Positions 1 through 37,775 of a stretch of DNA of 37,775 nt are shown piece by piece. The DNA lies in NCBI GenBank assembly GCA_017624955.1, contig JAGAMA010000038.1:1-37775 (forward strand), written 5' to 3'. The number at the start of each line of letters is the position of its first letter. Within the stretch, counting starts at the first letter, position 1. A model generated the notes under the pieces. The model did not search any database and had not been told where the DNA came from. It saw only the letters and a list, made by a program, of their open reading frames with translations. Position numbers and translations under genes: made by a program. Source of the stretch: Alistipes sp. GTDB taxonomy: Bacteria > Bacteroidota > Bacteroidia > Bacteroidales > Rikenellaceae.

Positions 1-1
1 C

Positions 2-2953
2 GGATACCGCAAGGGCTCGATGGCTACATACGACAAGGCAAGGGCGATAGATATGCCCGTGCTTGTAGAGTTCATTCAGACTACGCAACCCAAAATGTGG
101 CAGCGTTATCAGAATGTCTATGGCGACAAGGCAGAGAAGCAACTCTATACCATCTTCCAACAGAATGTGGAGGCTAACGGCTTGGTATGGGTGCTCCGCA
201 ACGGAGTGAAGGACAGAGGTATGGATTTGCGATTCGCATACTTTGCCCCTGCATCAAACCTCAATCTCGACTTGGTGGAGCGATACAAGGGCAACATCCT
301 TACTTGTACTCGTCAGTTTGCCTACTCAAATGAGAATCACAATACCATAGATATTGTATTGTCGCTCAATGGTATTCCCGTGGTGGCTCTTGAGTTGAAA
401 AACCAACTCACAGGGCAGTCGGTGAGCAATGCCAAGCGTCAGTATATGTATGACCGTAACCCCAAGGAGTTGTGTTTCCGCTTTAATCAGCGTTTCCTCG
501 TTTACTTCTGTGTGGACTTATACGAGGTGGCGATGGCTACGGAGTTGAAGGGCGAGAATACCTATTTCTTGCCGTTCAACCAAGGCTCAAATGGTGCGGG
601 TAACATCGGTGATGGAGGCAACCCACAGCCATCGGACGGCAGTTATGCTACATCATACCTTTGGGAGCGTGTACTGAACCCTAATATGCTTTTGAGCATC
701 CTCCAACGCTACATCAGCAAACAAGTAGAGGAGACAATGGTGTTGGAGAAGGGCGTTAAGAAGAAGAAAAAGTCAGTTAAGTTGATATTCCCACGCTATC
801 ATCAGTTAGATGTTGTGGAGAAGGTTATTGCTGACACAAAGCGCACGACGGAGGGCAGAAACTATCTCTTGCAGCACTCTGCAGGTTCGGGTAAGTCAAA
901 TGAGATTGCGTGGTTGGCATATCGTCTTGCATCACTACACAATGAGGAGGACAAGGAAATGTTCCAATCGGTGTTCGTCATCACAGATAGGCGTGTGCTG
1001 AATCGTCAGTTGCAAGATACCATCCTCGGATTCGACCACTACGAGGGTATGATTGCAACCGTAACGGACAAGGATAACTCAGGCGTGCTCCGTGATGCCA
1101 TAAACGATAAAAAACGTATCATTATCACCACTTTGCATCGCTTCCCACTTATCTACAAGGAGTTGGATAACCACAAGGGCAAGCAGTTCGCCATAATCGT
1201 AGATGAGGCACATAGCAGCCAATCGGGCAAGAGTGCCGAAAAGTTGAAGGCAGCCCTTGCAGATACAGACGAGGCATTGCGTGAGTGGGCAGAGATTGAG
1301 GGTAAGAGCGAAGAGGAGTTGGTGGACGAGATGGAGAACCTGTCAGATTTGCTAACACAAGGACAACACAAGAACCAATACTTTTACGCCTTCACTGCAA
1401 CACCTAAACCAAAGACACTACGCACCTTTGGAGAGTGGGATGGCGAAAAATACAACGCCTTCCATCACTACTCGATGCGACAGGCTATTGACGAGGAATT
1501 TATCCGAGATGTATTGAAGTATTATACAACCATAGAGACCTCATTTAAGATTGCCAAGACCATATCAAACAACCCTGAATTTGAGGAGCCACCCGCAACA
1601 AAGGCTATTAAAGCATTCCACAGCAACCACGAGTTCGTAATCGAGCAGATGGTGGCATTGATGGTTGAGAAGATTAGAGAGGTGACGCTCAATAAGATTG
1701 GAGGCAAGGCTAAGGCTATGGTGGTATCGCCATCACGAGCTCACGCAGTGCGCTTCTTCCTCGCTATGAAGGAGTATTGTGCTAAGCAAGGATACACGAA
1801 TATCAATCCTATGGTGGCGTTCTCAGGCTCCGTATCATACAATGGGCAGGAGTTTACCGAGTCGCAACTCAATAGCACTGAGGAATTGAAGATTTCGGAG
1901 AGCGCATTGCCGATATACTTTGCATCGGAGATGTTCAATGTGTTGATTGTGGCTGATAAGTACCAAACAGGCTTCGATGAGCCATTATTGCATACGATGT
2001 TTGTAGCGAAGCGCTTAAAGGGCGTGAAGGCTGTGCAGACACTCTCTCGACTAAATCGTAGTTGCCGAGGCAAGGTAGATACCTATGTACTTGACTTCTC
2101 GAACACAGCGGAGTCAATTAAGGCTTCGTTTGAGCCGTTCTACGAGGATACTTGGCTTGGAGATGAGATTGATGTGAACATCGTTTACAAGTATCTCAAC
2201 GACCTCAAGGCATATCATCTATGGAGTGCAGAGTTGGAGCAGAAGGTATTTGAAACCTACACTACAACACAGGAGTTGGGTAAATTGACAGCTCTATATC
2301 TCCCCGTATTGGAGGATTATGAGGCATTGGATATTGAGGATAAATTCAAGGTTAGAAGTATTATTAGGAACTTCAACCGCTTCTACTCATATATGGCACA
2401 GATTGTCCGTACATTTGATGTAGAACTCTACAAGACCTATGTTTTCACAGAGATTCTCTATAAACTCTTGCCTAAGACTCCACACGAGAAGGTGGATTTG
2501 TCGGGTAAGTTGGCGTTGGAGCACCATAAGTTTAAGGAGGGCTTCTCAGGCTCCATCGTACTTGCTCCTACCGTAGAGGTTAAGACCTTGGAAAGCGAGA
2601 AGGGAGGCTCAGGAAATGCTCCTGAGGAGAAACGAGACCTCTTGGGTAACATCATCGACAAAATCAACTTGATGTATCAGGGCAACTTCACAGAGGCTGA
2701 CAGAGTGATTGTTGAGACCATATATGATGCCATACAGAAGGAGGGCAAGAAACTCACTAAGCAAGCAAAGAATTCAGATGTGAATATGTTTGCTCAAAAC
2801 ATCTTCCCGAAGGTGTTTGAGAAGATTGCTCAGGAGTGCTATGTGCAGCAGATGGATTCATTTGCTAAACTCTTCGAGGAGCCATCATTCTACAAGCGTG
2901 TGATGGAGGAGATGGCACGAGCAATGTATTTCAATTTGAAGAACGGAGAGTAA
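2..2953 (+). CDS. hsdR: Type I restriction enzyme, R (endonuclease/translocase) subunit, 5'-partial
   Basis: HsdR cuts DNA after ATP-driven translocation in complex with HsdM and HsdS. Counting from the ATG at 20, there is a PD-(D/E)xK nuclease site (D111, then ELK at 125-127), Walker A GSGKS at 289-293, DEAH at 395-398, SF2 motif III TATPK near 459 and motif VI QTLSRLNR at 673-680. The frame stays open to the window edge, and the residues before the first ATG (GYRKGS) continue the HsdR-like N-terminal sequence, so the true start is probably upstream and the ATG at 20 is internal. hsdM and hsdS are not in the window and presumably lie to the left. Codon use is AT-richer than in the chromosomal genes to the right, which suggests horizontal transfer. 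Family assignment is firm; the start is unresolved. Confidence 0.93.
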   Translation, partial: GYRKGSMATYDKARAIDMPVLVEFIQTTQPKMWQRYQNVYGDKAEKQLYTIFQQNVEANGLVWVLRNGVKDRGMDLRFAYFAPASNLNLDLVERYKGNILTCTRQFAYSNENHNTIDIVLSLNGIPVVALELKNQLTGQSVSNAKRQYMYDRNPKELCFRFNQRFLVYFCVDLYEVAMATELKGENTYFLPFNQGSNGAGNIGDGGNPQPSDGSYATSYLWERVLNPNMLLSILQRYISKQVEETMVLEKGVKKKKKSVKLIFPRYHQLDVVEKVIADTKRTTEGRNYLLQHSAGSGKSNEIAWLAYRLASLHNEEDKEMFQSVFVITDRRVLNRQLQDTILGFDHYEGMIATVTDKDNSGVLRDAINDKKRIIITTLHRFPLIYKELDNHKGKQFAIIVDEAHSSQSGKSAEKLKAALADTDEALREWAEIEGKSEEELVDEMENLSDLLTQGQHKNQYFYAFTATPKPKTLRTFGEWDGEKYNAFHHYSMRQAIDEEFIRDVLKYYTTIETSFKIAKTISNNPEFEEPPATKAIKAFHSNHEFVIEQMVALMVEKIREVTLNKIGGKAKAMVVSPSRAHAVRFFLAMKEYCAKQGYTNINPMVAFSGSVSYNGQEFTESQLNSTEELKISESALPIYFASEMFNVLIVADKYQTGFDEPLLHTMFVAKRLKGVKAVQTLSRLNRSCRGKVDTYVLDFSNTAESIKASFEPFYEDTWLGDEIDVNIVYKYLNDLKAYHLWSAELEQKVFETYTTTQELGKLTALYLPVLEDYEALDIEDKFKVRSIIRNFNRFYSYMAQIVRTFDVELYKTYVFTEILYKLLPKTPHEKVDLSGKLALEHHKFKEGFSGSIVLAPTVEVKTLESEKGGSGNAPEEKRDLLGNIIDKINLMYQGNFTEADRVIVETIYDAIQKEGKKLTKQAKNSDVNMFAQNIFPKVFEKIAQECYVQQMDSFAKLFEEPSFYKRVMEEMARAMYFNLKNGE

Positions 2954-3063
2954 GTCAAAGAAAGATAAAGCAATTTAGTTTATCAATCGTTGATATAATT
3001 TGGGATGAAATCTTACAGGAGCATCAAGAGGATGGTTATGACAGGGCGGAGATAAAGCAAAAG

Positions 3064-3486
3064 ATGTTTGCAGAAGTATTTTACTCTAAGACTCCCAAGA
3101 TTGCGTGGAAGGAGTTTGCAAAGGAGTTCAAGAGACAATATCCCAACGTATATGGTCTTATTGAAAGATGGAAAGAACCACTGAAACACAAAGACCTAAA
3201 GGCTTGCCTACTCGCCCGTAAGAAGGCTGTACAGATAGAGGGTACTGCCTTAATGAGAAATCAAGAGACCGCACTCCCCAATGTTATGATGGACTTAGAA
3301 TCTGAGATATTCCGTGAAGTCTTGAAGTCTTTGTATCGTAAGCGTACTCCTGCAGTACACATCCACGACGCTATTGTTACACCTGAGACGAGGGCTGAAG
3401 TAGATGTCGAGCAGATTCAAGATGTTATGCGAAAAGCATACAAGCAATATGGATTACATCCTACATTCTCAGTTGATACATATTGA
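3064..3486 (+). CDS. Probable C-terminal remnant of a mobile-element protein
   Basis: The 140 residues have no signal peptide. The C-terminal half contains an IHDAIV motif followed by a helix and a GLHPTFSVDTY end. This resembles, from memory, the C-terminus of large polymerase-like proteins of Bacteroidales mobile elements, where a similar (V/I)HDxI motif follows a helix that begins with a Glu-containing segment. The frame is open back to a stop at 2866-2868, and the residues ahead of the ATG (for example WDEILQEHQEDGYDRAEIK) look like real protein, so the gene was probably truncated by fusion to the hsdR end rather than starting here. No clear ribosome binding site precedes 3064. The origin from a larger gene is inference; function unknown. 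Confidence 0.5.
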   Translation: MFAEVFYSKTPKIAWKEFAKEFKRQYPNVYGLIERWKEPLKHKDLKACLLARKKAVQIEGTALMRNQETALPNVMMDLESEIFREVLKSLYRKRTPAVHIHDAIVTPETRAEVDVEQIQDVMRKAYKQYGLHPTFSVDTY

Positions 3487-3491
3487 TAAAT

Positions 3492-3524
3492 AAATGAGCC
3501 TATCAACAACTGATAGGCTCATTT
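3492..3524. terminator. Bidirectional intrinsic terminator between convergent genes
   Basis: A perfect 14-bp stem (3492-3505 with 3511-3524) has a 5-base loop (ACAAC). Runs of T on the plus side and T/A on the minus side let it serve both the gene ending at 3486 and the convergent small ORF ending at 3527. Confidence 0.85.
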
Positions 3525-3526
3525 TG

Positions 3527-3706
3527 TTATATACCATCATTGATAGTATCATTGGTTTGCTGTTGTGGTATCTGCTGCCAATAATGCTCTAATCCTTTGC
3601 TGATGTTTGCAGCGTGGCTTGGTGTTTTTCTTCGCCCCTTCAATGAGGTAGAGATTTTCTGCTTTGTGGCATCACTCAATGCCCTTTGTTTCCTTTTATA
3701 TTCCAT
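3527..3706 (-). CDS. Small basic NUMOD3-like protein (59 aa)
   Basis: The ORF starts at ATG (3706) and ends at TAA (3527). The product begins MEYKRKQRALSDATKQKIST and continues with SLKGRRKTPSHAANISKGLE. The pattern 'LSDATKQKIS.SLKGRRKTPSHAANISKGL' resembles NUMOD3-type modular DNA-binding repeats found in homing endonucleases and in small mobile-element proteins. The N-terminal 40 residues are strongly basic and the C-terminus is Gln/Asn/Thr-rich. It converges on the plus-strand remnant gene and shares its terminator. It could be a stand-alone DNA-binding peptide or a leftover of a homing endonuclease. The ORF is likely real because of its composition; the function is a guess. Confidence 0.55.
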   Translation of the reverse strand: MEYKRKQRALSDATKQKISTSLKGRRKTPSHAANISKGLEHYWQQIPQQQTNDTINDGI

Positions 3707-3766
3707 ATAACTGCTGTTTATATATAAATAGTTTATTAACCTTAAAAAGTATGGTAAGTTCGATAT

Positions 3767-3793
3767 TTTTTAGGTGAAATTTTGGGGTAAAAT
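3767..3793. repeat. Paired 12-base-period repeat, left copy
   Basis: Two successive units of the form TTTTAGGTGAAA / TTTTGGGGTAAA occur at a 12-base period. They resemble the pair at 4617-4639 on the other side of the 3941-4603 gene. They may be protein binding sites (integrase arm or repressor sites), which is inference. Confidence 0.45.
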
Positions 3794-3940
3794 TTTTACG
3801 ACCAACAGGCTGAAGCCATCTTAGTAAGCCTTTCAGAGAAAAGTTATAATAGGTTCATTAGGTTGTTTTACATTTGCTCGGTATGCGGGATAACATCGTA
3901 TTTATTTTTTTCTTATCTTTACGAATAAAACAAATTTATT

Positions 3941-4603
3941 ATGGATTCAATCAAGGCTTTTCTTACGGAGGTAATCACCTGTAATATCACCAATAATTTT
4001 GAGGGAAATTACGTATATAATGGCATCGATTTAGAGGAGACATCTGAGGCTTATCAGAAACGATTACACGGGCTTTATGAATCAGCTTTGATAGATGTCC
4101 CTTTTCTTGCTAATGAAGCAAAAGAGGGGCTTGTGAATATCATTGACAGGCATAAGGAATCTCAGAGCTTGTTTGATGTTCCCAACGAATCTATCTTGCA
4201 ATCTATGAATAGGGAGATAGAAGCGGGAAACACCAATGTAAGTCTTAGAACGGAGCGAAACTTTGTAAAGATGATTTGTGAGTGTGTCTCCTTACAGAAG
4301 TATTATCTTAAAGAGTTTGCTGATGCTATTGGTTATACCTCAACAGGTAGCCCGACAACTATATCTGTTGAAGTTAAGGAGCAAGAATCTACTTCTGATG
4401 CAAACTTAATAAAAGGAGTAAAAGGTTTGGCAGATTTTCTCGGTTGCGGAATCAATACAGCACAGAATATCGTCAATAGTGAGATTCTATTAAAGAAGAA
4501 GATTCAGTATAACACGGGTAAGGGTTGGAGATTCAGGAAAGATAAATTGACTGAATTACTCGAAAAAGAACCTGAAATCTTGAAAAAAGTACGCAAAAAG
4601 TAG
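3941..4603 (+). CDS. Mobile-element DNA-binding protein, DUF3853-like C-terminus
   Basis: The 220-residue soluble protein has a helical N-terminal part (1-130) that I do not recognise. The C-terminal part (about 157-215), KGVKGLADFLGCGINTAQNI onward, has the 'GLADFLG.....AQ.I..SEIL' pattern of the DUF3853/excisionase-like helix-turn-helix proteins common in Bacteroidales integrative elements. It ends in a basic helix. It is the last gene before the tRNA-Glu gene and is AT-rich, which fits an island gene. An excision or transcription control role is plausible, but no integrase gene is visible beside it. The ATG at 3941 follows an AT-rich leader, and no other in-frame start is better. Confidence 0.65.
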   Translation: MDSIKAFLTEVITCNITNNFEGNYVYNGIDLEETSEAYQKRLHGLYESALIDVPFLANEAKEGLVNIIDRHKESQSLFDVPNESILQSMNREIEAGNTNVSLRTERNFVKMICECVSLQKYYLKEFADAIGYTSTGSPTTISVEVKEQESTSDANLIKGVKGLADFLGCGINTAQNIVNSEILLKKKIQYNTGKGWRFRKDKLTELLEKEPEILKKVRKK

Positions 4604-4616
4604 GTTAAGACTCCGC

Positions 4617-4639
4617 TTTTTGGGTGAATTTTTGGGTGA
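4617..4639. repeat. Paired 12-base-period repeat TTTTTGGGTGA, right copy
   Basis: TTTTTGGGTGA occurs at 4617-4627 and again at 4629-4639, exactly 12 bases apart. It lies between the island gene and the tRNA-Glu terminator. The position beside a tRNA 3' end suggests recombinase arm-type sites, but this is inference. Confidence 0.5.
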
Positions 4640-4646
4640 TGACAAA

Positions 4647-4690
4647 AAGAAAAACGATGTAAGTTGCTGATTATCAGTCTTTTACATCGT
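4647..4690 (-). terminator. Intrinsic terminator of the tRNA-Glu gene
   Basis: Read on the minus strand, ACGATGTAA (4690-4682) pairs with TTACATCGT (4662-4654), with an internal CTGA/TCAG pairing, and is followed by a T-rich run (TTTTTCTTTTT). It begins 9 bases after the tRNA 3' end. Confidence 0.8.
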
Positions 4691-4698
4691 CTTCTTTG

Positions 4699-4770
4699 TA
4701 GTGGATAGGGGATTCGAACCCCTATGTCGTGCGTGAGAGGCACGTATCCTAGCCCTTAGATGAATCCACC
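4699..4770 (-). tRNA. tRNA-Glu (anticodon CUC)
   Basis: A 72-nt cloverleaf on the minus strand. The acceptor arm GGTGGAT pairs with ATCCACT (first pair G-U). The anticodon arm is CGTGC-CTCTCAC-GCACG with anticodon CTC, and the T arm is AGGGG-TTCGAAT-CCCCT. CCA is not encoded. The 3' end faces the hsdR-containing island, the usual orientation for an element integrated at a tRNA 3' end. Confidence 0.95.
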
Positions 4771-4788
4771 ATTTCTTGTTTGGTGATG

Positions 4789-4820
4789 CAAAGATAAGGC
4801 AAGAATTTATTCCCTGCAAA
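4789..4820 (-). promoter_or_regulatory. Promoter of tRNA-Glu
   Basis: On the minus strand, TTTG (4820-4817), a 20-base spacer and TATCTTTG (4796-4789) match the Bacteroidetes -33/-7 consensus. The tRNA 5' end is about 19 bases downstream. Confidence 0.75.
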
Positions 4821-4950
4821 TTTTTCGAGTAAAAATTTTATAAAAAATTTTCAAATCGCCCCTACAGACCTCTGTAAGGCCGATTCGCCGATCTGCAATT
4901 TTTGCTCTCAAACAGCATCCCTTCGCCTCCAAGCCCCCAAATCGCCTCAA

Positions 4951-4980
4951 AAAAAGCGCAACCCCGAAGGATTGCGCTTA
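4951..4980 (-). terminator. Terminator of the protease/lipoprotein operon
   Basis: On the minus strand AAGCGCAA (4979-4972) pairs with TTGCGCTT (4961-4954), with possible extra CC/GG pairs in the loop, followed by a T run. It lies about 95 bases after the stop of the 5074-5739 gene. Confidence 0.75.
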
Positions 4981-5073
4981 AAATCTGAGCGTAACACACC
5001 TGTTTCTCCTCGATCAGTTTTTCATTTCCGCCTCTGCTTGCGACTTAGTACATTGGAGAACTTGACTACTGAA

Positions 5074-5739
5074 CTATTTATCCTGTTTATCGACCCAGAT
5101 TCCCTCTTCAAAGTTGGAACAATGATCTATCCATTCATCGTGGCTTCTCTCCTGCAAATTCACCAAAATACGCTCATCACCGGCCTCATAAACAAGATAA
5201 GGCGACTCATAATAAACCACTTTTCTGCACACTGTGATGTCGATATCTTGCACCTCTCCTTCGATGATTTTCCACTCAGTGCGATCGATCAAATCCACAC
5301 GATATTGATAGGTCGATTCAATCCACAGTTCGGCCTTTTCAGCATCAAATTTCCACGTTGATGTAGTTCGAAACCAGGGATTTTCGCGATGGAAAGGACT
5401 GAGCCAACGATTGCAATAAACCCAACCGGTTTGATCTGCATTGAAAACATAATCCATATGATACCCACATCCATATACCGGTATGGGCACTTGCCATTTA
5501 CCATCTCTAAACTCGGCGATACAAGCACCTTCACCCATGCCACCAGATGTCAAATCATCAACCAATTCCACCTCATTGATACTTTGCGCATCAAACTGAT
5601 CGACCAACAGATTGACAGCGTCATACGCGCCCTCCTGCACCAACTGCGCAAAGGGAGGCTGTTCTATGGTATTCACCGCATCCTCGCACGCAACAAAGGC
5701 CAAAGCTGCAATTAAAAACAACAAACATTTTTTCATCAT
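5074..5739 (-). CDS. Lipoprotein of unknown function, overlapping the C10 protease gene
   Basis: The 221-residue product has a lipoprotein signal (hydrophobic stretch, lipobox FVAC, Cys18), so it is exported and lipid-anchored. The mature part is acidic, rich in Trp and Tyr, and looks like beta-strand sequence (for example the YRVDLIDRTEW region). I recognise no family. Its start overlaps the stop of the C10 protease gene by 4 bases (ATGA), so the two are translationally coupled. In Bacteroides and Streptococcus, C10 proteases are often paired with small dedicated inhibitors, so an inhibitor or partner role is a reasonable inference, but no Spi-like sequence is evident. Two ATGs in a row start the gene (MMKK). 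Confidence 0.75.
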   Translation of the reverse strand: MMKKCLLFLIAALAFVACEDAVNTIEQPPFAQLVQEGAYDAVNLLVDQFDAQSINEVELVDDLTSGGMGEGACIAEFRDGKWQVPIPVYGCGYHMDYVFNADQTGWVYCNRWLSPFHRENPWFRTTSTWKFDAEKAELWIESTYQYRVDLIDRTEWKIIEGEVQDIDITVCRKVVYYESPYLVYEAGDERILVNLQERSHDEWIDHCSNFEEGIWVDKQDK

Positions 5740-7004
5740 TCCACAGGTTTAAAGTTAGTTAAAATTTGCACATTGTAGTTATAATTAAAAGACACATCGT
5801 CAAATGTACCATTAAAGGTACCGGACTGATAATAGCCATTAGCATTACCATCCCAGCCCCAATTAATATGGAGCATATCTATCGTTCCCCAATCTTCCTC
5901 TCTAATCAATTTCGGGAAAACCATACCAGGGATTTCTTGATAGGTGCGCAACACTCTCGACTGGTAATGATAGCCATCAATAACCCAAGCATGCCCTTTT
6001 TCTTGCCCAAAGTCAATCCCTTGACAATATACAGGACACGCAGCATTCAATTCTGCAACAACAACATTACGAGAATATGAAACAAAGGTAGATGGCACAT
6101 CATATCCCAAATCTACGATCCCAGGGATAATGGTAGTCTCATTAGTTGCTCCCTCCAACCTCGTACCCTCATTTGGATCAGTCCGATTATAATAGGTTGT
6201 TTGTACTCTTTCCCCTATTTCACGCATCAAATGTTGCAAGTGCGTATGATCAGCGCACCAACAACCATAAATCGACGTTCCGTTTTTCTCGTGATATTTA
6301 ATTTGCCCCCAATCCAATACCAATGAATTTAAATCACCCTTATATGGATGCGTTAATTGCAGCACAGAAGGGTATTCATGGTATGCCATAATTTGCGCAA
6401 TCGCTGTTGGGACACACCCGGACACAGACTTCAAATCGGTTACTTCATCATAACAGAACATATTGTAAGGAGAGTCCTGTCCCCATTCTACTTCCAAGAG
6501 GGGACCAACAATCAACTCAGGGCCTTCGACCACTTCACTATACATGATTCCTACATTCGTTGTATCAATCGGGATCCTCGGACTGTTTCCCAACTGATTT
6601 TCCAACAACATTATATAGTCATCAAAACCCGTATTCGTCACCTCTCCGGGTGTATAATTACCTTTTTCAGTGACAGCAAAGAGGGGACGCGCACTCATCG
6701 TGTCTGCATCAATCAATGCAAAACCGGCACTATCGGCAAAATTAACCACATAGAAAAGCGTATCAAGCTCCCCAGAACGAGTCGATGAAGCAACTGCTGC
6801 CTTAATACGAGCAGGATCAACCACACGACGGCTACCCGAACGGGTCGGCACATCACCCAACATAGCAATACCCTCTTCGGCTACACGTGTCAAGTAGGCT
6901 TCGAGTGCGTCGGGCTGCTCTTTCGCGACCTCAACCTCGAACAGATTCTGCTCACACGCTGTCAGCAGAACGGCAGCAAATAGTATGCAAGAAAGTTTTT
7001 TCAT
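5736..7004 (-). CDS. Peptidase C10 (streptopain/SpeB-type) lipoprotein
   Basis: A secreted papain-fold cysteine protease, made as a zymogen. Cys17 lies in a lipobox (LLTAC). Residues 35-165 look like a Spi/C10 pro-domain, including FYVVNFADSAGFALIDADT at about 84-102. The catalytic Cys197 is in SVSGCVPTAIAQIMAYHEYP and the catalytic His338 in EKGHAWVIDGY. INWGWDG at 380-386 is the typical downstream motif. All expected catalytic features are present, and the 422-residue length suits the family. It follows the DUF3244 gene at 82 bases with a hairpin between, and overlaps the next lipoprotein gene by 4 bases. No good TAnnTTTG box lies in the gap, so it may be read from the upstream DUF3244 promoter. 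Confidence 0.9.
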   Translation of the reverse strand: MKKLSCILFAAVLLTACEQNLFEVEVAKEQPDALEAYLTRVAEEGIAMLGDVPTRSGSRRVVDPARIKAAVASSTRSGELDTLFYVVNFADSAGFALIDADTMSARPLFAVTEKGNYTPGEVTNTGFDDYIMLLENQLGNSPRIPIDTTNVGIMYSEVVEGPELIVGPLLEVEWGQDSPYNMFCYDEVTDLKSVSGCVPTAIAQIMAYHEYPSVLQLTHPYKGDLNSLVLDWGQIKYHEKNGTSIYGCWCADHTHLQHLMREIGERVQTTYYNRTDPNEGTRLEGATNETTIIPGIVDLGYDVPSTFVSYSRNVVVAELNAACPVYCQGIDFGQEKGHAWVIDGYHYQSRVLRTYQEIPGMVFPKLIREEDWGTIDMLHINWGWDGNANGYYQSGTFNGTFDDVSFNYNYNVQILTNFKPVE

Positions 7005-7026
7005 AGCTCACCTATCTTTATACACC

Positions 7027-7057
7027 TGTATCTTGCAACCAACGATTGCAAGATACA
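7027..7057. other. 12-bp perfect hairpin between DUF3244 and C10 protease genes
   Basis: TGTATCTTGCAA (7027-7038) pairs perfectly with TTGCAAGATACA (7046-7057) around a 7-base loop. No T run follows on the minus strand, so it is not a classical terminator. It lies 23 bases before the protease ATG and could be an mRNA processing, attenuation or 3'-stabilising element. Confidence 0.7.
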
Positions 7058-7086
7058 GAATAAAAATGAAACTTACAAATTACAAG

Positions 7087-7464
7087 CTACAAATTAAAGG
7101 TTCCGACATATTGATTTAGGGCCAAGTCGGTTAGTGTAATTGTAATTTCGCCCGATGCATCGGCGGGGAGCATCATCAGCACCGAGCCATTGGCCGTATT
7201 GCTCACGGCATAATCCAGTTCGCCCGACCAATTCGAGAGCGTAAGGGTAACATCGCCCAAGGGTTCGATAAAGGTTACCGTCACGACACTACCGGAGATA
7301 GTAGCAACAGCTACCACATCAACAAGGCCGCGAGGTCCCGGCAGAGTACTTTTCTTAATTTCAACCGGAGGATTTTTAGGAGGCGTAGGAGTATCTCCAT
7401 CAGGATTAGCCAACAAAGTACTGCTCAAGAGGAGCAACAACAGAAGCGTTAATGTCTTTTGCAT
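7087..7464 (-). CDS. DUF3244-type small secreted protein
   Basis: The 125-residue protein has a signal peptide (MQKTLTLLLLLLLSSTLLA), a Pro-rich linker (about 24-45) and one small beta-sandwich-like domain. The domain shows the alternating 'GSVVTVTF.EPLGDVTLTL' and 'SGEITITLTD' strand pattern of DUF3244 proteins, which are common in Bacteroides and often sit beside TPR regulators and C10 proteases. Function is not established. It lies between the regulator and the protease on the same strand, with its own -7 box 31 bases upstream. The C-terminus ends in a short strand (YVGTFNL), like a C-terminal sorting or exposure end, but is too short to be a T9SS signal. Confidence 0.75.
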   Translation of the reverse strand: MQKTLTLLLLLLLSSTLLANPDGDTPTPPKNPPVEIKKSTLPGPRGLVDVVAVATISGSVVTVTFIEPLGDVTLTLSNWSGELDYAVSNTANGSVLMMLPADASGEITITLTDLALNQYVGTFNL

Positions 7465-7494
7465 AGCATAAAAATTTTAAAGTTATAGACTATG

Positions 7495-7502
7495 CAAAAT
7501 TA
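7495..7502 (-). promoter_or_regulatory. -7 box for the DUF3244/protease transcript
   Basis: TAATTTTG on the minus strand fits TAnnTTTG and would place the transcript start about 25 bases before the ATG at 7464. No clear TTTG lies 20 bases upstream, which would suit a promoter needing an activator such as the adjacent TPR-HTH protein (inference). Confidence 0.5.
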
Positions 7503-7540
7503 ACTTACGGCAGACTCTTTAGACGATTTTTCAGGGGTGA

Positions 7541-7616
7541 AAAATCTCACTCAACGAATTTGCAAATGTCAGATTTTCAGCATGCTAGAGCATGGCGATT
7601 CGGGTAAAATCTCACA
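7541..7616. promoter_or_regulatory. Candidate regulator-binding region: direct repeats and a palindrome
   Basis: AAAATCTCAC occurs at 7541-7550 and 7607-7616, each preceded by a GGGT-like motif. Between them is CATGCT-AG-AGCATG (7581-7594), a perfect 6-bp palindrome with a 2-base centre. All lie upstream of the DUF3244 -7 box. They could be operators for the neighbouring TPR-HTH protein (inference). Confidence 0.4.
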
Positions 7617-7659
7617 CAAAACACAATCGCCTGATTGTCAATAAGTTAGCAAAATATTC

Positions 7660-7668
7660 GGGGGGGGG
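7660..7668. repeat. G9 homopolymer tract
   Basis: Nine consecutive G on the plus strand, 22 bases beyond the stop of the TPR regulator and upstream of the DUF3244 promoter region. Tracts of this length are prone to slipped-strand length change. Confidence 0.85.
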
Positions 7669-7689
7669 TGGTATTTAAGGGCCTGCAAA

Positions 7690-9351
7690 TCAGGATAATG
7701 CGTTGATGAAGTCCATCTTATCAACAGCCGATGAATGTTGGATGCGCTTTTTGATACGGTATTTGCGCGCATAGATATTCGGCACCGAATCATGGAAGAC
7801 CAGGCTGATCACTTGTGCCGAGAAGCCCGCATAGGTCAAACGCAGGAAGTGCACATCCTCGGCCGAGAGTTGCGGCATTTGCTCAACGAGGCGCACCATC
7901 AAATGCTCAAAACGGGCATTGATTACCCGATCGAGTTCGGCCGCCATGCGCGGATCCTCGGCCAACGCCTGCAGACGCCCCTTTACCTCACGGAAGAGCT
8001 GCGCCTGCTGTTGATGCGGTGTATCTCGCTCGAAGAAGGAGCGGCACAAGTTATCCAGCGTAGAGAAGCGCTCGGCAAGGATCGACTTATAGGCATCTTC
8101 GCCCTGCTCCTTCTTCATCACGGTCTGTTGCAGGCGGTTGTATTGCTCCTGCATTTGATCCACGGCCGCCATATAATCAAAAATCTGTTGCTCCTTGCGA
8201 CGAATACGCTTTCGAAAATAACCTACGCCAACGACGGCAAGCGCAATGATCACGAATGCAAGAACGGTTTCCGCTGTTTTGCGTATACGCAGACGATACT
8301 CTGCAAAGGCAGACCGCTCGGCATAGAACTGCTTTTCGGCCGTAGCAACCGAAGTGGAGTAGGTATTGCGAATCAACGAGTCGTTGGCATTGATGCAGCG
8401 ATATTGATAATAATTAGCCTTTTCATAATCGCGCTCGGCCGAGGCGAGCTTAAACTGCATCAAATAGTAAAGAGGCTCATTACCAACAAAGCCCAATGAA
8501 TCAGCGACTGATAAAAAAGCCGTTGCTAACTGTAAATCATTATTATCAATGGCTTCATTAGCCAATAAAAAATAATCAACTGCAGTAAATGTGTATGTCG
8601 TAATCGACTGAAGTTGTTGGTAACATTCTATAAATCGTTCTTTATTGCTCATCGCATAATATTGCACTAATAAATTCGATAGGCATGTAGTAATTGCAAG
8701 GCTATCAGAAATCTGATACGCACATTCCAAAGATTGAAGATACCACCTTTCAGATTCATCATAACGATGAAGTGAATGTAGTATATTCCCTACATCAAAC
8801 ATTGCATAACAGCTGGCAAAGGTATTTTTTGCCCTTTCATAAGCGGCATGAGCGCGATAGAAGTAGCCGAGTGCACTCTCGAAGTTGTACTGATCGCGGT
8901 ACATCTCGCCGAGGCGCGAGAAGAGAAGACCGGCACGGTAGGGGCTTTGGATGGTATCCAAAAGGCGCAGCGCCTCCAGGTACTCCACAGCAGCAGCGGT
9001 ATATTGCCAACCATTGTGGTAGATGCGACCGTAGTAGTAGTGCACCAGGTGGCGCACCGAATCGGTTGTCTTATGGCGACGATAATAGTCGTAAGTGTAG
9101 CGGATGAGCGAATCGTTATCCGAGTCGATGTAGTTTTTATCGAGCGCCATCGTGTAGAGCAGACCACGATCGGCACGCAGACGTGAGCGACGAAAACGAT
9201 GCGCAGGAAGCTCCTCAAGGAGGTGCAGCGCGCTATCGGGGTGCTCCTCCATCAACGCCGAGATACTCTCCAAACGGGCGTGCAGCTCCTGATTGCCTCG
9301 ACAGGCAACCAACCCCACAAGCGAAAGAAGGAGTAACAAGAGGCGCAACAT
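7690..9351 (-). CDS. Membrane-anchored TPR regulator with C-terminal HTH
   Basis: The 553-residue protein is built like Bacteroidales one-component regulators that span the inner membrane. A signal/lipobox lies at the N-terminus (VGLVAC, Cys17). TPR-like helices (about 25-340) are presumably periplasmic. One membrane helix lies at 361-379, then a basic stop and coiled coil (380-415). A C-terminal LuxR-like helix-turn-helix (about 495-540, 'LSAEDVHFLRLTYAGFSAQV' then 'NIYARKYRIKKRI') would lie in the cytoplasm. A likely role is sensing an envelope signal and controlling the DUF3244/C10 genes downstream on the same strand. Cys17 could be a lipid anchor or just part of the signal peptide. The N-terminus is only about 10 bases from the predicted transcript start. 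Confidence 0.8.
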   Translation of the reverse strand: MLRLLLLLLSLVGLVACRGNQELHARLESISALMEEHPDSALHLLEELPAHRFRRSRLRADRGLLYTMALDKNYIDSDNDSLIRYTYDYYRRHKTTDSVRHLVHYYYGRIYHNGWQYTAAAVEYLEALRLLDTIQSPYRAGLLFSRLGEMYRDQYNFESALGYFYRAHAAYERAKNTFASCYAMFDVGNILHSLHRYDESERWYLQSLECAYQISDSLAITTCLSNLLVQYYAMSNKERFIECYQQLQSITTYTFTAVDYFLLANEAIDNNDLQLATAFLSVADSLGFVGNEPLYYLMQFKLASAERDYEKANYYQYRCINANDSLIRNTYSTSVATAEKQFYAERSAFAEYRLRIRKTAETVLAFVIIALAVVGVGYFRKRIRRKEQQIFDYMAAVDQMQEQYNRLQQTVMKKEQGEDAYKSILAERFSTLDNLCRSFFERDTPHQQQAQLFREVKGRLQALAEDPRMAAELDRVINARFEHLMVRLVEQMPQLSAEDVHFLRLTYAGFSAQVISLVFHDSVPNIYARKYRIKKRIQHSSAVDKMDFINALS

Positions 9352-9367
9352 AGACTAAGGATTTGCA

Positions 9368-9398
9368 CAAAGATAACGATTTCGCACCAAACGACAAA
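9368..9398 (-). promoter_or_regulatory. Promoter of the TPR regulator
   Basis: Minus-strand TTTG (9398-9395), a 19-base spacer and TATCTTTG (9375-9368). The -33 box lies inside the T run of the upstream RNA gene's terminator. The predicted start is only about 10 bases before the ATG, so the mRNA leader is very short. Confidence 0.7.
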
Positions 9399-9568
9399 AA
9401 CAAAGGGTGTCGCTTGCGCAACACCCTTTATTTTGAGGGGAATCAGCGGGCTTTCGACCCTCCCCGGCGAGCACCGCTCGGGTTAATCTTAGTCGTGCTT
9501 AGCACGACAACCGGCCGACCTTTCCTCTACCAACCTAAAACTACTAACCTAAAATGAACCTTAAAACT
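9398..9568 (-). ncRNA. Independent structured small RNA of about 170 nt, family unknown
   Basis: A complete transcription unit with no ORF: a strong promoter at 9575-9606 and a strong terminator at 9402-9429, both on the minus strand. The RNA contains a tandem pair of 14-base units (9541-9554 and 9527-9540, 13/14 identical), a 7-bp hairpin GUCGUGC-UAA-GCACGAC, a CGAGC-GGU-GCUCG hairpin, and a GGGG...CCCC helix enclosing GGGUCGAAAGCCC. It lacks the hallmarks of tmRNA, SRP RNA (no GGAAGG tip) and RNase P RNA (too short). A 6S-type RNA (Bacteroidales-1 class) is possible but I cannot confirm it. That it is a transcribed RNA gene rests on the promoter and terminator; the identity is open. Confidence 0.65.
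9402..9429 (-). terminator. Terminator of the small RNA gene
   Basis: AAAGGGTGT (9429-9421 on the minus strand) pairs with ACACCCTTT (9410-9402), followed by GTTTTTG. The T run overlaps the -33 box of the next promoter. Confidence 0.8.
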
Positions 9569-9574
9569 TCGATG

Positions 9575-9606
9575 CAAAGATAAGGCGACTTTTTGAATTA
9601 TGCAAA
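9575..9606 (-). promoter_or_regulatory. Promoter of the small RNA gene
   Basis: Minus-strand TTTG (9606-9603), a 20-base spacer and TATCTTTG (9582-9575): a full match to the Bacteroidetes consensus, of the same quality as the tRNA-Glu promoter. Confidence 0.8.
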
Positions 9607-9649
9607 TATTTTAGGAATAAATTAAATAAATTTAACAATTATGTAACAA

Positions 9650-9835
9650 ACGAAGAGAAAGCAGAGAGGAGAGAGCAAAGAGGAGAGAGGAGAGAGCAAA
9701 GAGCAGAAAGGAGAAAGACTAAAGAGATTAAGGAAATTAAGGATATTAAAGAGATTAAAGAGCGCATCCTTAATTTCATTATTCTCATTAATATCGTTAA
9801 TATCATTATCTCGTTAATCTCATTAATTTCCTTCC
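9650..9835. repeat. Purine-rich tandem and inverted repeat region
   Basis: A purine-only stretch (GAGGAGAGAGCAAA-type units) is followed by 9-base tandem units of the form ATTAANGAN (about 9726-9762). Their inverted counterparts run at about 9768-9832, so the whole can fold on itself. A similar element occurs at 36620-36775. No coding potential beyond low-complexity Ser-Leu-Ile repeats. Confidence 0.7.
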
Positions 9836-9864
9836 CACCCTTATTCAAAATCGCGAAAAAATAT

Positions 9865-9872
9865 TATTTTTG
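9865..9872 (+). promoter_or_regulatory. -7 box of hemW
   Basis: TATTTTTG fits TAnnTTTG. Transcription would start at about 9878-9879, at the A of the hemW ATG, which would give a leaderless or nearly leaderless mRNA. No -33 TTTG is seen at the right spacing. Confidence 0.45.
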
Positions 9873-9878
9873 TGCGCC

Positions 9879-10991
9879 ATGGCCGGAATCTACTTCCATA
9901 TCCCCTTCTGCAAACGCATTTGCAGCTACTGCGACTTCTACCGCACGGCACAACTCAAGGAGCTGCCGAAGGTGGTGGATCGGATGTGTGCGGAGGTCAC
10001 GGAACGGGCCGACTACCTAAATGATAAAAAGCTGAATACCATCTATTTCGGTGGAGGAACACCCTCCCTTTTATCCCCGAAGCAACTCGCGCAACTGCTC
10101 GAGATCACCCGCGCACATTTCGACTGCTCGGAGGTGGAGGAGGCGACCCTGGAGGCCAATCCCGACGACCTGACGACTCAGTACCTCAACAGCCTGCTTA
10201 AGCTGGGCATCAACCGCCTTTCGATCGGGGTGCAATCCTTCGACAACGATTGCCTGAGGCTCATGAACCGCCGCCACACGGCCGAGGAGGCTGTCGCAGC
10301 GATCAAGCGGGCGCAGGAGGCGGGCTTTGAGAACCTGACGATCGACCTGATCTTCGGTGTTCCGGGGTTTGGAGGCGAGAAATTGGCTCACACCATCGAC
10401 ACAGCGCTCTCGCTCGGCGTGCAACACATATCGGCCTACCTGCTGACGATCGAGGAGCGAACACGCTTCGGGCGGATGGTCGAAAAGGGCGAACTGAAGG
10501 AGGTTTCGGACGAGGTGGCCGAAGCGGAATACTTATTGATGCACAACCGTTTAACAGCAAGCGGCATGGAGCATTACGAGGTGTCGAACTACGCACTCCC
10601 CCTCTACCGCGCCCGCCACAACAGCCACTACTGGGACTCGACCCCCTACCTCGGTATCGGCCCCGCGGCGCACTCCTACGACGGCTTGTCGCGCCAATGG
10701 AATGTCAGCTCCGTGCAGCGTTACCTGGCGGGCGAGGAGCCCGAACAAGAGCTGCTCGGCGAGACGGAGCTTTACGAAGAGTATCTGATGACCCGCCTGC
10801 GCACGGCAGAGGGTTTTTCGGCAGAGGAGTTTCAAATACGTTTCGGTGAGGAGCGCCTGCACACCCTCCGACTGAATGCCGAGCCGATGATCCGCGAGGG
10901 GCTTCTCGAGCACCTCGACGGACACTTCCGGATTCCCGCCGACCGATTGCTCCTCTCGGATCGTGTAATCGGCTCGTTGTTCGACCTATAA
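9879..10991 (+). CDS. hemW: Radical SAM heme chaperone HemW (HemN-like)
   Basis: HemW binds heme and delivers it to target proteins; older annotations call it coproporphyrinogen III oxidase. The radical-SAM cluster motif is C11-x3-C15-x2-C18 (CKRICSYC), followed by the SAM-binding GGGTPS near residue 60 and NPDD in the TIM barrel. Residues from about 290 form the HemN C-terminal helical domain. At 370 residues it is the usual HemW length. I chose the ATG at 9879 over a TTG 9 bases upstream because MAGIYFHIPFC is the conserved N-terminus and the promoter -7 box overlaps the TTG. It stands alone: the next gene has its own promoter. Confidence 0.9.
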   Translation: MAGIYFHIPFCKRICSYCDFYRTAQLKELPKVVDRMCAEVTERADYLNDKKLNTIYFGGGTPSLLSPKQLAQLLEITRAHFDCSEVEEATLEANPDDLTTQYLNSLLKLGINRLSIGVQSFDNDCLRLMNRRHTAEEAVAAIKRAQEAGFENLTIDLIFGVPGFGGEKLAHTIDTALSLGVQHISAYLLTIEERTRFGRMVEKGELKEVSDEVAEAEYLLMHNRLTASGMEHYEVSNYALPLYRARHNSHYWDSTPYLGIGPAAHSYDGLSRQWNVSSVQRYLAGEEPEQELLGETELYEEYLMTRLRTAEGFSAEEFQIRFGEERLHTLRLNAEPMIREGLLEHLDGHFRIPADRLLLSDRVIGSLFDL

Positions 10992-11052
10992 CGCCGACAG
11001 GGAGGCAGAAGGGCAAGGTTTGCAAAAATCATTCTTAAATTTTTTGAAAAAG

Positions 11053-11083
11053 TTGCATTATATAAATATAAGTGCTACCTTTG
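11053..11083 (+). promoter_or_regulatory. Promoter of the glycogen operon
   Basis: TTG (11053-11055), a 20-base spacer and TACCTTTG (11076-11083). The start would be near 11089, leaving a leader of about 49 bases before the ATG at 11138. This rules out the in-frame upstream start at 11072. Confidence 0.75.
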
Positions 11084-11137
11084 CGGCCGAAAACCGCGAA
11101 TAGTCATTATTCGAAAATACAACAAATTAAACGATAT

Positions 11138-14100
11138 ATGAATAACACGAAGATGACTCCCGATTACCTGTTTGAGGTGAGTTGGGAGGTATGCAACAAG
11201 GTCGGTGGTATCCACACCGTCATTGCTACGAAAGCCAAGAGCGCTCTTCGCAAGTTCGGCGATCACTATGTGCTGATCGGCCCGGATCTGCAGCACGAGG
11301 GCACCAACCCCGAGTTTGAGGAGGATGCCAACCTGCTGCGCGCATGGCGCCAGAGCATCTACGAGATGGGTATCCGTATCCGCGTAGGTCGCTGGAAGAT
11401 CCAGGGTGAGCCGATGGCTATCCTGATCGACTTCACGTCGCTCTTCTCGAAGAAGGACGAGATTCTGAAGCAGTTGTGGGATCAGTACCACGTTGACTCG
11501 ATCTCGGGTCAGTGGGACTATGTAGAGCCGGTGCTCTTTGGTTGGGCTGCCGGTCAGGTAATCGCATCGTATGTAGACAACTTCTGCTCGGCTACGGAGA
11601 AGGTTGCCGCTCACTTCCACGAGTGGATGACCGTTGCCGGTGGTCTCTACCTGCGTTCGAACGCTCCCTACATCGCTACCCTCTTCTCGACCCACGCTAC
11701 GGTGATGGGCCGCTGCATCGCAGGCAACCGTCTGCCCCTGTATAACGACCTGACGAAGTTCAACGCCGACGACCTGGCCCGCCAGTTCAACGTGATGGCC
11801 AAGCACTCGATCGAGAAGATGGGTGCAGCTCACACGGATGCCTTCTGCACCGTGAGCGACATCACGGCCAACGAGTGCAAGTACCTGATCGGCCGTGAGC
11901 CCGACTGCGTAACGCCCAACGGCTTTGAGAACGACTTTGTCTGGACGGGCAAGGAGTTCAACAAGAAGCGCGAGGAGGCCCGCAAGGCGATGATCGAGGT
12001 GGCTGAGGCCTGCCTGGGTCAGAAGTTCGAGAAGGAGCCGATGATTATCGGCACGAGCGGTCGCTACGAGTTCCACAACAAGGGTCTGGATATCTTCATC
12101 GAGTCGCTCAAGCGCCTGGCCATGTCCGACAAGCTGGAGCGTGAGGTGCTGGCCTATGTAACCGTACCGGCTGCCAACCTCGGTGCCCGCGCCGATCTGC
12201 AGGCCCACCTGCAGGACAAGAAAAACCCGATCGACCTGGGTCAGTACAAGTATTCGACCCACCGCCTGGAGCACCAGCAGAACGATCAGGTTGTCAATGC
12301 CCTGAATGGCTCGATCCTCACGACCGAGCAGTCGAAGGTGAAGGTTATCTTCGTTCCGACCTACCTGAATGCCAACGACGGCATCTTCAACAAGCACTAC
12401 TACGAGCTGCTCGTAGGTATGGATGTGACGGTATTCCCGTCGTACTACGAGCCGTGGGGCTACACCCCGCTCGAGTCGGTTGCCTTCTCCGTTCCGACCA
12501 TCACGACGACCCTGGCCGGCTTCGGTCTGTGGGTTGACAAGCGTTCGGAGCACGCCGGCGTGGAGGTTATCCGCCGCGACGACTACAACGAGATGGAGGT
12601 GACGATGAAGATCGCCGATGCCCTGCTTCGCTTCAGCCTGATGAACGAGCAGCAGGTGGAGGCTACGCGCAAGTCGGCACTCGAGATCTCGCACACGGCC
12701 CTCTGGTCGAACCTCTTCCCCTTCTACGAGCAGGCTTATGCCGAGGCACTGGAGAGCTCCGTACTGCGTACGAATCGCGCCGTGCTGGGCGAGGGTGGTT
12801 CGCGCACCGAGCAGATCAACTTCGTACGCCAGCAGCTCTTCGCCGAGAAGCCGAACTGGAATCGCATGATGATCGACAAGACCCTGCCGAGCCGTCTGCG
12901 CGCCCTGGAGGAGCTTTCGCGCAACCTCTGGTGGTGCTGGAACGCCAATGCCCGCGACCTGTTCGAGGGTATCGATCAGAAGCTCTGGTTGGAGTGCAAC
13001 CAGAACCCCATTGCCTTCCTCGACGTACTGCCGATGGAGCGCCTCAAGCAGCTCGAGCAGGACAACGAGTTCCTCGCAAAGCTCGATGAGGTTTACGCCC
13101 AGTTCCGTACCTATATGGAGGAGAAGCCTGCCGAGGGTGCTACGACCATTTCGTACTTCTCGATGGAGTACGGTCTGCACTCGTCGCTGAAGATCTACTC
13201 GGGTGGTCTGGGTATTCTGGCCGGTGACTACCTGAAGGAGGCTTCGGACAAGAATGTTCCGATGGCTGCCGTAGGTCTCTTGTACCGCTATGGTTACTTC
13301 ACGCAGCGTCTGTCGGCTCAGGGTGCCCAGGAGGCTACCTACGAGGCACAGAACTTCTATAAGATGCCCATCTCGCCCGTGCGTGATGCGATGGGCAACT
13401 GGGTAACGGTCATGATCGCGCTGCCGGGTCGTACCCTTTCGGCCCGCGTATGGCTCTGCCAGGTGGGTCGCACGGACCTCTACCTGCTGGATACGGACTA
13501 CGAGGCCAACCTCGAGGAGGATCGTCAGGTTACCCACTACCTCTATGGTGGCGATTGGGAGAACCGCCTCAAGCAGGAGATTCTGCTCGGTATCGGTGGT
13601 ATCCGCGCCCTGCGCCAGATGGGTATCAAGCACGATGTATATCACTGCAACGAGGGTCACGCCGCCTTCATCGGCATCGAGCGCATCCGCGACCTGGTAA
13701 ACCACAAGCGCCTGTCGTTCTCGGAGGCTCTGGAGGTTGTACGCTCGTCGTCGCTCTTCACGACCCACACCCCCGTACCGGCCGGTCACGATGCCTTCCC
13801 CGAGTCGATGATCCGTCAGTACATGTCGCACTATCCCGACGTGCTGGGTATCACCTGGGAGCAGTATATCAACCTCGGTAAGACCAACCCGAACGATCCG
13901 AACGAGAAGTTCTCGATGTCGGTTCTGGCCTGCAACCTTTCGCAGGAGGTAAACGGTGTATCGTGGCTGCACGGTGAGGTTTCGAAGGAGATCCTGGGCA
14001 ACATGTGGCCGGGCTACTTCAAGAACGAGCTCCACATCGGCTATGTAACGAACGGTGTACACTTCCCGACCTGGATCGCTACGTCGCTGCGCCGTCTCTA

Positions 14101-15388
14101 CGCCCGCTACTTCGGCGAGTCGTTCTCGGGCCACGTTTACAATATTCCGGGCTGGCAGAAGGTAAATGATATTCCGGACGAGGAGCTCTGGTCGGAGCGT
14201 ATGAAGCTCAAGGAGCGCCTGATCCACCACATCCGCCGTCGCTACAGCGACCCGCGTCAGGTGCGTCTGGATTCGCCCCGTCAGATGCTGCAGGTAATCG
14301 ACAGCATCAAGCCGGAGGTACTGACGATCGGTTTTGCCCGTCGTTTCGCCACCTACAAGCGTGCACACCTGTTGTTCACGAACCTGGATCGTCTGCGCGC
14401 AATCGTAAATAATAAGGAGCGCCCCGTACAGTTCATCTTCGCCGGTAAGGCTCACCCGCACGACAAGCCGGGTCAGGATCTGATCAAGCGCATCGTGGAG
14501 GTTTCGGCTATGCCGGAGTTCGTAGGTAAGATCATCTTCCTGCAGAACTACGATATGGAGCTGGCACGCCGCATGGTACAGGGTGTCGATGTATGGCTCA
14601 ACACGCCGACCCGTCCCTTGGAGGCTTCGGGTACCTCGGGTGAGAAGTGCGTAATGAATGGTGTTATGCAGTTCTCGGTACTCGACGGCTGGTGGGTCGA
14701 GGGTTACAAGGAGGGTGCCGGTTGGATGCTTCCGATGGAGCGCACCTTCACCGACCAGCACTTCCAGAACGAGCTGGATGCCGAGATGATCTACAACACG
14801 ATCGAGGACCAGATCGCGCCGAAGTACTACAACCGTTCGGAGGATGGTATTCCGCACGAGTGGGTTGCCTCGGTGAAGAGCTGTATCGCCGACATCGCCT
14901 CGAACTTCACGACGAACCGCATGCTCATCGACTACGAGGATCGCTTCTACAACAAGCTCGCCGAGCGCAAGCGTCAGATCGTGGCCAACAGCTACCAGCT
15001 GGCCCGCGAGATTGCCGCCTGGAAGCGTAAGGTTTCGGCTGCATGGGATGCCGTTCGTGTCGTAAACACGGAGCGTGTACGCATCGACCAGGAGGCCGTA
15101 TACGTAGGCGAGAAGTACCACTTCGAGGTAACGCTCGACGTGAGCACGCTCAACCCGGAGGATATTGGCGTTGAGATGGTTGTGGCACAGCAGATCGTAG
15201 GCCGCGAGTCGGTAGACGTGAAGCGCACGATCGAGCTCCAGCGCACGAAGGTCGAGGGTCAGTTGGTAACCTACTCGCTGGACTTCATGCCCGACGAGGC
15301 CGGTACGTTCGACTACGCCCTGCGTATCTTCCCGCAGAACAAGCACCTGCCCCACCGCATGGACTTCGCCCTTGTTAAGTGGGCCTAA
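11138..15388 (+). CDS. Fused GT3 glycogen synthase / GT35 alpha-glucan phosphorylase
   Basis: One chain of 1416 residues joins glycogen synthesis and phosphorolysis. Residues 1-560 are a GT3 (eukaryote-type) glycogen synthase: FEVSWEVCNKVGGIHTVI at the N-terminus and EPWGYTPLESVAFSVPT in the acceptor/donor site. Residues about 580-680 match the DUF3417 domain that precedes short alpha-glucan phosphorylases (NLWWCWN). The phosphorylase follows, with FSMEYGLHSSLKIYSGGLGI and the PLP-binding SGTSGEKCVMNG (Lys1170). A beta-rich tail of about 100 residues ends it. This fusion is typical of Bacteroidales. The first gene of a four-gene operon, with very strong codon bias implying high expression. 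All key motifs are intact; which direction dominates in vivo cannot be read from sequence. Confidence 0.9.
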   Translation: MNNTKMTPDYLFEVSWEVCNKVGGIHTVIATKAKSALRKFGDHYVLIGPDLQHEGTNPEFEEDANLLRAWRQSIYEMGIRIRVGRWKIQGEPMAILIDFTSLFSKKDEILKQLWDQYHVDSISGQWDYVEPVLFGWAAGQVIASYVDNFCSATEKVAAHFHEWMTVAGGLYLRSNAPYIATLFSTHATVMGRCIAGNRLPLYNDLTKFNADDLARQFNVMAKHSIEKMGAAHTDAFCTVSDITANECKYLIGREPDCVTPNGFENDFVWTGKEFNKKREEARKAMIEVAEACLGQKFEKEPMIIGTSGRYEFHNKGLDIFIESLKRLAMSDKLEREVLAYVTVPAANLGARADLQAHLQDKKNPIDLGQYKYSTHRLEHQQNDQVVNALNGSILTTEQSKVKVIFVPTYLNANDGIFNKHYYELLVGMDVTVFPSYYEPWGYTPLESVAFSVPTITTTLAGFGLWVDKRSEHAGVEVIRRDDYNEMEVTMKIADALLRFSLMNEQQVEATRKSALEISHTALWSNLFPFYEQAYAEALESSVLRTNRAVLGEGGSRTEQINFVRQQLFAEKPNWNRMMIDKTLPSRLRALEELSRNLWWCWNANARDLFEGIDQKLWLECNQNPIAFLDVLPMERLKQLEQDNEFLAKLDEVYAQFRTYMEEKPAEGATTISYFSMEYGLHSSLKIYSGGLGILAGDYLKEASDKNVPMAAVGLLYRYGYFTQRLSAQGAQEATYEAQNFYKMPISPVRDAMGNWVTVMIALPGRTLSARVWLCQVGRTDLYLLDTDYEANLEEDRQVTHYLYGGDWENRLKQEILLGIGGIRALRQMGIKHDVYHCNEGHAAFIGIERIRDLVNHKRLSFSEALEVVRSSSLFTTHTPVPAGHDAFPESMIRQYMSHYPDVLGITWEQYINLGKTNPNDPNEKFSMSVLACNLSQEVNGVSWLHGEVSKEILGNMWPGYFKNELHIGYVTNGVHFPTWIATSLRRLYARYFGESFSGHVYNIPGWQKVNDIPDEELWSERMKLKERLIHHIRRRYSDPRQVRLDSPRQMLQVIDSIKPEVLTIGFARRFATYKRAHLLFTNLDRLRAIVNNKERPVQFIFAGKAHPHDKPGQDLIKRIVEVSAMPEFVGKIIFLQNYDMELARRMVQGVDVWLNTPTRPLEASGTSGEKCVMNGVMQFSVLDGWWVEGYKEGAGWMLPMERTFTDQHFQNELDAEMIYNTIEDQIAPKYYNRSEDGIPHEWVASVKSCIADIASNFTTNRMLIDYEDRFYNKLAERKRQIVANSYQLAREIAAWKRKVSAAWDAVRVVNTERVRIDQEAVYVGEKYHFEVTLDVSTLNPEDIGVEMVVAQQIVGRESVDVKRTIELQRTKVEGQLVTYSLDFMPDEAGTFDYALRIFPQNKHLPHRMDFALVKWA

Positions 15389-15399
15389 TCTAAACCGAG

Positions 15400-15422
15400 A
15401 AGGGGTCGAAACGACCCTTTTT
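15400..15422 (+). terminator. Terminator after the GT3-GT35 gene
   Basis: A G-rich stem (GGGTCG-AAA-CGACCC with flanking A-T/G-T pairs) is followed by TTTTT. It lies 12 bases after the stop and may attenuate rather than end transcription into the debranching-enzyme gene. Confidence 0.75.
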
Positions 15423-15434
15423 CGATAGCATCTT

Positions 15435-15476
15435 ACCCCTTCTTTTGGCTTTGAGCGCAAGGTCAAAAGAGGGGGT
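15435..15476. other. Second intergenic hairpin, no T run
   Basis: ACCCCTTCTTTTG (15435-15447) pairs with CAAAAGAGGGGGT (15464-15476), 13 bp with one G-T, around a 16-base loop. Possible 3'-end stabiliser or processing site. Confidence 0.5.
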
Positions 15477-15530
15477 GAGGTACATTAATTATAAACAATT
15501 TCGACCCGAAAAGAGATAATTTTCGTTTTT

Positions 15531-15564
15531 TTGATACAACTTAGCGAAATTTTTAATATCTTTA
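15531..15564 (+). promoter_or_regulatory. Weak candidate promoter of the debranching-enzyme gene
   Basis: TTG at 15531-15533 and TATCTTTA at 15557-15564, with a 23-base spacer and an imperfect -7 box. It would allow transcription of the last three genes independently of the first. Confidence 0.35.
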
Positions 15565-15589
15565 GGGTACGAACCGAATTCTATACGAT

Positions 15590-17641
15590 ATGTCAGCCTT
15601 AACATTCGACAAAGCCTCGCTTGGAAACCTTGAGTATTCCCTCCAACGCGAGATGCTCGCGACCGACCGCATCGGCGGTTACATGAGCACGACGATCGTC
15701 TGCTGCAACACCCGTAAATACCACGGTCTGATTGTAGCTCCGATCGATGACAGCGACCGCACCTATGTTCTCCTCTCGTCGCTCGACGAAACGATCGTGC
15801 AGCACGACCAGTCGTTCAACCTGGCCCTGCACCGTTTTAAGGGCGTCTATGAGCCGCGCGGCCACAAGTACATCACCGACTTCGAGTACACCCCGACCCC
15901 GACGATCACCTATCGCGTGGGTGGTGTGATCCTGAAGAAGGAGATGTTGTGGATCCACAAGCGCACCCAGCTCATGATCCGCTACACGCTTGTTGATGCC
16001 CACTCGGAGACGAAGCTCCGTCTGCGTCCCTTCCTTGCCTTCCGCGACAAGCACGCGCTGACGAAGGCCAACATGGAGGCTGACGGCCGTTCGTATCCCG
16101 CCGTCAATGGCGTGAAGAGCCGCATGTATGAGTCGTTCCCGTGGCTCTATATGCAGACCACGAAGGCCGATGCCGAGTTTGTGCCCGCTCCCGATTGGTA
16201 CTACAACTTCGAGTACCTGCAGGACCTGGCTCGCGGTTATGACGGCTACGAGGATCTGCTCACGACCGGCTACTTCGAGTGTGAGCTGAAGAAGGGCGAG
16301 AGCATCATCTTCTCCGCTTCGCTCGACGAGATGAAGTCGGGTAAGGAGATCGAGGAGATGTTCGAGCAGTCGATCGCTCGTCGTACCCACAAGATTGATT
16401 TCATCAGCTGCCTCGAGCACGCTGCCCGTCAGTTTGTCGTGCGCCGTCCGAACGGCCGCATGGAGGTTATCAAGGGTTACCCCTGGCACGGTGAGCAGGG
16501 TCGTCAGACCTTCGTTGCACTGCCCGGTATCACCCTCGAGCAGAACCACAAGGAGGACTGCATCGCAGCCCTCGACACGCTCGTTGGCGAGATGCAGGAT
16601 GGCATGTTCACCGGTTCGGCTTCGGCCCGCGTAGCGGTAGATGCTCCGCTGTGGTTCTTCTGGACGCTGCAGCGCCTGGAGGAGTATGTCGGTGCCAAGT
16701 ATATCTGGGAGCACTATGGCGAGGCCATGAAGGGCATCCTGGAGAACTACCGCAAGGGCATGGACGGCCGCATCGTGCTGAACGAGAACGGGCTGATCTG
16801 GGCCGAGATGGGCGACTTCCCCGTTTCGTGGATGGACTCGATGATCGACGGCAAGGCCGTAACGCCGCGTAACGGTTACCAGGTCGAGGTACAGGCTTTG
16901 TGGTACAACGCCGTGATGTACGCCCTGGAGCTGGCTGCCCAGGCCAAGGATAAGGCCTTCATCGAGGCATGGAAGGATGTGCCCGAGAAGACGAAGGCTT
17001 CGTTCAACGCCATCTTCCCGCTCGACGGTTACCTGGCCGACTACGTCGGTACGGAGGGTGCCAACAACTTCATCCGTCCGAACATGGTCGTTGCCTGCGG
17101 TCTGAAGTATAAGATGATCTCGTCGGAGCTGATTCTCGACACGCTGCGCACGATCCGTCAGCACCTGCTCACGCCGCGCGGTCTTCGCACCCTGTCGCCC
17201 CGCAACCCGCTCTACCGCGGTTCGCAGGAGGGTACGCCCGCCGAGCGCGACTTCGCCGGTAAGAATGGTTCGGTATGGCCCTGGCTGCTGCCCTTCTATG
17301 TAGCTGCCGCCTTCGACATCAACGGCGATCGCTACCTCTCGACGGCCGAGGAGATTCTGGAGTACTTCGAGGAGGATATCCAGAGCTACGGCATCGGTTC
17401 GATCTGCGAGCTCTACGATGCCGATCCCCCGTACGCTTCGCGCGGTGCCATTTCGCACGCCTGGTCGGTAAGCGCCGTGCTGGACATCTATGAGATGATC
17501 CGCCGCCGCAAGGAGGGTGTGAAGCCCGTCAAGAAGGCCCCCTCGAAGAAGGCTGCCCCGAAGAAGGAGGCCAAAGAGGAGGTAAAGGTGGAGAAGAAAG
17601 CCACGAAGAAGGCGACGAAGGCCACGCCGAAAAAGAAGTAA
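15590..17641 (+). CDS. Glycogen debranching enzyme (amylo-alpha-1,6-glucosidase, GDE family)
   Basis: It removes alpha-1,6 branch stubs in glycogen. The N-terminal beta domain starts with SLQREMLATDRIGGYMSTTI and CNTRKYHGLIV (about 15-50). The C-terminal (alpha/alpha)6 catalytic domain (about 290-635) includes WAEMGDFPVSWMDSM (about 404-418) and PRNGYQVEVQALWYN, as in bacterial GDE_C enzymes. The last about 40 residues are a Lys/Ala-rich histone-H1-like tail (KKAPSKKAAPKKEAKEE onward) that is not part of the fold. The gene is followed 28 bases later by the GT4 gene, in one operon. Cytoplasmic; no signal peptide. Family call is firm; the tail is unusual. Confidence 0.9.
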   Translation: MSALTFDKASLGNLEYSLQREMLATDRIGGYMSTTIVCCNTRKYHGLIVAPIDDSDRTYVLLSSLDETIVQHDQSFNLALHRFKGVYEPRGHKYITDFEYTPTPTITYRVGGVILKKEMLWIHKRTQLMIRYTLVDAHSETKLRLRPFLAFRDKHALTKANMEADGRSYPAVNGVKSRMYESFPWLYMQTTKADAEFVPAPDWYYNFEYLQDLARGYDGYEDLLTTGYFECELKKGESIIFSASLDEMKSGKEIEEMFEQSIARRTHKIDFISCLEHAARQFVVRRPNGRMEVIKGYPWHGEQGRQTFVALPGITLEQNHKEDCIAALDTLVGEMQDGMFTGSASARVAVDAPLWFFWTLQRLEEYVGAKYIWEHYGEAMKGILENYRKGMDGRIVLNENGLIWAEMGDFPVSWMDSMIDGKAVTPRNGYQVEVQALWYNAVMYALELAAQAKDKAFIEAWKDVPEKTKASFNAIFPLDGYLADYVGTEGANNFIRPNMVVACGLKYKMISSELILDTLRTIRQHLLTPRGLRTLSPRNPLYRGSQEGTPAERDFAGKNGSVWPWLLPFYVAAAFDINGDRYLSTAEEILEYFEEDIQSYGIGSICELYDADPPYASRGAISHAWSVSAVLDIYEMIRRRKEGVKPVKKAPSKKAAPKKEAKEEVKVEKKATKKATKATPKKK

Positions 17642-17669
17642 AGGAACGAAAAAATAAAAAGATAGAGCT

Positions 17670-18983
17670 ATGAGAATTTTAATGTTCGGCTGGGAGTTTC
17701 CGCCTCACATTGCCGGAGGTCTGGGAACGGCATGCTACGGCATGACGCGCGGCCTGGCACGCAATGGCGTAGACGTCACGTTCGTTGTGCCGCACGCCTA
17801 CGGTGACGAGGATCAGCGATTCATCCGCGTAGTGAACGCCAGCGATGTCGAGGCTGTATATGGCTCGACGGCAAGTGGCGCAGACGATGTGTTGGACAAG
17901 ATCTCGTTCATCCACATCGACTCGAATATGGTCCCCTACATCTCGCCCGAGGAGTACGAATCGTACCACGAGGAGTTCGTTAAGACGGGTAAGCGCGTAT
18001 GGTCTACGACCGACAGCTGGAAGCAGCGTTACACCTTCTCGGGTAAGTATGGTGCAAACCTGATGGAGGAGGTAGCCCGCTACGCCGTGGTTGCCGCCCA
18101 GGTGGCCAAGAACCTGGAGGGTCAGTTCGACGTGATCCACGCCCACGACTGGCTCACCTACTACGCCGGTATCGCCGCCAAGCGCATCTCGGGTAAGCCG
18201 CTGGTAGTGCACATGCACGCCACGGAGTACGACCGTTCGGGTGAGAATGTCAATACGCAGGTACACGCCATCGAGAAGGCCGGTATGCAGGCTGCCGATT
18301 GCGTGATGGCCGTATCGAACCTCACGCGCAACATCGTCATCAACCGCTACGGCATCGATGCCAAGAAGGTGGTGACGGTACACAACGCCGTTCGCTTTGC
18401 CGAGAATGCTGCCCCCGCACCCGAGCGAGGTGTAGAGGATAAGATCATCACCTTCCTGGGTCGTATCACCTATCAGAAGGGTCCCGACTACTTCGTCGAG
18501 GCTGCCGCCAAGGTATTGAAGCGTGTGCCGAATGTCCGCTTCGTGATGGCCGGTTCGGGCGATATGATGAACCATGTGATTCGTCGCGTGGCTCGTCTCG
18601 GTATTGCCGACCGCTTCCACTTCACGGGCTTCCTGCGCGGCGAGGATGTACACAAGATGTTCCAGCTGTCGGATGTCTATGTCATGCCGTCGGTTTCGGA
18701 GCCCTTCGGTATCTCGCCCCTGGAGGCTATGCGTTCGAACGTGCCGGTGATCATCTCGAAGCAGAGTGGTGTGGCCGAGGTGCTGGACTACGCCGTGAAG
18801 GTCGATTACTGGGATGTGGATGCCCTGGCTGATGCCATGTATGGCCTGATCAAATACCCCGCCCTGTCGAACATGTTCTCGACGAAGGGTCTGGAGGAGG
18901 TAACGAACCTCAAGTGGAACAACGTAGCAGCCAAGATGAAGACCATCTACGAGCGCATCGTTGAAGAGAGTGAAAACAAATAA
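17670..18983 (+). CDS. GT4-type glycosyltransferase of the glycogen operon
   Basis: A 437-residue GT-B fold glycosyltransferase with the N-terminal glycine-rich FGWEFPPHIAGGLGTACY, a central HAHDWLTYYAG (about 155-165), and the C-terminal nucleotide-sugar site VSEPFGISPLEAM (about 350-362). It most resembles GT4/GT5 glycogen/starch synthase-like enzymes. It lies 16 bases before the GH57 gene. In this operon it is likely to make or prime alpha-glucan, in addition to the GT3 domain of the first gene. Its exact donor (UDP- or ADP-glucose) cannot be told from the sequence. Cytoplasmic, no signal peptide. Confidence 0.85.
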   Translation: MRILMFGWEFPPHIAGGLGTACYGMTRGLARNGVDVTFVVPHAYGDEDQRFIRVVNASDVEAVYGSTASGADDVLDKISFIHIDSNMVPYISPEEYESYHEEFVKTGKRVWSTTDSWKQRYTFSGKYGANLMEEVARYAVVAAQVAKNLEGQFDVIHAHDWLTYYAGIAAKRISGKPLVVHMHATEYDRSGENVNTQVHAIEKAGMQAADCVMAVSNLTRNIVINRYGIDAKKVVTVHNAVRFAENAAPAPERGVEDKIITFLGRITYQKGPDYFVEAAAKVLKRVPNVRFVMAGSGDMMNHVIRRVARLGIADRFHFTGFLRGEDVHKMFQLSDVYVMPSVSEPFGISPLEAMRSNVPVIISKQSGVAEVLDYAVKVDYWDVDALADAMYGLIKYPALSNMFSTKGLEEVTNLKWNNVAAKMKTIYERIVEESENK

Positions 18984-18999
18984 AAAACAATAACAACTT

Positions 19000-20220
19000 A
19001 TGAAAACCGTTTGTTTATATTTCCAGGTTCACCAGCCCTGGCGTTTGAAGAAGTATCGTTTCTTCAACATGGGCAAGGACCACAACTATCTGGACGATCT
19101 CTCGAACCGTTCGATTCTGCAGAAGGTCGCTCGTCAGTGCTACCTGCCGATGAATGCCATGCTGCTGAAGCTCATCCAGGAGAATAAGGGTAAGTTCCGC
19201 TGCACGTTCTCGATCACGGGTATTGCCATCGAGCAGTTCAAGGCCTTCGCCCCCGAGGTGCTCGACTCGTTCAAGCAGCTGGCTGCTACGGGTTGCGTCG
19301 AGTTCCTGGCCGAGACCTACTCGCACTCGCTCGCTTCGCTGGCCTCGAAGGAGGACTTCACGGATCAGGTGAAGCTGCACGCCGCTACGATTAAGAAGGA
19401 GTTTGGTGTAAAGCCGACCGCTTTCCGCAACACGGAGCTGATCTACTCGGATGAGATCGGTGCCATGGTTTCGGAGCTGGGCTACAAGACGATGCTGGCC
19501 GAGGGTGCTCGTCACATCCTGGGTTGGAAGTCGCCCAACTACATCTACGCCAACGCCATCGACCAGAAGATGCGCCTCTTGCTGCGTAACTACAAGCTCT
19601 CGGACGATATCGCCTTCCGCTTCTCGAACCAGGGTTGGGATCAGTATCCGCTGACGGCCGACAAGTATGTGTCGTGGCTCACGTCGGAGGAGACCCCGGG
19701 TGAGGTTATCAACCTCTTCATGGACTACGAGACCTTTGGTGAGCACCAGGGCGTTGAGACGGGTATCTTCGACTTCATGAAGGCGCTGCCGGCTGCTGCA
19801 TTGGCTGCAGGTATGGAGTTCGCCACCGTTTCGGAGGCTGCCAAGAAGTACCAGCCCGTATCGGTACTGCACTGTCCGCACACGATGTCGTGGGCCGATG
19901 AGGAGCGCGACGTGACGGCATGGCTCGGTAACGAGCTGCAGAACGAGGCCTTCTCGAAGCTCTACGCGCTGAAGGAGAAGGTTGCCAAGCTCAAGAGCGA
20001 GGATTTCAACTACGTTTGGAACTTCATGCAGACCTCGGACCACTTCTACTACATGGCTACGAAGTGGCTCTCGGACGGTGATGTACACTCGTACTTCAAC
20101 CCCTACGACTCGGCATACGATGCCTTCATCAACTACATGAATGTCCTCTCGGACTTCGAGATCGAGGTTGATAAGGCGCTGGAGGCCAAGAAGACCAAGC
20201 GCACGAAGAAGCAGGCATAA
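19000..20220 (+). CDS. GH57 alpha-amylase / 4-alpha-glucanotransferase family protein
   Basis: A retaining GH57 enzyme acting on alpha-glucans. Region 1 is H11-Q-P, region 2 CVEFLAETYSHSL (about 99-111). The nucleophile is Glu146 in FRNTELIYSDEIG and the acid/base Asp242 in FMDYETFGEHQG. At 406 residues it is the short GH57 type found after debranching-enzyme genes in Bacteroides. No signal peptide, so it works in the cytoplasm, either degrading glycogen or making short glucan primers. The C-terminus is basic (EAKKTKRTKKQA), recalling the Lys-rich tail of the debranching enzyme. Last gene of the operon; a strong terminator follows. Confidence 0.88.
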   Translation: MKTVCLYFQVHQPWRLKKYRFFNMGKDHNYLDDLSNRSILQKVARQCYLPMNAMLLKLIQENKGKFRCTFSITGIAIEQFKAFAPEVLDSFKQLAATGCVEFLAETYSHSLASLASKEDFTDQVKLHAATIKKEFGVKPTAFRNTELIYSDEIGAMVSELGYKTMLAEGARHILGWKSPNYIYANAIDQKMRLLLRNYKLSDDIAFRFSNQGWDQYPLTADKYVSWLTSEETPGEVINLFMDYETFGEHQGVETGIFDFMKALPAAALAAGMEFATVSEAAKKYQPVSVLHCPHTMSWADEERDVTAWLGNELQNEAFSKLYALKEKVAKLKSEDFNYVWNFMQTSDHFYYMATKWLSDGDVHSYFNPYDSAYDAFINYMNVLSDFEIEVDKALEAKKTKRTKKQA

Positions 20221-20240
20221 GCAACGCCGCCTGCACGAAG

Positions 20241-20270
20241 AAAGCCCGACCGAATGGTCGGGCTTTTCGT
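20241..20270. terminator. Strong terminator of the glycogen operon
   Basis: AAAGCCCGACC (20241-20251) pairs perfectly with GGTCGGGCTTT (20256-20266) around a GAAT tetraloop, followed by TCGTTT. It sits between convergent genes; the A run on its left also lets it work for the minus strand. Confidence 0.88.
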
Positions 20271-20373
20271 TTGGGGATGAGTTGAGAGTTGAAAGTTGAG
20301 AGTTATTCAGTAGCCTCAGTAGGCTCAGCTGCCCCAGTTGCCTCGTGGGCCCAGCTGGCCGGACAGCACTCGC

Positions 20374-22005
20374 CTAATACTTCAGCTCCTCAATCGCCTT
20401 CAACACCACAGGATCAACCGGATAGATATTTTTGTAGAAGCCGTCATCCTCCAGCGCCGTGTTGCGACCGATGTAGGCTCGGAGTTGCGCCTCGATCAGT
20501 TTGCGCGAAACGGCCAGGTCGCGGTAGTTGGGCTTCACGCCCTGACGGGCAGCGTAGGCCACAAAATCCTCCACCAGGCGCTTATCGCCATCGAGCAGTG
20601 CCTGCAACTCCTCGATCGTCTGCACATTATTGAGCGCCTCGCGCTTGCGGTCGGCATACTCGATCGTGTAGCGATAGAGGATGTTGCGCCCCGAAACCTC
20701 CAGGAAGTAAGGTGTCAGGTCGGTCGTGTCGGCCGGAATAAATTGATCGGGCATGATACCGCCACCGCCATAGACCACCTTACCACCTGCCGTCACACGC
20801 TTCAGCGAATCGGCAAAGTGGATCGAATCGGCCGAGAAGAACTCGTTGTTTTGGTAACGATTCCACAGGTCGGCATCGTAACTCTCCTGATCGCCAATCG
20901 TGTAGGGCTTCTGGATCGAACGACCCGTAGGGGTGTAGTAACGGGCAATGGTCAGTCGCAGGGCCGAGCCGTCGCGGAACGGAATCTGCTTCTGCACCAA
21001 TCCCTTACCAAACGAGCGGCGACCAATGATCGTGGCGCGGTCGTTATCCTGCAGCGCTCCGGCCAGGATCTCACTCGACGAGGCGCTATACTCGTCAATC
21101 AGTACCGCCACCTCCATATCCTGCGCGATACCCGTACCATCGGCATACTCCCGAATCTGCTTGCGGAAGCGATCCTCGGTATAGACGATGAGCTGTCCCT
21201 CGTGCAGGAACTCGTTGGCGATCAGAATCGCCTGATCCAGAAATCCGCCCGAGTTGCCTCTCAGGTCGAAGATCAATCGGCGAATCCCCTGTGCGCGCAT
21301 CTTCAGCAGCGCCAACTGCAACTCGGCGTGCGAGGTCTTGGCAAACTGCCCGAGCTTGACGAAGCCGATGCTGTCAGTGATGACAAAGGCCGACTCGATG
21401 CTCTTGATCGGAATCTTGTCGCGCACCACCTCCACCTCGACCAGCTCGTCGATGTGTTGGCGCTCCAGCCCCAACTTCACGGTCGTGCCACGCTTACCGC
21501 GCAGTTGCTTGACGATGTTATTCTGCGGAATCTTCCGTCCTGCCACCAGCGAGTCGTTGATCTCGATGATGCGGTCACCGGCCTTCACACCCGCCTTATC
21601 GCTCGGCCCCTTGGGGATCACATTCAGCACGATCACCGTGTCGGTTGCCATGTTGAAGACCACACCGATACCGTCAAACTCACCCTCCAAGGGTTCGTTC
21701 AGCTCGGCCATCACCGAGGCAGGGATATACTCCGAGTGGGGATCCAGCTCCTTCAGCACCACGGGAATCAGGTGCTCGGACAGCGTATCCATCGAGAGCG
21801 AATCGACATACTCCTGCTCGATGAGCGCAAGGGTCTGCGTCAGCTTATTCTGCGGGATGTGGTTGATCTGCTGCAACATGCCACGCAGCTGCGCAGCCGA
21901 GTTGAAGCGCCCGAAGTAGTTGCCGGCAAAGAGACCGACCACCAACACTCCGGCAAGCAGGATCGGGAAGAGAATCGCCCGCTTCGTATTGCGATATTTG
22001 CTCAT
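20374..22005 (-). CDS. S41-family carboxy-terminal processing peptidase (CtpA/Prc-like)
   Basis: A periplasmic serine protease that cleaves C-termini. Residues 10-32 are an N-terminal membrane anchor. A PDZ domain (about 95-185) contains the GIGVVF strand and AGVKAGDRIIEIND. The catalytic core has FDLRGNSGG (about 246-254), EYSASSSEI (305-313) with the nucleophile Ser, and RSFGKG (330-335) with the general base Lys334. Length is normal for the family. The start ATG overlaps by one base the TAA stop of the upstream DUF3078-type gene (TAATG), so translation is coupled. Substrates unknown. Confidence 0.92.
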   Translation of the reverse strand: MSKYRNTKRAILFPILLAGVLVVGLFAGNYFGRFNSAAQLRGMLQQINHIPQNKLTQTLALIEQEYVDSLSMDTLSEHLIPVVLKELDPHSEYIPASVMAELNEPLEGEFDGIGVVFNMATDTVIVLNVIPKGPSDKAGVKAGDRIIEINDSLVAGRKIPQNNIVKQLRGKRGTTVKLGLERQHIDELVEVEVVRDKIPIKSIESAFVITDSIGFVKLGQFAKTSHAELQLALLKMRAQGIRRLIFDLRGNSGGFLDQAILIANEFLHEGQLIVYTEDRFRKQIREYADGTGIAQDMEVAVLIDEYSASSSEILAGALQDNDRATIIGRRSFGKGLVQKQIPFRDGSALRLTIARYYTPTGRSIQKPYTIGDQESYDADLWNRYQNNEFFSADSIHFADSLKRVTAGGKVVYGGGGIMPDQFIPADTTDLTPYFLEVSGRNILYRYTIEYADRKREALNNVQTIEELQALLDGDKRLVEDFVAYAARQGVKPNYRDLAVSRKLIEAQLRAYIGRNTALEDDGFYKNIYPVDPVVLKAIEELKY

Positions 22006-23222
22006 TACTTATTCTTAAACGTGTAGCTCAGGCCGACACTCAGCAGCGTCTTGGTCTGAATCGAGGTGTTCTGTGCTCGGTTGTAGTAGAGCTGGAACGA
22101 AATCGAGGTCGTCAGGAACTTCGTCGCCTTGATGTCGATCGTATTCTCCCAACGCACCGTGGGATGAATCGGCAGACGGGGCTTGTGCTTGATGTTGCCA
22201 TCCCACTCCTCCAAAGCCTGCTTGTAGTCGTCCCATTTGCGCACCTTGTTGTCGAGCCCCAGGTTCGTAATCCAACCCCAGAACGAGAAGAGCGTCGTGC
22301 GGTAGCGCAGGTACTCATTCTTGCCAAACGTGCGGTCGAAGTCGATCTGAATTGACGAACCACCCTCATACTTCGAACTCTTGTCGGGGTCCTCGATACC
22401 GTAGTTGAAAGCCTTCTTGATGCGGTTACCATCGGCATCGTGCTGCTCGCGGCGAATCCAGCTGTTGTTAGCATAGACGGCACTCAAGGCCAAGGGCGAG
22501 AGGTCGAGTTTGATCGGCACCTTCTTGCTCGGACAGGCATACTTCAAACCAATCGAGAGGTCCAGATAACCCGGGGTCATGAAGCTGCTCTTCAGGTCCT
22601 TGCGCTCCTGCTCGGTACGCGACACATAACCGTTGGCAATCTGCGTGCGGAACTTCAGCGTCGCACCATACGACCAATTCTTCGACATTTTCCACGAGGG
22701 CGAGATCTGCACCGCAAACTCATCCTGGTTCTTGAACCATATACCGTCACGATCCATCACCTGGTTACCCGCCTCATCGACCACCGGATCGCCTGCGGCA
22801 TCGAAGATCGGCATCTCGACCTTCATGCGGTTGTAACCGAACTTACCCTCGAACTTCGTCTCCACGGAGAAGAGATTCTTCGTGAATTTGTGGTAGAGGT
22901 AGAGGTTTGCCACGATGGCAATCGAGTTATCACCACCCGACACATCGACCCACGGGTCGTTGTACGAGGTCAGCGTACCCTGCAGACCGCTCGTGATCTC
23001 CAGCGTGTTGCGCTCCTTGCGAATTGCGGCACGCTCGGCACGGTAGCGGGCACGGGAGAAGTACTCCATGTCGGCCGCCGTCTGCTTCAGCGTATCGGCC
23101 GTCTGGAATTGGATGCTCTCCTTCTTGGCCTCCACTCTGTCTATCGTAAATTGTGCGTGGGCAGGCAGTGCCACCAGCATAGCCCCCAGGGCAAAAATCG
23201 CGCAAAAGAGGATTCTTTTCAT
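22005..23222 (-). CDS. DUF3078-type outer-membrane beta-barrel protein
   Basis: A 405-residue protein with a signal peptide (MKRILFCAIFALGAMLVALPAHA) and many amphipathic strands rich in Tyr and Trp. It ends in LLSVGLSYTFKNK, the aromatic closing strand of a beta-barrel. It resembles the DUF3078 family of Bacteroidetes, of unknown function. I place the start at ATG 23222; an in-frame TTG 15 bases upstream would add five polar residues and is less likely. It is coupled to the S41 protease gene by TAATG. Confidence 0.8.
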   Translation of the reverse strand: MKRILFCAIFALGAMLVALPAHAQFTIDRVEAKKESIQFQTADTLKQTAADMEYFSRARYRAERAAIRKERNTLEITSGLQGTLTSYNDPWVDVSGGDNSIAIVANLYLYHKFTKNLFSVETKFEGKFGYNRMKVEMPIFDAAGDPVVDEAGNQVMDRDGIWFKNQDEFAVQISPSWKMSKNWSYGATLKFRTQIANGYVSRTEQERKDLKSSFMTPGYLDLSIGLKYACPSKKVPIKLDLSPLALSAVYANNSWIRREQHDADGNRIKKAFNYGIEDPDKSSKYEGGSSIQIDFDRTFGKNEYLRYRTTLFSFWGWITNLGLDNKVRKWDDYKQALEEWDGNIKHKPRLPIHPTVRWENTIDIKATKFLTTSISFQLYYNRAQNTSIQTKTLLSVGLSYTFKNK

Positions 23223-23253
23223 ATCGTTTGAGTGCAATTGTGTTCTTTCAACG

Positions 23254-23261
23254 CAAAATTA
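23254..23261 (-). promoter_or_regulatory. -7 box of the DUF3078/S41 operon
   Basis: TAATTTTG on the minus strand, about 32 bases before the ATG at 23222. No matching -33 box at the normal spacing. Confidence 0.5.
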
Positions 23262-23300
23262 CAAAAAATTTAGCGGACTATACCTATTATATATAATATA

Positions 23301-23332
23301 AAAGGAGGGGGCACCTCATTTCAGCCCCCTCC
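23301..23332 (-). terminator. Terminator of deoC
   Basis: Minus-strand GGAGGGGGC (23332-23324) pairs with GCCCCCTCC (23312-23304), followed by TTTTATATT. It begins about 20 bases after the deoC stop. Confidence 0.85.
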
Positions 23333-23350
23333 CTCAATGGCTATTGTTGC

Positions 23351-24226
23351 TTAGAAGTACTTAACCGTCGTTCCCTCGATAGCCGAAATCAGGTTGTTGG
23401 CCACCGACGAAGCACCGATACGGAACAGCTCGGGCGTAAGCCACTCGGCACCCAGAATCTCCTCCACGATCGTGTAGTAGAGCGCCGCATCCTCGGCCGT
23501 GCGGACACCTCCGGCAGCCTTGAAGCCGATCTTCTTACCCGTCTTCTCGTAGTAGTCGCGGATCGCCTGGCACATCACTACCGCCGCCTCGGGCGTGGCA
23601 GCCACATCGATCTTACCCGTCGAGGTCTTCACGAAGTCGGCACCGGCAAACATCGACAACAGCGATGCCTTACGAATCAGCTCGGGTGTCTTCAGTGCAC
23701 CCGACTCGATGATTACCTTCAGCACCACATCCTCCGTGCACTCCTCGCGCAACATCTCTACCTCCGAGGCAGCCTCGTTGTACTCGCCCGAGAGCATATG
23801 GCCCACGTTCATCACGATATCGATCTCATCAGCTCCATTCTCCACAGCCATCGCAATCTCCAGCGCCTTGACCTCCAGGAAGGTCTGCGAGGCGGGGAAA
23901 CCGCCCGCTACGCTCGTGATGCGCATCGGCGTACCATCCACGGCCAGACCTACGGTCTCCACAAACGAGGGATAGACGCAGATCGAGGCTACGTTGGGGA
24001 TGTGGGGGTACTTCTGGTAGAACTCCGCAGCCTTCGCTGCAAAGGCCGTCACCGAGCCCACCGAGTCGTTGCACGAGAGGGTCGTCAAATCGATCGTCGA
24101 GTAGCAGAACTTATAGACCTCGGTCGTGCAGTTCTTCTTGGCCGCCTCCTTGATACGGGCCACCTCGTTATCCACCTGCTCCACGCTCCAAGCGGGTGCA
24201 TATTCATTGAGCTGATTGATGTACAT
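23351..24226 (-). CDS. deoC: Deoxyribose-phosphate aldolase
   Basis: It splits 2-deoxyribose-5-phosphate to glyceraldehyde-3-phosphate and acetaldehyde in deoxynucleoside catabolism. From the ATG at 24226, the Schiff-base Lys200 is in FVKTSTGK and the second conserved Lys236 in IGFKAAGGVR; VCVYP-like (ICVYPSFV), EIDIVMNVG and VIIESG motifs are all present. Length 291. A GTG nine bases upstream is in frame, but the predicted -7 box at 24251-24258 leaves only about 9 bases of leader for it, so I prefer ATG. It stands alone rather than in a deo operon. Confidence 0.92.
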   Translation of the reverse strand: MYINQLNEYAPAWSVEQVDNEVARIKEAAKKNCTTEVYKFCYSTIDLTTLSCNDSVGSVTAFAAKAAEFYQKYPHIPNVASICVYPSFVETVGLAVDGTPMRITSVAGGFPASQTFLEVKALEIAMAVENGADEIDIVMNVGHMLSGEYNEAASEVEMLREECTEDVVLKVIIESGALKTPELIRKASLLSMFAGADFVKTSTGKIDVAATPEAAVVMCQAIRDYYEKTGKKIGFKAAGGVRTAEDAALYYTIVEEILGAEWLTPELFRIGASSVANNLISAIEGTTVKYF

Positions 24227-24250
24227 AGCATTCACTTTTAAGGTACATTA

Positions 24251-24258
24251 CAAATATA
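24251..24258 (-). promoter_or_regulatory. Proximal -7 box of deoC
   Basis: TATATTTG on the minus strand fits TAnnTTTG and lies 25 bases before the deoC ATG. No clear -33 box. A better promoter-like pair lies farther up, inside repeat copy A. Confidence 0.5.
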
Positions 24259-24263
24259 GTAAT

Positions 24264-24520
24264 TTTTTAATTAATATGCTCAAGGTGTACACGGAATTTC
24301 ATCTAACTCTCACCCAGCATCCCATAAAGATACCAATCATTCCAATAATATCCAAATGCGTGTTAAATAATTTAACTTGATGATTTATAGAGAATTAGAG
24401 AGATAATTAAGAGAAAAATAATAAACATATAGCTGGGAACACAATCTCATCTATTGAAATGGTTACCAATAAGATAGATTATTTTAGTGTCAACCTGTGA
24501 TATATTAACTGATTTTTTTG
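24264..24520. repeat. Long direct repeat, copy A (257 bp)
   Basis: It matches 28479-28733 in the same orientation. I count eight substitutions and one 2-base indel (AC present here only), so about 96% identity. It contains no ORF. It lies between deoC and the surface-protein cassette. Its left edge is the TTTTTAATTAATATGC run, its right edge the poly-T/G at 24513-24520. Confidence 0.95.
24325..24356 (-). promoter_or_regulatory. Promoter-like pair inside repeat copy A, toward deoC
   Basis: Minus-strand TTTG (24356-24353), 20-base spacer and TATCTTTA (24332-24325), one base from consensus. Transcription would reach deoC with a leader of about 90 bases. The same pair is in copy B. Confidence 0.45.
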
Positions 24521-24537
24521 TAGGGATCTTGGTTTTT

Positions 24538-24582
24538 TAGGGTGGTATGGGTCACTTTGAGTCACTTTGTGACCACACCCTA
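24538..24582. other. Imperfect inverted repeat downstream of copy A
   Basis: TAGGGTG...GGGTCAC (24538-24555) pairs with GTGACC-CACCCTA (24569-24582) with a small internal mismatch. It contains a GTCACTTTGA direct repeat in the loop. It could be a terminator-like or operator structure. Nothing else but promoter candidates is recognised in 24521-24934. Confidence 0.45.
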
Positions 24583-24616
24583 ATATTGAATCCTAAATTT
24601 GAATTTTAGACAATCC

Positions 24617-24648
24617 GTTGCTTGTTTGGAAAATAATGCTTAATTTTG
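24617..24648 (+). promoter_or_regulatory. Candidate promoter of the surface-protein cassette
   Basis: GTTG (ending 24620), 20-base spacer and TAATTTTG (24641-24648). It would give a long leader of about 280 bases before the 39-residue peptide gene. A second TAnnTTTG (24594-24601) lies nearby with no -33 partner. Confidence 0.5.
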
Positions 24649-24934
24649 TTCTATAATCCACGAGGGTTGCAGACATATTTTAGTGAAAGTGTTTCGCTAA
24701 TCCTTACATCGAAATCTGGAAAATTTCATCTGGTCAAGGAGAGCAATAACACTTCATTGCTCGTGCTGGCTGTGGTTTAGAATAGATATTCCATGCCTAC
24801 GGGTGTGGAGTATTGTTTATTTGACCAAAGGTATTTCCAGAACCTCGATGTAGATGAACGAAAGCTGCTCCACACTTTCTTTTTTATTACAAATGCTGTA
24901 TCGGGGCAGCTGCGGCGCAAAAAGTCCAAACAAA

Positions 24935-25054
24935 ATGAAGAACGAGATGTATATCGCCCCCGAGGCCGAGGTATTGGAGATTGCCGTAGAGCAGGGTTTT
25001 GCAACGAGCCCGGGCGATGGTGGCTCGGAGGGTACCGGTTCGGAAGATTGGTAA
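24935..25054 (+). CDS. 39-residue peptide upstream of the surface lipoprotein
   Basis: The product starts MKNEMYIAPEAEVLEIAVEQ and ends GSEDW, with GFATSPGDGG between. It has no signal peptide. The charged, amphipathic N-terminus, the 'VEQGFATS' core and the Gly/Ser/Asp-rich end with terminal Trp match a type of short peptide gene that I recall just ahead of fimbrillin-like and other surface-protein genes in Bacteroidales; function not known. It ends 19 bases before the next gene, so the two are likely co-transcribed. A longer frame back to 24854 exists but lacks this family's appearance. Its length and composition make chance unlikely. Confidence 0.65.
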   Translation: MKNEMYIAPEAEVLEIAVEQGFATSPGDGGSEGTGSEDW

Positions 25055-25073
25055 TCATTTAAGCTTTTAAGCC

Positions 25074-28000
25074 ATGAAGATAATGCGGTATGTGTACGGG
25101 CTTTTGCTGAGCCTGCCTTTTGTCGTATCCTGTTCCGAAACGGAGGGGATTTTCGAGACAAATGATGTTCCCTATTGGAAGCGTGATTTAGTGATCGAAG
25201 CCACACGCGAGGGGCACGAGTCGGAGACACGCACCATTCGGCAAGAGGATGGTGCTGTTTACTGGAATCCGGCTGACGAAATCAGCCTCTTCTTTATGCG
25301 TGGCGAGAATGGTGGTTATAAGTTTACCTCGCAAAATACCGAGGTGACTGAAACTGCCGAATTTGCTGGTTCGATCAGTGGTATTACCGGAGGTGGCGAA
25401 AATCTTACGGATAATGCCTATTTCTGGGCGATTTATCCCTACTCCAAAGAGAATGCTTGCGAGAATAATTCGCTGATCACAAGAATCTCGGAAGAGCAAC
25501 AAGGCCTTGCGGAGACTTTCGCAGATGATACCTTCGTCACTGTTGCCCGTTCAATGAATGTTAAGATGGGATTCTATAATGTTTGCGGCGGTCTTCGATT
25601 TACGGTATCTCAAAGTGGTATCAAATCGGTCTCTTTCCGTGGCAACAATGACGAGGTGTTGGCCGGTAAGGTGCGTGTAGAGTTCAACGAAAGTAATATT
25701 CCCGTTGTTACAGAGATCCTTGATGGGCAAAAAGAGATCACGCTCGTCGCTCCCAACGGTGGGGAATTTGAGGTAGGAAAGTTATACTATCTTGTTGCTC
25801 TACCGAAGGCTTTGGAGGGTGGTTTTACCATGACCTTCCGCAAAACGGATGGCACTGTCGGAGTATATACCCGTACCACAGGTGTAACCCTCAAAAGATC
25901 CATATTTGGTACTGTTCGTAACCTCGATGCCGGCTTGACCTTCTACGAAGAGGAAGAGTCGGGCGAGACCGTTACGGGCGGTAGCGAAAGCGGTTTCTAC
26001 CTGGGTATTATCGGTTTTAATGTCGATTTGTACCCCTATCCTATTCGCAAACTGACGGAGGAGAGTGTTGCAGGTTTCCACTCGTTTATCGATGGACTTT
26101 CCATGTTAAAGGGTACGCTACTCTATTATGCAGTAGACAATTCGTTGGATGCATTATTGGCAAGCACCTATCCGAGTAATTTATACGATGTAGCCGTTGT
26201 AACCTTCACCGATGGTTTGGATCTTATTTCTATAGACCGAGTAGAGATCGATAAAGGCATCGTTTATCTATCTAGGGATGAATATTTGGAGGCAATTCAC
26301 ACGCGCTTGAACGAAGAGAAGGTGTCGGGGCAAAGTATTACGGCCTACTCAATTGGTGTTGAGGGTAATGACGTAACCAACTCCTCATTATTCCAAAAGA
26401 ATCTGGAAAAAATCGCTACCTCATCAGACAATGCATTTAAGGTAACAAATATGTCTGAAGTCGCCGAAAAATTCACGGAGATTGCCAACCAATTGGGTGA
26501 AACAAAATATGTTCAAACAATTACGCTGAGGGCTTCTGCGCCGGACAATCAAGAACGAGTCCGTTTTACATTCGACAATGTTTCCTCCTATTCATCTTCA
26601 AAACTATATATAGAGGGCACATTTAACCGTGCTGCTAATCCTAGAACTTTGGAAAATATTACCTATGTTGGTCTGACCTCTACTTCGGGAAGCACGATCA
26701 CCTGCCCACGCGATGCCCAAGGTTTTTACGAATTCACTTTCGAGGGGATACAAGCTGACAACGGAAAGTTAGTTCCCGACGATTATCAGCAACGCTGGTA
26801 TACCACAAGTGGTATATGGGAATTTGATTCGGAGTTTGATCCTGCTCAAAGCGATTGGACCACGCAAACCGTCAAGCGCTCTGCAGCTATTTTGTTGAAT
26901 CTTGACTGCTCCAGCTCTCTTGGCACGGAGTTCCCGAAGCTACAAGCCGCAGCCAAATCGTTCGTGTCACTCCTCTACGAGAATTCCATCGACCCGAATG
27001 CGGTGGCTTCGATCAGCCTCAATAAATCGACTCTGACGATGGTGACGGGCAATGTCGAGACGCTGATAGCAACCGTACTGCCGACAACCGCATTGGATAC
27101 TCGTGTAGAGTGGTCTTCGACTAACGCTGCGGTGGCTACAGTGAGCAATAATGGTGTTGTTACGGCCGTTGGCCCGGGTAATGCAACGATCATTGCCAAG
27201 ACGGTGGATGGCGGTCTGACTGCGACCTGTAAGGTTTCGGTGGTAACCCTGGCTCAGGAGATTACCTTCGACTGTACGGAGCTGGAGATCTACAACGGCG
27301 AGAGCTACACCCTGCAGGCGACCGTGCTGCCCGAAGATACAAGCAACAAATCGCTGAGTTGGGCAAGCTCGAACACGGCAGTTGCCACGGTCGATGACAA
27401 TGGTGTGATTTCCCCCATCCAGGCGGGCACAACTACGATTACAGCTACTACACAAGATGGGTCAGGGGTAGAAGCCTCATGCCTTGTAACAATTTTACAA
27501 CAAGTTACATCGATTGCCCTGAATTATACATCTGCGCAATTAGAAGTTGAGGATACATTCAACCTTACCGCAACCATATCGCCCAGCAATGCCTCAAATA
27601 AGAATGTATCGTGGAGTTCCTCCGATAACACAATTGTGTCAGTTGATCAAAATGGCCTTTGCACAGCGCTTCAAATTGGTACCGCTGTCATTAAGGCGGA
27701 ATCTGTTGATGGTGCATCTTCCGCAACATGTTCTATTACAGTTTCGCCCATCAATTATGAATTGCGCAAGATCTATTATACCTCGACAGATGGGCAGGTA
27801 GTTGAGCCCGCAAATAAGAGTGTTTTTGGAGCAACCGTAATATCTAATTATTACGAAAATGGGCAAGGTGTAATACTGTTCGATGGAAAAGTTACGAAAA
27901 TAGGAAACCAAGCATTTAAGGATGTTGTAGGACTAGTTTCTATTACCATTCCTTCTGCAGTTATGACAATTGGAGAACATGCATTTCGAGGAATATCTTC

Positions 28001-28424
28001 TTTACAGGTTATCCATATTCCCAGTAGCGTAACCTCTATTGGGAATTATGCGTTTGCTCAATGTGATCAATTAGAAGATATCACGATACCTAAGAACATA
28101 ACAGAAATTTCTGCTTATTTGTTTTGGCAATGCGAGAAATTAACCAGCATTACGATTCCAAGCGGAGTGACAACTATTCGAAATCATGCGTTCTACGAAT
28201 GTTCTAATTTAACAACAATTTATTGCCAACCAATACAGCCTCCTAGAATTCGTACAGATTTGCATTACGCGACATGGGAAACCTTCAGCGGAAATGCTCC
28301 TAATCGAAAAATCTATGTACCGTCATCCGAAGATCATAGTATTATCTACGCCTATAAGACAACTTCATATTGGGATGATTATGCCGATGCTTATGTCGAG
28401 TACGACTTCTCGACAGCGGAGTAA
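25074..28424 (+). CDS. Modular surface lipoprotein: fimbrillin-like, vWA-like, BIG2 and BspA-LRR parts
   Basis: A 1116-residue adhesin-type lipoprotein (lipobox VVSC, Cys20). Residues about 35-295 look like an N-terminal fimbrillin-type domain. Residues about 305-480 look like a von Willebrand A fold with a TFTDGLD motif but no DxSxS in the first strand. A separate DxSxS-like site, D611-C-S-S-S, occurs at 611-615. Three BIG2 Ig-like domains follow (about 642-720, 726-805, 811-890, each with WSS.NT/A...V and NG). Last are BspA-type leucine-rich repeats (about 920-1095, 'ITIPSGVTTIRNHAFYECSNL'). Base composition turns clearly AT-richer from about 27480, in the third BIG2 and LRR part. The cassette is bracketed by direct repeats. 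Binding target unknown; likely surface adhesion. Confidence 0.85.
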   Translation: MKIMRYVYGLLLSLPFVVSCSETEGIFETNDVPYWKRDLVIEATREGHESETRTIRQEDGAVYWNPADEISLFFMRGENGGYKFTSQNTEVTETAEFAGSISGITGGGENLTDNAYFWAIYPYSKENACENNSLITRISEEQQGLAETFADDTFVTVARSMNVKMGFYNVCGGLRFTVSQSGIKSVSFRGNNDEVLAGKVRVEFNESNIPVVTEILDGQKEITLVAPNGGEFEVGKLYYLVALPKALEGGFTMTFRKTDGTVGVYTRTTGVTLKRSIFGTVRNLDAGLTFYEEEESGETVTGGSESGFYLGIIGFNVDLYPYPIRKLTEESVAGFHSFIDGLSMLKGTLLYYAVDNSLDALLASTYPSNLYDVAVVTFTDGLDLISIDRVEIDKGIVYLSRDEYLEAIHTRLNEEKVSGQSITAYSIGVEGNDVTNSSLFQKNLEKIATSSDNAFKVTNMSEVAEKFTEIANQLGETKYVQTITLRASAPDNQERVRFTFDNVSSYSSSKLYIEGTFNRAANPRTLENITYVGLTSTSGSTITCPRDAQGFYEFTFEGIQADNGKLVPDDYQQRWYTTSGIWEFDSEFDPAQSDWTTQTVKRSAAILLNLDCSSSLGTEFPKLQAAAKSFVSLLYENSIDPNAVASISLNKSTLTMVTGNVETLIATVLPTTALDTRVEWSSTNAAVATVSNNGVVTAVGPGNATIIAKTVDGGLTATCKVSVVTLAQEITFDCTELEIYNGESYTLQATVLPEDTSNKSLSWASSNTAVATVDDNGVISPIQAGTTTITATTQDGSGVEASCLVTILQQVTSIALNYTSAQLEVEDTFNLTATISPSNASNKNVSWSSSDNTIVSVDQNGLCTALQIGTAVIKAESVDGASSATCSITVSPINYELRKIYYTSTDGQVVEPANKSVFGATVISNYYENGQGVILFDGKVTKIGNQAFKDVVGLVSITIPSAVMTIGEHAFRGISSLQVIHIPSSVTSIGNYAFAQCDQLEDITIPKNITEISAYLFWQCEKLTSITIPSGVTTIRNHAFYECSNLTTIYCQPIQPPRIRTDLHYATWETFSGNAPNRKIYVPSSEDHSIIYAYKTTSYWDDYADAYVEYDFSTAE

Positions 28425-28441
28425 AATCCATTGATACACTC

Positions 28442-28483
28442 ATTCAGCGCGGGTATTGTTTTTAATACCTGCGCTGAATTTTT
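28442..28483 (+). terminator. Terminator of the surface lipoprotein gene
   Basis: A 16-bp stem (28442-28457 with 28464-28479, one G-T) has a 6-base loop and is followed by T's. The stem's last base and the T run are already the first bases of repeat copy B. Confidence 0.9.
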
Positions 28484-28733
28484 AATTAATATGCTCAAGG
28501 TGTACACGGAATTTCATCTAACTCTCACCCCGCATCCTATAAAGATACCAATCATTCCAATAATATCCAAATGCGTGTTAAATAATTCAACTTAGTGATT
28601 TGTAGAGAATTAGAGAGATAATTAAGAGAAAAATAATAAACATATAGCTGGGAACAATCTCATCTGTTGAAATGGTTACCAATAAGATAGATTATTTTAG
28701 TGTCAACCTGTGATATATTAACTAATTTTTTTG
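28479..28733. repeat. Long direct repeat, copy B (255 bp)
   Basis: Same orientation and about 96% identical to 24264-24520. It holds the same minus-strand promoter-like pair (28568-28571 CAAA and 28540-28547 TAAAGATA on the plus strand), here pointing at the 3' end of the lipoprotein gene and its terminator. No ORF. The rest of the gap to 28919 holds a terminator. Confidence 0.95.
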
Positions 28734-28802
28734 CAAAGAGCATGCTGTCGATACTAAAAAAGCGCATTCTGTTTTCAGCCAAGATATACCTATATAAATA
28801 AA

Positions 28803-28829
28803 GGTGGGAGCAAACGTGTTGCTCCCACC
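28803..28829. terminator. Terminator of the OmpA/TPR lipoprotein gene
   Basis: GGTGGGAGCAA (28803-28813) pairs perfectly with TTGCTCCCACC (28819-28829) around a 5-base loop. On the minus strand it is followed by TTTATTTATA, on the plus side by CTGTTTTG. Confidence 0.82.
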
Positions 28830-28919
28830 CTGTTTTGAATCTTGAATTTCGAATTCTACTCGAATCTTGCTTAAATGCCCGACCCCTGAAAATTCTTAAT
28901 TCTCAATTCTTAATTTGGA

Positions 28920-30659
28920 TTAAGCCTCCATGATGGCCTTCAGCAGCACATCCTTAGCAGCCTTCTCGGCCAGCTCCGGAGCCTTGGCGATAGCCGACTT
29001 CAGCTGAGCCTTAGCCTGAGCTACCTGACCCTCCTTGGCAGCGATTACGGCGCGGAGGTAGTCAGCGTCAGCCGACGTCTCGTTAGCCAGTGCCTTCTTG
29101 GCAGCAGCCAAGTCGTTGTTCATTACATAAGCGATAGCGGCGTTGTAACCCTCGAGCTGGGCAGCAGCAGCCTGGTAGTTACCCTCGGCAGCAGCAACAG
29201 CAGCCTTAGCCTCACCGTCAGCAGCGGCAGCGTACTTCTTGGCAGCAGCCGTGTTGCCGTTAGCCAGGTTAGCCAGCAGCAGGTTCTTGTTCAGGTCAGC
29301 CGACGGATCAACCTTGGCAGCCTTCTCAAATGCCTTCAGAGCCTCAGCCTTCTCACCGGCCTTCGTCAGAGCAACACCGAGGTTGTTCCATACGCGAGCA
29401 TCGTTGGGATACTGCTTAGCAGCCTCCTTGAGGAAAGCAACAGCCTGCTCGGGCGTCTTAGCCAGCTCCTGAGCCGTGAAGAGGTACTCCTCAACGGTCA
29501 TCTCCTGACCCTGGTTGGCAGCAGCCATCAGCTCAACGTCCGTCTTACCCTGGATGTCGGTGCTGTTCACGATCTGAGCACGACGCAGCTCGGGAAGCAC
29601 GTCATCCTTCAGCTCACCGTAAACCGACGAGAGGTTCTTGATCTCGGCCTCACGCTCGGCGGGCGAGTTGTAGAGGCTCAGTACCTGCAGAATCAGGTTC
29701 TTGTCCTTGATATCCGAAGCGGCAACCATCTCCTTGAAGCCGTCCCAGTCCTCACCATAAGCAGCAGCGTCTACATCGAGACCCGTCTCAGCGAGTACCT
29801 TGGCAACAACCTCCTTCGACGACTCGCTACGAGCCTTCGAGAGCTTGTCGTTGAACTTCTCCGGACCATCGGGCGAAGCGTAACCCTTCACGGCGATGTT
29901 CTGCGTAGCACGGTCGTTACCGAGCTTCTCATCAACGTCAGCCTTGAAAGCGTCCAGGTCAGCAGCAGCCTGGTTCTTCTTCGTTACCTTCGACGAGTTG
30001 ATGGCGTAGAGCAGGTCGGTCTTGTTAACAACCGTCGTTACGCGCTTGTAGTTGTTGGCCATGTTCTCCATCAGGTCACCGTACTTGATGTCCTTCTGCA
30101 GCGTGTTCAGACCGTAAGCTACAACCAGACCGAACTCGCGCTCGATAGCGTTCTTGGCAGCAGCATCGTCACCGGCGAGGATAGCAGCCTCCTCCTTGGT
30201 CGGGATAGCGCCGTTGTTCAGGTTCACGAGCGTGAACTCCTTGCACTTACCCTTCGGGCACTTCACCTCGGCACGCATCTGGAGAGCGCACTCATCCATA
30301 CGAGCGTCGTAGGGGAACTCAACATGCATCGTGTAGTTACCACCGTTCGTCTTATCAACTACGGCATAGTTCTCGTCAACCTTCGAACCCTGGAAGTACT
30401 TCGTCTGACCGGCAACCTCACCGCCCTCGAATACGAGAACCGGCGTTACCTTCAGAACGGCCTTCTTGTTGAAATACTCAACCGGGAAGGTTACATTTAC
30501 ATCGGCAGCGATCACACCGTTGTTCAGAACCAGGATCTCAGGCGTGCAGGTTACCTTAACCTCGTCCTGGGCCTTAGCCATCTTCTTGAAGCAATTGCAG
30601 CTCGAGAAAGCCAGCGCGGCAGCAACCAGCACCACGCTCAGTTTCATGAAGTTTTTCAT
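28920..30659 (-). CDS. Lipoprotein with OmpA-like and TPR regions
   Basis: A 579-residue lipoprotein (lipobox FSSC, Cys21) that should sit in the envelope. The N-terminal beta-rich part (about 30-190) is followed by an OmpA-like segment with IAVKGYASPDGPEKFNDKLSK (about 260-282), where the 'GYASPDG...N..LS..R' pattern recalls peptidoglycan-binding OmpA domains. TPR-like helices fill the C-terminal third (about 395-575), rich in Ala and Lys with 'YPNDARVWNNLGVALTKAGE' as a clear TPR. Codon use is strongly biased, suggesting a very abundant protein. A peptidoglycan-linked structural or secretion-support lipoprotein is the likely role. I cannot name a specific orthologue. Confidence 0.75.
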   Translation of the reverse strand: MKNFMKLSVVLVAAALAFSSCNCFKKMAKAQDEVKVTCTPEILVLNNGVIAADVNVTFPVEYFNKKAVLKVTPVLVFEGGEVAGQTKYFQGSKVDENYAVVDKTNGGNYTMHVEFPYDARMDECALQMRAEVKCPKGKCKEFTLVNLNNGAIPTKEEAAILAGDDAAAKNAIEREFGLVVAYGLNTLQKDIKYGDLMENMANNYKRVTTVVNKTDLLYAINSSKVTKKNQAAADLDAFKADVDEKLGNDRATQNIAVKGYASPDGPEKFNDKLSKARSESSKEVVAKVLAETGLDVDAAAYGEDWDGFKEMVAASDIKDKNLILQVLSLYNSPAEREAEIKNLSSVYGELKDDVLPELRRAQIVNSTDIQGKTDVELMAAANQGQEMTVEEYLFTAQELAKTPEQAVAFLKEAAKQYPNDARVWNNLGVALTKAGEKAEALKAFEKAAKVDPSADLNKNLLLANLANGNTAAAKKYAAAADGEAKAAVAAAEGNYQAAAAQLEGYNAAIAYVMNNDLAAAKKALANETSADADYLRAVIAAKEGQVAQAKAQLKSAIAKAPELAEKAAKDVLLKAIMEA

Positions 30660-30723
30660 AATTTTTGTTTATTAAAGTGTTTTGTGTTTGAAGTTTACAT
30701 TTCTTTCACTTGCGCGTCAAACG

Positions 30724-30731
30724 CAAATATA
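30724..30731 (-). promoter_or_regulatory. -7 box of the OmpA/TPR lipoprotein gene
   Basis: TATATTTG on the minus strand gives a leader of about 60 bases. It directly abuts the T run of the pnp terminator. Confidence 0.65.
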
Positions 30732-30789
30732 AAAAAAAGTACTCGAAAAATACTACATTTTTCGGTCGAAAATATCATTTTCGAGCACT
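30731..30789 (-). terminator. Terminator of pnp
   Basis: Minus-strand AGTGCTCGAAAA (30789-30778) pairs with TTTTCGAGTACT (30749-30738), one G-T, with alternative inner stem-loops, followed by T8 (30738-30731). Confidence 0.85.
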
Positions 30790-30805
30790 TTTTTTCTTCC
30801 GACGA

Positions 30806-33022
30806 CTATTTGTGGTCGTTTCGCTCACGGCGCGGACGGTCGCCACGCTCGGGACGGGGACGACGCTCACGCTCCACATAGCCCTCCGGCTTGGGAAGCA
30901 GAGCCTTGCGCGAGAGGCGCAGCTTGCCCGTCTTCTCGTCCAGACCGATGAGCTTCACGTCGATCTCGTCACCCTCCTTGATGCCGGTCTCCTCCATCGT
31001 CTCGAAGCGCTTGTAGTCGATCTCCGAGATGTGCAGCAGGGCATCCTTGCCGGGCATGATCTCTACGAAGGCACCGAAGGCTACGATCGAGCGCACCTTA
31101 CCGTGGTACGTCTCGCCCACCTCGGGGATAGCCACGATAGCCTTGATGCGGGCCAGAGCGCCATCGAGCGACTCCTTATCCACACCGAAGATATCGACGA
31201 TACCCTTCTCGTCCACCTCCGTAATGGTGATGGTCGTCTGCGTGGTCTTCTGAATATCCTGGATCACCTTACCACCGGGGCCGATCACGGCGCCGATCAT
31301 ATCCTGCGGGATGGTGATCTGTACGATGCGCGGTACAAACGGACGGTAATCCTCACGCGGCTCGGCGATCGTCTCCGTCAGCTTGCCCAGGATGTGGAGA
31401 CGACCCTGACGAGCCTGCTCCAAAGCGGCAGCCAGCACCTCGTACGAGAGGCCGTCCACCTTGATATCCATCTGCGTAGCGGTGATACCATCCTTCGTAC
31501 CCGTTACCTTGAAGTCCATATCGCCCAGGTGGTCCTCATCGCCCAGGATATCCGACAGCACGGCCCACTTGCCCGATGCCGAATCCGAGATCAGACCCAT
31601 GGCGATACCCGAAACGGGCTTCTTGAGCTTCACACCGGCATCCATCAGAGCCAGCGTACCGGCGCAAACTGTAGCCATCGACGACGAACCGTTCGACTCG
31701 AGGATATCCGACACCACGCGTACGGCGTAGGGATTCTCCTCGCCCAGCGGAATCATCGGCTTCAGGGCGCGCCATGCCAGGTGGCCGTGACCGATCTCAC
31801 GACGCGACAGACCGCGCGTGGGGCGAGCCTCACCGGTCGAGAACGGGGGGAAGTTGTAGTGCAGCACGAACTGCTCGGTACCCTGAACGAGCACCTCGTC
31901 CTTCACCTTCTCGTCGAGCTTCGTACCGAGCGTTACGGTCGTCAGCGACTGCGTCTCACCACGCGTGAAGATAGCCGAACCGTGGGCGCAGGGCAGGTAA
32001 CCAACCTCGCACCAGATGGGACGAATCTCGTCCGTGCGACGGCCGTCGAGGCGCTTACCCTCATCGAGGATCATGTTGCGCATCGCCTTCTTCTGCACGT
32101 CATCGTGGAAATACTTGTGGATCAGGACAGCCTTCTCCTCGAGCTCCTCCTCCGTGAAGCGGGCAGCGAACTCGGCCTCCAGGTTGTTGAAGAGCTCCTC
32201 GCGCTCGTGCTTCATCGTACCGCTCGTAGCGATGGCGTAAGCCTTGTCGTAGAGCTCCGAGATGATCGTCTGACGCAGCTCCTCGTCATTCGTCTCGTGG
32301 CAGTACTCGCGCTTTACATCCTTACCCAGCTCCTTCGAGAGCTCGATCTGTACGGCGCAGTGCTTCTTGATCTCCTCGTGAGCGAACTTGATGGCACCGA
32401 GCATAACCTCCTCCGATACCTCCTTCATCTCACCCTCAACCATGAGGATATTGTCGATCGTACCGCCGACCATGATATCCAGATCGCACTCCTCCATCTC
32501 CGAGAAGCCCGGGTTGATCTTATACTCGCCGTTCTTACGAACTACGCGAACCTCCGAGATCGGGCCACCGAACGGAATGTCCGATACGGCCAGGGCAGCC
32601 GAAGCGGCCAGACCGGCCAGGGCATCGGGCTGAATATCCTTCTCGGCCGAGATCAGGTTTACCGTTACGAAAACCTCGGCGTGGTAATCGGCCGGGAAGA
32701 GGGGGCGCAGTGCGCGGTCGATCAGACGAGCCGTCAGCACCTCGCTATCGTTTGCCTTGCCTTCACGCTTCATAAAACCGCCCGGGTAGCGACCACAAGC
32801 GGCGTACTTCTCCTTGTACTCGACCTGAAGGGGCATAAAATCAGTGTCGGGTTTTGCATCCTTGGCGGCCACTACCGTACCGAGGAGCATCGTGCCGCCC
32901 ATCTTGACGACCACCGCACCGTCGGCCTGCTTGGCCAGCTTGCCCGTTTCGATCTCGATCACGCGACCATCTTCGAGCGTAATCTCCTTACGGACAGCAT
33001 TGTACAGCTTCTTTTCTTCCAT
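30806..33022 (-). CDS. pnp: Polynucleotide phosphorylase
   Basis: A 3'-5' phosphorolytic exoribonuclease, trimeric, in RNA turnover. Two RNase PH folds (about 10-230 and 310-550, with FTRGETQSL in the second) flank an all-alpha linker. The KH domain (about 555-615) has IGPGGKVI, the S1 domain follows (about 625-695, '[15 protein letters not shown]'), then a basic Arg-rich tail to residue 738. Length is typical. It lies downstream of rpsO, the order seen in many bacteria. The two are separated by a hairpin that may be an attenuator or RNase site. Confidence 0.96.
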
Positions 33023-33074
33023 GATTGTTTTTGTTTCCTATAGTGTTTGTTTGTCGTTGTGTCTTTACGAAAAT

Positions 33075-33109
33075 GAAGGCAACCCCTGCCTCGGCAGGGA
33101 ATTGCCCTC
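33075..33109 (-). terminator. rpsO-pnp intergenic hairpin (terminator or attenuator)
   Basis: On the minus strand GAGGGCAA pairs with TTGCCTTC, and CCCTGC with GCAGGG inside it, closing on a CGAG loop; then ATTTTCG. A short T run suggests partial read-through from rpsO into pnp. Confidence 0.7.
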
Positions 33110-33125
33110 ATCTCTTCCTCGCGGA

Positions 33126-33398
33126 TTACTTGCGAAGGTTCAGCTTCTTCACGATAGCGCGGTAGCGCTCGATGTCCACTGCCTTCAAGTACTCCAGCAA
33201 CTGGCGACGCTTACCGATCATACGCAACATAGCGCGCTGCGTACCGAAGTCGTGACGGTTGCTCTTGAGGTGCTCCGTAAGGTGGGCAATACGGTACGAA
33301 AACAGGGCAATCTGGCTCTCGGGCGAACCCGTATCCGTGTTAGACTTGCCGTACTGACCGAAAAGCTCTTGCTTTTTCTCTGCTGTTAAATAAGCCAT
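33126..33398 (-). CDS. rpsO: 30S ribosomal protein S15
   Basis: The 90-residue protein has the S15 fold and signature: TGSPESQIALFSYRI (about 23-37), HLKSNRHDFGTQRAMLRMIG (about 43-62) and KRRQLLEYL. S15 binds 16S rRNA at the 20-21-22 helix junction. Length is standard. It is transcribed with pnp from a promoter at 33472-33479, through a folded leader (33431-33469) that may be an autoregulation site. Confidence 0.97.
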   Translation of the reverse strand: MAYLTAEKKQELFGQYGKSNTDTGSPESQIALFSYRIAHLTEHLKSNRHDFGTQRAMLRMIGKRRQLLEYLKAVDIERYRAIVKKLNLRK

Positions 33399-33430
33399 AA
33401 AATTTTTGATTATTTAATAGTTCCACTCTA

Positions 33431-33469
33431 CGACGCATTCCCCTTACTCGGAATAGCGCCAGAGCGTCG
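33431..33469 (-). promoter_or_regulatory. Structured rpsO leader (candidate S15 autoregulatory element)
   Basis: On the minus-strand RNA CGACGC (33469-33464) pairs with GCGTCG (33436-33431), and ATTCC (33454-33450) pairs with GGAAT (33441-33437). This leaves a 9-base bulge, CTGGCG-like, on the 5' side only. Position just 5' of rpsO and the bulged helix fit feedback elements for S15, but I cannot assign it to a known class. Confidence 0.5.
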
Positions 33470-33471
33470 CG

Positions 33472-33479
33472 CAAAGGTA
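33472..33479 (-). promoter_or_regulatory. -7 box of rpsO
   Basis: TACCTTTG on the minus strand, the same sequence as the glycogen operon's -7 box. The leader would run about 70 bases to the ATG. The rest of 33480-33766 holds short inverted repeats only. Confidence 0.65.
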
Positions 33480-33766
33480 CGAAATAAATTGACAATTACG
33501 AAGTAAAGGGTAAAAATTTACACCCTTTTTTCACTTTTTTTCGCCAATTTTCAGCCTCGGCTCCCCGCCTGCAGAAAATCGAACAATTTAGACACGCACT
33601 TTTGACCCAACGATTGGGCCGAAATGTCGGTTACAAACCGCCCGAAAAACGCCGAAAAATCTCACAATTTGGTTGTTTTGTTCTGATTTTCCGCAAAATA
33701 TATCATTATGGTATCTTTTTCAACGATTTTTCGCGGAAAAATAGTACAATTTGGATATTTTTTGTC

Positions 33767-33774
33767 TATCTTTG
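33767..33774 (+). promoter_or_regulatory. -7 box of apbE
   Basis: TATCTTTG places the transcript start near 33780, 15 bases before the ATG at 33795, and rules out the in-frame ATG at 33708. Confidence 0.6.
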
Positions 33775-33794
33775 CAGTGAAATCGAATAGTTCT

Positions 33795-34820
33795 ATGACA
33801 AGCAGCACACGCATAACGAAGGTTCGCCTTTGGCATGGGGCCATGATACTGATCATGGCTTTCTCGTTTGCGGCCTGCACCCCAAAGCCTTCGTTTCGGG
33901 TCGTAGACGGCGTGATGCTCGGCACGCGCCTGCACATCATTGCCGATTCGCCTTGCGACACCCTCTACCAGGGGGCCATGGCGCTCGATCGCGAAGCGAA
34001 GCGTTCGATGTCGATTTTCGAACCGAACTCCCTGCTGAATCGTCTCAATCGCAACGAAACCGATTCGCTCGACAAACACATCCTATATAACATACTCCTG
34101 GCCGATTCGATCCATCGTCTCAGCGACGGTGCTTACGACATCACCGTAAAACCGCTGGTCGAGGCGTGGGGCTTTGCCGCCAAGGAGGCCACGGCCGATC
34201 CCGATGTGGATTCGATTCTTCAATTTGTCGGCATGGAGAAGATCCGTGTCGAGGGCTCCTGCCTAAAGAAGAGCGATCCGCGCGTAGGACTCGATCTGAA
34301 CTCGATTGCCAAGGGCTACACGGTCGATCTGCTGGCCGACTACCTCGAGGCTACGGGTGCCGAGAACTACATCGTCGATATCGGTGGCGAGGTGCGCTGC
34401 AAGGGGCATAACCGCCAGGGCGCAGCATGGCGCATCGGCGTAGAGTCGCCCTTTGACGGCAATATGACCGATGGCGACTACATCGAACGCCGCATCGCTC
34501 TCCACGAGGGCGCAATGGCCACCTCGGGCAACTACCGCCGCTACTACCTCGACCAAGAGGGCAACAAGGTCGCCCACACGATCGACCCTCGCACGGGATA
34601 CAGCCGCACCTCGCGCCTGCTCTCGACGACGGTCATCGCGCCGACCTGCGCCGAGGCCGATGCCCTCTGCACGATGCTCCTGGCCATGGGAGACGAGGCA
34701 GCACTGCAATTTGTCAAGAGCCACCCGACAATGGCCGCATATTTGATTTTGGCTCCCGAGGCCGGGGATCAATTTGAGGAGTACCTCACCCCCGCCATGG
34801 AGCAACTAATCATCAAGTAA
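33795..34820 (+). CDS. apbE: FAD:protein FMN transferase ApbE
   Basis: It attaches FMN covalently to Thr residues of partner proteins such as Nqr/Rnf subunits in the envelope. From ATG 33795 the lipobox is FAAC (Cys28), so it is a lipoprotein. The family motifs are DGAYDITVKPLVEAWGF (about 110-126), GLDLNSIAKGYTVD (about 166-179), DIGGEVRCKG (about 193-202) and DPRTGYSRTS near the C-terminus. Length 341. The start is chosen because the longer frame begins upstream of the promoter. The lipid kinase gene follows after 4 bases, in one operon. Confidence 0.9.
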   Translation: MTSSTRITKVRLWHGAMILIMAFSFAACTPKPSFRVVDGVMLGTRLHIIADSPCDTLYQGAMALDREAKRSMSIFEPNSLLNRLNRNETDSLDKHILYNILLADSIHRLSDGAYDITVKPLVEAWGFAAKEATADPDVDSILQFVGMEKIRVEGSCLKKSDPRVGLDLNSIAKGYTVDLLADYLEATGAENYIVDIGGEVRCKGHNRQGAAWRIGVESPFDGNMTDGDYIERRIALHEGAMATSGNYRRYYLDQEGNKVAHTIDPRTGYSRTSRLLSTTVIAPTCAEADALCTMLLAMGDEAALQFVKSHPTMAAYLILAPEAGDQFEEYLTPAMEQLIIK

Positions 34821-34824
34821 CCCT

Positions 34825-35703
34825 ATGAAAAAAGCGATCTTTATCTATAATCCCCAATCTGGTTTGGGGCGCATCGAACGTAAAAAGGAGGCAATCATCG
34901 ATTGCTTCACGCGTCACGGCTACACGATCGAGGCTATCCGCATCGACTTCACGCAGAACCCCTTCGAGGGGCGCGAGGAGATCGACCTGGTGGTTGTGGC
35001 CGGCGGTGACGGCACCGTGAACTTCATCCTCAACCGCATGAAGGAGAAGGGGTTGGATATTACGCTGGGTGTGATTCCTGCCGGCACGGCCAACGACTTT
35101 GCCGGAGCGCTGGGGATGGCTAAAGACCCCGTCAAGGCGGCCGAGCAGATCGCCACGGGCGAGGTAATTCGTGTCGATTGCGGCCGCGTGAACGATATTT
35201 ACTTTGTCAATATCTTCTCCTTCGGCCTCTTCACGACCACCTCGCAGCGTACGCCCGACGAACAAAAACATCGCTGGGGCAAGTTGGCCTACATAGCCGA
35301 GGGTATCAAGGAGCTTCGTCGCATGCGCAAGATCCCCCTGGAGATTCTGACCGACGGGGAGCGCTTCTCGCTCAACACGCTCATCGCGCTAATCTTCAAC
35401 GGCGAGACGGCCGGCGGCTTCCGCCTGGCACGTCGCTCCTCGTTGCAGGATGGCCACTTCGAGTGCCTGCTGCTCGAAAAGCGCAACTTCTTCTACGCCT
35501 GCTGGGTCATGCTCCGTTACCTACTCGGAGGCAACCCGAAGGCGATCCGCCACCTACACGTTCGTGAGCTGGAGATTCGCTCCACGATCGATGTACTGAC
35601 GGACGTAGACGGGCAGAAGGGAGCCACCTTCCCCCTTTCGGTTCGTTGCCTCGAAAACGAGTTGCGCGTACAATGTCATCGCACACAACACACCAATCCA
35701 TAA
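34825..35703 (+). CDS. Diacylglycerol kinase-family lipid kinase (DagK/YegS-like)
   Basis: A soluble lipid kinase that phosphorylates diacylglycerol or a related lipid. It has IYNPQSGLGR (about 7-16), GGDGTVN (60-66), the nucleotide site, and IPAGTANDFA (84-93). The C-terminal beta-sandwich begins near 130. Length 292 is normal. Four bases from apbE, so co-transcribed; the functional link between the two is not evident. Confidence 0.88.
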   Translation: MKKAIFIYNPQSGLGRIERKKEAIIDCFTRHGYTIEAIRIDFTQNPFEGREEIDLVVVAGGDGTVNFILNRMKEKGLDITLGVIPAGTANDFAGALGMAKDPVKAAEQIATGEVIRVDCGRVNDIYFVNIFSFGLFTTTSQRTPDEQKHRWGKLAYIAEGIKELRRMRKIPLEILTDGERFSLNTLIALIFNGETAGGFRLARRSSLQDGHFECLLLEKRNFFYACWVMLRYLLGGNPKAIRHLHVRELEIRSTIDVLTDVDGQKGATFPLSVRCLENELRVQCHRTQHTNP

Positions 35704-35722
35704 CCCATAAAATTTTCACATT

Positions 35723-36619
35723 ATGTCACCGAAAGATTTTTTCCCTCGACGCCTGGACAAGGTTTCGATCTCGCGCATCAAGAAGACGATGAGCGACGTA
35801 TCGTATCTCTCTGACGACCTGGTCTTCCTGCCCATGTCGGCAGAGATCAATCCGACAGCCATCGCGCCTCGTTCGATTGATGGCTTCGCCGCTATCATCA
35901 TGCTTTCGGGTGAGGCGGTCGTGCAGATCAACACCAAGAGCTACACGATCAAGCCCAACACAATCCTCTTCTTCAGCCCCGAGTCGGTGATCCGCACCGA
36001 GCGCGCATCCAGCTCGGCGGCGGGCTACTTCCTGGCCTACTCGAAGACCTTCATCAACCGCGTGCAGGTGGGTCTTTCGACCTCTCTGCCGGTCTTCATG
36101 CACTACCGCAAGTCGCCGATTCTGAAGATCAACGAGGAGGACGTACACGAGGTGCTGGCCATCTTCCGACTCATGAAATTGCTCCTGCGCAGCGACAAGA
36201 AGCTCTACCGCAACGAGATCATCGAGTCGCTCTTCAAGACCGCCTTCTACATCATATCGGAGGTCTCGAACCGCGAGAAGGAGCAGCTTCCGAAGCAGGG
36301 TCGCTGCGAGGTGATCTTCGACGAGTTCATGAACCTGCTGGAGGAGCACTGCCGCCGTGAGCGCAATGTGAGCTTCTATGCCGAGCAGCTCAACATCACG
36401 CCCAAGTACTTCTCGTCGGCCATCAAGCAGGTAAGCGGCAAAACGGCTGCCCGCTGGATCGACGATGCCGTCATCATGGAGGCCAAGAACATGCTGAAGT
36501 TCTCGGGCATGAGCATCCAGGAGATCGCCTACCGACTCAACTTCTCGACCCAATCTTTCTTCGGCAAGTACTTCAAGCAGCACACGGGTGTTTCGCCCTC
36601 GCGCTACAAACACAGATAA
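35723..36619 (+). CDS. AraC-family transcriptional regulator
   Basis: 298 residues. The N-terminal part (about 30-150) looks like a cupin-type sensor domain (GEAVVQINTKSYTIKPNTIL). The C-terminal AraC double helix-turn-helix (about 196-297) has VSFYAEQLNITPKYFSSAIKQ and IQEIAYRLNFSTQSFFGKYF ending in GVSPSRYK. It begins 19 bases after the lipid kinase stop, so may be in the same transcript. Target and ligand unknown. Confidence 0.9.
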   Translation: MSPKDFFPRRLDKVSISRIKKTMSDVSYLSDDLVFLPMSAEINPTAIAPRSIDGFAAIIMLSGEAVVQINTKSYTIKPNTILFFSPESVIRTERASSSAAGYFLAYSKTFINRVQVGLSTSLPVFMHYRKSPILKINEEDVHEVLAIFRLMKLLLRSDKKLYRNEIIESLFKTAFYIISEVSNREKEQLPKQGRCEVIFDEFMNLLEEHCRRERNVSFYAEQLNITPKYFSSAIKQVSGKTAARWIDDAVIMEAKNMLKFSGMSIQEIAYRLNFSTQSFFGKYFKQHTGVSPSRYKHR

Positions 36620-36775
36620 AAAAGAGAGGAAAGAGCGAAGAGTTGAACAAGATTAAAGAAATTAATGATTTTAAGGAGATTAAGGAGCGTTCTTTAATCT
36701 CCTTAATTTCTTTTATTATCCTTAATATCTTTATCCTTTCTCTCTTCGCTCTCTCCTCTTTCCTCTTTCCTCTTA
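36620..36775. repeat. Long imperfect palindrome of purine/pyrimidine arms
   Basis: The left arm is purine-rich and the right arm pyrimidine-rich. The centre is a perfect 11-bp inverted repeat AAGGAGATTAA (36673-36683) / TTAATCTCCTT (36694-36704). The outer arms also pair (GCGAAGAG and CTCTTCGC). It lies between convergent genes and may act as a bidirectional terminator. It is related to 9650-9835. Confidence 0.75.
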
Positions 36776-36781
36776 AAACGC

Positions 36782-37624
36782 TTAAATCGAGAACGATTTC
36801 AGGGTTGCAATCTCCTCGGCCCAACGGCTCTCGTCGGGGGTTTCGAGGATCAGCGGAATATTTTCAAAGCGCGGATCGGAGGCAATGTAACGGAAACACT
36901 CCCAGCCAATCAGGCCATCGCCCAGCGGAGTGTGGCGATCGACCTTGCTGCCGCGCGGTTTCAGGGCATCGTTCAGGTGCATACCCTTCAGGTACTCAAA
37001 GCCCACGATGCGGTCAAACTCGGCAAAGGTCTCGGCACAAAGTTCGGCCGAGCGCAGGTCATAACCCGCCGCAAAGGAGTGGCAGGTATCGATGCAGACA
37101 CCCACTCGCGACTTATCCTCCACGCGGTCGATCAGGTAGCGCAGCTGCTCAAAGCGGTAGCCCAGGTTCGAGCCCTGCCCTGCCGTATTCTCAATGACGG
37201 CCGTCACGCCGTGGGTGCGCTCCAGCGCAAGGTTGATGCTCTCGGCGATGCGATCGAGCGACTCCTCCTCCGAGATCACGCGCAGGTGGCTTCCGGGGTG
37301 GAAATTGAGGCGATCAAGCCCCAGCAACTCACAACGGCGCATCTCCTCATAGAACGACTGGCGCGACTTCTCGAGCGCCTCATCATCGGGGTTGCCGAGG
37401 TTAATGAGGTAGGAGTCGTGGGGCAGAATTTGTGCCGCCGTATAGCCATACTCCGCACAAGCCGCCTTGAAGCGGGCGATCTCCTCCTCGGTGAGAGGTT
37501 TGGCCAGCCACTGGCGCTGATTCTTCGTAAAGAGGGCGAAGGCCGTAGCCCCTATGGCATGGGCATTCTTCGGGGCATTCTCTACCCCACCGCTTGCGCT
37601 CACATGCGCTCCGATATAGTACAT
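36782..37624 (-). CDS. nfo: Endonuclease IV (AP endonuclease)
   Basis: It cleaves abasic sites in base-excision repair, using three zinc ions in a TIM barrel. [17 protein letters not shown] is the family N-terminus. HPGSHL (about 109-114), IENTAGQG (about 145-152), [12 protein letters not shown] (about 178-189), [20 protein letters not shown] (about 216-235) and LETPDES near 263 are the metal-ligand motifs. Length 280 is normal. Its start is about 16 bases from an apparent insertion-sequence end, so it may have lost or changed its promoter. Confidence 0.95.
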
Positions 37625-37639
37625 ATTATTCGTTTACAC

Positions 37640-37775
37640 TACTGTCCCATTAAAATTTGGGAATGTTCTTTGAAATTATTGAAATATAGTTAGTTGCAGA
37701 GATTTTTCGGGCGCAACGATTTGAAATTATAAATTTGCAGTCATATAACTATTGACCGCAATGAATAAGGACAAA
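37640..37775 (+). mobile_element. Left end of a probable IS4-type insertion sequence (cut by window edge)
   Basis: From about 37641 the sequence changes to ACTGTCCCATTAAAATTTGG-like, with an internal short inverted repeat, then a leader with TAAATTTG (37730-37737) and an ATG (37761) opening MNKDK. This start is what I recall for Bacteroides IS4-family (DUF4372) transposases. The right end is outside the window, so the terminal repeat cannot be checked. Confidence 0.5.
37761..37775 (+). CDS. Start of a probable IS4-family transposase, 3'-partial
   Basis: Only five codons (MNKDK) are in the window. A -7 box lies 24 bases upstream. The call rests on resemblance to the usual N-terminus of Bacteroidales IS4 transposases. 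Confidence 0.35.

Follow-up and report, generated by a model that had tools for sequence, protein, structure and literature searches.

Passenger genes can lie between transposon ends without a transposase gene, as in mobile insertion cassettes (MICs), and a case with qnrS2 that combines a miniature inverted-repeat transposable element (MITE) with a MIC has reportedly been found. The insertion sequence IS26 generates an 8-bp target duplication. The portion of PMC13055272 used here describes pseudo-compound transposons of IS26 and IS1216, in which directly repeated elements bound the passenger and cointegrates are formed, as well as translocatable units, which are circles with one element copy. 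Structures termed TIME-COMPs are presented in the part of PMC13367494 drawn on here as composites in which two short non-coding, Tn3-derived miniature elements (TIMEs; e.g., TIME244, 244 bp) bound a gene block; the bounding copies are direct or inverted, the target direct repeats lie outside the outermost ends, and movement is thought to occur by paste-and-copy cointegrate formation. TIMEs themselves have Tn3-like ends and duplicate 5 to 6 bp (PMC13367494). Within the Bacteroidales, BrickBuilt and other MITEs of Porphyromonas gingivalis are intergenic, non-coding, inverted-repeat elements; BrickBuilt has 23-nt tandem repeats and IS5-like ends, and gene-carrying pairs are not described for it in the part of PMC4596501 on which we rely. 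The general MITE features used for comparison were taken from part of PMC10969869.

The locus analyzed here contains two copies of a short element, M, that bracket a surface-lipoprotein cassette. It lies in a stretch of 37,775 nucleotides (the window), which is a whole contig of the 2.1-Mb draft genome of an Alistipes sp. (genome G000). Among described systems, TIME-COMPs are the closest kind to M units. As in TIME-COMPs, two short non-coding copies bound genes in the window, with a target duplication outside the outermost ends at a site that is empty in relatives, and a cointegrate reaction similar to that of TIME-COMPs is proposed for M. However, the duplicated target is 8 bp long rather than 5 to 6 bp, both in the window and around other M pairs; the ends read [AG][AG]TTAATAT...; and M occurs in a gut Bacteroidales genus, where it brackets adhesin, permease, redoxin, or acetyltransferase genes. 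M units share with the IS26 and IS1216 structures the directly repeated bounding elements, since 12 of the 13 close M pairs are direct and only 1 (L018) is inverted (p = 0.002), as well as the proposed cointegrate formation and, by analogy, a putative circle with one element copy. In contrast to IS26, M has no transposase gene, and an IS6-family transposase (PF13610) was found in 0 of 12 genomes. M units differ from MICs in that their ends are complete, directly repeated element copies. M is also like the P. gingivalis MITEs in being an intergenic, non-coding, inverted-repeat element of a Bacteroidales genus, and unlike BrickBuilt in its ends, in lacking the 23-nt tandem repeats, and, going by the text cited above, in forming gene-carrying pairs. 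We consider that M units are best filed as MITE-bounded composite transposons. Such units are not described in the titles and abstract openings of the papers retrieved on miniature inverted-repeat elements in Alistipes and on these elements and composite transposons in Bacteroidetes, from a collection in which subscription journals are thinly covered.

The first-pass annotation of the window had reported direct 255-bp repeats of about 96% identity, and this was confirmed: the copies at positions 24264 to 24520 and 28479 to 28733 are 96.1% identical over 257 columns. A chance repeat was ruled out because the pair is the longest repeat reported in the window and because similar DNA was present in 6 of 61 genomes, including the window's own, one of these being a weak 38-base match. 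The element proper covers 242 and 240 bp of the 255 bp. The left M copy (AATTAATATGCTCAAGGTGTA ... CCTGTGATATATTAACT; 24269 to 24510, plus strand) was delimited by the repeat search, by comparison with copies from the genus, and by its terminal inverted repeats, and the right copy (28484 to 28723, plus strand) by the repeat search and copy comparison; 233 of 242 columns are identical, and a 2-base gap and 7 substitutions account for the other 9. What remains of the 255 bp is flanking sequence rich in T, some of which belongs to the duplicated target. Flank comparison placed the inner flanks at 24511 to 24518 (GATTTTTT) and 28476 to 28483 (GAATTTTT); they agree at 7 of 8 positions, a match that is weak on its own because of the T run. 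The outer sides of the unit carry the same 8 bp, AATTTTTT, at 24261 to 24268 and at 28724 to 28731. The transposon-like inverted ends of the repeats and this target duplication go beyond the earlier annotation.

The repeats had further been said to enclose a unit consisting of a candidate promoter, a 39-residue peptide, an adhesin, and a terminator. All but the promoter were borne out, since a consensus promoter scan of the region returned 11 sites compared with 10.1 in shuffled sequences and hence no excess. The ORF of the 39-aa peptide was recognized by translation (24935 to 25054, plus strand), and the peptide has no Pfam or NCBIfam match. It is followed by a gene for a predicted surface lipoprotein of 1116 aa (25074 to 28424, plus strand), the lipobox of which was assigned by eye and which matches Pfam families Big_2 (three stretches; 4.4e-42) and LRR_5, the BspA leucine-rich repeat (3.7e-34). 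An intrinsic terminator of the adhesin gene was identified by terminator scan and folding (28442 to 28479, plus strand; -26.6 kcal/mol, z -9.2), and its T run adjoins the right M copy. The cassette leader contains a near-complete hairpin of 200 nt (24684 to 24883, plus strand) with a folding energy of -69 kcal/mol (z -6.17), and none of 200 shuffled sequences was as stable. A search with the cassette matched 41 of 180 genomes, including the window's own, mostly through relatives of this hairpin at 70 to 77% identity; the hairpin has the appearance either of a conserved leader or of another dispersed element with a palindromic structure. By eye, some of the aligned hairpin copies appear to be on the reverse strand. 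In the other 179 genomes of the genus, with two candidates scored per genome, the adhesin cassette had no near-identical counterpart; the nearest matches were a partial paralogue in the same genome (79 to 87%) and a sequence in G062 (67%). Elsewhere in the window, short tandem repeats with periods of 7 to 21 are located at 9655 to 9827, upstream of an ORF at 9870.

The unit is inserted between deoC on its left (23351 to 24235, minus strand; Pfam DeoC) and a gene for a TPR-repeat protein on its right (28920 to 30659, minus strand; Pfam TPR). In 7 of 9 relatives (G024, G033, G020, G008, G124, G112, and G139), these two genes are adjacent and 124 to 259 bp apart, and in G062 and G123 no TPR gene was present within the stretch examined beside deoC. 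M was absent from the deoC stretches of all nine relatives (blastn, E values up to 0.01), all compared genomes being drafts. In G033, the TPR protein of which is 98.8% identical to that of the window, the site reads ...ACAAATATAG-TAATTTTTTT-GCAAAG..., whereas the window reads ...ATAGTAATTTTTT-[M-cassette-M]-AATTTTTTTGCAAAG... The uninterrupted site of G033 has a single AATTTTTT, and the window has one at each outer edge of the unit, which constitutes an 8-bp target duplication. The simplest account of the empty site in 7 of the 9 relatives and of the duplicated AATTTTTT is that the unit entered here, duplicating 8 bp of target, once the lineage had separated from these relatives.

To characterize M, 53 copies were compared, which were taken from loci fetched around end-motif matches and thus do not amount to a full census; some occupy orthologous sites in two genomes, and the copies are therefore not fully independent. 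M starts with [AG][AG]TTAATAT and ends with ATATTAA followed mostly by CT, TC, or TT. The cores measure 70 to 247 bp, have a mean GC content of 31%, contain no ORF longer than 47 aa, and carry no transposase gene. The terminal inverted repeats are imperfect: in 48 of the 53 copies, pairing involves 14 to 18 of the roughly 22 end bases, compared with a mean of 7.9 and a maximum of 13 in shuffled sequences. Allowing at most 3 substitutions, 39 of the 53 copies retain an internal palindrome similar to GTTAAATNATTTAAC, versus 6.6% in shuffles. M thus shows the size (under about 500 bp), AT richness, lack of a transposase gene, and terminal inverted repeats of a MITE; a target duplication around single copies was not seen, as their flanks agree at 7/8 or better in 3 of 32 cases, which is the chance level. 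A reading of M as a structured RNA was rejected, since the window M folds no better than shuffled sequences on either strand (z -0.5 and -1.4) and Rfam, at gathering thresholds, reports nothing in the window other than a tRNA. A 26-bp flank, GTAAAAATCAATATATCAGTATTTTT, precedes M in five genomes (L026, L035, L040, L042, and L029), with one base differing in L040; it resembles an M end, and nested or tandem elements are likely.

Several searches addressed the distribution of M. Within the genus, the left-end motif (at most 1 mismatch) turned up in 16 of 151 genomes and its reversed control in none, and the right-end motif (at most 2 mismatches) in 44 of 180, with reversed-control matches in 5. 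M matched 0 of 24 genomes from other genera of the same order. In an order-wide set, one right-end variant occurred in 4 of 393 genomes; the three matches besides that in the window's own genome were found only at two mismatches, and the reversed control also gave three matches at two mismatches. A distribution wider than the genus was rejected because these matches were equal in quality to those of the control. The exact left-end motif was found in 18 stretches of named records, of which 15 were assigned to Alistipes, 2 to Rikenellaceae, and 1 to Bacteroides, and 14 of the 18 record titles name a ruminant gut sample. A phage or plasmid origin was discarded after two exact M end motifs gave no matches in viral contigs, and blastn of M against plasmid and phage records likewise returned none. 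Because of the features of the copies and the outcome of the motif and M searches, we conclude that M is a MITE-like family with several interior types that has so far been seen only in this Alistipes-like genus. One truncated M left end (L067 1-1619; G082 C29) is situated at a contig end directly before a terminase-like gene (Terminase_6N/6C), which is possibly a prophage remnant.

The first-pass annotation had proposed to search the genome and its relatives for the repeat and to record what lies between copies. Related pairs do enclose other genes. One such direct pair (C34), located in the window's own genome beside a gene for phosphoenolpyruvate (PEP) carboxykinase, encloses a second peptide-plus-lipoprotein cassette, with a 39-aa peptide (L226 13562-13681), which has no NCBIfam match, and a 283-aa lipoprotein. 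The leading 39-aa peptides of the two lipoprotein cassettes (24935 to 25054 in the window) are similar in composition. Other direct pairs enclose a TauE-type permease (G020 C5), three ORFs (G020 C12), two ORFs judged by eye to be similar to regulator pairs of the BlaI/BlaR type (G020 C1), a DUF4377 protein (G112), a redoxin-like protein (G015), a 533-aa ORF whose sole match is weak and glycosidase-like (G119), and a 169-aa ORF (G062). Between the two 97-bp M copies of the latter pair (L198 3375-4677; G062 C21), the 169-aa ORF is accompanied by what appears by eye to be a 3' fragment of an SPFH-like gene, which suggests that this cassette is captured chromosomal DNA.

We then compared the 8 bases beside each M for the 11 direct pairs in which both copies were resolved, which corresponds to 22 outer and inner comparisons; neighbors with a partial M copy (L058, L072, L167, L174, L183, and L189) were left out of the pair counts, and 2752 cross-genome pairings served as the null. 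There is an excess of matching flanks in pairs. Nine of the 22 comparisons match at 7 or more of 8 positions, compared with 4.87% in the null (binomial p = 4e-7), and six are exact, compared with 0.47% (p = 8e-10); a 9-pair subset without the G033 and G024 pairs near the PEP carboxykinase gene gives the same matches (p = 6e-8). Outer and inner flanks both match at this level in 3 of 11 pairs, namely, the window (outer 8/8, inner 7/8), G020 C5 (outer 8/8, inner 7/8, with outer and inner flanks alike), and G062 C21 (outer 7/8, inner 8/8, with outer and inner flanks different). Two pairs (G020 C12 and G015) have exact inner and unmatched outer flanks, and the reverse holds for one (G112 C8). Outer flanks therefore match in 4 of 11 pairs (window, G020 C5, G112 C8, and G062 C21). 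Neither side matches in the remaining five (G119, G126, G000 C34, G033, and G024); the bracketing copies are of different types in the G126, G033, and G024 pairs. In 6 of the 11 pairs, the bracketing copies are reciprocal nearest neighbors among 54 copies. The value for single copies, 3 of 32, is at chance level (3 of 35 under the 9-pair list) and only weakly different from the outer matches of the pairs (Fisher p = 0.058). The G020 C1 pair (L017), which was found by eye and stands outside the 11-pair statistics, has the outer flank AATTATTA twice and the inner flank AATTTTGG twice, the latter with a one-base slip; its inclusion raises the outer matches to 5 of 12 (Fisher p = 0.025).

Further data bear on movement between sites and species. 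At the PEP carboxykinase locus, two M copies surround the lipoprotein cassette in G000, a single M of the G000 type without the cassette is present in G033, a single M of that type adjoins an unrelated 198-aa ORF in G024, and the arrangement in G008 differs again. G128 and G112 share an acetyltransferase cassette at 98.5% identity over 804 bp, and G033 and G126 share a different segment at 98.6% identity over 569 bp, which in G033 lies at a contig end. The deoC proteins of G128 and G112 are 79% and 88% identical to that of the window, and those of G033 and G126 are 95% and 78% identical, which places upper bounds of about 91% on the identity between G128 and G112 and of about 83% on that between G033 and G126. 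Because the cassette DNA is 98.5 to 98.6% identical while the deoC proteins are at most about 91% and 83% identical, this comparison points to a horizontal spread of cassettes, for which the draft state of the genomes calls for caution. The acetyltransferase cassettes of G128 (L167 3717-4744) and G112 (L183 3469-4466) end in the same 62-bp part of M, and the other boundary of the G128 cassette is a fragment that duplicates the 3' end of the neighboring phosphoribosyltransferase gene; the uninterrupted site of the G128 cassette is present in L201 (G088).

The search for a mobilizing enzyme covered four transposase families in 12 to 20 genomes and returned no autonomous partner with M ends. In addition to the absence of IS6-family enzymes mentioned above, an IS1595 transposase was found in 0 of 12 genomes. 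IS256/Mutator transposases matched in 2 of 20 genomes, and where their ends were seen they differ from M. One of them belongs to an IS256_Zn_var insertion sequence (L241 1045-2049; G033 C15; 334 aa) with the inverted repeats GGTAATGTTGCCAAAAAGGGCTGCTGG, and a near-identical, partial transposase ORF is present in the window's own genome (L240; G000 C37); this insertion sequence was rejected as a partner because its ends in G033 are unlike M. DDE_Tnp_1 was found in 1 of 20 genomes (G015, two loci) and was set aside because neither locus has an M-type end (at most 2 substitutions). Unpaired M ends were also inspected for a longer autonomous element; what one such unit, the ends of which are unlike (G128, L167 3717-4744), encodes is an acetyltransferase and not a transposase.

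The reading that we favor, and regard as probable, is that a circle with one M and a cassette fused into the target by a replicative, cointegrate-type reaction, so that the unit moves as a whole. M would be a miniature non-coding inverted-repeat element, two direct copies of which bound a cassette and move with it as one unit. The cassette would travel as a small circle that holds a single M between flanks t, and an enzyme acting in trans would use the M ends to fuse the circle into a target T. This fusion would duplicate M and give T-M-t-gene-t-M-T, as judged from the flanks; the reciprocal nearest-neighbor M copies in 6 of 11 pairs are as predicted by the duplication of one M. Recombination between the two M copies would in turn release the circle and leave one M behind. 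Homologous recombination with a resident M is probably a further way in for circles, giving X-M-t-gene-t-M-Y; this second route is suggested by the G020 C12 and G015 pairs, the inner flanks of which are exact and the outer flanks unmatched. In favor of the circle reading are the empty, M-free site in relatives, the excess of matching flanks in pairs, the preponderance of direct pairs, and the near-identical cassette DNA of distant species; against it count the failure to find M-type ends with any of the four transposase families, the five pairs in which neither side matches, and the weak difference in outer matches between pairs and single copies.

Each of the other explanations accounts for part of these data. 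The first-pass annotation had read the repeats as the mark of an excisable or replaceable module or of single-crossover integration. A mobile module is supported by the empty site in 7 of 9 relatives, the 8-bp duplication, and the other pairs, and single-crossover (Campbell) integration is a live alternative, albeit an unlikely one in our estimation. It holds that M alone was first inserted at deoC and that a circle of M and the adhesin gene then recombined in by homology, which yields the same final structure. Entry into an old resident M would also produce the flanks of G020 C12 and G015, and the PEP carboxykinase locus, with a lone M of the same type in G033 and two M copies around the lipoprotein cassette in G000, fits such entry. 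The same lone M is the one suggestive case for the earlier idea that adhesins are swapped through related repeats. On the other hand, a lone M at deoC was found in 0 of 9 relatives, and flanks match less often around lone copies than around pairs, a difference that is itself weak. Slightly more doubtful is ordinary composite transposition, in which two M insertions around a resident gene create a linear M-cassette-M that is moved by a transposase acting at its outer ends and no circle is involved. This accounts for both the empty site and the 8-bp duplication on the outside, and the G112 C8 pair, with identical outer and unequal inner flanks, is what it predicts, but it leaves unexplained the identical inner 8-mers in G020 C12, G015, and G062, the reciprocal nearest-neighbor copies, and the bias toward direct orientation.

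Two further readings concern the repeats themselves. The M copies inspected sit in AT-rich, mostly intergenic DNA and largely retain the internal palindrome, as might be expected if the repeats had an intergenic function unconnected with mobility, for instance as regulators, terminators, or structured RNA. As a full explanation this is very improbable, since it is contradicted by the lack of the unit at the orthologous site and the target duplication around it, and the folding of the window M also argues against it; a regulatory side role for M is possible. Even less credible is an assembly artefact in which two contigs were misjoined at a shared repeat. All the sequences are drafts, and several M copies are at contig ends, but 9 columns distinguish the two window copies, M on both sides of one cassette with a perfect outer duplication is not what misjoined linear loci would yield, and the same M-pair architecture recurs in several genomes.

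Beyond the circle-and-cointegrate reading of single units, we tentatively raise the broader and rather unlikely possibility that M is a transposase-less, genus-wide platform for shuttling genes, which turns chromosomal genes into circular units. Its passengers would be surface proteins, permeases, redoxins, and acetyltransferases, which would enter new AT-rich intergenic sites through a cointegrate-type reaction of a putative trans-acting enzyme, with recombination into a resident M as a second route. Such a platform would work like IS26 or an integron cassette system without a resident insertion sequence or integrase. M units are invisible to transposase-based annotation, and the defined ends of M and the 8-bp signature make them searchable; the mechanism is open to direct testing through empty sites, single-M junctions, and circles. 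For the gut Bacteroidales, the finding illustrates a way in which genes for surface proteins and other functions can be acquired and relocated singly, without an obvious phage, plasmid, or insertion sequence.
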